From NCBI RefSeq assembly GCF_013426895.1, contig NZ_AP023174.1:1798001-1862000 (forward strand): DNA of 64,000 bases. The letters are read 5' to 3'. The stretch is from Paraburkholderia largidicola. GTDB lineage: Bacteria; Pseudomonadota; Gammaproteobacteria; Burkholderiales; Burkholderiaceae. Positions 1-64,000 of this stretch are shown piece after piece. The translations under genes and the position numbers were made by a program. The stretch's first letter is position 1; each line of letters opens with the position of its first letter. The notes under the pieces are model-generated. The model saw nothing but the letters and a program-made list of their open reading frames with translations, was not told the DNA's origin and made no database searches.

Positions 1-447
1 GCGATCGCCGCCACGCTGGTGCAGATTGCGTGGGTCGCGTTCCGGCACCGCAAGGTCGACCCGATGCTGTGGGTGAGCCTCGGCGTGGTCACCGTATTCG
101 GCGGCGCGACGCTGGTGCTGCACAACGACACCTTCATCAAATGGAAGCCGACCGTGCTGTACTGGGCGTTTTCGGTGGCGCTGGTGGTGTCCGCGCTCGC
201 GTTCAACAAGAACCTGATCGAAGCGATGATGGGCAAGCAGATCCAGTTGCCGCATCGCATCTGGGGCCAGCTGAACTACGTGTGGGCGATCTTTTTCGTG
301 CTGCTCGGCATTCTCAATCTGTTCGTCGCGTTCAATTTCTCCACCGACGCGTGGGTCAATTTCAAGCTGTTCGGCGCGACGGGCTGTCTGGTCGTCTTTA
401 TCGTCGGACAGAGTTTGTGGCTGTCGAAGTATATGAAGGAAGAGTGA
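1..447 (+). CDS. yciB: Septation protein A / YciB family inner-membrane protein (5' end outside the window)
   Basis: Polytopic inner-membrane protein of the YciB (IspZ/IspA) family, linked to septation and envelope integrity. The reading frame is open from base 1, so only the last 148 residues are seen and the start lies upstream; an internal GTG at 19 is not the true start. Hydrophobic helices alternate with short polar loops, and the family-typical motifs [11 protein letters not shown] and [13 protein letters not shown] are present. The stop (445-447) is followed after one base by the ATG of bolA, so the two are probably co-transcribed. Recognised by sequence memory; the biochemical role of the family is not well defined. 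Confidence 0.93.
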
Positions 448-448
448 C

Positions 449-763
449 ATGAGCGACGATGTTTTCCTGCAGGCCAGCCCTGCCGAGCGTATCGCGCTGA
501 TCGAAGCGCGTATCACGGCGGCGCTCGCGCCTGTCGATTCGATTACCGTGCGCGACGACAGTGCGCTGCATGCGGGTCATGCGGGCGCGTCGGCGGGCGG
601 TCACTACGCGGTGACGATCGTGGCCGCCGCCTTTGCCGGCAAGGCTCGCGTGGCGCGGCACCGCATGGTGTATGATGCGCTGGCCGATGCCATGCAGCGC
701 GGCATCCACGCTCTCGCCATCACGGCTTACACGCCAGAAGAATTCAATTTGCTGTCCCGTTAG
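449..763 (+). CDS. BolA family protein
   Basis: Small 104-residue BolA/IbaG-type protein. Family members bind monothiol glutaredoxins and [2Fe-2S] clusters and take part in iron handling and stress-dependent morphology control. The N-terminal half holds the conserved DDSALHAGHAG stretch, whose histidines fit the cluster-ligand loop. The C-terminal half carries the RHRMVYDAL helix typical of BolA. The ATG lies one base after the yciB stop, and only 10 bases separate its stop from the next ATG, consistent with a yciB-bolA-ppi operon. I do not distinguish BolA from YrbA-type paralogues with certainty. Confidence 0.93.
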   Translation: MSDDVFLQASPAERIALIEARITAALAPVDSITVRDDSALHAGHAGASAGGHYAVTIVAAAFAGKARVARHRMVYDALADAMQRGIHALAITAYTPEEFNLLSR

Positions 764-773
764 GAAACTTCCG

Positions 774-1553
774 ATGACCTTGAAAAACACCCGCTACTGG
801 GTTTTGCTGGCTGCATTTGCGGCCGCACCTGCATTCGCACAGAACATCGCCGTCGTGAACGGCACGCCGATTCCGAAGTCGCGCGCCGATGCACTGGTTG
901 CCCAACTCGTGCAACAGGGTCAACAGGATTCGCCGAAGCTGCAACAGGCCGTTCGTGAAGAACTCGTGAACCGTGAAATCCTGATGCAGGAAGCGATCCG
1001 CGAAGGGATTCCGTCGAAGCCGGACGTCAAGGCGCAGGTCGCGGTTGCGCAGCAGACTGTGGTGCTGCGTGCGCTGATCGAGAACTTCGTGAAGAAGAAC
1101 CAGCCGAGCGACGCCGAAGTGAAGGCGAAGTACGACGAGCTGGTCAAGCAGATTGGCGGCAAGGAATATCACCTGCACCACATCCTCGTCGACAACGAGC
1201 AGCAGGCGAAGGATCTGATCGCGAAGATCAAGGCTGGCGCAAGCTTCGAAGACCTTGCGAAGCAGTTCTCGAAGGACCCGGGTTCGGGCAAGAATGGTGG
1301 CGACCTCGACTGGTCGGATCCGAAGGCCTATGTGCCTGAGTTTGCCGCTGCCGCGGAGAAGCTGCAGAAAGGCCAGATGACGGATACGCCGGTGCATACG
1401 CAGTTTGGCTGGCATATCATCCGCGTCGATGATGTGCGGCAGACGCCGCCGCCGCCTTTTGAGCAGGTCAAGGCTCAGATCGCGCAGCAGATGCAGCAGG
1501 AGAAACTGCAGGCGTTTGAAGAGGACCTTCGGTCCAAGGCTAAAGTGCAGTAA
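774..1553 (+). CDS. Parvulin-type peptidyl-prolyl cis-trans isomerase, exported
   Basis: 259-residue PpiC/parvulin-like foldase. The start at 774 is preferred over upstream starts because it opens directly on a Sec signal peptide (charged KNTR, hydrophobic core, cleavage near AFA-QN). A SurA-N-like helical region follows (about residues 25-125). The parvulin domain (about 130-230) shows HLHHILVDN, FSKDPGSGKNGGDL and FGWHIIRVDD, all signature positions. It likely helps fold outer-membrane or periplasmic proteins. It is the last gene of the yciB-bolA cluster and is followed by a strong hairpin terminator at 1583. A second, larger parvulin protein (PpiD type) lies at 13869-15797. Confidence 0.93.
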   Translation: MTLKNTRYWVLLAAFAAAPAFAQNIAVVNGTPIPKSRADALVAQLVQQGQQDSPKLQQAVREELVNREILMQEAIREGIPSKPDVKAQVAVAQQTVVLRALIENFVKKNQPSDAEVKAKYDELVKQIGGKEYHLHHILVDNEQQAKDLIAKIKAGASFEDLAKQFSKDPGSGKNGGDLDWSDPKAYVPEFAAAAEKLQKGQMTDTPVHTQFGWHIIRVDDVRQTPPPPFEQVKAQIAQQMQQEKLQAFEEDLRSKAKVQ

Positions 1554-1582
1554 GGTTTTTTTGCGTGCTTTCGCACGGGAGG

Positions 1583-1609
1583 GCCGCCTTTGGGCGGCTT
1601 TTTGTTTTT
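1583..1609 (+). terminator. Rho-independent terminator after the parvulin gene
   Basis: A 6-bp GC stem (GCCGCC/GGCGGC, loop TTTG) at 1583-1598 is followed by TTTTTGTTTTT. It sits 30 bases after the stop codon of the parvulin gene. Confidence 0.85.
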
Positions 1610-1664
1610 GTGGTTTTGGTTTTTGTTTTTTTGCGCTCGCGCGCCGTTTGCATCTTCCGCCTCT

Positions 1665-2324
1665 GCGCTGGCATCCGCGATTTGTTAGCGTGCTTCACGC
1701 GTCGCCCCTGTGCGGGGCGGCACCTACTTTTCTTTGCCGCCGCAAAGAAAAGTAGGCAAAAGAAAGCGGCTCACACCGCCAATCCTTGTTCTTATCCACG
1801 GGCCCCCAACGTCCCCACACTTCACATGGCAACGCGCCAGTCCGCGCTCGTTGCAAACGCTTTGAATAGAAGCCTCACCCGCTTCAGACACCCGCACAAG
1901 GGCCAGCGGCACCAAATGGTTTGTGCCGCCGAGGTGGCAAACGGTGTGCAGGTTGTTGCGCCATACAGGTTAGCGCTCTTATCAGAAACACCAACCGTGC
2001 TACCCAGTCCGAAGTGATGCGTGTATGGCACGAAAGCCTGCACACAGTTTGCCACCTGGGCGGCTGTGGACTATCTGGTAGCGCGTGCTGTGACGCGGGC
2101 GCGTGAAGCGGGTGAGGCGCTCATTCAGAGCGTTGGCAACGGGCGTCGATCAGCGCGTTGCCGTGAGAAGCGTAGGACCAGTTGGGGCCCTCAGGCACGA
2201 ACAAGAACTGGCGGTGTGAGCCGCTTTCTTTTGCCTACTTTTCTTTGCGGCGGCAAAGAAAAGTAGGTGCCGCCCCGCACAGGGGCAACGCGTGAAGCAC
2301 GAAGGCAAAGCGCGGATGCCAGCG
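1665..2324. repeat. 660-bp near-palindromic repeat element, copy A
   Basis: The element fills the space between the convergent 3' ends of the parvulin gene and purL. Two 288-base arms (1665-1952 and 2037-2324) are imperfect reverse complements of each other and surround an 84-base centre (1953-2036). The outer ends begin CGCTGGCATCCGCG and end with its complement. Each arm carries a 34-base hairpin (1723-1756 and 2234-2267) with a 15-bp perfect stem reading CCTACTTTTCTTTGC, and a 28-base inner block (1925-1952 and 2037-2064) matching its partner at 26 of 28 positions. A second copy lies at 54651-55312. Short ORFs inside follow the repeat and show no coding logic, so I regard it as non-coding. 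No transposase is present. It could be a non-autonomous mobile element, a structured terminator or a chromosome-organising repeat; which of these is unknown. Confidence 0.9.
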
Positions 2325-2378
2325 AAAACCAAAACCCAAAACCAAACCAAACCGCCAGCGCCCGCGCAGGGCAAAAAA

Positions 2379-5300
2379 TCACCCTAACCACTTCCGTGCA
2401 TTCTGAAACACCCGCATCCACGGGCTGCCATCCGTGGCACTTTGCTTCCACGCATCGGGATGCCAGCTCATCTGCACATTGCGATGCACACGCTCGGTAT
2501 GCGGCATGAGCACCGTAAACCGCCCATCGGGCGTAGTCACAGAAGTAATCCCAGCCGGCGACCCATTCGGATTGAACGGATACTGTTCAGTCGACTGCCC
2601 ACGATGATCGACATACTTCATCGCGACAGCCACACGCGCCATATCCCCTTGCTGCGAGAAGTCAGCAAAGCCCTCGCCGTGCGCCACGGCAACCGGAATC
2701 CGCGAGCCTTCCATGCCGGCAAAGAAAATCGACGGCGACGACTGCACCTCAACCAGCGAGAAGCGCGCTTCAAACTTCTCCGACTTGTTGCGCGTGAACT
2801 TCGGCCAGGCATCCGCGCCAGGAATCATCGAAGCAAGGCTGCTCATCATCTGACAGCCATTGCAGATGCCCAGCGCAAACGTGTCGTTGCGACCGAAGAA
2901 CGCCGCAAACATATCGGCCAGTTGCGCATTGAAGCGAATCGTCTTCGCCCAGCCCTCGCCCGCGCCCAGCACGTCACCATACGAGAACCCGCCGCACGCG
3001 ACTGCGCCCGCAAAATCAGCCAGCGTCGCGCGGCCCGACAGCAGGTCGCTCATGTGGACGTCATGCGCATCGAAGCCCGCACGATCGAATGCATACGCAG
3101 TTTCGAGGTGCGAGTTCACGCCCTGCTCACGCAGGATCGCCACACGCGGACGCGCGCCCTTGCCGATGAACGGCGCCGCCACGTCCTCCACAGGATCGAA
3201 CGACAGATGCGGCTGGATGCCGGGGTCCGACGCGTCGAGCAGTGCATCGAATTCCGCATCGGCGCACGCCGGGTTGTCGCGCAGACGCGAGATTCGCCAG
3301 CTCACTTCACTCCACGTGCGATGCAGTTCGGCACGCGGTGCATCGAAAATCTTCTTCGCGTCACGGTAGATTTCGACCATGTCGCGATCATTCGGCTTGC
3401 CGATCACATGCGAGCACGCCGACAGGCCATGTTCGCGCAGTGCTGCGAGCACCGCGTCGCGATCGCCGGCACGCACCTGGACCACCGCGCCGAGTTCTTC
3501 GTTGAACAGCGCGCGGATCGTGCGGTCTTCGCGGCGGCCGCTGGTCTGCTTCGCCCAGTCCTTCGCGTCGCCGTAATCGAATTCGTGATTGGGGTCGAGC
3601 GTCAGCATGTCGACGTTCAGCGACACGCCCACATGGCCCGCGAACGCCATTTCGCAAACCGTCGCCCACAGCCCGCCGTCCGAGCGGTCGTGGTACGCGA
3701 GCAGCTTGCCGCCCGCGTTGAGCGCCTGGATCGCCGCAAAGAAGCGCTTCAGATCTTCCGGATCGTCGACGTCAGGCACCGTGTCGCCGACCTGCTGCGT
3801 CACCTGCGCGAGAATACTCCCGCCCAGACGGTGCTTGCCGCGGCCCAGGTCGATCGCAATCAGCACCGTTTCGCCTGCTTCCTTCGGGCTCAGCAGTTGC
3901 GGCGTCAGATGGCGGCGCACGTCTTCGACGGGCGCGAAAGCGGAGATGATCAGCGACACAGGCGCGACCACTTCCTTCTCGACGTTGCCGTCCGCCCACT
4001 TCGTGCGCATCGACAGCGAGTCCTTGCCGACGGGAATGCCGATACCGAGCGCCGGGCACAGTTCCATGCCGATCGCCTTCACCGTGTCGTACAGCGCTGC
4101 GTCTTCGCCGGGGCTCCCGCAGGCCGCCATCCAGTTCGCCGACAGCTTCAGTTTGTCCAGCGACGCGATCGGCGCCGCCGCGATGTTCGTCACCACTTCG
4201 CCAACGGCCATGCGTCCCGATGCGGGCGCGTCGATCACGGCGAGCGGCGTGCGCTCGGCCATCGTCATCGCTTCACCGCGGAAGCCTGCGTAATCGACCG
4301 TCGTGATCGCGCAGTCGGCGACGGGCACCTGCCACGGGCCGACCATCTGGTCCCGCGCCGTCGTGCCACCCACTGAGCGGTCGCCGATCGTGATGAGGAA
4401 CGACTTGCTGGCGACGGTCGGATGACGCAGCACGTTGACGGCCGCCTCGTGCAGCGCCACGTGCGTGACGTCGACGGGTTGCAGCGGCGTCGACACGCGC
4501 GTCACATCGCGATGCATGCGCGGCGGCTTGCCGAGCAGGACCTCCATCGGCATATCGACGGGCTGATGCGCGCCCGCTTCCGTCAGATCGGCGTCGATCA
4601 GCTTCAGTTGACGCTCTTCAGTCGCCGTGCCGACCACCGCGAACGGGCAACGCTCGCGCTCGCAGATCGCCGCAAATTCTTCGAGACGCGACGGCGGAAT
4701 GGCCAGCACGTAACGCTCTTGCGCTTCGTTCGACCAGATTTCGCGCGGCGACAGGCCGCTTTCTTCCAGCTGGACCTTGCGCAGCTCGAACAGCGCACCC
4801 TTGTCCGCGCCGTCGACCAGCTCAGGGAATGCATTCGACAGACCACCCGCGCCGACGTCGTGAATGCTCAGAATCGGGTTGCCCTCGCCCAGCTGCCAGC
4901 ACGAGTTGATCACTTCCTGCGCGCGCCGTTCGATTTCCGGGTTGCCGCGCTGGACGGAATCGAAGTCGAGTTCGGCCGTATTGGTGCCCGTCGCCATCGA
5001 GCTCGCTGCGCCGCCGCCCATGCCGATACGCATGCCGGGGCCGCCGATCTGGATCAGCAGCGAGCCGGGCGGCAGATCGTGCTTGTGCGTGTGCTGGTCG
5101 GAGATGTTGCCGAGACCGCCCGCGATCATGATCGGCTTGTGATAGCCGCGCACGCGGCCCGCGACGTTCTGCTCGTACGTGCGGAAGTAGCCGCCGAGGT
5201 TCGGACGGCCGAATTCGTTGTTGAACGCAGCGCCGCCGAGCGGCCCGTCGATCATGATCTGCAGCGGCGACGCGATGCGGTCCGGGCGACCGTAGGTGTC

Positions 5301-6458
5301 GAACTGGTCGGCTGCGTTGCGATGGCCGATGGGTTGCGTGGCGTCGCGGGCGTTTTCCCACGGCTCGCGCGCATCGGGCAGATCGAGGTTCGACACGGTG
5401 AAGCCCGTCAGACCCGCCTTCGGACGCGCGCCGCGGCCCGTCGCGCCTTCGTCGCGGATTTCACCGCCCGCGCCCGTCGCGGCGCCCGGGAACGGCGAGA
5501 TGGCCGTCGGGTGGTTGTGCGTCTCCACCTTCATCAGCGTGTGCGTCAACTCGGTGTGACGGCCGTAGCGCTCGCCCGGCTCGTCGGCATTCGCAGCCTT
5601 ACGCGGGAACCAGCGCTCAGCCAGGCCGCCCGCCATGATCGACGAGTTGTCCGAGTACGCGACGATCGTGCCTTGCGGATTGAGCTTCTCGGTGTTGCGG
5701 ATCATGTTGAACAGCGAGATGTCCTGCGCCTCGCCGTCGATCGTCCAGCTCGCGTTGAAGATCTTGTGGCGGCAGTGCTCGCTGTTGGCCTGCGCGAACA
5801 TCATCAGTTCGACATCGGTCGGATTGCGGCCGAGCTTCGTGAATGCGTCGACGAGATAGTCGATTTCGTCCTCGGCGAGCGCGAGACCGAGTTCCGTGTT
5901 CGCCTTCTCCAGCGCCTTGCGGCCGTCCGTCAGCACCGCGACCGTTTGCAGCGCCTTGGCGGGCAGTTCGTCGAACAGGTGCATCGCGTGATCGCGCGAC
6001 GGCGCGACGCTTTCCGTCATCCGGTCATGCAGCGCGGCGACGACAGCGGCACGCGCCTCGTCCGACAGCGCCTTCTTGCCGCCGAGCAGCCCGCTTTTCA
6101 GCACGACCGTGTACTCGATGCCGCGCTCGATGCGGCGCACATGCGTCAAGCCGCAGTGAAGCGCGATATCGGTGGCCTTGCTCGCCCACGGCGACACGGT
6201 GCCGAAGCGCGGCACCACGAGGAAAGTTTCGACGGCGCCCTTGTCCTTGCCGGCGTCGAATGGATCGCCGTAGTGCATCAGCGCTTCGATCTTCGCGCTG
6301 TCTTCCGCGGCAAGCGGCGTCTGCGAGTTCACGAAATGCAGATACTGGCCGCGCACGCCGACGATGTTGGCGTCGATGCGCGACAACGTGTCGAGCAGGC
6401 GGGTTTGACGGAAATCGGAAAGGGCCGAAGCGCCGGGGAAACACGAGAAGTGAGCCAT
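2379..6458 (-). CDS. purL: Phosphoribosylformylglycinamidine synthase (FGAM synthase), large single-chain form
   Basis: Fourth step of de novo purine synthesis: FGAR + ATP + glutamine to FGAM. The 1359-residue length fits the single-chain proteobacterial enzyme with N-terminal domain, duplicated AIRS-like synthase core and C-terminal glutamine amidotransferase. Visible motifs include [25 protein letters not shown] and [11 protein letters not shown] in the core, and [12 protein letters not shown] and [10 protein letters not shown] (nucleophile Cys) in the amidotransferase. The start at 6458 gives the family-typical N-terminus [11 protein letters not shown]; the frame stays open upstream, but that extension is not conserved-looking. 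The gene is convergent with the parvulin gene across repeat copy A. A TATAAT on the minus strand at 6570-6575 could be its -10 box. Confidence 0.97.
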
Positions 6459-6915
6459 GGACTTGACGTTGCGTCGATCGGTTGCGTCGCTGGGTGCCGC
6501 GCGCGATTGCTTTGGCAACCGCTCGGACAGTCGCGCGTGGAGGCGACGTGAGGCGTAAGGAAGTCGGAGATTATAACCCGGGAAGGCCCGGCAGACCTGC
6601 CCTGCGTGACGCGCCGCGCGCTTTGGCGGCGTGTCCCTGCTGGCCGCACGCCTCGCCGGCAGCACCACGGGCCTTTTTGGGATGCGTTTCCGGCCATTCG
6701 TGGTAGGCGAATCGCGCGATCCTGCTCGCCGCTGTTCCATCCGTGCACCACCGTCGAGCGATGCTTCCAGCGGAGAACGGCAGCGTGCCGGACGGGTCGT
6801 TTGACTGATATCATTCGGCCTTTCATCAGATCGGTGCAGCAGCGGCTGTCGCGCTGCGCCGCATGTCAAGTCATACGCCTGGCCCCACGCGTGCCGCCGG
6901 CAACACGAATTAACC
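6459..6915. other. Divergent intergenic region purL / DadA-like gene
   Basis: 457 bases between the two divergent start codons. Apart from the TATAAT at 6570-6575 on the purL side I see no convincing promoter, RNA gene or repeat. Open frames here are GC-driven extensions of the flanking genes. Confidence 0.6.
6570..6575 (-). promoter_or_regulatory. Candidate -10 box for purL
   Basis: Perfect TATAAT on the minus strand, about 112 bases upstream of the purL ATG. No good -35 hexamer is visible at 16-18 bases, so the call rests on the -10 alone. Confidence 0.4.
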
Positions 6916-8217
6916 ATGGATGTCATTGTCATTGGCGGCGGGATCGTCGGCGTCGCTACCGCCTATCAGCTTCGCGCTGCCGGTCATCGGGTGTGCGTCG
7001 TCGAACGGCACGCCACCGTCGCACAGGGCGCCACTTACGGCCACGGCGGCACTTTGCTGCCCACGCCACTCGATGTGTGGTTCGGCCCGACCTTCATGCA
7101 GCACCGTCAGGCCGCCAAAAGCGGCGTCATCAAAAAGGCGGGCTTCAACGGGCAGGTGCGCGATTTCGTCCGCACACTCGCAGCGCTCGCCGAGCCCGAG
7201 GCGTTCAAGAGGCAGTTTTCGCTGCTGCGTCCGCTGATCGAATCGGCGCGCCAGTCGCTCGCCGACATCGAGCATCACTTCAATCTGGAATTCGAGCGGA
7301 CGAACGGACAGCTGTATCTGGTGCGCAGCCAGCAGGACTGGGACCTCACGCATTCCGCGCTCGACCTGCTGCGCCAGTTCGAGGTGCCGCATCACGTGCT
7401 GAGCCCGCAGGAATGCCAGACCATCGAGCATTCGATTCCGCTCGAACCGCATTTCGCGGGCGGCGTGCTGTTCGACGACGAAGGCACGGCGAACTGTCCG
7501 CTGTTCGCGAAGCTGATCAAGCAGACGCTCGATGTGCAAGGCGGCGTGCAGTTTCAGTGCGGCCGTGAAGTGACGGGCATCCGCCTCGACAACCAGCGTG
7601 CGGCCGTCGAACTGGCGCCCGCCAACGGCGAATCGTCGCGCTCGCGCGAAGTCGATGTGATCAGCGCGGACGCCGTGGTCGTTGCGGCGGGCGTGGGCAG
7701 TCTCGCGCTGCTGGAAAAGCTCGGGCTGAATCTGCCGCTGCATCCGCTGCGTCTGCACAACCTCGTCGCGCCGATCGCGCGCGAGGAGTTCGCGCCCCAT
7801 ACGACGGTCATCGATGCCGTCAAACGCATCACGATCACGCGCAGCAATCACCGGCTGCGCATCGCGGGCGGCGCGGTGCTGCAAAGCGCCAGCCAGACCC
7901 GGCTGCCGCTGCCCGAGCCGCTGACGAAAGAAGCGCTCGCGCTGCTCAGCCAGGCGACGCACGACTGGGTGCCGGGTTCGGCGCGCATTTCGGCCGCATT
8001 GCCGTGGGAAGGCGTGAAACTGTTGTCGCCGGACGGCCTGCCTGTGACGGGTAATGCGCTGCATCCGCGGCTATTCGTGAACGCGGCGCATGGCCCCGTC
8101 GGCTGGGGCCTCGCATGCGGCTCGGGCAAGCTGATTGCGAGCCTCGTTTCCGGCGCGCCGTCGGAATTGCCGCCTGACACGATCGCGGCGCTTCGCCCCG
8201 AACGCTTCAACGGATAA
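6916..8217 (+). CDS. DadA-like FAD-dependent D-amino-acid dehydrogenase
   Basis: 433-residue DAO-superfamily flavoprotein resembling the small subunit of D-amino-acid dehydrogenase, which oxidises D-amino acids to 2-oxo acids and passes electrons to the respiratory chain. The N-terminus carries the FAD dinucleotide-binding motif [13 protein letters not shown] followed by VVERH, and a GATYGHGG stretch near residue 40. The C-terminus has the conserved flavin-contacting region [17 protein letters not shown]. There is no signal peptide; membrane association in this family is peripheral. The true substrate cannot be told from sequence: other DAO-family oxidases share this architecture. It stands alone, divergent from purL, with the NAD(P)HX repair gene about 110 bases downstream on the same strand. 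Confidence 0.88.
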
Positions 8218-8324
8218 CAGCTTCCGGCACGGGACGGTCACTCGTCCTATGCCATTGCGCGTGCTGGCTACGGCACGCGCATTGCCACTACCATGGGCGT
8301 ACCTCGTTGCTCTCGTACGCTGCC

Positions 8325-9902
8325 ATGACCCAACCCTCCGCCCCTTCTCTCCACGACGGTCTCGTCAAGCCGTATGACCGGCCGTTTGCGCTTCTGAGCG
8401 TCGCCGAATTGCGCGCGCTCGAAAAGAACGCCGAGGCGACGCTGCCCGCCCACACGCTGATGGGCCGCGCCGGCCGCGCCGGCGCGCGCTTCCTGCTCGA
8501 ACATATCCATCTCGACGGGACTACCGATCCGTACCAGCCGGTGTGGCTCGTAGCCGGGCCTGGCAATAACGGCGGCGACGCGCTCGTCGTTGCGGCTGAA
8601 CTGCAACGCGCCGGTATCAAGGTCGAAGTCTGCATGCCCGTCGAAGTGAAGCCCGACGACGCCCTTTGGGCGCTGGCCGAAGCGCGTGCGGCGGGCGTGC
8701 CGATTTCGAACGAAGTGCCGGACTCGTTCGACGATTACAGCTGGGTTGTCGACGGCATGTTTGGTATCGGGCTGGCACGGCCGCTGGACGGCGTGTTCGC
8801 GTCGATTGCCGGGCAGTTGTCCGCGCGCGCAAAACGGCGCGGCCGCGTTCTCGCGCTCGACGTGCCGAGCGGGCTGGACAGCGATACGGGCAATGTCGTC
8901 GGAGGCGGTGGCGCCGTTCGCGCGACGCACACCGTGACGTTCATTGGCGCGAAGCCAGGTCTTTACATGGCCTCGGGACGCGACCTTGCGGGCGATGTGA
9001 CCGTCGCGTCCATCGGCCTCGAATGGCCTTCCGAACCGCCCGTCCGGCTCAACGGGCCCGCCCTCTTCGTCCCCCACTTCCCGCCGCGCGATTACTCGAC
9101 GCACAAAGGCACGTTCGGCAGCATGGCCGTCGTAGGCGGCGATACGGGCATGTGCGGTGCGCCGATTCTCGCCGCGCGCGCCGCGCTATACGCGGGCGCG
9201 GGCAAGGTCCATGTCGCGTTTCTCGGCGCGGGCAGCCCGCCCTACGACCCGCCACATCCTGAACTGATGTTGCATCCGCTCGACGAACTGCCGCTCGCGG
9301 AGATGGACGCGCTGTCGATCGGCTGCGGGATGGGCAAGCGCGAGCGCGCGGTCGACGTGCTGCGCACCGTGCTGCCGCTCGACGTGCCGAAACTGCTGGA
9401 CGCCGACGCGCTGAATCTCATCGCCGGTCACGCCGATCTCGCCGCAACCGTGAAGCAGCGCGGCGAGTCTGCGAACGATCCGTGCGTGCTGACGCCTCAT
9501 CCGCTCGAAGCAGCGCGCCTGCTCGGTACCGACGCGAAAAGCGTTCAGCGCGACCGGCTGGAAGCGGCGCGCGCACTGGCCGCGCGGTATGCGAGCGTCA
9601 TCGTGCTGAAAGGCACGGGCACGGTGATCGCGGCGCCGGACGGGCGCGTCGCCGTCAACCCGACAGGCAACGCCGCGCTCGCGACGGGCGGTACGGGCGA
9701 CGTGCTCGGCGGGTTGATCGGCGCATTGCTCGGACAAGGTCTGCCGCGCTACGAAGCAGCGCTTGCGGGCGTCTTTTTGCACGGTTTCGCCGCCGACGCG
9801 CTTACCGCACGCGGCAAAGGTCCAGCCGGCCTCACAGCGGGCGAGCTTGCGCCGATGGTGCGCAAGTTGTTGAACCGGCTCGTCTATCCGTTACAGGATT
9901 GA
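8325..9902 (+). CDS. nnr: Bifunctional NAD(P)H-hydrate epimerase / ADP-dependent NAD(P)H-hydrate dehydratase
   Basis: Repairs hydrated NAD(P)H: the N-terminal YjeF_N-type domain (about residues 20-225) epimerises R- and S-NAD(P)HX, and the C-terminal ribokinase-like domain (about 245-525) dehydrates S-NAD(P)HX using ADP. Visible motifs are AGPGNNGGDALV and DVPSGLDSDTG in the epimerase half, and TPHPLEAARLL and ATGGTGDVLGG (nucleotide-binding, catalytic Asp) in the dehydratase half. The ATG at 8325 is chosen over an in-frame TTG six codons upstream. 525 residues is usual for the fused form. Confidence 0.95.
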   Translation: MTQPSAPSLHDGLVKPYDRPFALLSVAELRALEKNAEATLPAHTLMGRAGRAGARFLLEHIHLDGTTDPYQPVWLVAGPGNNGGDALVVAAELQRAGIKVEVCMPVEVKPDDALWALAEARAAGVPISNEVPDSFDDYSWVVDGMFGIGLARPLDGVFASIAGQLSARAKRRGRVLALDVPSGLDSDTGNVVGGGGAVRATHTVTFIGAKPGLYMASGRDLAGDVTVASIGLEWPSEPPVRLNGPALFVPHFPPRDYSTHKGTFGSMAVVGGDTGMCGAPILAARAALYAGAGKVHVAFLGAGSPPYDPPHPELMLHPLDELPLAEMDALSIGCGMGKRERAVDVLRTVLPLDVPKLLDADALNLIAGHADLAATVKQRGESANDPCVLTPHPLEAARLLGTDAKSVQRDRLEAARALAARYASVIVLKGTGTVIAAPDGRVAVNPTGNAALATGGTGDVLGGLIGALLGQGLPRYEAALAGVFLHGFAADALTARGKGPAGLTAGELAPMVRKLLNRLVYPLQD

Positions 9903-10171
9903 CGGCACGGGCGTGCTGCCGCGAGCATCCCGCTATCTGGCGACGCGTCCCATCTATCCCGGCTGTCATCCTGGCCCGCTATACTGATTGACTGCGTCGT
10001 GCGGCCGTCCATCGGCCGAGACGCGAACCGCAGACGCCCGCTGACGGGGCACGAGACACGCCGCCGCGCATCCGGCGACCGTACCGCTCAGCCAACCGCG
10101 CGTCTGCAGATCACCCCCGGCACGCCCGATGCGCGGCCGGCCATTCGTTTTCCTTCGTTAGACGGACGGTT

Positions 10172-11794
10172 ATGACTCTCAACTCGCTCCCCGCCTGGAA
10201 CTCGCTGCAAACACACTACGAACAGATTCGCGATGCGCGCCTGCGCGACTGGTTTGCACCCGAGAACGATCCCGCGCCGACGCGCGCCGAACGGTTCACG
10301 CTTGCCGGCGGCGGTCTCGCAGCCGACTTTTCGAAGAACCGCATCACCGACGAGACACTGAAGCTGCTCGTGCAACTCGCGCGCGAAGCCAACGTCGAAA
10401 AACGCCGCGACGCGATGTTCGCGGGCGACATCGTCAATCCGACGGAAGGCCGCGCGGTGCTGCATACGGCGCTGCGCGCCAGTAATCCGAATGCGCCCTT
10501 CTACGGCAAGATCCAGGCGGAGCGCGCGAAGATGGCCGCGTTCGCCGACAAGGTTCGCAGCGGCGAATGGAAGGGCTACACGGGCAAGCGGATTCGCTAT
10601 GTCGTGAACATCGGTATTGGCGGCTCGGACCTCGGGCCGAAGATGGTCGTGCACGCGTTGCACCACCTCGCTACACCGGACATCACCACGCACTTCGTAT
10701 CGAACGTCGACGGCGCGGACCTGTATCGCGTGCTGACCGAAATCGATCCGGAAGAAACGCTGGCCATCATCGTCTCGAAGACGTTCACGACACTCGAAAC
10801 GATGACCAATGCCAATTCGCTGCGCGACTGGTTCGTCGAGAAAGGCTGCCCGCAGAACCAACTGGCAAAACACTTTGTTGGCGTCTCGGCGAATCCCGCC
10901 GAAGTCGTCAAGTTCGGCATTGCGCAGGAAAACGTGTTCGAGATGTGGGACTGGGTTGGCGGCCGCTATTCGCTGTGGTCGGCAGTCGGCCTGTCGATCA
11001 TGATCGCCGTCGGTCCGAAACAGTTCGACGAACTGCTCGCCGGCGCGAACGAAATGGACGAGCATTTCCGCAGCGCGCCGCTCGATCGCAACCTGCCCGT
11101 GCTGATGGGCATGATCGGCATCTGGTATCGCAACTTCTTCAAATCGCAAAGCTATCTGGTCGCACCGTACTCGGAAGCGCTGCATTTCCTGCCGTCGTAC
11201 CTGCAGCAGCTCGAAATGGAAAGCAACGGCAAGCAGGCGTGTCTCGACGGCTCGTTCGTCACCTACGACACGTCCGCCGTCACGTGGGGCGAGCCGGGCA
11301 CGAACGGCCAGCACGCATTCTTCCAGATGTTGCATCAGGGGCCGACCATCGTCCCGATCGACTTCGTCGCCGTGCTGACACCCGAGCACCCGCTCGTGTC
11401 GCATCATCCGAAGCTGCTGGCAAACTGCTTCGCGCAGAGCGAGGCGCTGATGCTTGGCCGCACGCGTGAAGAGGCCGAAAAAGTGGCCGGGCCCAAGAAG
11501 CCGGAACTCGTGCCGCACATCATGTTCCCTGGCAACCGCCCTACGACCACGCTGCTCGTGGACGCGCTCACCGCCCGTTCGCTCGGCGCGCTGATCGCGC
11601 TGTACGAACACAAGGTGCTCGTGCAAGGCACGGTCTGGAACATCAATTCGTTCGACCAGTGGGGCGTCGAACTGGGCAAGATTCTCGGTAAGGTCGTCGA
11701 GGCGGATATCACCAGCGCAAGCGTGGACGAGAAGAAGCACGACTCGTCGACGTCAGCACTGATCGCACGGGCTCGCGCGGCGTTGAAGCACTGA
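10172..11794 (+). CDS. pgi: Glucose-6-phosphate isomerase
   Basis: Interconverts glucose-6-phosphate and fructose-6-phosphate in the cytosol. 540 residues, normal for the family. Signature regions are present: [13 protein letters not shown] (sugar-phosphate binding), [33 protein letters not shown] and [14 protein letters not shown] near the C-terminus. The 269-base upstream gap holds no gene; a TATACT at 9980-9985 could be a -10 box but has no clear -35. A strong bidirectional hairpin follows at 11821, shared with the convergent ABC ATPase gene. Confidence 0.97.
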
Positions 11795-11820
11795 TTCCCG
11801 TCATTCAGCCGCGCGAATGC

Positions 11821-11853
11821 AAACGGGCCTTCAACTTGAAGGCCCGTTTTTTT
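11821..11853. terminator. Bidirectional terminator between pgi and the ABC ATPase
   Basis: An 11-bp perfect stem (AACGGGCCTTC / GAAGGCCCGTT) with a 5-base loop and a following T-run (11847-11853). The convergent ABC ATPase gene ends 17 bases further on, but the minus-strand T-tract is short, so it acts chiefly for pgi. Confidence 0.9.
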
Positions 11854-11869
11854 GCGTCCGACTGCGCGA

Positions 11870-12556
11870 TCAGATCAGTCGCCCTGCTTCGATCGTCACT
11901 GTCGTATCGCAGCGGCGCGCAAGCTCGACATCGTGCGTGACGAGCACCAGCGTTGCGCCGTTCGCGCGGTTCATCTCGAACATCAGATCGATGACGGCAT
12001 GGCCCGTTGCGGCATCGAGGCTGCCCGTCGGCTCGTCGGCGAACAGGATGGCGGGATGCGTGGCGAACGCGCGCGCAAGCGCCACGCGCTGCTGCTCACC
12101 GCCCGATAGCAGCTTCGGATAGTGCCGCATGCGCTCGCCGAGGCCAACCTGCGTCAGCAGCGTCCGCGCGCGCGCGTGAATGTCGCGCGCCGGCAACTCG
12201 CCCTGCAGTTCGAGTGGAAGCGTGACGTTTTCGAGCGCGGTCAGATGCGGCATCAACTGGAAGGACTGAAACACAAAGCCGACGGAACCATTGCGCAGCG
12301 CGGCGCGGCCGTCTTCGTCGAGTTCTGTCAGTTCGCGGCCAAGCAGACGAACCGACCCCGAGGTCGCGCTGTCCAATCCGGCGAGCAGTCCGAGCAGCGT
12401 AGACTTGCCTGAACCCGACGCGCCGACGATCGCCACCCGGCTGCTTGCCTGAATCGACAGGTCGATGTTGTCGAGGATCGTCAACTCACCCGTCGCATCC
12501 TTAACCCTCTTGCATAAACCCCGCACTTCGATGACCGGACCAGTTTTCTTTTGCAT
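11870..12556 (-). CDS. ABC transporter ATP-binding protein, YbbA/LolD type
   Basis: 228-residue ATPase of the MacB/LolD/YbbA group. Walker A GASGSGKSTLLG, signature LSGGEQQRVALARA, Walker B AILFADEPTGSLD and the H-loop VTHD are all intact, so it should hydrolyse ATP. Such proteins normally work with an MacB/YbbP-type permease that extracts lipophilic substrates from the inner membrane. No permease is adjacent: pgi follows convergently and an esterase lies divergently. The ybbA//tesA divergence is conserved from E. coli, but the E. coli partner ybbP is missing here. The start codon CAT (12554-12556) overlaps the esterase ATG on the other strand; no Shine-Dalgarno is visible, and an in-frame upstream ATG at 12625 is an alternative. 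Confidence 0.9.
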   Translation of the reverse strand: MQKKTGPVIEVRGLCKRVKDATGELTILDNIDLSIQASSRVAIVGASGSGKSTLLGLLAGLDSATSGSVRLLGRELTELDEDGRAALRNGSVGFVFQSFQLMPHLTALENVTLPLELQGELPARDIHARARTLLTQVGLGERMRHYPKLLSGGEQQRVALARAFATHPAILFADEPTGSLDAATGHAVIDLMFEMNRANGATLVLVTHDVELARRCDTTVTIEAGRLI

Positions 12557-13286
12557 GGTGAAGCGTAGGTTGAAAGTGCGCGCCGTTGTGTCGTTCGCGG
12601 CGCTGGCTGCGGCGTGTTGTTCCATCGTGTTCGCCGCGACTTTTTCTGCGTCCGCCCAGGCCGCCGGCAACACCACCGCGGCCGCTGCCATGGCGAACAC
12701 CACCGGCAGCAATCCACAACAATCGAAGCCGACGATCATCGTGCTCGGCGACAGCCTCTCCGCCGAGTACGGCCTGCCTCGCGATACCGGCTGGGTTTCG
12801 CTGATGCGTCAGCGTTTGTCGAGTGAGCGAATCGATTATAACGTTGCGAATGCGAGTATCAGCGGCGACACCACGAGCGGCGGGCGCGCCCGCCTGCCTG
12901 CGTTGATGCAGCGGCTCAAGCCCGCCGTCGTGATCGTTGAACTGGGCGCAAACGACGCGCTGCGCGGCGTCCCGCTGAACACGACGGAAGACAATCTCCG
13001 CACGATCATCGAACAGGCGCAGCAAGGCCACGCGAAAGTCCTGCTCGTCGGCATGTACGTGCCGCCCAATTACGGCCCTGACTACACGCAAAAGTTCCAC
13101 GGCCTCTACGGGCAACTATCGAAGCAGTTGCGCGTGCCGCTTGTCCCATTTCTCCTTGCAGGAATCGAAGACAAGCCGGACATGTTCCAGTCCGATCAGA
13201 TTCATCCGACCCAACAGGCACAGCCCCTGCTACTGGACAACGTGTGGTCAGCGCTGAAGCCGCTGCTCCGCACCTCGTCTCAATGA
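12555..13286 (+). CDS. TesA-type SGNH/GDSL lipolytic enzyme (arylesterase / lysophospholipase L1 family), exported
   Basis: 243-residue secreted esterase. A basic N-terminus (KRRLKVR) and a long hydrophobic stretch ending ASAQA form a Sec signal peptide. The mature part holds block I VLGDSLSAEYGLP (nucleophile Ser), block II ISGDTTSGG, block III ELGANDALRG and block V DQIHPTQQAQ (catalytic Asp and His). It would hydrolyse thioesters, aryl esters or lysophospholipids in the periplasm. The ATG at 12555-12557 overlaps the ABC ATPase start codon on the other strand, so the promoter of each must lie inside the other gene unless a different start is used (for example ATG 12531). Confidence 0.93.
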   Translation: MVKRRLKVRAVVSFAALAAACCSIVFAATFSASAQAAGNTTAAAAMANTTGSNPQQSKPTIIVLGDSLSAEYGLPRDTGWVSLMRQRLSSERIDYNVANASISGDTTSGGRARLPALMQRLKPAVVIVELGANDALRGVPLNTTEDNLRTIIEQAQQGHAKVLLVGMYVPPNYGPDYTQKFHGLYGQLSKQLRVPLVPFLLAGIEDKPDMFQSDQIHPTQQAQPLLLDNVWSALKPLLRTSSQ

Positions 13287-13428
13287 AAGTGAAAGCGCCA
13301 TCGACGTGTTACAGCGCGCTAACAACTTGTTTCCGAATGATGGGAACGTGATCACCCCTGGTCGATCAGACAGGTTCGTCTGAATTCGACAACCGGCTCC
13401 ATGTGAGCGATTTCTGGAAGGAGATAAC

Positions 13429-13770
13429 GTGAAATACTTACCGATTATCGCTATGGCCGTCGCCATTTCCGCTTGTGCCGCGCAACCGCCCGCCGGTGTG
13501 CAATCGGTTGGCACCAGCCAGCAGCCGCCGAAGGTCGTCGGCCAGTGCATTGCCAAGAAGTGGGCTGACAAGACCCAGCAGCAGGTCGTCGCACAAGATA
13601 CATTGGCTAACGACGCAGCGATGGACGTCTACGTCCCTGGCCAGCAGCCGCCGAACGGCGCAGCCGCCGTCGTGCGCCCGAACTATCAGGGCTCCGGCAC
13701 CTGGGTCGGTTTCCGCGCTGCGGGCGGTGCCGGCAGCGACGCAACGGGCGATATCAGCGCCTGCCTGTAA
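13429..13770 (+). CDS. Small putative lipoprotein of unknown function
   Basis: 113 residues. The N-terminus reads as a lipoprotein signal with lipobox ISAC at about residues 13-16, so Cys16 would be lipidated. The mature part is rich in Gln, Pro and Ala, has a VVGQCIAKKWADKTQQQV segment and two later cysteine-poor Gly/Ala-rich stretches, and ends in a Cys-Leu pair. I do not recognise the family. A purine-rich GGAAGGAGAT lies just upstream of the ATG as a strong ribosome binding site. It is a single-gene unit closed by the hairpin at 13797. Membrane anchoring is inferred from the lipobox only. Confidence 0.8.
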   Translation: MKYLPIIAMAVAISACAAQPPAGVQSVGTSQQPPKVVGQCIAKKWADKTQQQVVAQDTLANDAAMDVYVPGQQPPNGAAAVVRPNYQGSGTWVGFRAAGGAGSDATGDISACL

Positions 13771-13796
13771 TCCTTCCCAACGCTTCTCGCAAAGCA

Positions 13797-13824
13797 AAAG
13801 CCCCGCACATGCGGGGCTTTTTTT
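13797..13824. terminator. Terminator after the small lipoprotein gene
   Basis: AAAGCCCCGC / GCGGGGCTTT stem with a 4-base loop followed by a T-run. A-rich on the other side, so it may also serve the convergent ppiD gene. Confidence 0.9.
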
Positions 13825-13868
13825 GTGGCGCTTCAGGAAGCCGCACGCATGCGGCTCCACAGAACGGC

Positions 13869-15797
13869 TTATTCGCCTGACTGCGGGGTATCGAGCGAAC
13901 CGTACATCTTCACCTTCGACCGCGTGCGCACCGCATCCAGATACGACTCGGCCTCAGCCTGTGCATTCACCGAAGCGATCTGCTGCTGCGCCGATGCCAG
14001 ACGCTGTGCATCGGTCGACGCGGGTTGCACGACAGCGTTCACACGATAGATCGCGTAACCGTCCGCGCCGAGGTCGACGCCGACGTATGCCGGCAATTTT
14101 TGCGCATCGACCTTGTAAATTGCACTCAATGCGGCGGGCGGCACACCTTGCGCGTCGTTGCGCGACACCTTCAGCGCGGACGAGAAACCCTGCGTCGACT
14201 TCGACTTCTGCAGGTCCGCCAGCTTCGCCTCGCCTTCCTTGCGCGCGAGATCGGCTGCCTGCTGCGCGACGACCTTCTGACGCACGGCATCCTTGACGGC
14301 AGCGAGCGCGGGCACGGCGGCCGGCTTGTAGTCGGTCACGTGGGCAGCGATCAGCGTGTTGTTGCCGGCGTCGATGGCCTGGGTGTTGTTGCGGTCCTTC
14401 GCCGAATCGTTTGCAAACACGGCCGCCAGGAACTTCGGGTTGTTCAGCGGGCTATCCGGCGGCAACGCGCTGCTCGGCTGCGGCGTAACCGTCGCCGTCT
14501 GGATCTGCAGCTTGTACTTGTCCGCGGCCGGTTGCAGGCTCTTCGCCTGTTCATAGACGATCGACGTGAAACCTTCCGAATCGTCGCTGAATGCCTTGGT
14601 CGCGAGCTGCGCCTTGAGATCCTTCGCGATCGAGTCCTTCACTTCGTCGAACGGCTTCGTCACCGACGGCTTTACGTCCGTCACCTTGACGATGTGGTAG
14701 CCGAAGTCCGACTGGATCAGATCGCTGATCTCATCCTTCTTCATCTTGAAGACGGCATCGTCGAAAGCCTTGCCGCCCGCGATCATACCCGGGCTGAAGT
14801 AGCCCAGATCGCCGCCCTTCGACGCCGAACCCGGGTCCTGCGAATCCTGCTGCGCGAGCTGCGCGAACTGGTCGGGGTGCGCCTTGATCTGAGCAAGGAT
14901 TTCCTGCGCCTTCTGCTTTGCCTTGTCCTTGTCGGCAGCGCTTGCATCTTTCGGCGCCGAGATCAGGATGTGGCTCGCGCGCACTTCACCCACCGTGCGG
15001 TAATGCGCGATGTTGTCGTCGTAGTACTTCTTGAGATCCGCGTCGCTCGGATTCGCCGATGCCGCGATCGTCGCGGGCGACATCACGAGATACTGGATCG
15101 TGGCCGTCGCAGGCGTCGCGAAGTCCTCGCGATGCGCATCGTAGTACGCCTGAATTTGCGCATCGGTCGGCTGCACCTTCGACTCGTACTCCTTCGAGCG
15201 GAACGCGAGACCCTGCACTTCGCGCTGTTGCTCGGCGAGTTCGGTCAGATGCTGTGCAAGCGTCTTCGGCGTGAACGAGGTCTGCGTGATGGCTGCGGGC
15301 AACTGCTGCATCGCCATGCTGTAGCGAACCTGCTCCTGGTATTGATCGGGGGTGATGCCCTGCATCGCAAGGAGTTCTTTGTATTTGTTCAGGTCGATCG
15401 AACCGTCGGGATTCTTTAGCGAGCCGATCACGGGATCGGCCATCAGCGCGCGACGCAGTGCATCGTCGGAGACCGTCAGATGCAGACGTTGCGTCTCATC
15501 CGCGAGCACACGCTGCTGGATCAGGCCGTCGAGCATTTCCTTGCGGCGCTCCGGCGTGTCGAACATCTTCGAGTCGAACTGTGCGCCAAGCATCTGACGA
15601 GCGCGGTCCATTTGCTGACGCCACGCGTTGTCATATTCGCCGCGCGTGATCTTGTGTCCGTTGACGCTCGCGACATTCGCGCTCTCGTCAAAGAAGCCAC
15701 GGAAGCCTTGAATACCGACAAAACCCAAACCCGGCAGGATGACCAGGATGAGCATGAACATCATCAGACGTTGGTGATTGCGAAAGAAATCGAGCAT
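13869..15797 (-). CDS. ppiD: PpiD-type membrane-anchored periplasmic peptidyl-prolyl isomerase (SurA-N / parvulin)
   Basis: 642-residue foldase anchored by one N-terminal membrane helix (about residues 11-32, LMMFMLILVILPGLGF) with the bulk in the periplasm. A SurA-N-like helical region (about 40-240) precedes a parvulin domain (about 265-370) with VRASHILIS, LAQQDSQDPGSASKGGDL and FGYHIVKVTD. A second less conserved parvulin-like region follows. PpiD contacts polypeptides leaving the SecYEG translocon. The start at 15797 is chosen because it opens directly on the anchor (MLDFFRNHQ). Downstream of tRNA-Asp in the conserved lon-hupB-tRNA-ppiD order; a terminator separates it from the tRNAs. 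Confidence 0.95.
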   Translation of the reverse strand: MLDFFRNHQRLMMFMLILVILPGLGFVGIQGFRGFFDESANVASVNGHKITRGEYDNAWRQQMDRARQMLGAQFDSKMFDTPERRKEMLDGLIQQRVLADETQRLHLTVSDDALRRALMADPVIGSLKNPDGSIDLNKYKELLAMQGITPDQYQEQVRYSMAMQQLPAAITQTSFTPKTLAQHLTELAEQQREVQGLAFRSKEYESKVQPTDAQIQAYYDAHREDFATPATATIQYLVMSPATIAASANPSDADLKKYYDDNIAHYRTVGEVRASHILISAPKDASAADKDKAKQKAQEILAQIKAHPDQFAQLAQQDSQDPGSASKGGDLGYFSPGMIAGGKAFDDAVFKMKKDEISDLIQSDFGYHIVKVTDVKPSVTKPFDEVKDSIAKDLKAQLATKAFSDDSEGFTSIVYEQAKSLQPAADKYKLQIQTATVTPQPSSALPPDSPLNNPKFLAAVFANDSAKDRNNTQAIDAGNNTLIAAHVTDYKPAAVPALAAVKDAVRQKVVAQQAADLARKEGEAKLADLQKSKSTQGFSSALKVSRNDAQGVPPAALSAIYKVDAQKLPAYVGVDLGADGYAIYRVNAVVQPASTDAQRLASAQQQIASVNAQAEAESYLDAVRTRSKVKMYGSLDTPQSGE

Positions 15798-15859
15798 GCT
15801 TGAGGAGGCAAAAGTCGGATGCCAAAAACGGAACGCCCGATAGTACAACAGCGGGCAAT

Positions 15860-15886
15860 AAAAAAGGCGAACCGGAGTTCGCCTTT
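15860..15886 (-). terminator. Terminator after the tRNA-Val/tRNA-Asp unit
   Basis: Minus-strand hairpin AAAGGCGAAC / GTTCGCCTTT followed by six T, 10 bases past the CCA end of tRNA-Asp. Confidence 0.85.
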
Positions 15887-15895
15887 CTAGGATAC

Positions 15896-15972
15896 TGGCG
15901 GAGTGGACGGGACTCGAACCCGCGACCCCCGGCGTGACAGGCCGGTATTCTAACCGACTGAACTACCACTCC
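15896..15972 (-). tRNA. tRNA-Asp (anticodon GTC)
   Basis: 77-nt cloverleaf on the minus strand: acceptor GGAGTGG pairs with CCACTCC, the discriminator is G, and CCA is encoded (15896-15898). The D-loop region TAGTTCAGTCGGTTAGA and the T-arm GGTTCGAGTCC are canonical. The anticodon loop CCTGTCACG gives GTC, reading Asp codons. Confidence 0.97.
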
Positions 15973-16013
15973 TTATGCTGCAAACACTGCAGCGTGTCAC
16001 TTCGATCTGGAAC

Positions 16014-16089
16014 TGGTGGGTGCTGAGAGGCTCGAACTCCCGACCTACGCCTTGTAAGGGCGCCGCTCTACCAACTGAGCTAAGCACCC
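16014..16089 (-). tRNA. tRNA-Val (anticodon TAC)
   Basis: 76-nt cloverleaf on the minus strand: acceptor GGGTGCT/AGCACCC, discriminator A and an encoded CCA. D-arm TAGCTCAGTTGGTAGAGC and T-arm GTTCGAGCC are canonical. The anticodon loop CCTTACAAG gives TAC. It lies 41 bases upstream of tRNA-Asp and is probably co-transcribed with it. Confidence 0.97.
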
Positions 16090-16159
16090 GTTCCGCGATC
16101 GCTGCTGCCTGACTGTTGATGCCGATTTGCGTCGACACATTCATCAAGCAGCGAGCCCA

Positions 16160-16432
16160 TTAGTTTAACGCATCCTTTAGCGCTTTACCAGGCCTAAATT
16201 TAGGAACCTTGGCAGCCTTGATCTTGATTGCTGCGCCCGTGCGCGGGTTGCGGCCCGTGCGTGCCGTGCGCTTGCCAACGGCGAACGTGCCGAAGCCGAC
16301 CAGCGTCACCGAACCACCTTTTTTCAACGTGCCTTTGACGCCACCGATCACGGCATCCAACGCGCGACCTGCTGCCGCTTTCGAAATGTCGGCTTGCTGC
16401 GCGATGTGATCGATCAATTCCGTTTTATTCAT
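16160..16432 (-). CDS. hupB: HU-family nucleoid DNA-binding protein
   Basis: 90-residue HU protein that bends DNA as a dimer and compacts the nucleoid. The N-terminus [11 protein letters not shown], the core [19 protein letters not shown] and the DNA-binding arm region [17 protein letters not shown] are canonical, ending [14 protein letters not shown]. It sits directly downstream of lon, as in many gamma- and beta-proteobacteria, but has its own strong sigma-70 promoter (16520-16548) and is separated from lon by a terminator. HU versus IHF: the sequence pattern is HU-beta. Confidence 0.97.
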
Positions 16433-16519
16433 TCCAAGCCCCCGAGAATGTAGTTGGGCAATCATGAAAGCGCTTATGCGCCCGGTTATATACGGCACGG
16501 CAGAATTTGCCGGCCACTC

Positions 16520-16548
16520 ATTAGAATGGGCCGAAACCCTTGTGTCAA
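16520..16548 (-). promoter_or_regulatory. Sigma-70 promoter of hupB
   Basis: On the minus strand, a perfect -35 TTGACA (16543-16548), a 17-base spacer and a -10 TCTAAT (16520-16525). It lies about 90 bases upstream of the hupB ATG. This is the cleanest promoter in the window. Confidence 0.8.
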
Positions 16549-16724
16549 GCGGGATTGAGCCTGATTCGAGGGGCTCGTCGAGGGTCTGTCGATGACAAGT
16601 TCTTGCAAGGCGATCGATGCGGATGCAACCAGTTTGCCGCGTATTTTCGTGCGTCCTGGATAGCAGGTGAGTTGCTTTATCGAAAGCGACCTGGTTGAAC
16701 GTTTGCGTTGTTCGCGCGAGCAAT

Positions 16725-16755
16725 AAAAAACCCGCGGACCAGGCCGCGGGTTCTT
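16725..16755 (-). terminator. Terminator after lon
   Basis: Minus-strand hairpin CCCGCGG / CCGCGGG (loop CCTGGT) followed by six T (16725-16730), 53 bases past the lon stop. Confidence 0.85.
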
Positions 16756-16807
16756 GTTCGCTGAAGACCAAGTGAGCCGTTAAGCCACTCAGTACTTTGC
16801 GTTTAGC

Positions 16808-19225
16808 TTAGTGCTTCACGACATCCGTCGCGCCCGAGTCTTTCGACTCACTAACGGGCGCAGCCGCCTTCGGCTCTTCTTCCGGCAAAGGAGCCGGCCC
16901 ATGTTCGAGCGCCAGTTCCAGTACCTTGTCGATCCAGCGGACCGGCACGATCTCGATCGCGTTCTTCACGTTGTCCGGAATCTCCGTCAGATCCTTGACG
17001 TTTTCTTCCGGGATCAGCACGAGCTTGATGCCGCCACGATGCGCTGCCAGCAGCTTTTCCTTCAGCCCGCCGATCGGCAGCACTTCGCCGCGCAGCGTGA
17101 TTTCACCCGTCATCGCGACATCCGCGCGCACGGGGATGCCCGTGAGCACCGACACCAGGGCCGTAGTCATCGCGATACCGGCGGACGGACCGTCCTTCGG
17201 CGTCGCGCCTTCCGGCACGTGGATGTGGATGTCCTGCTTCTCGAACGCTTCGTCCTTGACACCGAGACGGCGCGAACGCGAACGCACCACCGAACGCGCG
17301 GCTTCGACGGATTCCTTCATCACGTCGCCGAGCGAACCCGTGCGGATCACATTGCCCTTGCCCGGCATCACGGCCGCTTCGATCGTCAGCAGATCGCCGC
17401 CCACTTCCGTCCACGCGAGGCCCGTGACCTGACCGGTCTGGTTTTCCTTCGCGGCCAGACCGAAGTCGTACTTGCGCACGCCGAGGAACGTATCGAGGTT
17501 CTTGCCGTCGACGGTGACTGCCTTGTCCGCCTTCTTCAGCAGAAGCATCTTCACGACCTTGCGGCAGATCTTCGAAATTTCACGCTCGAGCGAACGCACA
17601 CCCGCTTCACGCGTGTAGTAGCGAATGATGTCGCGGATGGCTGTTTCCGTGACTTCGATCTCACCAGGCTTCAGGCCGTTGTTCTTCTTCTGCTTCGGCA
17701 GCAGATAACGTTGCGCGATGCTGACCTTCTCGTCTTCCGTGTAGCCCGACAGACGGATCACTTCCATCCGGTCGAGCAGCGGCGGCGGGATGTTCAGCGA
17801 GTTCGACGTCGCGACGAACATCACGTCCGACAGGTCGAAGTCCACTTCGACATAGTGGTCGGCGAACGTGTGGTTCTGTTCGGGGTCGAGCACTTCGAGC
17901 AACGCCGACGACGGATCGCCGCGGAAATCCATGCCCATCTTGTCGACTTCGTCGAGCAGGAAGAGCGGATTGCGCACGCCGACCTTGGTCAGGCTTTGCA
18001 GGATCTTGCCCGGCATCGAACCGATGTACGTACGACGGTGGCCGCGAATTTCGGCTTCGTCACGCACACCACCCAGCGCCATGCGCACGAACTTGCGGTT
18101 CGTTGCGCGCGCAATCGACTGGCCCAGCGACGTCTTGCCCACGCCCGGCGGCCCGACGAGGCACAGGATCGGCGCCTTCACCTTGTCCACACGCTGTTGA
18201 ACCGCGAGGTACTCGAGAATGCGTTCCTTCACCTTCTCGAGACCGAAGTGGTCTTCGTCCAGCACGCGTTCGGCATTCGAGAGGTCATTGTTGACCTTGC
18301 TCTTCTTGCGCCACGGCAGGCCGATCAGCGTGTCGATATAGTTACGCACAACCGTCGCTTCCGCCGACATCGGCGACATCAGCTTGAGCTTCTTCAGTTC
18401 GGCGTCGGCCTTCTTCTTGGCTTCCTTCGGCATGCGCGCAGCGGTGATGCGCTTCTCGAGTTCTTCGAGATCGGCACCCTCTTCGCCTTCGCCCAGTTCC
18501 TTCTGGATCGCCTTGACCTGCTCGTTCAGGTAGTACTCGCGCTGACTCTTCTCCATCTGACGCTTGACGCGTCCACGGATGCGCTTTTCGACCTGCAGAA
18601 TGTCGATCTCGGCTTCGAGTTGCGCGAGCAGATGCTCGAGGCGCTCGATGACCGGGAACATTTCGAGAATCTGTTGCTTCTGGTCGAGCTTGAGCGGCAG
18701 ATGCGCAGCGATCGTATCGGCAAGACGCCCGGCTTCATCGATACCCGACAGCGACGTCAGAATCTCCGGCGGGATCTTCTTGTTCAGCTTCACGTACTGA
18801 TCGAACTGCGAGACGATCGCGCGACGCAGCGCTTCGGTTTCAGCGCTATCGGCGTGGTCGGGCTCGAGCGGCATCACTTCGCACGAGAATTGCGTTTCCT
18901 GCTCTTCGATCGACAGCGTCTTGGCGCGCTGCAGACCTTCGACCAGCACCTTCACGGTGCCGTCGGGCAGCTTGAGCATCTGCAGGATGTTGGCGATACA
19001 GCCAACTTCGTACATGTCCTTTTCGGTCGGCTCGTCTTTGGCCGCCGTTTTCTGGGCAACAAGCATGATGTGCTTGCCACCTTCCATTGCGGCTTCCAAC
19101 GCCTTGATCGACTTCGGGCGACCCACGAAGAGCGGGATCACCATGTGTGGGAAAACGACTACGTCGCGCAGCGGGAGCAGCGGGAGTGTGACGCGTTCCG
19201 GCGGGAGGAGTTGGGTTCCTGACAT
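16808..19225 (-). CDS. lon: ATP-dependent protease Lon
   Basis: 805-residue cytosolic AAA+ serine protease that degrades misfolded and short-lived regulatory proteins. The N-terminal substrate-recognition domain (about 1-210) starts [15 protein letters not shown]. The ATPase domain holds Walker [10 protein letters not shown] and the Walker B region [10 protein letters not shown]. The C-terminal protease domain has the Ser-Lys dyad region [11 protein letters not shown] and the lysine within [14 protein letters not shown]. The C-terminal 30 residues are an Ala/Pro/Glu-rich tail. Follows clpX on the same strand, with the clpX terminator and a 182-base gap between them, so it is probably transcribed on its own. 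Confidence 0.98.
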
Positions 19226-19258
19226 TTCATTTCCCCATGAGTGGAATCAGTTTGTTCG

Positions 19259-19288
19259 ATAGTTGAGGCCGCCAAAAAAGATTGCAAG
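19259..19288 (-). promoter_or_regulatory. Candidate heat-shock (sigma-32-like) promoter of lon
   Basis: Reading the minus strand, CTTGCAA (19282-19288) is followed after 13 bases by CCTCAACTAT (19259-19268). This partly matches the sigma-32 pattern CTTGAAA-N13-CCCCATNT. lon is a classic heat-shock gene, but the -10 match is weak. Confidence 0.35.
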
Positions 19289-19353
19289 CCTTCGCGTGTG
19301 GGAAAAGTTCAGTGACTCCAGAAAAACAGTCCATCCTGACGACACGATAAACG

Positions 19354-19390
19354 AAAAAAGCCGTTCACGTTGCCATGAACGGCTTTTTTT
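19354..19390. terminator. Bidirectional terminator between clpX and lon
   Basis: AAAAAAGCCGTTCA / TGAACGGCTTTTTTT with an 8-base loop, 19 bases past the clpX stop. A- and T-tracts on both sides allow function in either direction. Confidence 0.92.
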
Positions 19391-19408
19391 CAAAAATCGG
19401 GAAGCCGA

Positions 19409-20680
19409 TCAATTCGAACCCGCGACCTTCGGCGCGTCTTCGTAGATCAGTAGCGGCTTTCCGTCACCATCAATAACATTGTCGTCAATAATGACTTTGC
19501 TGACGCCCTTCATTGCCGGCAATTCATACATGACGTCGAGCAATGCCTGTTCGAGGATCGAACGCAAGCCGCGTGCGCCCGTCTTGCGGCGGATCGCCTT
19601 GCGAGCGATGGCTTGCAACGCACCGGGACGGATCTCCAGCTCGACGCGTTCCATATTGAACAGCTTGTGATACTGCTTGATGAGCGCGTTCTTGGGTTCG
19701 ACCAGAATCTTCATCAGCGCGGCTTCGTCCAGCTTGCCGAGCGTCGCCACGACGGGCAGACGTCCGATCAGTTCTGGAATCAGGCCGAATTTGATGAGAT
19801 CTTCCGGCTCGACTTCGCGCAGCACTTCGCCTGCATCACGATCCTGCTTGCTCTTGACGCTCGCACCGAAACCGATCCCCGTTTTCTCCGTACGGTCGAC
19901 GATCACCTTTTCGAGGCCATCGAACGCGCCGCCGCAGATAAACAGGATGTTGGTCGTATCGACCTGGATGAAATCCTGGTTCGGATGCTTACGACCACCT
20001 TGCGGCGGCACCGACGCCATCGTACCTTCGACCAGCTTCAGCAGCGCCTGCTGCACACCTTCGCCCGACACGTCGCGGGTAATCGACGGGTTGTCCGACT
20101 TGCGGCTGATCTTGTCGATTTCGTCGATATAGACGATGCCACGCTGCGCCTTGTCGACTTCGTAATTGCAGTTTTGCAGCAGCTTCTGAATGATGTTTTC
20201 CACATCTTCGCCGACGTAGCCGGCTTCCGTCAGCGTGGTTGCATCGGCAATCACGAACGGCACGTTCAGAAGGCGCGCAAGCGTCTGCGCGAGCAGCGTC
20301 TTGCCGGAGCCGGTCGGCCCGATCAGCAGGATGTTGCTCTTCGACAACTCGACGTCATCCTTCTTGTCGAGATGTTTGAGACGCTTGTAGTGGTTGTACA
20401 CCGCAACCGCGAGAATTTTCTTCGCGCGTTCTTGCCCGATCACGTATTGATCGAGAATGTCGCGGATTTCCTGAGGACTCGGCAGGTCGGACTTGGACAG
20501 GCCCGTTTCCAGACCCGCGCCCGCTGCTTCGTCGCGAATGATTTCGTTGCACAGGTCGATACATTCATCGCAGATGAACACCGACGGGCCAGCAATCAGT
20601 TTTTTAACCTCGTGCTGGCTTTTGCCGCAGAACGAGCAATACAACAGCTTCTCGCTGTTCGAACCTTTTTTGTCCGCCAT
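19409..20680 (-). CDS. clpX: ATP-dependent Clp protease ATP-binding subunit ClpX
   Basis: 423-residue AAA+ unfoldase that recognises tagged substrates and feeds them to ClpP. The N-terminal zinc-binding domain has CSFCGKSQ ... CDECIDLC (C-X2-C / C-X2-C). The AAA+ module carries Walker [16 protein letters not shown], the pore loop region around [10 protein letters not shown], Walker [11 protein letters not shown] and the IGF-type ClpP-contact loop region GIGFGASV. The start at 20680 gives [15 protein letters not shown], the usual N-terminus. It follows clpP by 207 bases. Confidence 0.98.
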
Positions 20681-20887
20681 AGATGTGTGAGCCTCCGGAC
20701 ACTCGAATGACATGATACGCCGTTTGCCCGCCTCGTTCAGTCCGGGGCGGGACGGATGCGCAAAAGCTGTGACGGCGTTTGCCGCAGGCGTTCAGACGGG
20801 TCTTATTATTTCACAAGGTTTCGCGCCGGCGCTCTTCCCCCAATTTGAGGAAAAAGCGCTCCGGATCAGCCATGTTTCAGCGATTGT

Positions 20888-21547
20888 TTACGGACGCTTG
20901 TGCAGCACCTGGTCGACAAGACCGTAAGCCTGCGCATCGTCGCCCGACATGAAGTTGTCGCGGTCCGTGTCGCGCTGGATGCGCTCTACGGGTTGACCCG
21001 TGTGGTGCGACAGCAACTGGTTCAGACGCTCCTTCAGGTAGAGGATTTCGCGTGCCTGAATTTCGATGTCCGACGCCTGGCCGCGCGCACCGCCCAGCGG
21101 CTGGTGAATCATCACGCGTGCGTTCGGCAGCGCAAAACGCTTGCCCTTCGCGCCCGCCGCCAGCAGGAACGCGCCCATGCTGGCCGCGAGGCCCATGCAC
21201 AGCGTCGAAACGTCCGGCTTGATGAACTGCATCGTGTCGTAAATCGCCATCCCAGCCGACACCGAGCCGCCCGGGCTGTTGATGTAGAAGCTGATGTCCT
21301 TGTCCGGATTCTCGCTTTCGAGGAACAGCAACTGTGCGATCACGAGGTTCGCAGTCTGATCGTTCACTTCGCCAACCAGGAACACCACGCGCTCCTTCAG
21401 CAGGCGCGAGTAGATGTCATACGAACGTTCACCACGGCCGCTCGTTTCGACCACGATCGGCACGAGGCCGAGCGCTTGCGCTTCGAGATCCCGATCCCGC
21501 GACGACTGCGAGGTCAACGTGTCCAGCATTTGAGCGCGAAAGGTCAT
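20888..21547 (-). CDS. clpP: ATP-dependent Clp protease proteolytic subunit ClpP
   Basis: 219-residue serine peptidase that assembles as a double heptamer with ClpX. The catalytic Ser lies in [12 protein letters not shown], His in [10 protein letters not shown] and Asp in the DTDRDNFMS region. The helix [11 protein letters not shown] forms the oxyanion environment. A short N-terminal propeptide is normal. Lies between tig and clpX, the standard proteobacterial order. Confidence 0.98.
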
Positions 21548-21674
21548 GCAATGGATCCTTGTCAGGAAATGTTCTGATAATCGGTTCTGGACAAGTAGGT
21601 GCGGCCGCGCGCTTCTTCAAGAGCTAAAACGGCCGACAAGCGTTCTTTTAGCATAATCGGCCGTGCTCAGATGG

Positions 21675-21718
21675 AAAAACGGCGTGCGGGCCGTCGCTCG
21701 GACAGCCGGCACGCCGTT
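21675..21718 (-). terminator. Terminator after tig
   Basis: Minus-strand stem AACGGCGTGC / GCACGCCGTT (extended by further internal pairing) with a run of five T, 13 bases past the tig stop. clpP is therefore likely to have its own promoter. Confidence 0.8.
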
Positions 21719-21730
21719 ACAGCGATGCTA

Positions 21731-23077
21731 TTACGCTTGCGCCGTTGCGCTAGCCAGCTCTTCGAAGCTCACTTCCTTGTCCGTCACCTTCGCCTTGCTC
21801 AGGACGAAATCGACGACGTTGGACTCAACGACATACGCTTCCATCTCGGCAAGACGCTGCTGGTTCGAATAATACCAGCGGACGACTTCCTTCGGGTCTT
21901 CGTAGCTCTTCGCGAACTCGTCGACTTCTGCGCGGATCTGCTCCGGCTTGGCCTGCAGTTCGTTGGCCTTGACCAGCTCGGCCAGCACGAGGCCCAGCTT
22001 GACGCGGCGCTCTGCCTGCTCGGCGAACATTTCTGCGGGGATCGGTGCGTCCTTCGCGTTCGGCACGCCGCGTTGCGTGAGGTCCTGGCGCGCCATTTCG
22101 ACGAGACGCTCCTGATCCTGCTCGATCAGTGCCTTCGGCACGTCGAGTTCGGAGATCTTCAGCAGCGCGTCCATCACCTGGTTCTTCACGACAGCCTGGG
22201 TGCGGCGCTTTGCTTCGCGCTCGAGGTTGTCACGAATTTCAGCGCGCATCTTGGTCAGATCGCCGTCTTCGATACCGAGCGACTTCGCGAATTCCGCGTC
22301 GATCTCGGGCAGATGCGGCCACTCGATCGTCTTCATCGTGATCGTGAATTGCGCGGTCTTGCCGGCGACGTCCTTGCCGTGATAGTCCTCGGGGAACGCC
22401 AGGTCGAATTCCTTCGACTCGCCGACCTTCAGGCCGAGCGCGGCCTTTTCGAATTCCGGCAGCATGCGGCCTTCACCCAGGACAAACGCGAAGTCGTCCG
22501 CGCTACCGCCCTGGAATGCTTCACCGTCGATCTTGCCGACGAAGTCGACCGTCACGCGGTCGCCGTCTTTCGCAGCCGTGTCCGCGCCGCCGTCGCCGTG
22601 CTCGCCGGCTTCGCCGCGAGCGTGGTAGTGCACGCGCTGCTTGCGCAGGATGTCCAGCGTACGGTCGATTTCAGCGTCGCTGATGGTGGTCTTCGTGCGT
22701 TCGATTTCAGCCGTCGCGACGTCACCCAGCTTCACTTCCGGGTAAACCTCGAAGGTCGCGTCGAATGCGTATGCGCCTTCCGTCGCATCCGTCTTCGGGC
22801 TGAAGCTCGGCTGGCCAGCGACGCGCAGGTTTTCCGCACGGCTGATGTCGAAGAACTCCTTGCCAACCTTGTCGCTCAGCACTTCGGCTTCCACCTGACC
22901 CGCGTACTGCTGCGTCACCATCTTGAGCGGCACCTTGCCCGGGCGGAAACCCGGCATGCGCACGTTCTTCGCGAGTTGACGGATGCGCGCATCCACTTCC
23001 TTCTGCACGGTATCTTTCGGCAGGGAAATCGTCACGCGGCGTTCGAGCTTGCCGAGGTTTTCAACAACGTTAGCCAT
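21731..23077 (-). CDS. tig: Trigger factor (ribosome-associated chaperone and prolyl isomerase)
   Basis: 448 residues. The N-terminal ribosome-binding domain carries the signature GFRPGKVP at about residues 44-51. A central FKBP-type PPIase domain (about 160-250) includes [19 protein letters not shown] and [10 protein letters not shown]. The C-terminal helical chaperone domain completes the protein. It receives nascent chains at the ribosome exit, upstream of the ClpXP and Lon quality-control genes that follow on the same strand. Confidence 0.98.
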
Positions 23078-23600
23078 GGCTTCAATCGTCCTAAAATTAT
23101 TCGAGCGAATCAGTTATCTTGTGTGTGCCGCCTGTCGATGTCCGCTTTGCGTCGTGCGTTCGACACTGCGCGTTGCATTCGCTTTTGCGCGGGTCGCCGC
23201 TACGCTTCGCTCAGTCACGTGTGACATCGATCGCGAGCCTCTCGCCGCGGGCTGTGAGGCCGCCGGCAGCACAGTTTGGGTCAGAGAGCCAAATATTTTA
23301 GCAAACTATTGGCGCGGCTAGCCGGATTCGCTGTTTCGCGATTTTTTGCGGCTTGCGAAGACCGATTCCGATCGCGTTTCGAACGATTCCAGACATGCTC
23401 TCGATGAGCCACGCGCCGCGCCAGCTGTGAATCAAAGTCAATTCTGCCTATACCTTCCGGTATATTCAGTCGCGCGCCGCATGCTGATAAGCTTCACCAC
23501 ATCCTGATACGCCGCTGCCGCACGCATACGCGTTCCGGGCGCTTCACCGCATCGCGGCAAACACAGCGATGCCTACTCATATCAAATCATCAGAGACACC
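23078..23600. other. Divergent intergenic region tig / glycerate kinase
   Basis: 523 bases with no credible gene. It holds an AT-rich patch (about 23285-23310) on the tig side and the palindrome at 23449-23464 on the glycerate-kinase side. Confidence 0.6.
23449..23464. promoter_or_regulatory. Candidate operator palindrome upstream of glycerate kinase
   Basis: TATACC-TTCC-GGTATA is a perfect 6-bp inverted repeat in a locally AT-rich patch, about 137 bases upstream of the glycerate kinase ATG. A MarR-type regulator gene lies just downstream of that kinase and could bind here; this is inference. Confidence 0.45.
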
Positions 23601-24746
23601 ATGCCGAATACGTCGTCCGCGCCCATCGTCGTCATCGCCCCTGACTCGTTCAAAGGTTCGCTCTCCGCGGAGCAGGTCGCGCAATCCATCGCGACGGGCA
23701 TTCTGCGTGCACGGCCCGACGCGACGATCCGCGTCTGCGCCATGGCCGACGGCGGCGAAGGCACGCTCGACGCGATGCTCACCAGCGGCGGCGAACGGCG
23801 CATGCTCACGGTGCGCGGCGCAGCGGGTCCTGCGCGCGAAGGCGTGACGGGCCTGCTTGCCGACGGCAGCGCGATCATCGAGACGGCGGAGGTTGTCGGC
23901 ATTACGGACCCTGTCGGCATGGGCGTTCCCGTGGAAAAGCGCAGCACGCGCGGCATGGGCGAAACCATCCGCTCGCTGCTGGACGTGGGCGTGCGGCGCT
24001 TCTTCGTCGCGCTCGGCGGCAGCAGCACGAACGACGGCGGCGCGGGTCTGCTGGCCGGTCTCGGGCTCAAGCTATTCGATGCGCAAGGACATGAGCTCGA
24101 CGCGACGCCCGAGCAACTGGCTCAACTGGCGCGCGTCGATGCATCGGGCCTCGATGCGCGTCTGCGCGAGGCGACGTTCGTCGGCATGTCGGATGTCGAC
24201 AACCCGTTGACGGGCGATCACGGCGCAACGGCAGTCTTCGGCCCGCAAAAAGGCGTAAAGCCGGAACAGGTCGCGACGATCGACGCCGCCCTCGCCCGCT
24301 TCGCCGATCTCGTCGAACCGGCGATGAACCGTGTCGCGCGCAACCAGCCTGGCGCGGGCGCGGCAGGTGGACTCGGTTTCGCACTGCATATGCTGGGCGC
24401 CGAATTCGAGCCGGGCGCGGAAGTCGTCGCGCGACAAATCGGCCTCGACGCAGCGCTCGAAGGCGCGAACTGGCTCATCACCGGCGAAGGCCGCTCCGAC
24501 GTGCAAACGCTGCACGGCAAGGCGCCCTTTATAGCTTGTCGGCATGCACGCGCTGCGGGCGTGCCGGCCACGCTGCTCTCGGGCGCTGTCGACCCATCCG
24601 CGCTGCCGAAACTTGCCGAGCATTTCAGCGGATGCTTCTCACCGGCCCCTGGTCCCATCACACTAGAAGTCGCGATTCGCGATGCGGCGGTGTTGCTTGC
24701 GAACGAAGCCGAGCAGATGACGCGACTCAGGTTTGGCCCGCGTTGA
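23601..24746 (+). CDS. Glycerate kinase (GarK/GlxK family)
   Basis: 381-residue glycerate kinase of the family that includes GarK and GlxK, phosphorylating D-glycerate (usually to 2-phosphoglycerate) in glycerate, glucarate/galactarate or glyoxylate breakdown. The N-terminal motif VIAPDSFKGSLSAEQVAQ, the MADGGEGTLDAML stretch, the LGGSSTNDGGAG loop and the C-terminal ITGEGRSDVQTLHGKAP match the family. The next gene encodes a MarR regulator on the same strand, 63 bases away, and a class II aldolase follows convergently. No tartronate semialdehyde reductase is nearby, so the pathway it serves is not fixed by context. Confidence 0.95.
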   Translation: MPNTSSAPIVVIAPDSFKGSLSAEQVAQSIATGILRARPDATIRVCAMADGGEGTLDAMLTSGGERRMLTVRGAAGPAREGVTGLLADGSAIIETAEVVGITDPVGMGVPVEKRSTRGMGETIRSLLDVGVRRFFVALGGSSTNDGGAGLLAGLGLKLFDAQGHELDATPEQLAQLARVDASGLDARLREATFVGMSDVDNPLTGDHGATAVFGPQKGVKPEQVATIDAALARFADLVEPAMNRVARNQPGAGAAGGLGFALHMLGAEFEPGAEVVARQIGLDAALEGANWLITGEGRSDVQTLHGKAPFIACRHARAAGVPATLLSGAVDPSALPKLAEHFSGCFSPAPGPITLEVAIRDAAVLLANEAEQMTRLRFGPR

Positions 24747-24809
24747 CCGCGCGAGCGGATGCAGCAACAATCACATCACCGGACTGCATCCACTCACAAC
24801 GGGAAGACC

Positions 24810-25265
24810 ATGAAGGCCTCCGATAAAGCCGGACTCGAACAGTTTCTGACGTATCGTCTGCACGTGCTGAATAAACTTTCCGAGCGGGGCATCAGCGAAC
24901 GGTATATGGCCAAGCTAGACGTGACGCTGCCCGAGGCGCGCGTGATTGCATCGGTTGGATCGTTCGGACCATTCTCGATCATGGACCTCGCGCGCCACGC
25001 CAACCTCGACAAGAGTCAGGCGAGCCGCGCCGCCGAGGCGTTGATCAGGCAAGGCCTCGTGCAACGCGAAGCGAGCGCGGACGATGGCCGCGTGGTGCTC
25101 GTATCGTTGACCACGGAAGGCCGTGCGCTCTATCGCAAAGTGATGCCCATCGCGCGCAAGTGGAACACCGATCTGTTCGATTGCCTCGACGACCGCGAGA
25201 AGATCGCGCTCAGCGAAGCACTCGACAAGGTGATCGAAACCGCGATCGCGCGTAACGCAGCGTAG
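24810..25265 (+). CDS. MarR family transcriptional regulator
   Basis: 151-residue winged-helix regulator. The DNA-binding segment includes FSIMDLARHANLDKSQASRAAEALIRQGLV (written here as family pattern: helix FSIMDLARH, recognition helix DKSQASRAAEAL) and the wing ASADDGRVVLVSLT. Flanking helices form the dimer interface. The ATG at 24810 has GGGAAG five bases upstream and is preferred to the ATG at 24759. Effectors are not predictable. It may control the glycerate kinase upstream (palindrome at 23449) and the convergent aldolase gene. Confidence 0.9.
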   Translation: MKASDKAGLEQFLTYRLHVLNKLSERGISERYMAKLDVTLPEARVIASVGSFGPFSIMDLARHANLDKSQASRAAEALIRQGLVQREASADDGRVVLVSLTTEGRALYRKVMPIARKWNTDLFDCLDDREKIALSEALDKVIETAIARNAA

Positions 25266-25389
25266 TCAGTCAGACGAAGTGCGGCTGCACGCTCATCGAT
25301 CGGCGCTTGCGTGGCGCCGTCGGAACCGTCGTTGCGTAATTCCTTAAACACTCATTCACAAGCCAGCTCGCACGACGGCGCTCATCGTT

Positions 25390-26163
25390 CTAGTCGCGAT
25401 ACGACGGATCGATCCGATCCACCTGACGCAGCAACGCATTCAGCACATCTTCTCCTGCGCCATGCCGCGGATCGAACTGTAGTGAGTCACGCGTGCAGCG
25501 CGCGGCGATCTCGTCGCCGATCAGGCGTGCGGGCCCGAGTGTCGCCGTTGCCAATTGAATTTCGCAGGCGCGGTTGAGCGTCCAGAGCCGGGCGAAGGCT
25601 TGCGCGATCGTTTCGCCAATCGATAGCAGGCCGTGGTTGCGCAAGATCAACAAACGCTTGTCACCGAGATTCGCGACGAGGCGCGGCCCTTCGTCGACGC
25701 GCACGGTAATGCCTTCGAAGTCGTGATACGCGACCATCTCGTGCAGTTGTGCCGAATAGAAATTGTTGTTGACGAGGCCCGTCTGCGAACATGCGACGGC
25801 GAGCCCCGCCGTCGTATGTGTGTGCATCACGCAATGCGCATCGGGCAACGCGCGATGAAGCGCGGCATGTACGACGAAGCCTGCCGGATTCACGGGATGC
25901 GGCGAGCCGTCGAGCACCTTCCCGTCGACATCGATCTTCACCAGGTTCGACGCCGTCACTTCCGTGTAGTGCAGCCCGAACGGGTTGATCAGAAAGTAGC
26001 TGTGTGTGCCGGGCACACGCACGGTGATGTGGTTGTAGATCAACTCGGTCCAGCCGAGCATCGCGAACACGCGATACGTGCCCGCAAGTTGCACGCGCAA
26101 CGCGTGTTCGGCGTCGGCATGCGCGCCGATGTCTGAGGGTAGTCGAACATCGGTCGATGCCAT
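25390..26163 (-). CDS. Class II aldolase/adducin family protein
   Basis: 257-residue zinc-dependent aldolase-fold protein. The zinc-binding histidines lie in VMHTHTTAG (H-x-H) and the third in LILRNHGLL; the acidic catalytic position is in the intervening region. Related proteins include fuculose-phosphate aldolase, ribulose-phosphate epimerases and non-enzymatic adducin-like proteins, so the substrate is unknown. The start at 26163 is set by a strong purine-rich site GAAGAGGAGAG just upstream; an open extension further upstream is not credible. It is convergent with the MarR gene. Confidence 0.9.
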   Translation of the reverse strand: MASTDVRLPSDIGAHADAEHALRVQLAGTYRVFAMLGWTELIYNHITVRVPGTHSYFLINPFGLHYTEVTASNLVKIDVDGKVLDGSPHPVNPAGFVVHAALHRALPDAHCVMHTHTTAGLAVACSQTGLVNNNFYSAQLHEMVAYHDFEGITVRVDEGPRLVANLGDKRLLILRNHGLLSIGETIAQAFARLWTLNRACEIQLATATLGPARLIGDEIAARCTRDSLQFDPRHGAGEDVLNALLRQVDRIDPSYRD

Positions 26164-26383
26164 TTGCACTCTCCTCTTCTTGCGCTGTGATGCGCTAAAG
26201 GATCGAAGCTCGTTAGAGGGCAGGATAGGAGAATCTGGTTGTGCGTGCAACCAGATCAATCGGTCGCCCGCTTCGCGATCTGCACCGCATTTGACGCACA
26301 GAACGACCGCGTCCAAGCCAATCGTAAACCTGACTTGCTACGATCGCCGCTCGCTCTATCTCTCTGATTTTAAGGATCGAAAA

Positions 26384-26518
26384 ATGAAGAAGGTTGTTCT
26401 GGCACTGGTCGCCGCTGCCGCTGGTTTCATGAGCATGTCGTCGGCATTCGCGTACGACCACCATCATGAGTGCCACAAGGTGAAAGTGCATCATCACTGG
26501 GAAAAGCGCTGCCACTAA
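26384..26518 (+). CDS. Small secreted His/Cys-rich peptide (44 aa)
   Basis: 44-residue precursor. Residues 1-23 are a textbook Sec signal peptide (MKK, hydrophobic core, SSAFA cleavage). The predicted mature peptide of 21 residues has eight histidines and two cysteines in the pattern HHHECH ... HHHWEKRCH. TAAGGAT lies about six bases before the ATG, and a strong terminator follows at 26548, so it is a complete single-gene unit. The composition suggests binding of a transition metal (Cu, Zn, Ni or Fe) in the periplasm, or a disulfide. I do not recognise a named family; function is inference. Confidence 0.82.
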   Translation: MKKVVLALVAAAAGFMSMSSAFAYDHHHECHKVKVHHHWEKRCH

Positions 26519-26547
26519 GCAGCCGCCAATCTTCGATGTGGTGAGCC

Positions 26548-26574
26548 AACCCCGCCTTCGCGCGGGGTTTTTTT
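26548..26574 (+). terminator. Terminator after the His-rich peptide gene
   Basis: AACCCCGC / GCGGGGTT stem with loop CTTCGC and a run of seven T ending at 26574, 29 bases past the stop. Confidence 0.9.
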
Positions 26575-26625
26575 GTGCGCGTCGATTGATTGGGCGCGAG
26601 TCTGCGCGATCGTCGTGGCGGGGCC

Positions 26626-26666
26626 CAAAAACACAAAACCCCGCGCGTCGGATACGGGCGGGGTTC
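26626..26666 (-). terminator. Terminator after tRNA-Leu
   Basis: Minus-strand stem AACCCCGCCC / GCGGGGTT followed by TTGTGTTTTT, 24 bases past the CCA end of tRNA-Leu. Confidence 0.7.
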
Positions 26667-26689
26667 GTGTGTACAGCAATGAGAACAAG

Positions 26690-26776
26690 TGGTGCGAGGA
26701 AGGGGACTCGAACCCCTACACCCTTGCGGGCGTCAGGACCTAAACCTGGTGCGTCTACCAATTTCGCCATCCTCGC
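26690..26776 (-). tRNA. tRNA-Leu (anticodon TAG)
   Basis: 87-nt class II tRNA on the minus strand: acceptor GCGAGGA/TCCTCGC, discriminator A and an encoded CCA. The anticodon region CAGGTTTAGGTCCTG gives TAG. A long variable arm (CGCCCGCAAGGGTGT) and T-arm GGGTTCGAGTCCC are present. No integrase or duplicated 3' end is found nearby. Confidence 0.97.
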
Positions 26777-27054
26777 AGCCGGGCGATGCGTGAGGTGCAG
26801 CACCCGATGTCTCGCCGGCGAATGAACGCCACATTTTCATCGAATATCGTTCGCGTGGACAAATCCGAACCTGTAGGACCAGACCCGTCACCACCACGAA
26901 CGAACGCGCCGAAAACGCACGTCCAAAAGCGTAAGCGCGAGATTCTAACCGATTGGTTTGCGCTTGTCTGCATCTGTCGAATAAGGTCGATGCTACAATT
27001 TTCGGTCTCTCGCGCACAGCCGTGCGCGACCGCCTCCCCACAAGTCCAATCCCA

Positions 27055-27888
27055 GTGAATTTCGACGAATACTGCCTGCAGAAAGCAGCGCCTCCCGGCT
27101 CGAGCACCTACTACGCACTGCGCCAGGCGCCCGTCGCGCGGCAGCCGCTGCTCACCGCGCTGTTCGCGCTGCGGCGCGAGTTCGAAGAAACCGTGAAGGA
27201 AACGACCGATCCGACGATCGGACGCACGAAGCTCGCGTGGTGGCAAAAGGAAGCGGCGGCGCTGGCAGCGGGCGAACCGACGCACCCGGTGTCGCAGGCG
27301 CTCGCTGCGCATCTGCCCGACGTGCAGGCCGAGTACCCTGCGTTGCAGGCGTTGATCGCCGGCTTTGAAATGGACCTCGACCAGGCGCGCTATCTCGACT
27401 ATCCGAACCTGCGACGCTATATGGCGGGGGTCGGCGGCAACTTCGCCTCCGTCGTCGCGCGCGCGACGGCGCGCGATCCGTCGCAGGCTCAGGTGTGGGC
27501 CGCGCCGCTCGGCGAGGCCTTGATGCTTGCGCAGATCGTCGTCGAACTCGGCAACGACGCGCGGCATGGCCGCATCTATATTCCCATCGACGAGATGCAG
27601 CGCTACAACGTGACGGCGGCGGATCTGATCAACCGTAAATACACGGACGCGTTCACCGAACTGATGCGCTTCCAGACGGCGCGCGCTCGCGACGCGATCC
27701 GCAAGGCGCTCGACGCGCTACCCGTCGGCGAGCGTCACTCGCAGCGCACGCTGCGCGCGTTGGGCGCACTGGCGTTGGCGTTGCTCGACGAGATCGAGCG
27801 CGACGGCTACCACGTACTCCATCAACGCATCGCACTCACGCCGATCCGCAAGCTGTGGGTCGCGTGGCGAGCAGCGCGCAAGCACTGA
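27055..27888 (+). CDS. Squalene/phytoene-synthase-fold protein with degenerate aspartate-rich motifs
   Basis: 277 residues with the all-helical trans-isoprenyl diphosphate synthase fold (FxxCRxxDD family). The start is a GTG at 27055 giving VNFDEYCLQKAAPPGSST, chosen because upstream residues are not protein-like. The motif I position, normally Asp-rich, reads FEETVKE (residues 43-49). Motif II reads ELGNDARHGR (164-173) rather than a DVGED-type sequence. No hopanoid or carotenoid genes are adjacent, so head-to-head prenyl condensation is doubtful. Members of this fold in mitochondria (NDUFAF6) assist complex I assembly, an alternative role. It ends three bases from the convergent DUF1501 gene. 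Confidence 0.85.
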   Translation: MNFDEYCLQKAAPPGSSTYYALRQAPVARQPLLTALFALRREFEETVKETTDPTIGRTKLAWWQKEAAALAAGEPTHPVSQALAAHLPDVQAEYPALQALIAGFEMDLDQARYLDYPNLRRYMAGVGGNFASVVARATARDPSQAQVWAAPLGEALMLAQIVVELGNDARHGRIYIPIDEMQRYNVTAADLINRKYTDAFTELMRFQTARARDAIRKALDALPVGERHSQRTLRALGALALALLDEIERDGYHVLHQRIALTPIRKLWVAWRAARKH

Positions 27889-27891
27889 CAT

Positions 27892-29049
27892 TCAGGTGTG
27901 CAGCAGCGGCAGTGGCGAGACGTCTTCCTGAAGCACGGCATTTGCGTCCAGTTTCAGGAACGGGCCAAGCGCGGTCGCGTAAAGCTGCCTGAAGTCGATC
28001 TCGACGGGCAGATTGCCGGCGCTATCAACTTGCGCGAAATCGGGCGCGCGACCGTACCTACCCCCGCGCACCCGACCGCCCATCACGAAATGCGTCGCGG
28101 CTCCGCCATGCGCGGTGCCGCGGTGAATGTTCTCGCGCGCGGATCGGCCGAATTCCGAGTACGTCATGATGAGCGTGTCGTGCCAGCGGCCACGTCGCGT
28201 GAGTTCCGCGCGAAGCGTCGCGCAGCCTTCGGCGAGTTGCCCGAGCAAAGCCGCGTGCCGCACGGGCTGGTTGCTATGCGTGTCGAAACCATCGAGCGTC
28301 AGCCGGATCGCGCCGCACGTATGCGGCCGCGTGCCGTCTACGACGGTGCGCAGCGCGGCATCGATCGAATCGCGAAGCGTCGGGGCGCTGACCTGAAGGG
28401 TCCGTGTGGCGCCGGAAACGCGATCGCCCTCGCCTTCGTCGATCGGATTGACGTGCGGCGCGGCATCGGGATCATCGACACGCGCCCATGCGCCGTCCGC
28501 CTCGACACGAGCCGTGAAGCCGGCGAACGGCCCCGGCTCCGCGCTGCCGAATGACGCCGCCGCAATCCCTTGCTGTTTCGCCGACCACTGCCCGATCGCA
28601 CGCGTCACCCAGCCGTCGCGCCGATACACGTCGGCGCACGATGCCGTGTCCCAGATTTCCGTCGAGCGAAAGTGCGATGCGTGATCCTGCACGCAACCGA
28701 CACCCTGCACGACAGCCAGTTGTCCATCGCGCCAGACTGGCAGTAGCGCACGCATCGCGGGATGCAGCGCCGTACGCTCGTCCAGCGGGAGCACGCGGTC
28801 GCGCGGTATCGCGATGCGCTGCCGCAGCGCGTAGTAAGTGGAATCGGCGAAAGGAATGACGGTGTTCAAGCCGTCGTTTCCGCCCTTGAGTTCGATCAGG
28901 ATGAGCAGCTTGCCCGGCGCGTGACCCGTTGCGCCCGCATCCAGTTGCGTCGATATGCCGCTGCTTGCGTGTGGCGCGGCGAACACGCGCGGCATCGATA
29001 GCGAGGCGCTCGCTGCCGCCGCCATCGTCAGAAACTCGCGTCGTTTCAT
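27892..29049 (-). CDS. DUF1501 family protein with Tat signal
   Basis: 385 residues. The N-terminus MKRREFLTMAAAASAS is a twin-arginine signal, with a likely cleavage near RVFA. The body shows the DUF1501 landmarks LILIELKGGNDGLNTVIPF, DHASHFRSTEIWDTA and TYSEFGRSARENIHRGTAHGG, reminiscent of the sulfatase/alkaline-phosphatase-like fold. Proteins of this family are exported folded and their activity is not established. The usual partner DUF1800 gene is not adjacent; instead a small exported protein gene (29132-29467) precedes it by 82 bases and may be co-transcribed. Confidence 0.92.
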   Translation of the reverse strand: MKRREFLTMAAAASASLSMPRVFAAPHASSGISTQLDAGATGHAPGKLLILIELKGGNDGLNTVIPFADSTYYALRQRIAIPRDRVLPLDERTALHPAMRALLPVWRDGQLAVVQGVGCVQDHASHFRSTEIWDTASCADVYRRDGWVTRAIGQWSAKQQGIAAASFGSAEPGPFAGFTARVEADGAWARVDDPDAAPHVNPIDEGEGDRVSGATRTLQVSAPTLRDSIDAALRTVVDGTRPHTCGAIRLTLDGFDTHSNQPVRHAALLGQLAEGCATLRAELTRRGRWHDTLIMTYSEFGRSARENIHRGTAHGGAATHFVMGGRVRGGRYGRAPDFAQVDSAGNLPVEIDFRQLYATALGPFLKLDANAVLQEDVSPLPLLHT

Positions 29050-29131
29050 CGATGCCTCACTGGATGAATGGCTATGCACCGCCCGCGCTGGAAAAGCGTC
29101 GACGGCGATTGCTGCGCGCGAAACCCAGGCG

Positions 29132-29467
29132 TCAGCGTTTGTACAGTTCGCGAACGGCGTCTTCGATATGCTGCCGCAACAAACGCCGTTCTTCAGGCGT
29201 CATATGCCCGTCGCGCCGACGCTGGTCGAGATCGGGCGGCACGGCAGTTGCTCGCATGATCGTGTCGGATGCGGGACTATCGGCGTTGGGATTGTGCGGC
29301 TGACGGCCCGAACGCGTATGTGGACGCTGGGGCGGGCGCGTATCGGTGTTGCGTTCCGTCGAGGAATCGGCATAGGCGGGAACCGGGCTCAACGCGCTCG
29401 CGAACACGATCGCAACAGCTACAGCGATCACGCTCAGGCGCATGTTCGGCCAGACCCCTCCCTTCAT
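29132..29467 (-). CDS. Small exported protein of unknown function
   Basis: 111 residues. A hydrophobic signal segment (MRLSVIAVAVAIVFASA) ends at AYA-DSS. The mature part is a charged, Pro/Arg/Thr-rich linker followed by an amphipathic C-terminal helix with TPEERRLLRQHIEDAVREL. GAAGGGA lies just before the ATG at 29467; an internal ATG at 29443 is a possible alternative giving 103 residues. I do not recognise the family. Its position directly upstream of the DUF1501 gene on the same strand suggests a shared transcript. Confidence 0.72.
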   Translation of the reverse strand: MKGGVWPNMRLSVIAVAVAIVFASALSPVPAYADSSTERNTDTRPPQRPHTRSGRQPHNPNADSPASDTIMRATAVPPDLDQRRRDGHMTPEERRLLRQHIEDAVRELYKR

Positions 29468-29705
29468 CTTTTTCCCTTCGTGGCGCGGCAACCGGCAACC
29501 TCAGATACGTGTATTGACTCCGGCTTGAAACCGGGTGCGAGAGCTTTATTCGAGTGAAGTATCTACCGAACTGGCGCAAACAGTAAAGGAGTGTAAGCGC
29601 CAAGGCTTTACGTCGTGCCACAGGCCGGGTAAATTTTGTAACTGACTGTTACGTGATAATTGGTGCAAACGTGCACCTCTCTCTAATCGCGCTAAGATGC
29701 CGACC

Positions 29706-30431
29706 ATGGAAACCAAAAACCCTTCGAAAATCCTCGTCGTCGATGACGACCCGCGTCTGCGCGATCTGCTGCGCCGCTACCTCGGCGAGCAGGGCTTCAA
29801 CGTCTATGTCGCCGAGAACGCGCCCTCGATGAACAAGCTGTGGGTGCGTGAACGTTTCGACCTTCTGGTGCTCGACCTGATGCTGCCGGGCGAAGACGGC
29901 CTTTCCATCTGCCGGCGCCTGCGCGGCAGCAACGATCGCACGCCGATCATCATGCTCACCGCCAAGGGTGAGGATGTCGATCGCATCGTCGGCCTCGAAA
30001 TGGGCGCCGACGACTACCTGCCCAAGCCATTCAATCCGCGCGAGCTGGTCGCACGCATTCACGCGGTGCTGCGCCGCCAGTCGCCGTCGGAACTGCCGGG
30101 CGCGCCGTCGGAGACGTCGGAAGTGTTCGAGTTCGGCGAGTTCGCGCTGAACCTCGCCACGCGCACGCTCACCAAGGCCGGCCAGGAAATCCCGTTGACC
30201 ACGGGCGAGTTCTCGGTGCTGAAGGTATTCGCGCGTCATCCGCGCCAGCCGCTGTCGCGCGAAAAGCTGATGGAACTGGCGCGCGGCCGTGAATACGAAG
30301 TGTTCGATCGCAGCCTCGACGTGCAGATTTCGCGTCTTCGCAAGCTGATCGAGCCGGACCCGGGCAGCCCGCGTTTCATCCAGACGGTCTGGGGTCTGGG
30401 ATACGTGTTCATCCCAGACGGCGCAGCCTGA
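29706..30431 (+). CDS. ompR: OmpR-family response regulator
   Basis: 241-residue response regulator with receiver domain (acidic pocket VVDDDPR, phospho-acceptor Asp in LLVLDLMLPGEDG, Lys in LPKPFNP) and a C-terminal winged-helix DNA-binding domain ending in VQISRLRKLIEPDPG ... GLGYVF. It is close in sequence to OmpR of E. coli, and the adjacent histidine kinase is EnvZ-like, so osmolarity/porin regulation is the natural reading. Start: ATG 29706 (METKNPSK) is preferred; ATG 29697 three codons earlier is possible. Confidence 0.95.
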   Translation: METKNPSKILVVDDDPRLRDLLRRYLGEQGFNVYVAENAPSMNKLWVRERFDLLVLDLMLPGEDGLSICRRLRGSNDRTPIIMLTAKGEDVDRIVGLEMGADDYLPKPFNPRELVARIHAVLRRQSPSELPGAPSETSEVFEFGEFALNLATRTLTKAGQEIPLTTGEFSVLKVFARHPRQPLSREKLMELARGREYEVFDRSLDVQISRLRKLIEPDPGSPRFIQTVWGLGYVFIPDGAA

Positions 30432-30474
30432 ATTTGCCGTTCCAGTTGTCTCTCTTCTTCCATAAGAAGGCCGC

Positions 30475-31824
30475 ATGCGGATCGACCGGCGCCTCCTGAC
30501 GCTCGCGTTCGGCGGCCTGTTCTGGCGAACGTTCCTGCTGATCGCGCTATTGATCGCGGTCAGCCTCGCCGCCTGGTTCCAGAGCTTCCGGGTGATCGAG
30601 CGAGAGCCGCGCGCGCAGCGCGTGGCGCTGCAGCTCGTCGCGATCGTCAAGCTCACGCGCACCGCACTCCTCTATTCCGATCCCGATCTTCGGCGCGCAC
30701 TGCTGCAGGATCTGGAGAGCAATGAAGGCGTGCGCGTGTATCCGCGCGAAACCACCGACAAGTACAAGCTCCAGCCCGACGAATCGCTCAACCGTCTGAT
30801 CGAGCATGACATCCGCGGACGCCTCGGCGACGACACGATCATCGCGCAATCGGTGAACGACATCCCCGGCGTGTGGATCAGCTTCAAGATCGACGACGAC
30901 GATTACTGGGTCGCCCTCGATCGCGATCAGCTAGACAGTGTGACGGGCCTGCAGTGGGCCGGCTGGGGTATTTTTGCGCTCGCGCTATCGCTATTCGGCG
31001 CGGCGTTCATCACGAGTCTCGTGAACCGGCCGTTCGCGCGACTCGCGATGGCCGCGCGCAAGGTCGGTTCGGGCCAGGCGCCCGAGAAACTGCCGGAGCG
31101 CGGCATGGGCGTCGCAGCCGAAACCAACCGAAGCTTCAACCAGATGGTGCAGGACCTCGAGCAGCTCGAAGCGGACCGTGCGCTGATGCTCGCGGGCATT
31201 TCGCACGATCTGCGCACGCCGCTTGCGCGTCTGCGGCTGGAAACGGAAATGAGTCCGTCCGACCAGGCGACCAAAGACGCGATGATCGACGACATCGAGC
31301 AGATGGACATGATCATCGGACGCTTCCTCGATTACGCGCGCCCTGTCCAACGAATGCCGGAACCTGTCGATCTTTCCGTGATCGCAGGAGAACTGGCGGC
31401 GCGGATGTCGAGCGAAGACGGCATGCGGCTCGTCACGCGGCTGGCGCCGTCCGCCGTGATCGAAGCGGACGAGACGGATATCCGGCGCGTCGTCGGCAAT
31501 CTGATCGAGAACGCGCGCAAGTACGGGCTGTCCGAGTCCGATGGCATCCCGCATGTGATTCTTGAGACCCGCGTGTCGCATTCGCGGGTCGAGTTGTCGG
31601 TGGTCGACGAAGGCCCGGGCATCCCCGAAGACCAGCTCCCGCTCGTCACGCGCCCGTTCTACCGGGTCAACTCGGCGCGCACGCAGGCCAACGGTACGGG
31701 GCTTGGAATGGCGATCGTGCAACGGCTCGTCGGACGCTATCGGGGCGCGTTGAGACTGCGCAATCGCACGCCGCTGCCGGGACTCGAAGTGACAATCGAG
31801 TTCCCGCTCGCCAAAAGCGTCTGA
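30475..31824 (+). CDS. envZ: EnvZ-like sensor histidine kinase
   Basis: 449 residues. TM1 (about 18-36, RTFLLIALLIAVSLAAW), a periplasmic sensor region of about 120 residues, TM2 (about 160-180, GWGIFALALSLFGAAFI), a HAMP linker, the dimerisation/phosphotransfer helix with AGISHDLRTPLARLRLE (phospho-His) and the ATPase domain with NLIENARKYG, DEGPGIP and ANGTGLGMAIVQR. It starts 43 bases after ompR and phosphorylates and dephosphorylates its product by family analogy. A weak hairpin follows. Confidence 0.95.
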   Translation: MRIDRRLLTLAFGGLFWRTFLLIALLIAVSLAAWFQSFRVIEREPRAQRVALQLVAIVKLTRTALLYSDPDLRRALLQDLESNEGVRVYPRETTDKYKLQPDESLNRLIEHDIRGRLGDDTIIAQSVNDIPGVWISFKIDDDDYWVALDRDQLDSVTGLQWAGWGIFALALSLFGAAFITSLVNRPFARLAMAARKVGSGQAPEKLPERGMGVAAETNRSFNQMVQDLEQLEADRALMLAGISHDLRTPLARLRLETEMSPSDQATKDAMIDDIEQMDMIIGRFLDYARPVQRMPEPVDLSVIAGELAARMSSEDGMRLVTRLAPSAVIEADETDIRRVVGNLIENARKYGLSESDGIPHVILETRVSHSRVELSVVDEGPGIPEDQLPLVTRPFYRVNSARTQANGTGLGMAIVQRLVGRYRGALRLRNRTPLPGLEVTIEFPLAKSV

Positions 31825-31844
31825 AACGGACAGAAATCCGGCTG

Positions 31845-31880
31845 AAGCAGCCGATGTCCATTTCAGGCTGCCGCTTTTTT
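31845..31880 (+). terminator. Possible terminator after envZ
   Basis: GCAGCC ... GGCTGC stem with a 15-base loop and a following CGCTTTTTT. The loop is long, so the call is moderate. Confidence 0.5.
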
Positions 31881-31975
31881 GTGCAATCTTTTCCCCGATT
31901 TCGGGCAAAACCGATTATTCCCAAACTGCACTATCGCCGTATTCGAGAAAATCTATCTACCTTGTTAGAAAAAAA

Positions 31976-32007
31976 CTATTGATCCGATTGATTAATAGAG
32001 TTATAGT
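31976..32007 (+). promoter_or_regulatory. ahpC promoter with overlapping inverted-repeat operator
   Basis: -35 TTGATC (31979-31984), 17-base spacer, -10 TATAGT (32002-32007). An imperfect inverted repeat CTATTGATC-CGATT-GATTAATAG (31976-31998) covers the -35 and spacer. CTAT/ATAG ends and a T-N11-A core fit a LysR-type site such as that of OxyR; the identity of the regulator is inference. Confidence 0.65.
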
Positions 32008-32095
32008 GTTAGCGTGTAACGTGTTCGTTACAGCCAGCAGGTAGTTTGAGCGGGTTGTTTTGAATCTCATTTGCCAATTCTCAAGGAGTCAACGC

Positions 32096-32644
32096 ATGAA
32101 AACTGTCGGCGATAAGCTCGAAGCCTTTACCGTCACCGCTGCGAAGCCGGGTTTCAACAACCACGAAGAGAACGGCGTGTCGGCGTTCGAAGAAATCACC
32201 GAATCGTCGTTCCCGGGCAAGTGGAAGATCATCTATTTCTACCCGAAGGACTTCACGTTCGTTTGCCCGACGGAAATCGTCGAGTTCGGCAAGCTGACGA
32301 AGGACTTCGAAGAGCGCGATGCCGTTCTGCTCGGCGGCAGCGTCGACAACGAGTTCGTCAAGCTCGCATGGCGCCGTGAACACAAGGACCTGAACAAGCT
32401 GAACCATTACGCGTTCGGCGACGTCAAGGGCGAGCTGATCGACCAGCTCGGCGTGCGCGACAAGGAAGCGGGCGTTGCACTGCGCGCCACGTTCATCGTC
32501 GATCCGGACAACACGATCCAGCACGTTTCGGTGAACAACCTGAACGTCGGCCGTAACCCGGAAGAAGTCCTGCGTATTCTGGACGGTCTGCAAACGGACG
32601 AACTGTGCCCGTGCAACCGCGCAGTCGGCGGCGCGACGCTGTAA
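32096..32644 (+). CDS. ahpC: Alkyl hydroperoxide reductase / peroxiredoxin AhpC
   Basis: 182-residue typical 2-Cys peroxiredoxin that reduces H2O2 and organic peroxides. The peroxidatic Cys lies in DFTFVCPTEIVEF and the resolving Cys in DELCPCNRAVGG near the C-terminus. The ATG at 32096 is preceded by AAGGAG. Followed after a terminator by ahpD, whose CxxC protein is the likely reductant; there is no ahpF nearby. Expression probably responds to peroxide through the operator at 31976. Confidence 0.96.
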   Translation: MKTVGDKLEAFTVTAAKPGFNNHEENGVSAFEEITESSFPGKWKIIYFYPKDFTFVCPTEIVEFGKLTKDFEERDAVLLGGSVDNEFVKLAWRREHKDLNKLNHYAFGDVKGELIDQLGVRDKEAGVALRATFIVDPDNTIQHVSVNNLNVGRNPEEVLRILDGLQTDELCPCNRAVGGATL

Positions 32645-32657
32645 GGATTCGCAGTTG

Positions 32658-32696
32658 AAAGCCCGCTAAGCTTGAAAAGGCCAGCGGGCTTTTTTA
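32658..32696 (+). terminator. Hairpin terminator between ahpC and ahpD
   Basis: AAAGCCCGCT / AGCGGGCTTT stem with a 15-base loop and a T-run. It lies inside the probable ahpCD transcript and would lower ahpD expression relative to ahpC. Confidence 0.82.
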
Positions 32697-32720
32697 TCGG
32701 CAATTTGATAGGAGATATCA

Positions 32721-33245
32721 ATGGAATTCATCGCCGCGATTAAAGAACTTATTCCCGACTACGCGAAGGACATTCGCCTGAATCTGGACGGCACGATTGC
32801 GCGCTCGTCGCTGCAAGGCACCGATGCCGTTGGCGTCGCGCTGGCCGCCGCGTTCGCTGCGAAGAGCCCGAAGATCATCGCCGCGATCCGCGAAGCGGGC
32901 GTGCTGTCGCCGGAAGAAGTCAATGGCGCGCTGACGGCCGCCGCGCTGATGGGCATGAACAACGTCTGGTATCCGTACGTCGAGATGACGGAGAACGCCG
33001 ATCTGAAATCGCAGCCGGCCGGCTTGCGGATGAACGCGTACGCGTCGCACGGCGGCGTCGACAAGCGCCGCTTCGAAATGTACGCGCTGGCGGCGTCGAT
33101 CATCGGCAAGTGCCATTTCTGCGTGAAATCGCACTTCGATACGCTAGTCAACGAGGGCATGAGCTCGACGCAATTGCGCGACGTCGGCCGTATCGCGGCT
33201 GTCGTCAATGCGGCAGCGCAAGTGATCGTGGCTGAAGGGAAATAA
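32721..33245 (+). CDS. ahpD: Alkylhydroperoxidase AhpD (carboxymuconolactone decarboxylase fold)
   Basis: 174-residue AhpD-type protein. The catalytic CxxC lies in IGKCHFCVKSHFDTL, with the following His two to three residues on, as in AhpD. It recycles oxidised AhpC using lipoamide-linked electrons in actinobacteria; the same role is inferred here from adjacency to ahpC. GGAGATATC precedes the ATG. The gene begins 76 bases after ahpC, with a terminator in between, and ends in a strong hairpin. Confidence 0.95.
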   Translation: MEFIAAIKELIPDYAKDIRLNLDGTIARSSLQGTDAVGVALAAAFAAKSPKIIAAIREAGVLSPEEVNGALTAAALMGMNNVWYPYVEMTENADLKSQPAGLRMNAYASHGGVDKRRFEMYALAASIIGKCHFCVKSHFDTLVNEGMSSTQLRDVGRIAAVVNAAAQVIVAEGK

Positions 33246-33270
33246 GCCGTTCGCACTTCGTGCCTGAAAC

Positions 33271-33302
33271 AAAACGCCACGCAATGCGTGGCGTTTTGCT
33301 TT
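33271..33302. terminator. Terminator after ahpD
   Basis: Perfect stem AAAACGCCACGC / GCGTGGCGTTTT (loop AAT-type) followed by GCTTT. Symmetric A/T tails suggest use in both directions, also for the convergent acyltransferase. Confidence 0.88.
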
Positions 33303-33315
33303 CGTGACGCACGAG

Positions 33316-34503
33316 TCAGCGCGCTTGCGTTTGGGTGCGCAGACGGCGCGCCGGCAAGCGGCGCCCGATCGCCGTCTCGAAAGGTTTCTTCAGTTCGAGC
33401 AGCCGCTTCTCGATCAGATGCCACGAAAGATGCGCGAGCAGCACAGCAAGCGCGAATTGCAGCGCCAGAGCGCACAGTGTGTGAATCCATGTCGGCGCGG
33501 CGAACCATGTCGGCACGAAGCCGAGTTTCGACGGAATGAGGTTGTGGAACAGATAGAAGCCGTAGCTGATCGTGCCGAGATAGTCGAGCGGTTTGAATTC
33601 GAGCGCCGACACGACGATGCTGCCCGGGCGGTTCACGATCCACTCGAACAGCACGCACAGCGAGAGCGCGAGGCCGATGTCGATCCACGCAGAATCGACG
33701 GCTGAAAACGGCAATACCCAGTTGCTCCAAACTGGCTGCGTCGCAAACACCAGCACGCCGAGCGCGCCGGCCATGCCAGTCGAGAGCCGCCCCGCAGCGC
33801 GCGCAAGGCCACTCTCCTGCCCCAACATCCCGCACAGCCCACCGAGCGCGAGCAGCGAGAAATTCAGCGGCGATAACGCGTAGATCAAGGGTTCGCTGGC
33901 GCCTGCGACATGCATCGCAAGATGGCCGGCGACGCCCACGAGCACCACGAACGCGCACACCATCCGATGCCGCGACGCCGGCGTCAGCACGAGCAGAAAC
34001 GGCGCGACGAGGTAGAACTGCTGCTCGACGGCGAGACTCCAGAAATGCGACACCGTGCCGGGCCAGCCGTCCTTCACCACGCCGATCCAGTAGTCCGACA
34101 GAAAAAAGTAATGCCACGCCAGCCCGAGATCGACCTCGCGCTGATAGAACAACGCATGCGCGATCGTCAGCGCGAACAGCAGCAAATAGTAGATCGGGAA
34201 GATGCGCAAGGCGCGCTTCACGAAGAACACGCACATCACGGCTTCGCGACGCGCGCTGCCCGCTTCGATGCGCACACGATTGCGATGCAGTTCCCCGATG
34301 ATCAGAAAACCGCTGATCAGAAAGAAGATCCAGACGCCGAGCTTGCCGACGTCCACGGTCTCGACGTGCGCTTTGTGCGACAGGAACACCAGCACGACGG
34401 CCAGCGCTCTCAGCCCGTTGAGACCTCGCACGTGGCCCTTCGCCTGCCCCGCCTGATTGACCGGCGTATCGACCGCCGTCGTTGTCCGTCCGCTTGACTT
34501 CAT
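33316..34503 (-). CDS. OafA/YrhL-type membrane acyltransferase
   Basis: 395-residue acyltransferase-3 family protein with about ten membrane helices. The N-terminal GLNGLRALAVVLVFLSH contains the family's RxxA and catalytic His region, and VWIFFLISGFLI and FWSLAVEQQFYLVAP are typical later motifs. Such proteins acetylate or acylate surface polysaccharide, O-antigen or other glycans from the inner membrane. The start at 34503 follows a poorly defined leader; upstream in-frame residues are unlikely. No polysaccharide genes are adjacent, so the substrate is unknown. Confidence 0.92.
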   Translation of the reverse strand: MKSSGRTTTAVDTPVNQAGQAKGHVRGLNGLRALAVVLVFLSHKAHVETVDVGKLGVWIFFLISGFLIIGELHRNRVRIEAGSARREAVMCVFFVKRALRIFPIYYLLLFALTIAHALFYQREVDLGLAWHYFFLSDYWIGVVKDGWPGTVSHFWSLAVEQQFYLVAPFLLVLTPASRHRMVCAFVVLVGVAGHLAMHVAGASEPLIYALSPLNFSLLALGGLCGMLGQESGLARAAGRLSTGMAGALGVLVFATQPVWSNWVLPFSAVDSAWIDIGLALSLCVLFEWIVNRPGSIVVSALEFKPLDYLGTISYGFYLFHNLIPSKLGFVPTWFAAPTWIHTLCALALQFALAVLLAHLSWHLIEKRLLELKKPFETAIGRRLPARRLRTQTQAR

Positions 34504-34670
34504 GCGGACCACTTTAAGCGGACAAATATCGACAAAAATGCGCAACGCCGCCTGTCGATTTTTTTAATGCACGTTAGCGGGTGAAAGCGGCAAATGATGC
34601 ACGTTCACGCAAACGCGCACACGCGAATCAGGCAAATCTGACCCGCTCTGTACAACAAACGCAGCGAACG

Positions 34671-35150
34671 TCAGGCGCGCAGCAACAGCGCAGCCGCTTG
34701 CGCCTCGATGCCCTCGCCACGACCCAGATAGCCGAGCTTTTCGTTGGTCTTCGCCTTCACGTTGACGCGGTCGATGGGCAGATTCAGGTCTTCGGCGATA
34801 TTCGCGCGCATCCCGTCGATATGCGGCGCGAGCTTCGGCGCCTGCGCAATCACGGTGCTGTCGATGTTCTGAATCGTGAAGCCCGCCCTGGCGATACGCG
34901 CGGCGCATTCGCGCAGCAGCACGCGGCTGTTCGCGCCTTTGAACTCGGTCGCGGTATCGGGGAAATGACGGCCGATATCGCCGAGCGCGGCAGCGCCGAA
35001 CAGCGCGTCGGTGATCGCGTGCAGCAGCACGTCGGCATCCGAGTGGCCGAGCAGCCCGCGTTCGTACGGAATCGTCACGCCGCCGATGATGAGCGGGCGT
35101 CCTGGCACCAGTGCGTGAACGTCGTAGCCTTGTCCGATTCTCAAATCCAT
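34671..35150 (-). CDS. ispF: 2-C-methyl-D-erythritol 2,4-cyclodiphosphate synthase
   Basis: 159 residues, normal for IspF, the fifth step of the MEP isoprenoid pathway. Metal-binding residues appear in GQGYDVHAL and [17 protein letters not shown], and the C-terminal motif [19 protein letters not shown] is intact. It lies 68 bases downstream of ispD on the same strand and is probably co-transcribed with it. Confidence 0.97.
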
Positions 35151-35218
35151 ATGCGTGGGGTTCCGTTGTTTCGTGAAAGCGTTGTGATGATTCTTAAGCG
35201 ATGACGACGAGGCGCCCG

Positions 35219-35929
35219 TCAGCCGGCCGTGCCGCGCCCGAGTATCGCTTCGGCCAGATCGAAATCTTCCGGATACGTGACCTTGAAATTGCGCAGGCTG
35301 CCTTGAACCAGTTTAGGTGCATGACCGGACCATTCGATCGCGCTCGCCTCGTCGGTGAGATCGTGGCCGTCGCCCTGCGCACGCAGAATCGCGTCGCGCA
35401 ACATGCCGATGCGGAACATCTGCGGCGTCTGCGCCTGCCACAGGCCGTCGCGCGGTTCCGTGTGGTCGATGCGGTTGTCGGTATGGGGCGTCACGCGCTT
35501 GAGCGTGTCCGCGACGGGCAGCGCCATGATGCCGCCCACCGCGTCGTCTTTCAGCGTGCCGACCAGCGCGCGGATCAGGGCGGGCGTGATGCCGGGGCGC
35601 GCAGCGTCGTGCACCAGCACCCAGTCGTCGTCGCGCGCGCCGAACTCGGCGAGCGCATGCAGCCCGTTGAGCACGGAAGCCTGCCGCGATGCTCCGCCGC
35701 AGCGCCGCACGGCGAAGCGCAGGCCCGCGAAGCGGCGCGCGTCGAAGTGCTGGTCGTCCGGCGCGATCACGACGAGCGTCTGCGCGAACTCGCTGCATGC
35801 GTCGAACGCGGCGAGCGAGTAATACAGCATGTCGCGTCCCGCGACGGTTCGATATTGCTTGGGCATCGGCGCGCCCGAACGGCTGCCGGTGCCGGCGCAA
35901 GGAATCAGTGCAAAGAGGCGGGAAGTCAC
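35219..35929 (-). CDS. ispD: 2-C-methyl-D-erythritol 4-phosphate cytidylyltransferase
   Basis: 236 residues with a GTG start at 35929 ([13 protein letters not shown]), chosen because the family N-terminus begins there and upstream residues are not conserved. The nucleotide-binding loop [18 protein letters not shown] and the VHDAARP motif are intact. Transfers CMP to MEP, the third MEP-pathway step. It is divergent from mfd across a 245-base region holding a symmetric TATAAT/ATTATA. Confidence 0.96.
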
Positions 35930-35966
35930 GGAACGGACGGGTTGCAGGTGAAAGTGAAGGACGGAT

Positions 35967-35975
35967 TTTATAATA
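35967..35975. promoter_or_regulatory. Possible shared -10 region between ispD and mfd
   Basis: TTTATAATA contains TATAAT on the plus strand (35969-35974) and TATTAT on the minus strand. It lies about 40 bases upstream of the ispD GTG and about 200 upstream of the mfd ATG. No strong -35 is visible for either direction. Confidence 0.35.
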
Positions 35976-36174
35976 GGTCTCCGGCACGCATGCCCCGGCA
36001 CGCGTAAACTTGCCGCTCACGCACACCAGCGACGCGCCCACGAGGCGTCCGCTGGCGGTTTTCATTGGTGCGTGTCTCGCGAGCCGATGGTGTTTTAGCC
36101 GTTTGCCGTCATCCGTTTGCAGTCGATCGTTGAACCGTTGTTCATTGGCGTCACCCAAAGGCCGTTTCCCTTTT

Positions 36175-39100
36175 ATGCCCGACATCGCCGCATCCACGCA
36201 GTCTTCCTCCTCAACGCCCCTCGCGCTGGTCAAGGCCGGCCAGCGTTTCGTGTTCGACGGCACGCACGGTTCGTCCGATGCGCTGCTGATCGCGCGCTAT
36301 CACCTCGCGTACAAGGCGCAGGTGCCCTTGCTGGCCGTCGTCTGCGCGAGCGCCGTCGATGCGCAGCGGCTCACGCAGGAACTCGCGTTCTTCGCGCCGG
36401 AGGCGCGCGTGCGCCTGCTGCCCGACTGGGAAACGCTGCCCTACGACTCGTTCTCGCCGCACCAGGATCTGGTCTCCGAGCGTCTCGCCACGCTGCACGA
36501 CCTCGGCGAAGGCCGCTGCGACATCCTGCTCGTGCCCGCGACGACTGCCCTCTACCGGATGCCGCCCGCCTCCTTCATGGCGGCGTACACGTTTTCGTTC
36601 TCGCAGGGCGAGCGTCTCGACGAAGCGAAGCTGAAGGCACAGTTGACGCTGGCCGGTTACGAGCACGTGAGCCAGGTCGTGCGTCCCGGCGAATACTGCG
36701 TGCGCGGCTCGCTGATCGACCTGTTTCCGATGGGTTCGCCGCTGCCGTACCGGATCGACCTGTTCGACGACCAGGTCGATTCGATCCGCGCATTCGATCC
36801 CGATTCGCAGCGCAGCCTCTACCCTGTGAAAGACGTGCGCCTGCTGCCCGGCCGCGAGTTTCCGTTCGACGAAGCCGCGCGCACCGCGTTTCGCAGCCGC
36901 TGGCGCGAAGTGTTCGAGGGCGACCCGAGCCGTGCGTCGATCTACAAGGACATCGGCAACGGCGTGCCGTCGGCGGGTATCGAATACTATCTGCCGCTGT
37001 TCTTCGAAGAAACGGCGACGCTCTTTCGCTACCTGCCTGAGGGCGCGCAGCTTGCGTTCGTCGGCGATCTGGACGCGGCCATCCGGCGCTTCACCGCAGA
37101 TACGAAGCAGCGCTACAACTTCCTGTCGCACGACCGCGACCGGCCGATTCTCGAGCCGCAGCGCCTGTTCCTGTCGGACGACGATTTCTTCACGTTCGCC
37201 AAGCCGTTCGCGCGCCTGTCGCTGCCCGGCAATGCGGGTGGCGGCTGGGCCGTGCCGCTGCCCAATCTCGCCATCGACCGCCACGCCGACGATCCCGTCG
37301 CCGGCTTGCGCGCCTGGCTCGCCACTACGCCGAACCGCGTGCTGTTCGCCGCGGAATCGGCGGGTCGCCGCGAGACGATCGCGCAACTGCTCGCGGACAA
37401 CGCGCTGCGCCCCGCTTCCGCCGACAGTTACGGCGACTGGCTGACCTCCGACGCACGCTTCGCGCTCGGCGTCGCGCCGCTCGCCAACGGCTTCGCGATT
37501 CCGGGCGAAGGCGTCGCGATTCTCACCGAAACGGAACTGTACGGGCCGCTCGCACGCCGCGCGGGACGCCGCCGCCAGGAACAGGCGAGCAACGTCGATT
37601 CGATGGTGCGCGACCTGTCGGAGCTGAAGGTCGGCGACCCGGTCGTGCATTCGCAGCACGGCATCGGCCGCTACATGGGCCTCGTGACGATGGATCTCGG
37701 CGAAGGCGAAACCGAGTTCCTGCACCTCGAATACCAGGGCGACAGCAAGCTCTACGTGCCCGTCGCGCAACTGCACGTAATCTCGCGCTACAGCGGCGCG
37801 GACCCCGAAAGCGCGCCGCTGCACGCGCTCGGCTCGGGCCAGTGGGAAAAGGCCAAGCGCAAGGCCGCGCAGCAGATCCGCGACACGGCGGCCGAACTGC
37901 TGAATCTCTACGCGCGCCGCGCCGCGCGCGAAGGCCACGCGTTCGCGCTCGAACCGCGCGATTACGTGAAGTTCGCCGAGAGCTTCGGCTTCGAGGAAAC
38001 ACCCGACCAGGCGGCTGCGATTGCCGCCGTGATCGGCGACATGACGAGCGGCAAGCCGATGGATCGCCTCGTGTGCGGCGACGTCGGCTTCGGCAAGACG
38101 GAAGTCGCGTTGCGCGCGGCCTTCATCGCGGTGATGGGCGGCAAACAGGTAGCACTGCTCTCGCCTACCACGCTGCTCGCCGAACAGCACACGCAGACCT
38201 TCACCGACCGCTTCTCCGACTGGCCCGTGCGCATCGCCGAACTGTCGCGCTTCAAGAGCACGAAGGAAGTCAGCGCGTCGATCCAGCAGATCAACGAAGG
38301 CACCGTCGACATCGTGATCGGCACGCACAAGCTGTTGTCGTCGGATGTGCAGTTCAAGCGGCTGGGGCTCGTCATCATCGACGAGGAACACCGCTTCGGC
38401 GTGCGCCAGAAGGAAGCGCTGAAAGCGCTGCGCGCCGAAGTCGACGTGCTCACGCTCACCGCGACGCCTATCCCCCGCACGCTCGGCATGGCACTCGAAG
38501 GCTTGCGCGATTTCTCGGTGATCGCGACCGCGCCGCAAAAGCGCCTCGCGATCAAGACCTTCGTGCGCCGCGAGGAAGACGGTGTGATTCGCGAAGCCAT
38601 GCTGCGCGAACTGAAGCGCGGCGGCCAGGTGTACTTCCTGCACAACGAAGTCGAGACGATCGAAAACCGCCGGCAGATGCTCGAAGCGCTCGTGCCGGAA
38701 GCGCGTATCGCCGTGGCGCACGGACAGATGCACGAGCGCGAACTGGAGCGCGTGATGCGCGATTTCGTCGCGCAACGCGCCAACGTGCTGCTCTGTACGA
38801 CGATCATCGAAACAGGTATCGACGTGCCGAGCGCAAACACGATCCTGATTCACCGCTCCGATAAATTCGGTCTCGCGCAGTTGCACCAGTTGCGCGGACG
38901 CGTCGGCCGCTCGCATCACCAGGCGTATTCGTATCTGCTCGTGCACGATCCGCAGGGGCTCACGAAGCAGGCGCAACGGCGGCTCGAAGCCATTCAGCAG
39001 ATGGAAGAACTCGGCGCGGGCTTCTATCTCGCGATGCACGACCTCGAAATTCGCGGCACGGGCGAAGTGCTCGGCGACAAGCAGTCGGGCGAGATTCACG

Positions 39101-39663
39101 AAATCGGCTTCCAGCTCTACACCGACATGCTGAACGACGCCGTCAAGGCGCTGAAGAACGGCAAGGAGCCGGACCTCACCGCGCCGCTGGCGGCGACGAC
39201 CGAGATCAACCTGCACACGCCTGCCATTCTGCCCGCCGACTATTGCGGCGACGTTCAGGAGCGCTTGTCGCTGTACAAGCGGCTGGCGAACTGCGAGCAC
39301 AGCGATGCCATCGACGGCATTCAGGAAGAGCTGATCGACCGCTTCGGCAAGATGCCGCCGCAGGCGCATGCGCTCGTCGAAACGCACCGCTTGCGCCTCG
39401 CCGCGAAACCGCTCGGCATCTCGAAGATCGATGCAGGCGAAGCGGTGATCGGCCTGCAGTTCATTCCGAATCCGCCCATCGACGCGATGCGGATCATCGA
39501 GATGGTGCAGAAGCACAAGCACATCAAGCTCGCGGGCCAGGACAAGCTGCGTATCGAAAGCCGCAGTCCCGATTTCACCGTGCGCGTCGCGACCGTGAAA
39601 GAAACGTTGCGTGCGCTCGGTACGCCGACGAAGGGCGCGGCGGACCGGCGCGTCGCTTCGTAA
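36175..39663 (+). CDS. mfd: Transcription-repair coupling factor Mfd
   Basis: 1162-residue SF2 translocase that removes RNA polymerase stalled at lesions and recruits UvrA. Order: UvrB-like damage-module region (about 1-330), a linker, the RNA-polymerase-interacting CarD-like domain (about 480-560, VGDPVVHSQHGIGRYMG), the RecG-like motor (Walker A GDVGFGKTEVALRAAF near residue 635, DEEHRFG near 735, GRVGRSHHQAYSYLL) and the C-terminal TRCF domain. The ATG at 36175 gives MPDIAAST; the open frame before it is not credible. The next gene starts nine bases after its stop. Confidence 0.97.
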   Translation: MPDIAASTQSSSSTPLALVKAGQRFVFDGTHGSSDALLIARYHLAYKAQVPLLAVVCASAVDAQRLTQELAFFAPEARVRLLPDWETLPYDSFSPHQDLVSERLATLHDLGEGRCDILLVPATTALYRMPPASFMAAYTFSFSQGERLDEAKLKAQLTLAGYEHVSQVVRPGEYCVRGSLIDLFPMGSPLPYRIDLFDDQVDSIRAFDPDSQRSLYPVKDVRLLPGREFPFDEAARTAFRSRWREVFEGDPSRASIYKDIGNGVPSAGIEYYLPLFFEETATLFRYLPEGAQLAFVGDLDAAIRRFTADTKQRYNFLSHDRDRPILEPQRLFLSDDDFFTFAKPFARLSLPGNAGGGWAVPLPNLAIDRHADDPVAGLRAWLATTPNRVLFAAESAGRRETIAQLLADNALRPASADSYGDWLTSDARFALGVAPLANGFAIPGEGVAILTETELYGPLARRAGRRRQEQASNVDSMVRDLSELKVGDPVVHSQHGIGRYMGLVTMDLGEGETEFLHLEYQGDSKLYVPVAQLHVISRYSGADPESAPLHALGSGQWEKAKRKAAQQIRDTAAELLNLYARRAAREGHAFALEPRDYVKFAESFGFEETPDQAAAIAAVIGDMTSGKPMDRLVCGDVGFGKTEVALRAAFIAVMGGKQVALLSPTTLLAEQHTQTFTDRFSDWPVRIAELSRFKSTKEVSASIQQINEGTVDIVIGTHKLLSSDVQFKRLGLVIIDEEHRFGVRQKEALKALRAEVDVLTLTATPIPRTLGMALEGLRDFSVIATAPQKRLAIKTFVRREEDGVIREAMLRELKRGGQVYFLHNEVETIENRRQMLEALVPEARIAVAHGQMHERELERVMRDFVAQRANVLLCTTIIETGIDVPSANTILIHRSDKFGLAQLHQLRGRVGRSHHQAYSYLLVHDPQGLTKQAQRRLEAIQQMEELGAGFYLAMHDLEIRGTGEVLGDKQSGEIHEIGFQLYTDMLNDAVKALKNGKEPDLTAPLAATTEINLHTPAILPADYCGDVQERLSLYKRLANCEHSDAIDGIQEELIDRFGKMPPQAHALVETHRLRLAAKPLGISKIDAGEAVIGLQFIPNPPIDAMRIIEMVQKHKHIKLAGQDKLRIESRSPDFTVRVATVKETLRALGTPTKGAADRRVAS

Positions 39664-39672
39664 GGCCGGCGG

Positions 39673-40860
39673 ATGACGGGCGCTGTCGACACGGCATCGA
39701 TCGTCGAACTGTTGACGGCGCTCGTGCGCGTGCCGAGCCGGGGTGGTATCGATACGCGCGCGCCCGTGCTCGAATGCATCGAAGCCTGGTTCAGCGCGCA
39801 CCACGTGCACACGCGCCGCCTCGTTTCCGCCGATGGAGCGCCGCTCGCCCTTCACATCGAAATACGCGGCGCGAGCGCTGGCCCGCATTACGTGCTCAAC
39901 GCGTCGCTCGATACCGCCAGCTTCGGCGACGAATCGATGTGGGCGTATCCGCCGCTCGCCGCGCACATTGAAAACGGCTGGCTCTATGGACGCGGCAGCG
40001 CGGACAGCAAGGCGGCCGTCGCGATCTTCGCGCATCTCGCCGCGGCATTCGCGCAGCGCACCGATACGCTTGCTGGGACGCTCTGCGTGCTGTTCGATCT
40101 CGACGAGCATACGGGCCGCTTCGGCGGCGCCCGCGCGTTTTTCGATGCGCCTGATGCGGTGAAGCCCGATGGCGTGTTCATCGGCTATCCGGGACTCGAT
40201 CGCATCATCGTTGGCGCGCGCGGGTTCATTCGCGCGAGGCTCGTCGTGCGCGGCATCGCTGCACACTCCGGCGCAAGCAGCACGCGCGGACTCAATGCGG
40301 CGATACGCGGCGCGCGCCTCGCTGCGGCTCTGAACGCAGCCACGCTGCCCGTGGACCGCGCATTCGATCGCCCCGCGCAGTTGACCGTCACCGGCATCCG
40401 CGCGGGCGACGGCACCTTCACCAGCGTGCCGGATCGTTGCGAACTCACCCTCGATTGCCGCCTCACGCCAGGCTTCGATGCCGTCGAAGCGCGACGCCTG
40501 ATCGAAGGCATCGTTTGCGATCAGGATGCGCAACATGATCCATCGCTCGCGACGTCGATCGAATGGATCGACGGCTGGCCCGCGTACCGCGTGCCGGAAT
40601 CCCATCCGATGGCACACGCGCTGTATCACGCGGCACGCAACGCGCTGGGCGCGGCTCTGCCGCTGGCCGTCGCGGGACCGTCGAACATCGGCAATTACCT
40701 CGCGTCGCTCGGCGTGCCCGCGTTGTGCGGTTTTGGCGTGCGATGCGAAGGCATTCATGCGGCCAACGAGCGCGTCGAACTCGCCAGCATCGCGCCCGTC
40801 TATCGCGCGTACGAACACGCGTTGCTCACGTTGCTCGCGCCTGACAAGCCACGAGCCTGA
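39673..40860 (+). CDS. M20-family peptidase-like protein with degenerate metal centre
   Basis: 395 residues with the ArgE/DapE/CPG2 fold. Aligning by eye to the intact ArgE encoded next door shows five metal-ligand positions. Asp111 in GRGSADSK and His362 in EGIHAANE are kept. The first His is Ser78 (NASLDTASF), the second Glu is His146 (DLDEHTG), and the GEP Glu is Tyr172 (FIGYPGLD). The presumed catalytic Glu145 and the dimerisation-domain His in RGIAAHSG remain. Hydrolytic activity with the normal di-zinc site is therefore doubtful; it may bind a single metal, another ligand, or be inactive. It begins nine bases after mfd and is likely co-transcribed. Confidence 0.88.
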   Translation: MTGAVDTASIVELLTALVRVPSRGGIDTRAPVLECIEAWFSAHHVHTRRLVSADGAPLALHIEIRGASAGPHYVLNASLDTASFGDESMWAYPPLAAHIENGWLYGRGSADSKAAVAIFAHLAAAFAQRTDTLAGTLCVLFDLDEHTGRFGGARAFFDAPDAVKPDGVFIGYPGLDRIIVGARGFIRARLVVRGIAAHSGASSTRGLNAAIRGARLAAALNAATLPVDRAFDRPAQLTVTGIRAGDGTFTSVPDRCELTLDCRLTPGFDAVEARRLIEGIVCDQDAQHDPSLATSIEWIDGWPAYRVPESHPMAHALYHAARNALGAALPLAVAGPSNIGNYLASLGVPALCGFGVRCEGIHAANERVELASIAPVYRAYEHALLTLLAPDKPRA

Positions 40861-40947
40861 CCCGTCGCCAATAACGATTTCAGCGCGCACCATCAATTGC
40901 TGCATCGCGCAAAGCCCCGTCCCACAAGCAACCTGGCTTTATGAGCT

Positions 40948-40991
40948 TTGGCTAATTAAGCGTTTTTTGGGTATCATCAAAACACACCCAA
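40948..40991 (+). promoter_or_regulatory. Candidate argE promoter with inverted repeat
   Basis: TTGGCT (40948-40953), an 18-base spacer and TATCAT (40972-40977) form a plausible sigma-70 promoter ahead of argE. A TTGGGT/ACCCAA inverted repeat (40967-40972 and 40986-40991) brackets the -10 region and could be an operator. Confidence 0.4.
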
Positions 40992-41006
40992 GCTGGAGCC
41001 CAAGTC

Positions 41007-42254
41007 ATGTCACAGGTCGCTGACAAAGCGCTGTCCGCCCAAACGTCGTCCCCTTCCGCTGCTTCCGCCGAGTCTTCTTCCCCCGCTTCGCTTCCCTGGG
41101 TCACACGCCTCGTGTCGATGGACACGGTCAGCCGCAATCCGAATCTCGGCCTGATCGAGACGGTGCGTGACGCGCTGCGCGAACGCGGCGTCGAAGCCAC
41201 CCTCACGCACGACGAAAGCGGCAAATGGGCCAACCTGTTCGCGACGATTCCGGCGCATGACGGCGAGACGAATGGCGGGATCGTGCTATCGGGACACACG
41301 GACGTGGTGCCCGTCGACGGTCAGAAATGGGACAGCGACCCGTTCAAGCCCGAAGTGCGCGGCGACAAGCTCTATGGGCGTGGCACCTGCGACATGAAAG
41401 GCTTTATCGGCGCGGCGCTGACGCTCGTGCCGCAAATGCAGCAGACCAGACTGGCCAAGCCGATCCATCTGGCGTTCTCGTTCGACGAAGAAGTGGGCTG
41501 CGTCGGCGCGCCGCTGATGATCGCCGATCTGATGAAACGCGGCGTCAAGCCGGACGGCTGCATCGTCGGCGAGCCGACCAGCATGCGTCCCATCATCGCG
41601 CACAAGGGCATCAACGCTTACCAGTGCTGCGTGCGCGGCTTCGCGGCGCATTCGTCGCTCACGCCCAAAGGCCTGAACGCAATCGAATACGCGGCGCGGC
41701 TGATCTGCTACATCCGCGACATGGCCGACCAGTTCCGCGAGCAAGGCCCGTTCGACGAGCTCTACGACGTGCCGTTCACGACGGCGCAAACCAGCACGAT
41801 CAAGGGCGGCAACGCGATCAACACGGTGCCCGCCGAATGCAGCTTCGAGTTCGAGTTCCGCAATCTGCCGACGCTCGATCCCGAGCCGATCTTCGCGCGC
41901 ATCGATCAATACGCGCGTGAAACCCTGCTGCCGAAGATGCAGCGCGAACACGAAGCAGCCGCGATCGAGTTCACGAAAATCGCCGCAGCGCCCGGCCTCG
42001 ATTCGACGGAACAGGCGGCCATCACGCAGCTGGTGCGCGCGCTCACGGGCGATCAGGACAAGCGCAAGGTTGCGTACGGCACGGAAGCGGGCCTGTTCTC
42101 GCTGGCGGGCATTCCGAGCATCGTGTGCGGCCCCGGCGACATCGTGCAGGCGCACAAGGCAAACGAATTCGTCACGCTCGATCAGCTGGCGCAGTGCGAG
42201 CGGTTCCTCGGCAAGTTCATTCACAGCATGTCGGTCGATGCGCACGCGCACTGA
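41007..42254 (+). CDS. argE: Acetylornithine deacetylase
   Basis: 415-residue M20 metallohydrolase converting N-acetylornithine to ornithine. All di-zinc ligands are present: His and Asp in LSGHTDVVPVDG, Asp in GRGTCDMKG, the Glu pair in SFDEEVGCVGA, Glu in IVGEPTSM and His in VQAHKANEFV. The N-terminal 28 or so residues are a Ser/Ala-rich tail not typical of the family core; a later start is possible but no good internal ATG precedes the fold. Other specificities of this family cannot be excluded. Preceded by the degenerate paralogue at 39673. Confidence 0.94.
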   Translation: MSQVADKALSAQTSSPSAASAESSSPASLPWVTRLVSMDTVSRNPNLGLIETVRDALRERGVEATLTHDESGKWANLFATIPAHDGETNGGIVLSGHTDVVPVDGQKWDSDPFKPEVRGDKLYGRGTCDMKGFIGAALTLVPQMQQTRLAKPIHLAFSFDEEVGCVGAPLMIADLMKRGVKPDGCIVGEPTSMRPIIAHKGINAYQCCVRGFAAHSSLTPKGLNAIEYAARLICYIRDMADQFREQGPFDELYDVPFTTAQTSTIKGGNAINTVPAECSFEFEFRNLPTLDPEPIFARIDQYARETLLPKMQREHEAAAIEFTKIAAAPGLDSTEQAAITQLVRALTGDQDKRKVAYGTEAGLFSLAGIPSIVCGPGDIVQAHKANEFVTLDQLAQCERFLGKFIHSMSVDAHAH

Positions 42255-42328
42255 CGCAAGCAACACATAACAACAAGCACAACAACAAGGCATACAACGC
42301 GGACCTCACCCACAAGACGACGCACGCC

Positions 42329-43351
42329 ATGTCCACCGCCACGCCGCAGCACACCGACCGCACGATCGACGGCGAACCGATACCGACGCTCGACGACATC
42401 GCTTCGCAGCATTTTGCGCTGACGCCGTGGGTCGTGCGAACGCCCGTGTTCGACCGGATGGATTTTCCGACGCTCGAAGGCACGCTTGTCAACTTCAAGT
42501 TCGAGCTGCTGCAGGCGGGCGGCAGTTTCAAGGCACGCGGCGCGTTCTCGAATCTGCTCGCGCTCGACGAAGCGCAGCGTATTGCGGGCGTGACCTGCGT
42601 GTCGGGCGGCAATCACGCGGTCGCCGTCGCCTACGCGGCGATGCGTATGGGCATTAGCGCGAAGGTCGTCGTGATGCACGCGGCGAATCCGGCGCGTATT
42701 GCGCTGTGCCGGCAATATCGCGCGGAAGTCGTGATGGCCGACAACGTGAATGAAGCGTTCGAGATCGTGCGGCGTATCGAGGCCGAAGAAGGCCGCTATT
42801 TCGTGCATCCGTTCAATGGTTACCGGACCGTGCTCGGCACCGCGACGCTCGGCTACGAATGGGCGACACAGACACCCGATCTCGATGCCGTGATCGTCCC
42901 CATCGGCGGCGGCGGGCTTGCGGCGGGCATATCGACGGCGCTGCGTCTCGCCAATCCGCGCGTGCATGTGTTCGGCGTCGAGCCGGAAGGTGCGGACGTG
43001 ATGAGCCGCAGCTTCGCCGCGAATCACACGGTCAAGATGTCCCACATGCATTCGATCGCCGATTCGCTGATGGCGCCGCATACCGAGCAATACAGCTACG
43101 AGCTGTGCCGTCGGCATGTCGACCGTCTCGTCACCGTCACCGACGACGCATTGCGTGCCGCGATGCTCACCCTGTTCACGCAACTGAAGCTGGCCGTCGA
43201 GCCCGCGTGCGCCGCCGCCACGGCCGCCCTGCTCGGCCCGTTGCGTGAGCAACTGCAAGGCAAGCGCGTCGGTGTGTTGCTATGCGGGACGAATACCGAT
43301 CCTGGCACGTTCGCCGCGCATATCGAACAGGCGCGGGCAGCAGAAATTTAA
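42329..43351 (+). CDS. PLP-dependent threonine/serine dehydratase family enzyme
   Basis: 340-residue fold-type II PLP enzyme. The PLP lysine lies in LQAGGSFKARGAFSN, the phosphate-binding Gly loop in CVSGGNHAVAVAYAA and the second Gly-rich element in IVPIGGGGLAAGIS. There is no C-terminal ACT regulatory domain, so it resembles catabolic threonine dehydratase, serine racemase or hydroxyaspartate dehydratase rather than biosynthetic IlvA. It begins 74 bases after argE on the same strand, with a short CAACAACAAG-type repeat in the gap. Substrate not assignable from sequence. Confidence 0.92.
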   Translation: MSTATPQHTDRTIDGEPIPTLDDIASQHFALTPWVVRTPVFDRMDFPTLEGTLVNFKFELLQAGGSFKARGAFSNLLALDEAQRIAGVTCVSGGNHAVAVAYAAMRMGISAKVVVMHAANPARIALCRQYRAEVVMADNVNEAFEIVRRIEAEEGRYFVHPFNGYRTVLGTATLGYEWATQTPDLDAVIVPIGGGGLAAGISTALRLANPRVHVFGVEPEGADVMSRSFAANHTVKMSHMHSIADSLMAPHTEQYSYELCRRHVDRLVTVTDDALRAAMLTLFTQLKLAVEPACAAATAALLGPLREQLQGKRVGVLLCGTNTDPGTFAAHIEQARAAEI

Positions 43352-43543
43352 GCGCTTCGCTTCACGTTCTGTCCGATTGCTGGCGCAGCGTTTGCACGCT
43401 CGACGTTTCCTCGTCACTTCTGCGACATATCGGCCGAACGAGCCTGGTGTACTGAAGGATCGTTGCGATCCGGCGCCAAATCATTTCACGTCGTGCCGAT
43501 CGTTGGCTATCATGTCGCCATCGACTTCAAGGAGAACTGCCCG

Positions 43544-43993
43544 ATGAGCATGATTACTGAATTCAAGGAATTTGCCCTCAAAGGTAACGTGATGGACCTC
43601 GCGGTCGGTGTGATCATCGGCGGAGCGTTCTCGACTATCGTCAACTCCGTCGTGAAGGATCTGATCATGCCTGTCGTCGGCGTCGCGACGGGCGGCCTCG
43701 ATTTCTCCAACAAGTTCGTCCTGCTCGGACACATACCCGAGAATTTCAAGGGCAACCCCGAGTCTTACAAGGACTTGCAGACGGCGGGCGTCGCCGCGTT
43801 CGGCTATGGCTCGTTCATCACGGTGGCGATCAACTTCGTGATTCTCGCGTTCATCATTTTCATGATGGTGAAGTTCATCAACAAGCTGCGCGCGCCCGCC
43901 CCCGCCGCGCCCGAAGCGCCGCCGCCCACGCCCGAAGACGTGCTGCTGCTGCGTGAAATCCGCGATTCGTTGAAGAATTCGCCGCGTATCTGA
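43544..43993 (+). CDS. mscL: Large-conductance mechanosensitive channel
   Basis: 149-residue MscL, an emergency pressure-release channel of the inner membrane. The N-terminus [20 protein letters not shown] and pore helix [23 protein letters not shown] are diagnostic. A periplasmic loop is followed by TM2 ([20 protein letters not shown]) and a cytoplasmic helix ending [12 protein letters not shown] Pro/Ala-rich segment ([16 protein letters not shown]) links TM2 to that helix. AAGGAG precedes the ATG at 43544. Confidence 0.97.
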
Positions 43994-44038
43994 CGACGGT
44001 ACTTCGAATCGGCACGCAAGCGGTGCCTGCATCAACTG

Positions 44039-44080
44039 AAGGGCGTGTTGCGCTTTGCGCGCAACACGCCCTTTTCTTTT
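44039..44080 (+). terminator. Terminator after mscL
   Basis: GGGCGTGTTGCG / CGCAACACGCCC stem with a short loop and TTTTCTTTT, 46 bases past the mscL stop. Confidence 0.9.
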
Positions 44081-44113
44081 ACCAGGCTCAAGCGCAGCGC
44101 GCCTCCAACCCCG

Positions 44114-46105
44114 CTAGCCCGCTCGGGCTTCGCCCGCGTTTTTCTGCGTCTTCACGGCTGCCGCGCTCTCGATCACCTGCTCGAGTTGCGAGAAATTGAC
44201 AGGCTTGGTCAGATGCGACGTGAAGCCCGCTTCGAGGCAGCGCCGGATATCCTCATCGCTCCCAAAGCCCGTCAATGCCACGGCAGGCGCATCGTCGCGC
44301 TCGCGGAATGCCTTGACGAAGTCGAGGCCGGTGCCGTCGGGCAGGCCTACGTCGCTGACGATCAGATCGAAGGTGGCGCTTTGCGTCGCCGCGAGTGCAT
44401 CGGCCACCCTCCCGACGACGGTCACCTCATGGCCGAGCGTGCGCATCAGTTGCGCCATCACTTCGGCTGTGTCCGCGTGGTCCTCGATCAGCAAGATTCC
44501 CAGCCCGCCTGCCGGCTGCACGCTCGCCGCCTCAGGCGCGACCGGCTCGGCGTGCGGCTCCGCGGCCGTGGGCAGCGTGATCGTGAACGTCGCGCCGCAG
44601 TGTGCGCCGGGGCTTTGTGCCGTCACCGTGCCGCCGTGCGCGTCCGTCAGCGCCTTGGTGATCGCGAGTCCCAGCCCCAGCCCGCCGAACTGCCGCGACA
44701 TGTTCTGGCTGCCCTGCTCGAACGCGTTGAAGAGCTTGCCGATCTGCTCGGGCTCGATGCCGACGCCCGTGTCTTCTACCGAAATCTGCACGTGCATCCG
44801 CTCATCGCGCGTGCGCACATAGATATGGCCGCCGTCCGGCGTGAACTTCGCGGCATTACGGATCAGGTTCCACAGCATCTGCTGCAGCCGCGCTCGGTCG
44901 GCGAGCACGAAATGATGATGCGCATCCGTGCTGATGTGCACGTCCTGCTGCTTGGTCTGGATCTCGCTGCGAAACAGTTCGAGCACGCTGTCGATCACGT
45001 CGTGCACGTCGACCGTTTCCAGCGACAGCCGCAGCTTGCCGTTCGCCACCCGCGTCAGATCGAGCAGATCGTCGATCAGACGCGCCTCCAGTTCGACGTT
45101 GCGGCGAATCATCACGACGCCCGCGCGCACCGCGTCCGGCAGGTCCTGCATCATTTCGAGCATGCGCGCGCCCGCCAGCACCGGCGTGAGCGGTGTGCGC
45201 AATTCGTGCGACAGCATGGCCAGAAAACGGTCTTTCGCGCGGTTCGCTTCTTCCGCCGCCTGGCGCGCGGCCTGCTCCGATGCAAGCAGACGCTCGCGCT
45301 CCTCGATGGCTTCGCGTTGCGAATGGATGTCCGTGCAACTGCCGAACCATTTGCTGACGACGCCACCCGCATCGCGCACCGCGGCAATGCGCGCGTCGAA
45401 CCAGCGGTACGCGCCGTCGTGGCGGCGAATGCGGAATTCGCTGCGATAGTCGGCGCCGTCGCCGCGCACCGTTCTGAGCCAGGTGCGGCGCGTCGCTTCG
45501 CGGTCGTCGGGATGCACGGCGTCGAGCCATGCGAGGCCCTGCACCTGCGCGCCGTCGAGCCCCGTGTATTCGACCCATTGCTTCGACACGAAATCGCAGT
45601 CGCCATGGGCATCGCACGTGAAGACGAGGTGAGGCAGCGCCTCCGACAGCATCCGGTAATGCGCCTCGCGCTCACGCAGCAGCAGCGCTTCCGCCGATGC
45701 GCGCTGCAGCCGCATCTGCGATAGCACGCGTTCGACGGCTTCGGGCAGATAGTCGAGATAGTCGCCCGTTTTCGGCACGACGTCGGACACGCCCGAGCGC
45801 AGCGCTTCGATCACGCGCGATTCATCGGTAAAGCCGGTGACGAGAATGGCAGGGATGCGCACGCCTTCGTTGCGCAGGCGCCGGAAAAAATCGAGCCCCG
45901 TCTCCGCGCTGTCGAGCTGATAGTCGAGCACGATCAGATCGGGCGGATTCGCGACGATCGCGCGATGCGCCGCCTCGACGCTGCTGCTCAGTTCGACCCG
46001 GCAGCCGGCGCGCTCCAGCGACTTGCGCGCAAGGCGCAAGATGCCTTCGTCGTCGTCAACGACGAGCACGAGGGCGGCGGGTAGCGTGGTCACGTCTTCT
46101 GTCAT
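44114..46105 (-). CDS. Hybrid sensor histidine kinase: REC-PAS-HisKA-HATPase-REC
   Basis: 663-residue soluble hybrid kinase. The N-terminal receiver (about 10-130; VVDDDEG, phospho-Asp in LIVLDYQLD) is followed by a coil and a PAS domain (about 150-265; YTGLDGAQVQGLAWLD, FRIRRHDGAYRWFDAR). The HisKA helix has AMLSHELRTPLTPVL (phospho-His). The ATPase has NLIRNAAKFT, DTGVGIEPEQ and GGLGLGLAI. The C-terminal receiver (about 535-650) has IEDHAD, Asp in IVSDVGLPDG and TKPVN. It has no membrane helix. Third gene of a minus-strand cluster with a single-domain response regulator and a CHASE3-like membrane kinase. Confidence 0.93.
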   Translation of the reverse strand: MTEDVTTLPAALVLVVDDDEGILRLARKSLERAGCRVELSSSVEAAHRAIVANPPDLIVLDYQLDSAETGLDFFRRLRNEGVRIPAILVTGFTDESRVIEALRSGVSDVVPKTGDYLDYLPEAVERVLSQMRLQRASAEALLLREREAHYRMLSEALPHLVFTCDAHGDCDFVSKQWVEYTGLDGAQVQGLAWLDAVHPDDREATRRTWLRTVRGDGADYRSEFRIRRHDGAYRWFDARIAAVRDAGGVVSKWFGSCTDIHSQREAIEERERLLASEQAARQAAEEANRAKDRFLAMLSHELRTPLTPVLAGARMLEMMQDLPDAVRAGVVMIRRNVELEARLIDDLLDLTRVANGKLRLSLETVDVHDVIDSVLELFRSEIQTKQQDVHISTDAHHHFVLADRARLQQMLWNLIRNAAKFTPDGGHIYVRTRDERMHVQISVEDTGVGIEPEQIGKLFNAFEQGSQNMSRQFGGLGLGLAITKALTDAHGGTVTAQSPGAHCGATFTITLPTAAEPHAEPVAPEAASVQPAGGLGILLIEDHADTAEVMAQLMRTLGHEVTVVGRVADALAATQSATFDLIVSDVGLPDGTGLDFVKAFRERDDAPAVALTGFGSDEDIRRCLEAGFTSHLTKPVNFSQLEQVIESAAAVKTQKNAGEARAG

Positions 46106-46200
46106 GCCAGATGATTCAGTTCAATGGGACGAACGAGGATTGCGGCGTTGTTTCGTGAACATTGCGTGACTATCCGTGAAATGCTTCAACGCATCGGCAG

Positions 46201-46695
46201 TCATGCTGCCGGTGCGTAGCGCTGCCCCGGCGGCAGCTTCACGACCTGCAGGAAAAAGCCCAGCCGTCGCACGGCTTCGATGAATGCATCGTATTCGACC
46301 GGCTTCGTGATGTAGACGTTGCAGCCCAGTTCGTAACAGCGTTCGATTTCGCGTGGATCGTCGGTGGTCGTGAGCACGATCACGGGCATCGACGACGTCG
46401 ACGGCGACTCCTTCAGCCGCCGCAACACTTCGAAGCCATCGACGCGCGGCATCTTCAGGTCCAGCAGCACCACGTAATTCGCGAGTTCGTCGCGCGCCGG
46501 GCGGCCATTGGCGCGGTCGCCGGCGCGCGGCTCGCCGAAGAAATAATCGAGCGCCTCCTGGCCGTCGCCGAAGCGGACAAAACCGTTTGAAATCCCCGCA
46601 CGCCGCAGATTGCGCTCGACGAGCGTAGCATGCCCGTCATCGTCCTCGACCAGCACGATGCCGACCGACTTACCGACCGCTTCCCCGTGTGACAT
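46201..46695 (-). CDS. Single-domain response regulator, Rcp1-like
   Basis: 164 residues, a receiver domain with no output domain. Acidic pocket VLVEDDDGHA, phospho-Asp in VVLLDLKMPRVDG, Thr/Lys switch positions in VIVLTTTDD and ITKPVEYDAF. An insertion around EALDYFFGEPRAG matches the Rcp1 group, which serves bacteriophytochrome and related kinases as a phosphate shuttle. The start at 46695 (MSHGEAV) fits a purine-rich GGAGGGAAC just before it. It lies between the two kinase genes (164 and 95 bases). Confidence 0.93.
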   Translation of the reverse strand: MSHGEAVGKSVGIVLVEDDDGHATLVERNLRRAGISNGFVRFGDGQEALDYFFGEPRAGDRANGRPARDELANYVVLLDLKMPRVDGFEVLRRLKESPSTSSMPVIVLTTTDDPREIERCYELGCNVYITKPVEYDAFIEAVRRLGFFLQVVKLPPGQRYAPAA

Positions 46696-46859
46696 GTTCC
46701 CTCCGAAGCCCGTGCGCCGCATCTGTTTGATGCGTTGCGCGTGATCTGCGACCGCGTCATGGTACGACTCACCTGCCCGCTATTATGCGGCCGTTGGCTT
46801 ACGGCTTGCCGCGCCTTTGCGCAGGGGCGCCGCTGGTTTTCATGTGCGTCGATTGTGCA

Positions 46860-48470
46860 TCAATAGCGCATCGGCTGGTCGGGCAGCGTGACGAAGAACG
46901 TCGACCCCGCGCCCTCCGCCGATTCGACCCACACCCGCCCGCCGTGACGTTCGACTGTGCGCCGCACGAGCGCGAGGCCAATGCCGTCGCCTTGCGCGAC
47001 ATCGCCATGCAGCCGCTGGAACGCGCGAAATACTTTCGACATGTAGGCGGCCGGAATCCCTAACCCATTGTCGCGCACAAAGTATGTGCGCGTTCTTGGC
47101 GCCGACGCTTGCGTGGTGTCCGGCTGGAGACCGTCGAGCGCCCCGACTTCGATGCGCCCCGGCCGCGACGGATCGAGAAAATTGATTGCGTTCGAAAGCA
47201 ACTGGCTGAACACCTGTTCGATTGCGGACGGATCGCCCCATGCCGAGGGCAGATCGCGCACGACGACCACGACCTTGCGCTCGTCGATGCGCTTTTGCAG
47301 CGCGTCGACGGCACGCGCGACCGCGCGGCCGACGCTCACACGCTGCCATTGATATTCGAGCCGCCCCACGCGGGAAATGCGCAACAGCGCTTCGATAATG
47401 GCCGCGGCGCGCGTCACCGACGAGCGCACATAGCGCAGCGATTCCTGCACGTCGCCATCGAGCACGTGCGCAAGGCGCCTGTGTTCGACGTCGGGCAGAT
47501 GCGCATCGTCGATGGTCGCGCGCAGTTCGTCGCACGAAACCTGCAGTTCTTTCGAGAAACCCTGCATGTTCACGAGCGGCGAACGCAGATCGTGCGACAC
47601 GCTGTAGATGAACATCTCGTTGTCCTGCGTCTCCTGGCGCAAGGTCTCGTTGACGCCCGCCAGTTCCTCCGCGCGCATTTGCAGCGACGTCTTGAGCGCG
47701 GCCTGTTTCTCGTCTGCCTCACGCAACAGCGCGCTGGTGCGATTCAACGCGGAATCGAGCGCGGCGATTTCGTCGTTGCCCGATAGCGGTGTGGGCAGCG
47801 GTTTCCCGCTGGCGAGCCGCTGCGCGTTTTCCGCCAGCACGTCCAGGCGCCGGCCAATGCTGCGCGCGAAGCCGAATGCCGTGCCCGCCCACAGCAGCAT
47901 CGAAGCGATCACGGCGCCCGCCAGCGTCCATTGCTGGCGCTGGCGCGTTTTCGCGAGCGTCGCATTACGCTCGACTTCGAGCCGCGACGCTTCGTCGATG
48001 AATTCTTTCAACTGCGCGCGAAAGCGCATCACCTGCGCGGGCAACTCGCCGCCTTCGAGCGTGACGAACGGCTTCATCGTCGCGCCCGTGCGCAGCGACT
48101 GCGCGACGGACAGCGCCTGCTGCCGGTAGCTGTCCACCTCTTCGCGCATGCGTTGCACGCGCGCGGCCTGCTCGGGCGTGTCGGCGACGGCCGTTTCGAG
48201 CCGCGCGAGCCGGTCGCCGATATCGACCCACGCCGCATGGCGGTCCATGAATGACGCGTCGCCCGCGACGATCCCCGTACGCACGCGCGCGACTTGTCGA
48301 AGCACGGGGTTTTCGAGCGCGGTCGCCTGATAGAGGACCTGCTTGCTGTCCGACGAGCGCTCGACGGCGCGCGTGGTCTGAGCCTGCATGTCGAACACGA
48401 CACCGAGCAGCGCCAGTTCGATGGCGCTCGGCAACGCGATCAGCAGTAGGCCTTTGGTGAACAGTTTCAT
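46860..48470 (-). CDS. Membrane sensor histidine kinase with CHASE3-like sensor and HAMP
   Basis: 536 residues. TM1 (about 7-28, GLLLIALPSAIELALLGVVF), a helical periplasmic region of about 145 residues with CHASE3 character (SSDSKQVLYQA, VRTGIVAGD), TM2 (about 182-203), HAMP and coiled coil (LLREADEKQAALKTSLQMR), HisKA with IYSVSHDLRSPLVNMQGF, and an ATPase with LLSNAINFLD, DNGLGIP and GDGIGLALVRR. This kinase architecture resembles phytochrome-associated kinases without the chromophore module. The start at 48470 gives MKLFTKG; the preceding frame is not credible. First gene of the cluster. Confidence 0.92.
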   Translation of the reverse strand: MKLFTKGLLLIALPSAIELALLGVVFDMQAQTTRAVERSSDSKQVLYQATALENPVLRQVARVRTGIVAGDASFMDRHAAWVDIGDRLARLETAVADTPEQAARVQRMREEVDSYRQQALSVAQSLRTGATMKPFVTLEGGELPAQVMRFRAQLKEFIDEASRLEVERNATLAKTRQRQQWTLAGAVIASMLLWAGTAFGFARSIGRRLDVLAENAQRLASGKPLPTPLSGNDEIAALDSALNRTSALLREADEKQAALKTSLQMRAEELAGVNETLRQETQDNEMFIYSVSHDLRSPLVNMQGFSKELQVSCDELRATIDDAHLPDVEHRRLAHVLDGDVQESLRYVRSSVTRAAAIIEALLRISRVGRLEYQWQRVSVGRAVARAVDALQKRIDERKVVVVVRDLPSAWGDPSAIEQVFSQLLSNAINFLDPSRPGRIEVGALDGLQPDTTQASAPRTRTYFVRDNGLGIPAAYMSKVFRAFQRLHGDVAQGDGIGLALVRRTVERHGGRVWVESAEGAGSTFFVTLPDQPMRY

Positions 48471-49013
48471 GGATGGCTGGCGCAATGCGGCATGAACGTG
48501 CGAGGCAACGCAAACCGCTTCCCGACATGTGGAACAGGCGCGCAATCATGAGCCATGCGCATGCATCATCGCTGTGCGCCGCGCTTCTAACGTCGCGGCG
48601 CGACCAATGCTATCGATATTTTCACCCATACGCCGCGCCGTCGACGCGCCGGACCGGTGCAATCTGCGTCAAAGCCGCGCCGCAACTGGGACGCGGCCAT
48701 TATCGGCGGGCCGAACGGATATTTCAATGCGCGCCGAGCAGGGCTTGGCGCACATAAAAATGTCTTTTTTTAAGGTGTCGGAAACACGCGCAGCGCGGGT
48801 GAGTCTATTATTGAGACCAGATGCACAGGGGATGCGAAAGCGCACGGCGACGCGATTCGGCCTGGTTCGCACGGAACGATGGAGTGAGACAGACGAATCA
48901 CCGTGTATCCGGCATTTTCGTATGCTATAAAAGATCGACGTGCGGCGCGCGAAGCCGGGAGTGGTCGCATGAGGACGCTGCGTTTCTTGCAATTCTTTTT
49001 CAGGCGAGTTTTT
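48471..49013. other. Divergent intergenic region upstream of the kinase and an unknown gene
   Basis: 543 bases with no credible gene. On the plus side an extended -10 (TGCTATAAA, 48923-48931) is visible; otherwise nothing distinctive. Confidence 0.55.
48923..48931 (+). promoter_or_regulatory. Candidate extended -10 promoter for the unknown gene at 49014
   Basis: TG-C-TATAAA forms an extended -10 element about 83 bases before the ATG; no clear -35 is present. Confidence 0.35.
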
Positions 49014-49466
49014 ATGTCCTTCCCGAAAAAGCGCAGGCGCGCGAAGGTGGACGGCGATGAGTCGTTCCTCGCCGTGCTGCGACACTTCAAGCCCTTCGGT
49101 CAGCTCGACACCAAGATTGCGCGCGCCCGCGCGCAAGATGAGCCGGTGCTCTACGCGCATGTGCTGCCGGGACTCGACGTCCTGCTATGCAGCGTGCGCG
49201 GCGCGCATCCGCCCTATCCCGCCGTCGCCGAGTTGCGGCGGCGCTGCATCGAATCCATCGCAAATGCGCTCGAGCAGCCGCTAGACGGACTGGAGAACGG
49301 CGGTTACTGGTACGAGGCCGACGGTTTCGGTTTTCTCGTGTTCGCGAGCCGCGCGAGAGCGCGCATCCTGCCCGAGTTCGGCGCGACGCGCACGGCCGCC
49401 AGTACGCGGCGCGGCGTGCGTCGTCAGGATGCAGCGGGCGACGCAACACCGCGCTCGCTACGTTGA
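49014..49466 (+). CDS. Conserved-looking hypothetical protein, basic N-terminus
   Basis: 150 residues, no signal peptide or membrane helix. The N-terminus MSFPKKRRRAKVDGDE is strongly basic, the middle is an alpha/beta-like region with HVLPGLDVLLCSVRG, AELRRRCIESIANALEQPL and GGYWYEADGFGFLVFASR, and the C-terminus is Arg/Ala-rich and probably disordered. I do not recognise the family. The start at 49014 is preferred (CAGGCGAG upstream); an in-frame ATG at 48969 would add 15 residues. Single-gene unit followed by a palindromic terminator. Confidence 0.65.
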   Translation: MSFPKKRRRAKVDGDESFLAVLRHFKPFGQLDTKIARARAQDEPVLYAHVLPGLDVLLCSVRGAHPPYPAVAELRRRCIESIANALEQPLDGLENGGYWYEADGFGFLVFASRARARILPEFGATRTAASTRRGVRRQDAAGDATPRSLR

Positions 49467-49501
49467 ATCCCGCCAGGTATCCGTAGCAATTCACACAAAA
49501 A

Positions 49502-49533
49502 CACGGCCGCGAAGCTTCGCGGCCGTGGCGTTT
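49502..49533. terminator. Bidirectional palindromic terminator
   Basis: CACGGCCGCGAAG and its exact complement form a 26-base perfect palindrome (49502-49527). GCGTTTTTT follows on the plus strand, and TTTTTGTG on the minus strand. It separates the convergent unknown and AsmA genes. Confidence 0.9.
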
Positions 49534-49575
49534 TTTGCGGGTCAATCATTGCGGGCAATACATCCCCGCCCGCGC

Positions 49576-52029
49576 TCAACTTCCTTTGTATTCGGCCGCG
49601 TTTGCGGGCCCCGGCAGTGTCGCGCCGTTGTTCGGCTTTGCAGGCTGCTTCGACGGTGCTGTCGACGGCGAGACGGCCGACGCACCCGGCGTCCCCGGCG
49701 GCAGCGCCACGGCCTTGGCCTTTTCGCGCTGTCCCGGCGGCGGCGCCGTCGGATGCTGCGCCTCCATTGCCGCCATCAGTTGCTGACACGGTAGGGGCTT
49801 GTTGTTGCTCGGCGCGATCAGGGGAATCAGCGCGGCGAACGGATTGATCAGACCGAGCCCGACCATCGCGCCGCCGCGCACCGCGAGCGCCGCCGCATTC
49901 ACGCCGACGTGCGGGTCCTTGAACGTGCCCTTCACATAGAGCGGCGAGCGCAGCGAGAAGATGCGGAAGCCCTTCGTATGCGGATGCACGCCGAGGTCCA
50001 TCGACTCGTTCTTCAGGTTCACCGTGCCGTCCACGTTGATCACGGCGTCCTGCGTGTCGAGCGCGAACACGCGTGAATCGAGCACGCCGTCCGTCACGAC
50101 GAAGTCGCCCGCCGCGCAATTGATCTGCACGTCGCGATTGCCGAACAGCTTTTCATAGACGACGTTCGCCACGTTCAGCCCGGCCGCTTCCATCAGCAAG
50201 CGGCTCACGGCGCCATCGGTGACGAGCAGCTTCACTTCGCCGTTCGACGAAGCTGCGAGCGCCGCGGGCGAATTGCCCGTCGCCGACAGCGCGGCATCGC
50301 CGTTGACTTCGCCGAGCGCGTTTTGCATGGTCTTCGCGGTCGGCATCAACTGCTTGAGCTTCAGGTGACGCGCTTCTGTCGAGACACGGCCTTTGAGCGG
50401 TGTCGCGCTGCCGTCGAGATGAATGTTCGATGCGAGTGAGCCGCCCGCGACGCCGAACTTGAGCGGCTCGAACGACAGCACGCCGTCCGTCATCACGACG
50501 TGCGTGTACAGATCGGTGATAGGCAGCGTCGGGTCCTTGATGATGCGGCGCCCCGTGAATTTCACGTTCGCGTCGATTGCCTTCCAGCGGTCGGTCTTGA
50601 ACTCTTCGGTCGGCAGCGCCTTGTCGGATGGCTGGCGCGCGGTGTCGCCGCGCTTCGCCTTGCTCGCGTTGCTGTCCGCGCCGATGATCGGCGCCAGGTC
50701 CTTGAACTGCAACAGATTCGAGACAAGCGTGCCTTCGAGCAGCGGACGCGTCGCGCGCTGGGTGTAGATGACCGTGCCGTTCACATCGCTGCCGCCCACG
50801 CGGCCTGTAAAATTTTCATAGCGGAACACGCTGGCGCCCGGCTTGAAATTACCGATCAGATGGCCTTCCGTCGCGTACGGCGGCGTCTCGGGCAGCGTGA
50901 TGCCCGTCAGGTCATACAGATGATCGAGACTCGTGCCCTGCAGCCACAGGCGCAGATCGACGGCGGCCAGATGCGCGGGATCCGTGACGGTGCCGACCAG
51001 TGCGATGCGCAGATCGCCCGCTTTCACGTCGGCCTGCACAGGGAACGGTCGCGCAGTGTCCTGCAATGCGAGCACGCCACCGAGCTTGCCGCTGCCCGAT
51101 ATCGGCGAGCGGTTGTAGGTGCCCTTCACGGTCCAACCGATTCCATATTGCGGCGCGTTCGTACCCTGCGCGACGGCGATGCCTGCGGCGCTCGCGGGCG
51201 TGCCGGACGCGGCCACGGACGCCGAAGCGCCCACGCCGGCCGTCGCCGCCGGCGCGGACGCGCCCGATGCAACAGGCACGGCAGGCGCCACCGCCGACGC
51301 GCCTGACGCCTCGGATGCAGCGGCCGCCTTCGCTTGCGCGGTCAACTGCTTTGCGCCCTGCTTGCCGACCACTTCCGCCGACGACCTGCGCGACGCCTCT
51401 TCCTGCTGCTTCATCGCTTCGCCGATCGGGATGGGCTGGCCGAGCGTATCGACGACAGCCTGCATGTCGATTTTTTTCTGCTGATCAGAAAGCGCGATAT
51501 TGCCTTTGTTCAGCTGGATGTCGTGCAGATCGAGCTTCCATTCCGACGGTCCCGCCGACGACTTCAGCTTGAACGTCCAGTTGTTGCGTCCGTCAAGGAG
51601 CCGTTCGAGATCGACGGATGGATTCACCACATTGATTGCCGGGATCACGATGTCATGCGCGAGCAGCGGCAGCACCTTCACCTGAAAGTCGATTTCGTCG
51701 AGCGTCGCGAAGTGCTTCTGTTTAGTCCAGTCGGGATTGGCGATCGTGATGTTTTGCGCCGAGAAGCGCGGCCACGGCACCCACGAGCGCCAGCCCGTTT
51801 CGCCGATGGGATGGCGCCAGCCCACCTTCAGATCGCCTTCGATCGCGAACGGCCGGCCGATTGCCTCACTGACCTTGTCGTTCACATAGGGCCGCGCGCG
51901 GTTCCAGTCGAACGTCAGAACAAAGACCGCCAGCGCGACGATCAGGATCACCAGCACCGCGAACAGCCATGCAAAGGTCTTGCCGATTGTCTTGCCGACG
52001 GATATGCCAGTCGAATGCAGCACAGCCAT
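49576..52029 (-). CDS. AsmA family protein with low-complexity insertion
   Basis: 817-residue AsmA-type protein: an N-terminal anchor helix (about 18-39, TFAWLFAVLVILIVALAVFV), a conserved start of the periplasmic part (FDWNRARPYVN, IGRPFAIEGDLKVGW) and the C-terminal AsmA region (ATGNSPAALAASSNGEVK, DGVLDSRVFALDTQDAVINV, and the ending Pro/Ala-rich tail). AsmA-like proteins are linked to phospholipid transport and outer-membrane assembly. An Ala/Ser/Pro-rich insertion of about 60 residues (about 230-291) splits the N-terminal half. The ABC transporter FetAB genes are divergent from its 5' end. Confidence 0.93.
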   Translation of the reverse strand: MAVLHSTGISVGKTIGKTFAWLFAVLVILIVALAVFVLTFDWNRARPYVNDKVSEAIGRPFAIEGDLKVGWRHPIGETGWRSWVPWPRFSAQNITIANPDWTKQKHFATLDEIDFQVKVLPLLAHDIVIPAINVVNPSVDLERLLDGRNNWTFKLKSSAGPSEWKLDLHDIQLNKGNIALSDQQKKIDMQAVVDTLGQPIPIGEAMKQQEEASRRSSAEVVGKQGAKQLTAQAKAAAASEASGASAVAPAVPVASGASAPAATAGVGASASVAASGTPASAAGIAVAQGTNAPQYGIGWTVKGTYNRSPISGSGKLGGVLALQDTARPFPVQADVKAGDLRIALVGTVTDPAHLAAVDLRLWLQGTSLDHLYDLTGITLPETPPYATEGHLIGNFKPGASVFRYENFTGRVGGSDVNGTVIYTQRATRPLLEGTLVSNLLQFKDLAPIIGADSNASKAKRGDTARQPSDKALPTEEFKTDRWKAIDANVKFTGRRIIKDPTLPITDLYTHVVMTDGVLSFEPLKFGVAGGSLASNIHLDGSATPLKGRVSTEARHLKLKQLMPTAKTMQNALGEVNGDAALSATGNSPAALAASSNGEVKLLVTDGAVSRLLMEAAGLNVANVVYEKLFGNRDVQINCAAGDFVVTDGVLDSRVFALDTQDAVINVDGTVNLKNESMDLGVHPHTKGFRIFSLRSPLYVKGTFKDPHVGVNAAALAVRGGAMVGLGLINPFAALIPLIAPSNNKPLPCQQLMAAMEAQHPTAPPPGQREKAKAVALPPGTPGASAVSPSTAPSKQPAKPNNGATLPGPANAAEYKGS

Positions 52030-52150
52030 GGGGGCTCCGAGAAATTACCAGCGTCATTCGTCTGCGCAGCACGTGCTGTGCCCGCGTGCGCGCTTCGTTA
52101 TGATGATGCGCTGCGACACATTCCAATATGCCATGCCCCACGACACTCAC

Positions 52151-52876
52151 ATGACGGACGCGCCCCTCGTCCACGCGCAAGACCTCGTGCGGCGCGACGC
52201 GACGCGCGGCCAGACACTGCTGCACGCCACCAGCATCGCCATCCGTGCGGGCGAGCGGATTGCGATCACGGGCCCCTCCGGGTCGGGCAAAAGCGTGTTC
52301 ATGCGCGCGCTCGCGCTGCTCGATCCACTCGATAGCGGCCAGGTGCTGTGGCGCGGCAGGCGCATCGCGCGCGCGGCGATCCCGCGCTACCGGCGCCACG
52401 TCGCGTATATCCGTCAGCGGCCCGCGCTGCTCGACGGCACCGTCGAAGACAATCTGCGTTATCCGTACACGCTGCGTGCGTATCGCGATGTGCGTTTCGA
52501 TCGCGCGCAGGCGGCCGCACTCGCGTCGCAGGCAGGACGCGCGAGCGATTTTCTCGAGCGTTTTGCGAGCGAACTGTCGGGCGGCGAAGCGCAGATCGCT
52601 GCGTTGATCCGCGTCCTGCAGCTCGCGCCGGACGTGCTGCTGCTCGACGAACCGACGGCATCGCTCGATCCCGAATCCGCGCTGGCGATCGAAGGCCTGG
52701 TGCGCGCGTGGTTCGATGCCGCGCCGCAGGTGCGCGCATGGCTATGGGTATCGCACGATCCGGCGCAAGCGGCGCGCGTGAGCAACCGTCATCTGACGAT
52801 GCGCGCCGGCGTGCTCGACGATGCGCAGTCCACTCTGCCGGATACGTCCGCGCACACCGGAGAGACGCCGCGATGA
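52151..52876 (+). CDS. ABC transporter ATP-binding protein, FetA (YbbL) type
   Basis: 241 residues with Walker A ITGPSGSGKSVFMRAL, Q-loop region YIRQRPALLDGTVEDN, signature ELSGGEAQIAALIRVLQL and Walker B VLLLDEPTASLD, plus the H-loop VSHD. FetAB in E. coli exports iron and adds peroxide resistance; the same role is inferred. The ATG at 52151 (MTDAPLVH) is chosen from several upstream ATGs because the domain starts there; the alternative at 52133 (MPHDTHMT) adds six residues. The stop overlaps the FetB start by four bases (ATGA), indicating translational coupling. Confidence 0.9.
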   Translation: MTDAPLVHAQDLVRRDATRGQTLLHATSIAIRAGERIAITGPSGSGKSVFMRALALLDPLDSGQVLWRGRRIARAAIPRYRRHVAYIRQRPALLDGTVEDNLRYPYTLRAYRDVRFDRAQAAALASQAGRASDFLERFASELSGGEAQIAALIRVLQLAPDVLLLDEPTASLDPESALAIEGLVRAWFDAAPQVRAWLWVSHDPAQAARVSNRHLTMRAGVLDDAQSTLPDTSAHTGETPR

Positions 52877-53676
52877 CCTTGCAGAACCTCAGCCTCTGGG
52901 ACGTCGCGCTCGCGGCGCTGCTGATCGTGGTGAACGGCGCGGTCTCCGTTCTGCTCAAGCTCGATCTCGAACGCAAGCTCGCGTGGGCGGCCGTGCGCAC
53001 CGTCGTCCAGCTGCTCGCGATCGGCTATGTGCTGGCGTGGGTGTTCGCGTACTCCCGCTGGTATGTGGTGCTGCCGCTGATGATCGCGATGACGCTGATC
53101 GCGGGCTTTGCGGGCGCGGGACGCGGCTCGCGCACGTATGCCGGGCAGCGCGTCGACAGCATCCTGTCGATCTGGGCGAGCGCGTGGCTCGTGGCAGCCG
53201 TGGGACTGTTTGCCGTGATCCGGATTCGACCGTGGTACGAGCCGCAATATGCGATTCCGATTCTCGGGATGATTCTCGGCAATACGCTGACGGGCGTGTC
53301 GCTGGGTATCGAACGGATGACGGAGGAACTGACGGCGCGCCGCGACCGCGTCGACATGGCGCTCGCGCTCGGCGCGACGCGCTGGGAAGCTGCGCAGGGA
53401 CCGGCGCGTCAGGCGGTGCGCGCCGGCATGATTCCGACGCTCAATCAGATGGCCGTGGTCGGCGTCGTGAGTCTGCCGGGGATGATGACGGGCCAGGTGC
53501 TCGCCGGGCAATCGCCGCTGCAGGCCGTGCGCTATCAGATCGTGATCATGTTTCTGATCGCGGCATCGTCGGCGCTGGGGACCGTGGGCGCCGTGCTGCT
53601 CACGTACCGGCGACTGTTTTCGCCGGAGCACCGGTTTCTGGCATCGCGGCTTATCGAACGGCGTTCGAAACGCTGA
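52873..53676 (+). CDS. ABC transporter permease, FetB (YbbM) type
   Basis: 267-residue permease with about six to seven membrane helices and the FetB-family motifs ILGMILGNTLTGVSLGIERM, LALGATRWEAAQGPARQAVR and VVSLPGMMTGQVLAGQSP. It would form the membrane channel for the FetA ATPase encoded just before it. Overlap of four bases with fetA. The family is also annotated as iron export permease or UPF0014. Confidence 0.94.
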   Translation: MTLQNLSLWDVALAALLIVVNGAVSVLLKLDLERKLAWAAVRTVVQLLAIGYVLAWVFAYSRWYVVLPLMIAMTLIAGFAGAGRGSRTYAGQRVDSILSIWASAWLVAAVGLFAVIRIRPWYEPQYAIPILGMILGNTLTGVSLGIERMTEELTARRDRVDMALALGATRWEAAQGPARQAVRAGMIPTLNQMAVVGVVSLPGMMTGQVLAGQSPLQAVRYQIVIMFLIAASSALGTVGAVLLTYRRLFSPEHRFLASRLIERRSKR

Positions 53677-53780
53677 CGTGCGGCGCGAGGCGCGCGCCGC
53701 AATCGATGCATGCACGCCGCATGCAATTCAGTCGATGTGCACGGCTTGCGATAACCGGCTCAGATGCCGGGATGCTTGCG

Positions 53781-54347
53781 TCAACGTTTGGCCGACACGG
53801 CTACCTGTGAGCCATCGCTGAGTGTCAGCGTCTTCGTGCTGCCATTGGTCGGCATGGTGAAGCGCAGCACCTGACTGACGCTCGTGTAGTTCGGGCACTT
53901 CAGCGACTTGCCGTTGTTCGACACGGCCTTCGTGCCCTTCGGCGTCTGCGCCTGGAAGTTCATCTGCACGGTCGCGGTGCCGTCTTTGGCGACGACAGGC
54001 GCGAACCGGATCTGCGTCTGCCGGATCATGGCGCCGTTCGTGTCGAGCGGCAGCGACGACAGGTCTGGGCAGTCGCCATCGGCTGCAACGGGGCCGCCGG
54101 GCGGCACGGTTTTCCACGTGAAGTCGTCCGATTCGCCGGAGCGGATGGTGCGCGTTTCCTGCGAGTTGCCGAACTGTTTCGACGTGACCTTGACCGTATA
54201 GCGGATGGGACCGTCGGTCGGCGCCTGCGAGGTCACGGTGATGGGTGTCGCCGCGTGCGCGGGTGCCGGCAATGCGGCGAGCGCAAGCGTTGTGCATGCG
54301 ATAGAAGCGACAACAGAAACGGCGGGAAGTTTGAAGCTGATGCTCAT
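53781..54347 (-). CDS. Exported protein of unknown function
   Basis: 188 residues with a clear signal peptide (MSISFKLPAVSVVASIAC, cleavage near AHA-ATP). The mature part is beta-rich in appearance: alternating hydrophobic/polar strands such as IRYTVKVTSKQFGNSQETRT, and two cysteines (GDCPDLSS and LKCPNYTS) that may form a disulfide. It ends TKTLTLSDGSQVAVSAKR. GAGGTGACAG precedes the ATG at 54347 as a good ribosome site; the long frame upstream runs into repeat copy B and is an artefact. I do not recognise a characterised homologue. Confidence 0.78.
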   Translation of the reverse strand: MSISFKLPAVSVVASIACTTLALAALPAPAHAATPITVTSQAPTDGPIRYTVKVTSKQFGNSQETRTIRSGESDDFTWKTVPPGGPVAADGDCPDLSSLPLDTNGAMIRQTQIRFAPVVAKDGTATVQMNFQAQTPKGTKAVSNNGKSLKCPNYTSVSQVLRFTMPTNGSTKTLTLSDGSQVAVSAKR

Positions 54348-54621
54348 ACTGTCACCTCGTTGTTGTGCTGCCGCGCGGCGCCATGCAGGTGCGATCGCGC
54401 TGGCCGCGCGCGGCGGTTTTTTTGCATGTTGCACGGGAAGTCTAACGCCAAGTGGTTGGCGTGGAGTTGGGTTTGGGCTGGGATTAACCCGGGGGTTGGC
54501 GTTGTTTTTTGCGCTGCGCGCGGCGGGGGTGTTTGGCTGCGCATGCGTTGTCGGTGTCGTCTCGCTTTTGCGCTGGTATTTGGTGTTTGCGTTGGTGCCT
54601 TCGCGGTGCGGTTTGCTTTGG

Positions 54622-54660
54622 TTTGCGCTGGTAGTTTGCGCTGGCAGTTTGCGCTGGCAT
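54622..54660. repeat. Three tandem 13-bp repeats
   Basis: TTTGCGCTGGTAG, TTTGCGCTGGCAG, TTTGCGCTGGCAT in direct tandem at 54622-54660, abutting and overlapping the left end of repeat copy B. Confidence 0.85.
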
Positions 54661-55312
54661 CCGCGTGATGTTATTGGTTTGCAAGCGTTGCCCCTGTGCG
54701 GGGCGGCACCTACTTTTCTTTGCCGCCGCAAAGAAAAGTAGGCAAAAGAAAGCGGCTCACACCGCCAATCCTTGTGTTTGCCTGAGGGCCCTCACAGGGT
54801 CTTACGCTTCACACGGCAACGCCCTGGTTCGGGTCCGTTGCCAACGTTCTCTCTGTATGCCTCACCCGCTTCGCGCGCCCGCATTACCGCATGCCGTGCC
54901 AGACAGTCCACCGCCGCCCAGGTGGCAAACTGTGTGTAGGCCCCTGGTGCTCCGCACGCCTCACTCCGGACCGATAGCGCACGCGTTCCACCCTGTAAGA
55001 GCGCCAGGCTATACGACGCGACAACCTACACACAGTTTGCCACCTGGACGGCGCAGACCGTTCGCTGCCGGTGGCCCAGGTACGGGTATTCGAAGCGGGT
55101 GAGGCGTTCATTCAAAGCGCTGGCGACAAGCACCAACCAGGGCACTGCCGTGTGAAGCGTGGGGACGTTGGGGGCCCGTGGATAAGAACAAGGATTGGCG
55201 GTGTGAGCCGCTTTCTTTTGCCTACTTTTCTTTGCGGCGGCAAAGAAAAGTAGGTGCCGCCCCGCACAGGGGCAACGCGTGAAGCACGCTAACAAAACGC
55301 GGATGCCAGCGC
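54651..55312. repeat. 662-bp near-palindromic repeat element, copy B
   Basis: Second copy of the element at 1665-2324, with arms 54651-54940 and 55025-55312 around an 84-base centre (54941-55024). The arm hairpins lie at 54709-54742 and 55221-55254. The inner 28-base block (54913-54940 and 55025-55052) matches its partner at 27 of 28 positions. The centre matches copy A when reverse-complemented, so the two elements lie in opposite orientations. It sits between the exported-protein gene start and the oxidoreductase gene end. Small ORFs inside are spurious, and no transposase is present. Confidence 0.9.
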
Positions 55313-55423
55313 AAAGGCAAACCGCAGAAACCAACGAAAAACCCAAAAAACCAAAACACCAAACATCAACGCCCGCGCCGCAAAAGGCGCAATCCCCCGC
55401 GACATCGCAGGCAGAAAAAAACC

Positions 55424-56440
55424 CTAAAACCCGGTCAACACCAACTTCCCAATCGCCCGCCCCTCCTCCAGCAACTGATGCGCGCGCCGCAAATTCCCCG
55501 CATTGATCTTGCCAAGATCCTCACCCACCGTCGTCCGCAACGTACCCGCATCGATCAGCCGCGCCACTTCAGTCAGAAGCTTATGCTGCTCGATCATATC
55601 GGGCGTCCCGAACATCGACCGCGTGAACATGAACTCCCAATGAAACGCGGCGCTCTTCGCCTTCAGCAACTCGACGGGAACAGGCCGCGCATTCTCGACG
55701 ATCGTCGCAATCCCGCCCTGCGGCTTGATCACAGCAGCGGCAGCCGGAAAATGCCGATCGGTGTCGTTGAACATCAACACATAATCGACCTGCTCAAATC
55801 CGATCTCCTTCAACTGCGCAGGCATATCGCCAAAATGATCGACGATATGATCCGCGCCCAGCTCCTTTGCCCATTTCGCCGATTCCGGCCGCGACGCCGT
55901 CGCAATCACCGTCAGCTTCGCCAGTTGCTTCGCGAGCTGAATGCCAATCGAGCCAACCCCACCCGCGCCGCCAACGATCAGCACCGACTTGCCCGCATCC
56001 GCGCCCTGCGGCGACACGCCAAGCCGGTCGAACAACGCTTCCCACGCGGTGATCGCCGTCAGCGGCAACGCGGCCGCATGCGTGAAATCGAGCGTCGCCG
56101 GCTTGCGGCCGACAATGCGCTCATCGACCAGATGAAACTCGCTGTTCGCGCCCGGTCGCGTGATGCTGCCCGCATAGAACACGGGATCACCCACCTTGAA
56201 TAGCGTCACGTCCGGCCCGACGGCCTCGACCGTGCCCGCTGCGTCCCAGCCGAGCACGCGCGGCGTCTTCTCGACCGTGTCCTTCGGTGCGCGCACCTTG
56301 GTATCCACCGGGTTCACGGAAATCGCCTCGACCTTCACGAGAATGTCGTGGCCGCTGGGTTTCGGTTTGTCGAGTTCGATATCGATGAGCGACTCGGGGT
56401 TATTGATGGGCAGATAACGGGTCAGGCCAATAGCTTTCAT
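55424..56440 (-). CDS. Zinc-type alcohol dehydrogenase-like / NADPH:quinone oxidoreductase family protein
   Basis: 338-residue MDR-superfamily oxidoreductase. N-terminal GroES-like catalytic domain (SVNPVDTKVRAP) and Rossmann domain with VLIVGGAGGVGSIGIQLAKQ (NADPH). The zinc-ligand cysteines of true alcohol dehydrogenases are absent, placing it with quinone reductases of the ZADH type (YogA/QorB-like). Divergent from a LysR regulator across 164 bases, the usual regulator/target layout, so it is probably induced through that LysR protein. Confidence 0.93.
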   Translation of the reverse strand: MKAIGLTRYLPINNPESLIDIELDKPKPSGHDILVKVEAISVNPVDTKVRAPKDTVEKTPRVLGWDAAGTVEAVGPDVTLFKVGDPVFYAGSITRPGANSEFHLVDERIVGRKPATLDFTHAAALPLTAITAWEALFDRLGVSPQGADAGKSVLIVGGAGGVGSIGIQLAKQLAKLTVIATASRPESAKWAKELGADHIVDHFGDMPAQLKEIGFEQVDYVLMFNDTDRHFPAAAAVIKPQGGIATIVENARPVPVELLKAKSAAFHWEFMFTRSMFGTPDMIEQHKLLTEVARLIDAGTLRTTVGEDLGKINAGNLRRAHQLLEEGRAIGKLVLTGF

Positions 56441-56604
56441 GACGGCTCCTTGATTCTGTGACGGTTTTCCAGAGATTCGAAGGCAACGGCGGGCAATTCA
56501 TTCGAAGCACCGCGCCGATCGCATTGACTCCACTGTAGAAAATTCTTTACGCTGCGAAAACCAACATAATGACTGAAACATCTTCTGGAATTTCCGAATA
56601 ATCC

Positions 56605-57561
56605 ATGGATCCGATCCCCCAGGCGTCGACCGATGAACGCGAGCGACTCGATCTGCTCGACGTCGCGCTGTTCGTGCGCGCCGCTTTGCTCGCCAACGTG
56701 TCGGCGGCGGGACGCGAATTCGGGCTGTCGCCCGCCGTCGCGAGCGCGCGCATCGCCAGTCTCGAACGGCTGCTGGGTGCGCGCCTGCTGCACCGGACCA
56801 CGCGCCGCGTCAGCCTCACGCAGGAAGGCGAAGTCTTCATGACCCGCGCCGAAACGCTGCTCGACGCGGCGGCCGCCGCGCGTGCGTCGGTTGGGCGTGG
56901 CCAGGCCGAGCCGCAGGGGCGGCTGCGCGTGTCGATGCCGTCGTCGTTCGGACGGCAGCATGTGTCGCCCGTGATTACGCAGTTTCTGCGCCGCTATCCG
57001 GGTGTGAGCGTCGATCTGCGGCTCACCGACAAGATCGTCGATCTCGTCGATGCCGGCGTCGACGTCGGCATCCGGCTGGGCGCGCTGAAAGATTCGACGC
57101 TCATCGCGCGGCGGCTCGCGGCGAACCGTCGCGTGATCTGCTGCGCGCCATCGTATCTGGCCGCGCATGGCACGCCGCATCATCCGTCGGATCTCGCGCA
57201 GCATGAATGCGTGATCCTCTCCGATCAGCGCGACTGGTCGTTCGTCACGCCAGCGGGACCGTTGACGGTACGCGTCGGCGGGCGTCTCGCGACTGATAAC
57301 GGCGAAGTGATCCGCGATGCGTTGCTGGCGGGATTCGGCATCGCGTTGAAATCGACCTGGGATGTCGCGCCGCATCTGCGCAGCGGCGAACTCGTGACGG
57401 TGCTCGATTCGTATCCACTTGGGGAAACCGTCGCGATCTGGGCGGTCTATCCGTCGCGCGCGTTCGTACCGCCGAAAACGGTCGCGTTCATCGACTTCCT
57501 CGCCGCGCATTTCGGCGACCCGCCCTACTGGGACAACGAACTGGACCGCGCGGCGAGCTGA
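56605..57561 (+). CDS. LysR family transcriptional regulator
   Basis: 318 residues. The N-terminal winged helix-turn-helix has LFVRAALLANVSAAGREFGL and SPAVASARIASLERLLGARLL, followed by the HRTTRRVSLTQEG signature. A periplasmic-binding-protein-like effector domain (about 95-300) begins GRLRVSMPSSFG. Divergent from the oxidoreductase gene, which it probably controls. The effector is unknown. Close to the DsdC/AaeR-like (COG0583) group by sequence pattern. Confidence 0.94.
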   Translation: MDPIPQASTDERERLDLLDVALFVRAALLANVSAAGREFGLSPAVASARIASLERLLGARLLHRTTRRVSLTQEGEVFMTRAETLLDAAAAARASVGRGQAEPQGRLRVSMPSSFGRQHVSPVITQFLRRYPGVSVDLRLTDKIVDLVDAGVDVGIRLGALKDSTLIARRLAANRRVICCAPSYLAAHGTPHHPSDLAQHECVILSDQRDWSFVTPAGPLTVRVGGRLATDNGEVIRDALLAGFGIALKSTWDVAPHLRSGELVTVLDSYPLGETVAIWAVYPSRAFVPPKTVAFIDFLAAHFGDPPYWDNELDRAAS

Positions 57562-57604
57562 AGCGCGCTAACGTGTGCCCGTTGCGCGCGCATCGGCTTG
57601 CGGG

Positions 57605-57916
57605 TCAGCGGCGCTTGCCTGGTTCGGTGGAGTTTTCGTTGGCCTGCGCGTCGTTCTGTGTGCGTTCCTGATAGTCATCGCCGCCGCGCCGGTCGGTGTC
57701 TTCGAGCCCGCGTTCGAGATCGCGATGCGCCTGCTTGCCGACGCCGCGTGGCTCATGTTCCTGCTGCGAGTCCGCGCTCTGATCCGATTCATGCGGCAAT
57801 GGCGCGGCCTGTTCGTGAAACGGGCGCTTCGGTACGTTGGATTGATCGTTGCCTTCGGGACGCGTGGCCTGCTTTTCGTGCTCGTCGCCCGTCGCATGTT
57901 GTGGCGATGTCTTCAT
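57605..57916 (-). CDS. Small hydrophilic, probably disordered protein
   Basis: 103 residues of almost entirely polar composition (Glu, Asp, Gln, Arg, Pro, His) with no hydrophobic core, signal or membrane segment; motifs DQSADSQQEHEPR and ERGLEDTDRRGGDDY. The start at 57916 (MKTSPQHATG) has GGGAGAGA just upstream, an unusually good ribosome site. The other strand also has open frames, but they lack a matching site. It lies 70 bases downstream of ligD on the same strand. I do not recognise a named family. Confidence 0.65.
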   Translation of the reverse strand: MKTSPQHATGDEHEKQATRPEGNDQSNVPKRPFHEQAAPLPHESDQSADSQQEHEPRGVGKQAHRDLERGLEDTDRRGGDDYQERTQNDAQANENSTEPGKRR

Positions 57917-57986
57917 GATTCTCTCCCTGATGTGCACGCGATGACGCTGATGCGTCTCGTGCGTTGCCGCTGCGTGGAAGCAGCGC

Positions 57987-60845
57987 TCAATCGTGATCGG
58001 CCATATTCAGCCTGCGCCGCATGGCAGCCGTGATGCGCTGTTTCGTCTTTGCATAGTCGGCCCACGGGTCGCTTTTCAGCGCGTCTAGCCGCTCTTGCAG
58101 GTTCGCGATATTCCATTGATCGCCCGCCGTCGTGCCGGGCACTTCATCCCATGCGATCGGCACCGACACGCCCAGCCCCGGCCGCGCGCGCGGCGAATAG
58201 GCGCAGACGGTGCTCGACCCACGGTTGTTGCGCAGGTAGTCGACAAAAATCTTGCCCTTGCGATTCTGCGCGCCCATCTTCGCGGCAAAGTGCTTCGGCA
58301 GCGCCGTCGCCATATGCTGCGCGACGGCTTGCGTAAACGCTTTTACGTCGTCCCAACCCAGTTGCTTCGCAATCGGCACGACGACATGGAACCCTTTGCC
58401 GCCGCTCGTCTTGCAAAACGACACGAGGCCGAGTTCCTGGAGCAATTCGCGTGTAAGCTGCGCCGCTTCGATCATCCGCTTCCAGCCGAGCGCGGGGTCC
58501 GGGTCGAGATCGAACACCATGCGGTCGGGCTTCTCGATGTTCGCGGCCACCGCGTTCCATGTGTGCAGCTCGATCGTGCCCATCTGCGCGGCGCCCACCA
58601 GCGCCGCTTCGCTTTCGATGGTCAGCAGCGGCGGATGGTCCGGGTCCAGCCCCGGATGCTGCGTGATGTTCGGAATCGCGAGCTTCTGGCTGTGTTTCTG
58701 GAAGAACAGCTCGCCGCCGATATCCTCCGGCGCGCGCACGAGCGCGACCGGCCGGTCCTTCAGAAACGGCAGCATCCATGACGCGACCGACGCGTAATAC
58801 TCGGCAAGCTCGATCTTGCGGGTGCCGGTGCTTTTGTCGATCACGCGGTCCGGATGCGAAATGCGCACGCCGGCAACCGTCGCGGTCGCTGTCTTGCTGG
58901 CGGACTTCGTCGCCGTCTTGCCTCCCGATTCCACGCCGCTCGCCTTCGCACGTTTCGTCGCAGGCGTCGGCTCGGCATCCGCCGCTTTCGACGCGCGCTT
59001 TTTCGCCGTCGATGTCTTCGCCTGAGCGGCGTTCATCTCTTCCGTGATCTGTTGCACGTCGGCTCCTTTGCCTGGCGCTTCGTGGACGATCTGCTTTGCA
59101 GGCTTGTCGCTGCGCAAACCGACGAACGACGCTTGTCGCACGACGCCGTCGCTCGTCCATTCCGCAAAATTGCATTCGGCGACGAGTTCCGGCTTCACCC
59201 AATGCACGGGCGTGCGGCTTCGTTCGCTCGGCTCGCTCGCGAAGGGCATCCAGGTCGTCTCCCGCGCATCGAGTTCCTTCTTGATCGAACGCAGTCTGGC
59301 CGCGTCGAAACCCGTGCCGACGCGCCCCGCGTATTGCAGCTTGCCCTTCGTGTCGTAGACGCCGAGCAGCAGCGCGCCGAATGCCTGGCGGCTGCCCGCC
59401 GGTTCCGAATAGCCGCCGATCACGAATTCCTGGCGGCGCCTGCACTTGAGCTTGATCCATGCAGGCGAGCGGCCCGACACGTAATAGCTGTCGCGCCGTT
59501 TGCCGATGATGCCTTCGAGCTGCATGTCGCAGGCGCTTTTCAGCAACTGGTCGGCGTCGAAGCCGAAGTCCTCGGAAAAGCGCAGCGTGTCGTCGTCGAC
59601 CGTTTCGAGCACCGCATGCAGGATCGCGCGACGCTGTTCGAGCGGCACGCCGCGCAAGTCGTAGCCGTTCAGATACGGCAGGTCGAACAGGTACAGCGTG
59701 ATGTCCTGCGGCCGGTTTGCATCGAACGCGTTTTGTAGCGCCTGGAAGCTCGGCACGCCATTGCTATCGAGCACGACGGCCTCACCGTCGAGCCACGCGT
59801 TGTCCAGTCCGATGCGCGCAACAGCCTTGACCTGCTTGCTGAACTTCGCGGTCCAGTCGTTGCCTGCGCGCGTAAAAATCTGCACGGCGTCTTTCGACGC
59901 GTGATCGATGCGCGCCAGCACGCGATAGCCGTCGAACTTGATTTCGTAGACCCAATCGTCGCCCGTGGGCGCGCTGTCGACGAGCATCGCCAGGTGCGGC
60001 TTCAGCGCGGCGGGAAGCTTCGCCTTCACCGCGCCTTCTATCGACGGATGACTGGCCAGTTCGCGCAGCGATTCGGCATTGCGAGTCGCGACGATGTCGG
60101 GGCGGTCGCTGCGCACGCCTTTCGCCTTGCGCGATGCGGCGGCCTTCGTCGCCTTGATCGATGCGTTTGCACGCTCCTCTTTACTCGTCGACTTGCCTGC
60201 AGCGGCTTTGCCGGAGCCGCTTTTGCCATTCGCGCCGCCGCGCGCGCCCGGCGCATCCGACAGCACGCTGCCCTGCAACTGTTCGAGCACGTCGAAATCG
60301 GCTTCGCTGCGCGCGTCTTCGTCGCGTTCCTTGATGAGCAGCCACTGTTCCTTGTCGCCGCTGCCGCGCATGTGGCTACGCACGAGTGTCCAGCCGCCGT
60401 GCAGTTTCTCGCCGTTCAGGTGAAACTTGAGCTTGCCGGCCTTGTACGCGTCGCGCGCGCCTGCTTCGCCGCCCGTCGGTTCCCACGTGCCGCGATCCCA
60501 CACGATGACCGACCCCGCGCCGTAGTTGCCTTCGGGAATCGTGCCTTCGAACGAACCGTAATCGAGCGGATGATCTTCGACACGCACGGCCAGCCGCTTG
60601 ACGGACGGATCGAGGCTCGGCCCTTTCGGCACTGCCCAGGACTTGAGCGTGCCATCGAGTTCGAGACGGAAGTCGTAATGGAGGTTTCGCGCGTCGTGTT
60701 CCTGGATCACGAACGACAAGCTGTCCTGTTTCGCGGTCTTGCGCATGGCAGTCTTCGAACGCTTCGCGCGTGCCGCGACACCCGACGGCTCCGGCGTGTC
60801 ATCGAAGCGGCGCTTGCGCTGATAGGTTTCGAGCTTGTCGGCCAT
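57987..60845 (-). CDS. ligD: ATP-dependent DNA ligase D (phosphoesterase-ligase-polymerase)
   Basis: 952-residue NHEJ enzyme. Order: 3'-phosphoesterase (about 40-185; HDARNLHYDFRLE, RVEDHPLDYGSFEG), ATP-dependent ligase (about 275-570; KxDG motif EIKFDGYR, Lys303 is the adenylation site; GWKLKC-type motif around WIKLKCRR) and C-terminal primase-like polymerase (about 665-952; MVFDLDPDP catalytic Asp pair, TSGGKGFHVV). Two Lys/Ala/Ser-rich linkers (about 200-250 and 605-655) join the domains. The PE-Lig-Pol order matches Pseudomonas-type LigD. The Ku gene lies 52 bases upstream on the same strand, so the two are co-transcribed. Confidence 0.96.
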   Translation of the reverse strand: MADKLETYQRKRRFDDTPEPSGVAARAKRSKTAMRKTAKQDSLSFVIQEHDARNLHYDFRLELDGTLKSWAVPKGPSLDPSVKRLAVRVEDHPLDYGSFEGTIPEGNYGAGSVIVWDRGTWEPTGGEAGARDAYKAGKLKFHLNGEKLHGGWTLVRSHMRGSGDKEQWLLIKERDEDARSEADFDVLEQLQGSVLSDAPGARGGANGKSGSGKAAAGKSTSKEERANASIKATKAAASRKAKGVRSDRPDIVATRNAESLRELASHPSIEGAVKAKLPAALKPHLAMLVDSAPTGDDWVYEIKFDGYRVLARIDHASKDAVQIFTRAGNDWTAKFSKQVKAVARIGLDNAWLDGEAVVLDSNGVPSFQALQNAFDANRPQDITLYLFDLPYLNGYDLRGVPLEQRRAILHAVLETVDDDTLRFSEDFGFDADQLLKSACDMQLEGIIGKRRDSYYVSGRSPAWIKLKCRRRQEFVIGGYSEPAGSRQAFGALLLGVYDTKGKLQYAGRVGTGFDAARLRSIKKELDARETTWMPFASEPSERSRTPVHWVKPELVAECNFAEWTSDGVVRQASFVGLRSDKPAKQIVHEAPGKGADVQQITEEMNAAQAKTSTAKKRASKAADAEPTPATKRAKASGVESGGKTATKSASKTATATVAGVRISHPDRVIDKSTGTRKIELAEYYASVASWMLPFLKDRPVALVRAPEDIGGELFFQKHSQKLAIPNITQHPGLDPDHPPLLTIESEAALVGAAQMGTIELHTWNAVAANIEKPDRMVFDLDPDPALGWKRMIEAAQLTRELLQELGLVSFCKTSGGKGFHVVVPIAKQLGWDDVKAFTQAVAQHMATALPKHFAAKMGAQNRKGKIFVDYLRNNRGSSTVCAYSPRARPGLGVSVPIAWDEVPGTTAGDQWNIANLQERLDALKSDPWADYAKTKQRITAAMRRRLNMADHD

Positions 60846-60897
60846 GGTCGATGTGCGCTGTGCGTTGCGTGGGCCTGGTCAGCGGCGCGAACCGTGC

Positions 60898-61884
60898 TCA
60901 GGCCGCGCGGCGCTTGCGCGCGGCCGTGCCCGTGCTCTTGCGCGCAGTTGTCCCGGAGCCTGTCTTCGCAGTGGCCCCGGTCGCGCGGCGGGTCGCTTTC
61001 TTCGCTGGCGCGCGTCGTTTCGCGGGTGCCGCTTCCTCGTCGTCCGCGTCCTCGCTGGCCGCTGCGCGCGTGGCGCCCTTGCCTTTGCCGCCGCGTCCGA
61101 GGCTACGCTTGAGCAGATCGGACAGGTCGAGAATGTCCGCCGACCGGCGTGCCTCGCGAGGCGTGTCGATATCCATCACTTCTTCCGTCTTACCGGCCTG
61201 CACCTTCTTGTCGACCAGCGCGAGGATGTCGTCGCGGAACGTGTCCTTGTATTGGGACGGGTCCCATGTGTCGCTCATGTCGGCGATCAGCTTTTTCGCC
61301 ATGTCGAGTTCGCGCGCGGTCACGCCCGTCTTCTTCGCACTTTCGTCGGGCACCTTGAACTCGTCGAATGGACGCACTTCCGAGGCCCAGCGCAGCGTAT
61401 TCAGCGCGAGCATCGGCCCGACAGGAATCAGCGCGGCCAGATGCTGCTTGTTGTGCATGACGACATTTGCGACGCCGATCTTGCCCGTCGCCTTCATCGC
61501 GTCGCGCAACAACGCGTACACCTTCTCGCCCTTGCGATCGGGTGTGAGGTAGTACGGCGTGTCGAGATAGAGAAACGGGATGTCGGGCGCGTCGACGAAC
61601 GCGAGAATATCGACGGTCTGCGTCGACTCGGGATTGGCCGCGCGAATTTCCTCGTCGGTCATCACGACATATCGGTCTTTCTCGTACTCGAAGCCGCGCA
61701 CGATGTTGTCGCGCGTCACTTCCTTGCCCGTGCGCTTATTGATCTGCCGATAGCCGATGGGATCGATCGAGCGCTTGTCGAGCAGGTTGAAGCCGACTTT
61801 TTCGGACTTGGTCGCTGGATACAGTTGCACCGGCACATGGACGAGACCGAAGCTGATCGCGCCTTTCCAGATCATATGAGCCAT
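60898..61884 (-). CDS. ku: Non-homologous end-joining protein Ku
   Basis: 328 residues. The homodimeric Ku core (about 1-265; IWKGAISFGLVHVPVQLY, YVVMTDEEIRA, PYYLTPDRKGEKVYALLR) forms the ring that threads onto DNA ends and recruits LigD. The C-terminal 60 residues are a Lys/Arg/Ala-rich tail with PAKRRAPAKKATRRATG-type sequence, which in other species binds DNA and helps LigD recruitment. Start: the ATG at 61884 has GGGAGC eight bases before it; an in-frame ATG at 61875 is an alternative. First gene of the ku-ligD operon. Confidence 0.96.
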   Translation of the reverse strand: MAHMIWKGAISFGLVHVPVQLYPATKSEKVGFNLLDKRSIDPIGYRQINKRTGKEVTRDNIVRGFEYEKDRYVVMTDEEIRAANPESTQTVDILAFVDAPDIPFLYLDTPYYLTPDRKGEKVYALLRDAMKATGKIGVANVVMHNKQHLAALIPVGPMLALNTLRWASEVRPFDEFKVPDESAKKTGVTARELDMAKKLIADMSDTWDPSQYKDTFRDDILALVDKKVQAGKTEEVMDIDTPREARRSADILDLSDLLKRSLGRGGKGKGATRAAASEDADDEEAAPAKRRAPAKKATRRATGATAKTGSGTTARKSTGTAARKRRAA

Positions 61885-62085
61885 CGCGCGCTCCCGGGAG
61901 TTGAACTCCTTTCGAAGCAGCAAGCGTGCCCAGCGCCCACGCTGGCCGCTTCGCACGCCCCGCCATGTTCATGCGGGACGGTCGCAGCAGCGCGCCGCCA
62001 TCCCGCTGTAAGTCTTGCCTCGGAGGCGGAAAAAGCTACGGATGCCGGAACACCGCTTCGAGTCTGCGCTTAGGGTGCGCCGAAT

Positions 62086-63321
62086 TCACCCGACTGCGCA
62101 CGGCACGGCCGCGTATCCGCGAAAACGCACGCGCCCGCCGCGCGTCGGCTCGCCGCTGATCCGGTATGAAGGAAAGCGCCGCACGAAGCGTCCAATGGCG
62201 ATGCGCGCCTCGAGGCGCGCAAGCGACAATCCCGCGCATTGATGAATGCCGAAGCCGAACGCGAGATGCCGGTTCGGCATGCGGCGGATGTCGAAGCGGT
62301 CCGGCTGCGCAAACTGCTCGGGATCGCGGTTCGCCGCGCCGATGCACAGCGTGACGGGTGTGCCCGCCGCCACCGGCACGCCGCCGATTTCCGTATCGAG
62401 CATCGTCATCCGGTTGCCGAGCTGATTCGAACTCTCGAAGCGCAGGCATTCTTCGACGGCGCTGTCGATCAACGCTGGCTCGCGCAGCAACGCTTTGCGT
62501 TCGTCCGGCCACTCGCTCAGCGTGACGAGGCCGTTGCCGATCAGATTGGTCGTCGTTTCGTGACCGGCGTTCAGGATGAAGATGCAGTTTTGCAGCAGCT
62601 CGACTTCGGACAACTGCTCGCCATTTGCCTCGCCCTGGATCAGGCGCGTGAGCACGTCGTGTTGCGGATCGCCGGGCGCCGCGCGGCGTCGCGCGACGAG
62701 ATCCTTCAGATACGCGACGAACTCCGTTACCGCGCGGTTGCCTCGCTCGTGTTGCGCAGGCGTCAGCGAAGGTTCGAGCGCGCCGAGAATCGCGAGCGAC
62801 CAGTCGCGCAACGGCTCGCGTTCGTCGTGCGGCACGTCGAGCAGATTGCCGATCACCTCGACGGGAATCGCCGCCGCGAAGTCGCCGATCAGATCGATTT
62901 CTCCGCGCTCCGTCGCGCGATCGAGCAGGCCGTCGACGAGGAGCACCAGCCCGTCCTCCATCGCGGCAATCGCACGCGCCGTCAGCGCGCCTGCAATCAG
63001 CTTGCGCACCCGCGTATGCAGCGGCGGATCGTTGAAGACGAGGCTCGTCGTGTGATGCTCGAAAAGCGGCGTCGCGCCGTATTTCGGCGCGAACTCGACT
63101 TTCTTGTCGGAACTGAACGTCTTCGGATCGCGATAGACGGCCTGCACGTCGCGATAGCGCGTGAGAAAAAGCGAGCCGTCCGGCATGCGCTTGACGGGCT
63201 CGTGCGTGCGCAACGCGTGATAGACGGGATACGGGTCCGCGTGGAACGACGCGTCGAGGTGTCGCAAATCGAACTGGCGGGCGATGTCGGCATCGTTCGA
63301 CGTCGCGTTGGACGGGTGCAT
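62086..63321 (-). CDS. Cytochrome P450 (class I, soluble)
   Basis: 411 residues. I-helix oxygen-activation motif LNAGHETTTNL (AGxET), ExxR in VEECLRFE, and the heme-binding loop FGFGIHQCAG with the axial Cys362. The N-terminus is soluble, as in CYP107/CYP109-like bacterial P450s. A GGAGACG site precedes the ATG at 63321. No ferredoxin or ferredoxin reductase gene is adjacent, so redox partners must be encoded elsewhere and the substrate is unknown. Confidence 0.95.
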   Translation of the reverse strand: MHPSNATSNDADIARQFDLRHLDASFHADPYPVYHALRTHEPVKRMPDGSLFLTRYRDVQAVYRDPKTFSSDKKVEFAPKYGATPLFEHHTTSLVFNDPPLHTRVRKLIAGALTARAIAAMEDGLVLLVDGLLDRATERGEIDLIGDFAAAIPVEVIGNLLDVPHDEREPLRDWSLAILGALEPSLTPAQHERGNRAVTEFVAYLKDLVARRRAAPGDPQHDVLTRLIQGEANGEQLSEVELLQNCIFILNAGHETTTNLIGNGLVTLSEWPDERKALLREPALIDSAVEECLRFESSNQLGNRMTMLDTEIGGVPVAAGTPVTLCIGAANRDPEQFAQPDRFDIRRMPNRHLAFGFGIHQCAGLSLARLEARIAIGRFVRRFPSYRISGEPTRGGRVRFRGYAAVPCAVG

Positions 63322-63456
63322 GGGCGTCTCCTTTTTGATCTTCGCCGCGAGCGCGGCTGAACGTTTCGAGCCGTCAGTATGAACCATGCCGATGCCGTGT
63401 TGCTTGCATGCTGCGACGGGCGTGACGTCGATGCGCATCACGCCCGCCACTTTCGA

Positions 63457-64000
63457 TCAGGACTTCGCCGGGAACGGCACGAACGCCTTGCTGCAATCGA
63501 CGGGCGACACTTGCGAGCCCGCCGCGCGCATCAACGTCACGCCGCTGCCGGGCTGCAACGGCAACGTCGTGCCGCCTTCGCCAATCGAGAATTGTGCGTC
63601 CGCAACGGTCATATTCAGCGGCGCCACATCCGCAACCACGTTGTTCAGCGAGATCAGCAAGGGATTGACCACGGGCGGTGTCGGGAATCCAATCGTTCCC
63701 GCCGACCAGCCCGACCCAAGCAGAACGGGACTCGCCGAATTGAAGCCCTGGAACGTGTACTTCGATGCGTTCACGATGCGTATGCCGTCGAGCACGATAC
63801 TTTGGAGGTTCGGATACAGCCCGAGGCTTTTCGTGGGACTGTAGTACGGCGAGAAAATCAGCGCCTCCGGGTCCGACGTCTGGTTGCCCGTGCGAATGCA
63901 CACATTCGAATAACGGATGTTCGAGACGAGGCCGCCGCGGCTCCAGTCGGACTTGATGCGCAAACCGTTGTCGGCGCCGTCGATGGTCAGGTCATAGACG
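63457..64000 (-). CDS. Glycoside hydrolase family 28-like protein (polygalacturonase type), C-terminal part
   Basis: 180 residues of the C-terminal part are visible; the gene continues past base 64000. The visible start reads YDLTIDGADNGLRIKSDWSR and SNIRYSNVCIR, matching the right-handed beta-helix repeats of GH28 pectin hydrolases, including the conserved GLRIKS-type motif. Later repeats LDGIRIVNASKYTFQGF and the Gly-rich ending complete the helix. Enzymes of this family cleave polygalacturonan or related glycans; activity here cannot be judged from the fragment. Confidence 0.82.
   Translation of the reverse strand, partial: VYDLTIDGADNGLRIKSDWSRGGLVSNIRYSNVCIRTGNQTSDPEALIFSPYYSPTKSLGLYPNLQSIVLDGIRIVNASKYTFQGFNSASPVLLGSGWSAGTIGFPTPPVVNPLLISLNNVVADVAPLNMTVADAQFSIGEGGTTLPLQPGSGVTLMRAAGSQVSPVDCSKAFVPFPAKS

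Follow-up and report, generated by a model that had tools for sequence, protein, structure and literature searches.

A near-palindrome of 660 bases, at positions 1665–2324 of the window (the whole 64,000-nucleotide stretch of Paraburkholderia largidicola DNA analysed), is one of well over 100 copies that the Paraburkholderia genome contains. The element is non-coding and interspersed and is located mostly just downstream of stop codons. Judging from sequence comparisons, its ends are inverted copies of a structured core of ~80 nt, and the interior evolves faster. The best explanation as a whole, an interspersed repeat with structured, triple-helix-like cores that may act at RNA 3' ends, is in our estimate as probable as it is improbable.

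The near-palindrome described in an earlier note on this DNA was recovered computationally at the same place. The inverted-repeat search found outer arms of 255 nt at 1666–1920 and 2070–2324 (81% complementary) and inner arms of 43 nt at 1925–1967 and 2022–2064 (86% complementary), and these, together with the copies elsewhere in the genome, support an element of two 288-base arms around a centre of 84 bases (1953–2036). In one common alignment register, 77.7% of the arm positions pair, so the palindrome is a near and imperfect one. The nested 34-base hairpins that had been noted (hairpin B) lie at 1723–1756 and 2234–2267, each with a perfect 15-bp stem, and the 28-base inner blocks at 1925–1952 and 2037–2064 match by eye at 26 of 28 positions. 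The flanking genes are convergent, as claimed. The palindrome does not fill the whole space between them, because the PPIase gene has a terminator-like site of its own at 1578–1603 and T-rich and A-rich stretches lie outside the arms. Taken as a whole, the interpretation in the earlier note is partly supported.

The hairpin arm word occurs eight times in the window, always exactly in a search that admitted up to two mismatches, versus 0.03 expected by shuffling, and a second copy of the element, 83% identical, is located at 54652–55312 on the minus strand. In the whole genome (9.47 Mb, five contigs), the hairpin pattern occurs 342 times with at most three mismatches. Among the 100 places listed, hairpins are mostly paired ~511 bases apart, and pairing of the 342 hairpins gives an estimate of ~165 elements. 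With the 660-base query, at least 40 full-length or nearly full-length copies of 82–100% identity were found when 40 of the 246 candidates were scored. The unit is thus a multicopy, two-arm one, as had been proposed. Among 68 distinct aligned copies, 66 are 658–664 bases long, with one of 655 and one of 628, and the median pairwise identity is 82%. Conservation across these copies is uneven, the hairpin blocks and the inner block being near-invariant and the spacers variable in sequence and constant in length. The nested hairpins are the important part of the 660-bp element.

Pairing of the long arms shows no sign of upkeep. Arms of the same copy pair at 74.08% Watson–Crick, versus 74.09 ± 0.19% for arms swapped between different copies (68 copies, 100 permutations), so the cruciform suggested earlier is unlikely, and the best 70 pairs of an all-column-pair covariation analysis over the 660 bp were local haplotype blocks with no long-range arm pair among them. 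The interiors of some other species are palindromic again despite a different sequence (by eye), as would be expected if the selected feature were a cruciform or long stem of the whole 660 bp. This reading is nevertheless highly improbable, as the arms of the 68 copies show no within-copy covariation and hairpin alleles differ between the two arms in at least three of five elements read in G309, a related genome.

Occupancy of sites differs between genomes. Among 29 relatives' loci compared at the PPIase/purL site, G309 (flank 89% identical) has the element and G310 has a hairpin nearby, at the locus end; 21 of the 29 have an intergenic stretch in which no such element was seen, and the PPIase end was not found in six. 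Related genomes thus possess this site without the element, which has accordingly been gained or lost. Along ~360 kb of synteny with G309, a sister species, five of the seven elements of the own genome are matched by one at the corresponding place, and two sites are empty there (coordinates read). These counterparts are 76–81% identical, where cross-species pairs are generally 76–82% and within-species copies 82–93% identical; two of the G309 copies are split by insertions and entered the comparison with their larger piece alone. Copies are thus more like others from their own species than like their orthologues. The opposite orientation gives the better match in three of the five counterparts, and the orientation of the centre (1953–2036) varies among copies at corresponding sites, including the G309 counterpart. 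The own genome carries 342 occurrences of one hairpin allele (at most three mismatches) and none of the other (at most two mismatches), of which G309 has 119. Within the own genome, linkage between sites falls from an r2 of 0.31 at ≤5 bp to ~0.02–0.04 beyond 80 bp, and all four combinations occur in 99–100% of the site pairs more than 80 bp apart, so the copies behave as a recombining population that exchanges short tracts.

The close relatives P. largidicola F2 and strain 22B1P are 96–99% identical to the own genome at three loci. At three sites shared with F2, the element differs by 10, 11, and 18 substitutions in ~660, with 20/2000, 15/1000, and 11/2000 in the flanks; at a fourth, the element differs by 85 and the flanks by 8/2000, because the centre has been replaced in inverted orientation. 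Only at the last two of the four sites does the element clearly differ more than its flanks. In two of the three tight change clusters (element positions 16–33 and 537–546), other own copies have the F2 letters as well; for the cluster at 174–180, none of them does. These comparisons show that sites have been gained or lost, short tracts exchanged, and centres placed in different orientations, so the family evolves in concert within a species. With more than 100 such loci, non-coding and scattered over a single bacterial genome, it is a natural case of concerted evolution. In F2 (AP028202, ~224–235 kb), an element has beside it a stretch of ~10 kb that includes large hypothetical genes and a gene annotated as IS30-like ISBlo4, an insert that is missing at its counterpart in the own genome.

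Insertions recur at the hairpins. A 1099-bp IS30-type element (99% identical copies) is located at the same hairpin B edge in three copies (L031–L033; own C1 ~488, 1375, and 2197 kb), a further copy is interrupted by an IS481-type transposase gene located at or beside the hairpin dyad (L263:1334–2611, own C1 ~1883 kb), and two G309 copies have ~1.2-kb inserts beside a hairpin. This pattern suggests a hot spot for insertions at the hairpin. In G011 (L404, C1 1170–1174 kb), inward cores 3.1 kb apart enclose genes for PAAR and a Tae4-type T6SS amidase, as if the arms can bracket cargo. The suggestion that the unit is moved in trans is possible; no mover was found, as the Y1 transposase genes do not track element number. 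Inverted hairpin pairs, an extragenic location, many copies, and two Y1_Tnp matches in the own genome (one under the family cut-off) would all agree with a REPIN/BIME-like element copied by a Y1 RAYT transposase. Y1_Tnp is, however, present in 31 of 31 same-genus genomes tested, whether elements are many or few, neither of two exact hairpin words was found in the ~3.2 kb surrounding each own Y1_Tnp gene, and the lengths are ~80 nt for the core and 660 bp for the unit, which leaves this origin very improbable. The first two of these observations leave a RAYT link unsupported.

The core itself is conserved far beyond the species. In the core alignment A2, which comprises 27 cores including Paraburkholderia, Caballeronia, Burkholderia, and Pseudoxanthomonas, 96.6% of the cells pair and seven pairs change on both sides, supporting two hairpins. 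Hairpin A, GC-rich, is located at 1701–1721 in the left core (GTCGCCCC/GGGGCGGC) and at 2269–2289 in the right core and has compensatory changes in this alignment; the 15-bp stem of hairpin B is kept through compensatory changes across genera. Four of five measures were reached by none of 500 shuffles of the 27 cores, and the fifth, the number of further pair types, by 110 of 500. At E ≤ 0.001, a covariance model of the core matches 85 of the 369 genomes examined from the class and 70 of the 398 from the phylum (both counts include the own genome, with rough E-values and strict filters), and the weak matches in family f225 may be chance. With scoring limited to 150 candidates, 13 of 14 chosen genomes match the model, the number of matches ranging from 2 to at least 150. 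A first hairpin survey had given 33 of 299, an undercount because other species carry other hairpin alleles. Among 23 loci with two full-length matches, out of 56 searched, the cores face inward in 19, at 392–721 bases start to start (read from coordinates). In several other species, among them P. tagetis and P. silviterrae, the ends are the same and the interiors are unrelated in sequence yet palindromic, and in strain C35 the interior is related too, besides the ends (by eye).

The placement of the copies is strongly biased. On chromosome 1, 25 of 48 placed copies lie between convergent genes, 23 between tandem genes, and none between divergent genes (49 tried; drawn from the hairpin list, not by similarity, with insertion-split copies left out), versus 73 convergent, 346 tandem, and 131 divergent among 550 control gaps in 1.09 Mb (divergent p = 5e-6, convergent p = 2e-9). 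The element is located 39–50 bp from 24 of 73 adjacent gene 3' ends and is oriented opposite to the genes at 17 of 23 tandem sites (p 0.03). This gene context rests on a home-made codon-score gene caller, an earlier version of which gave 26 convergent, 43 tandem, one divergent, and three unplaced of 73 in a partly similarity-chosen sample; at four F2 sites the deposited annotation shows the same neighbour type by eye. Eighteen inward core pairs have seven convergent, nine tandem, and two divergent neighbours according to a crude longest-ORF caller. On replicon 3, two of six sites are divergent, which counts against the best explanation. A recurrent module, TTTTTTTGTCTGCGACGCTGGG...TTTG with GGTTT-type simple repeats directly after the stop codon, adjoins many copies (54 flanks). 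Since many flanks at 39–50 bases read TTTTTTTGTCTGCGACGCTGGG, the real unit may extend to the stop codon. The flanks of the window copy are T-rich, without this word.

Such a location suits a double bidirectional transcription terminator, in which convergent transcripts would be stopped by GC hairpins next to T/A tracts. Of five terminator-like sites in 1500–2420, four are within the arms, two per arm and one in each direction (2.1 expected by shuffling), and the element is placed after stop codons; the T tracts are interrupted, and a simple terminator requires neither the mirror tract nor the covariation between loop and block described below. We regard termination as the whole function as possible and rather doubtful. 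The transcript barrier of the earlier note agrees with the location, and we retain it as an explanation that may rival or accompany the main one. The idea that the element replaces terminators was dropped: a home-made terminator scan between stop codon and element gave 4 of 54 versus ~1 expected, and it does not discriminate, since control 3' ends score only 0–7%.

Read inward, the core runs Y, loop, R1, linker, R2, and X', with Y pairing with R1. In the left core, the purine tract R1 (AAAGAAAA) is located at 1744–1751 and R2 (AAAAGAAA), its mirror image, at 1758–1765, both on the plus strand, with block X' (GCGGC) at 1766–1770 on the same strand; R2 corresponds to U-rich motif 1 on the outward, minus strand. 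The T run, the R1 A run, and the R2 A run are equal in length in 42 of 44 distinct cores. The mirror relation was tested on 80 distant-set cores, of which seven were unparsed. Among 51 asymmetric cores, R2 is the mirror of R1 in 47, a direct copy in none, and neither in four, and 16 of 22 symmetric cores fit while six do not; the ten of 73 parsed cores that fit neither relation count against the pattern. So does the narrow range of tracts, as one type makes up 39 of the 47 mirror cores and there are five asymmetric types in all: AAAGAAAA (39), AAAAGAAA (5), and AAAGAGAA, AAGAGAAA, and AAAAGAA (one each). In addition, a direct copy shifted by one base fits equally in four of the 47 (L352, L367, L376, L396), because the run after R2 continues with A. 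The figures of 47, 0, and 4 follow a redefinition of the tracts made after a cruder score by longest common substring, in which letters of the next block had been counted. The cruder score gave 45 mirror, five direct, and five equal among asymmetric cores and 18 equal and seven direct among symmetric ones, with 12 of 80 cores, five of them asymmetric, nearer a direct copy. A prediction that a Y/R1 of TTCTCTTT/AAAGAGAA should carry AAGAGAAA as R2, made before R2 was read and with Y and R1 of that type already known, agreed with all six such cores listed (G201, G095, G164), and the same type with AAGAGAAA recurs in another family (L368).

Two further features concern the pairing within the core. 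Block X' covaries with the loop and GC at 1739–1743, forming stem C: at least four contiguous pairs occur in 45 of 51 distinct combinations, versus 8.6 ± 2.6 (maximum 17) in 1000 shuffles, scored in any register within 7 and 9 nt. The pairing is not flush against the tract in 32 of 73 cores. Among 61 distinct hairpin B stems, there are 24 C.A/A.C pairs on the inward strand, equivalent to G.U on the outward strand, versus one T.G inward, with five other mismatches; the A2 set has four C.A/A.C versus one T.G. Eight of the 80 cores were skipped in the stem C and wobble tests. The wobbles are not independent, as the base type CTCAC/GTAAG accounts for 10 cores, and this counts against their weight. 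Covariation shows that each core is composed of a GC hairpin, the 15-bp Y:R1 hairpin, stem C, and an R2 that mirrors R1.

The mirror R2, the covariation of loop and block, and the wobbles almost confined to one strand are together what a U.A-U triple helix requires. Read outward, stem C is followed by U-rich motif 1, the linker, U-rich motif 2, stem C', and the A-rich tract, in that order. In the right core the outward strand is the plus strand, with the 5' side of stem C (GCCGC) at 2220–2224, U-rich motif 1 (TTTCTTTT) at 2225–2232 as the proposed Hoogsteen strand, U-rich motif 2 (TTTTCTTT) at 2239–2246 as the Watson–Crick partner of the A-rich tract, the 3' side of stem C (GCGGC) at 2247–2251, and the A-rich tract (AAAGAAAA) at 2255–2262. 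Mirror purine tracts with a short spacer are also the classical layout of H-DNA, and the mirror repeat of the core equally permits it. The core might accordingly act as DNA, either as H-DNA or as a single strand recognised by a transposition or recombination enzyme, with RNA irrelevant. The recombining copies and flipped centres, as well as the insertion sequences at the hairpin (IS30-type at one same spot in three copies and IS481-type in another), would agree with this. In contrast, the one-sided wobbles (24 to 1) point to a structure of one strand, H-DNA in duplex DNA needs neither a compensated hairpin nor stem C, and no enzyme was found; a role as DNA is in our view unlikely.

Under the triple-helix reading, a transcript that crosses the element would exit through an outward-read arm as 5'-stemC-UUUCUUUU-linker-UUUUCUUU-stemC'-AAAGAAAA-3'. 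In its arrangement, this arm RNA would resemble a U.A-U triple helix of the ENE/MALAT1 type that includes one C+.G-C triplet, and a GC hairpin would come after the helix. Its likely job would be that of a resistant 3' end guarding against 3' exonucleases, with or without termination, and it would serve the flanking mRNAs as well as the element's own RNA. From these patterns we infer that the core may fold as a triplex and protect or end transcripts. Energy folding of both strands, a check named in the earlier note, returned the plain 15-bp hairpin (the program is without triplets), which counts against the triplex. Moreover, the base of hairpin B is itself formed by pairing of the linker complement (CCTAC/GTAGG and compensated variants). 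By our reading of the geometry, the full hairpin and the triplex are mutually exclusive, so the element would have two states at best. A single arm located between lpdA and aceF on a B. cepacia plasmid has its outward strand opposite to these genes, which also counts against the reading. If the proposed role is correct, these elements would amount to a large class of bacterial 3'-end elements that is for the most part unannotated, and it becomes testable whether bacteria protect transcript ends by RNA triple helices, as eukaryotic lncRNAs and transposons do.

Among known systems, half of one core is already described, as the Burkholderia sRNA Bp1_684 in Rfam. At the gathering threshold, Rfam finds three tRNAs only in the window. 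In a permissive search, both arms match RF02421 (Bp1_684) on their outward strand, at 1733–1630 on the minus strand (E 1e-6) and 2257–2347 on the plus strand (E 0.0013); these matches, at 37.9 and 26.3 bits, are under the 44-bit gathering cut-off, which some other own-genome copies pass, and the family is above its cut-off in 26 of 120 genomes of the bacterial family. The available part of the source describes RF02421 as Bp1_Cand684_SIPHT, a Burkholderia sRNA of 114 nt detected by RT-PCR in B. pseudomallei beside pdhB/lpdA, with oligo(dT)-primed cDNA and a suggested trans-acting role, the RT-PCR leaving the strand unfixed (PMC3521395). On the outward strand, RF02421 spans the outer half of the core; it differs in being described as an sRNA, not as an arm of a dispersed palindrome, and leaves out most of Y, the loop, and R2. 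Single arms occur in B. cepacia and B. cenocepacia (L326, L327), with no second arm seen within ~1.5 kb, and a single arm between lpdA and aceF looks alike in several further genomes. Among the open-access titles listed, none was recognised as describing the palindromic repeat family.

REPIN/BIME elements resemble the present family as inverted hairpin pairs that are extragenic and form a copy population in one genome, but the present element is far longer, has another hairpin, shows no RAYT link in the loci compared, and undergoes short-tract recombination among copies. REP sequences are short and have a GTAG-type foot, whereas the core is ~80 nt and its GTAG is inside a stem and replaced in other genera. 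Like MITEs, the element is non-coding, has inverted termini, and is missing from some corresponding sites in relatives; unlike them, its termini are structured ~80-nt cores and the interior is itself palindromic. No target-site duplication was seen by eye at two element-less sites. The IS30- and IS481-type genes at copies are insertions into the hairpin, and no autonomous parent with the same ends was met among these insertions or between the inward cores of G011.

The closest counterpart in layout is found outside bacteria. In MALAT1, the order is stem, U-rich motif 1, linker, U-rich motif 2, stem, and A-rich tract, and the core too has two U-rich motifs, an A-rich tract, and flanking G-C pairs. 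ENE-type triple helices are described, in the accessible part of the source, from eukaryotic lncRNAs, herpesvirus PAN, and plant and fungal transposon RNAs, in repeats and at RNA 3' ends (PMC12501189). The core differs in being bacterial, in a built-in A-rich tract with a fixed G/C triplet in place of a poly(A) tail, in a triplex that is predicted, and in a sequence that also forms a perfect competing hairpin. A bacterial ENE counterpart, that is, a triple-helix RNA end on a dispersed palindrome in many families of Gammaproteobacteria (in the GTDB sense), providing 3' ends for mRNAs through a hairpin/triplex switch, is a tentative proposal that we hold somewhat short of probable. Like the ENE, the core sequences place two U-rich motifs opposite an A-rich tract so that the triplets match, and stem C corresponds to the G-C-rich stem beside the U-rich loop.
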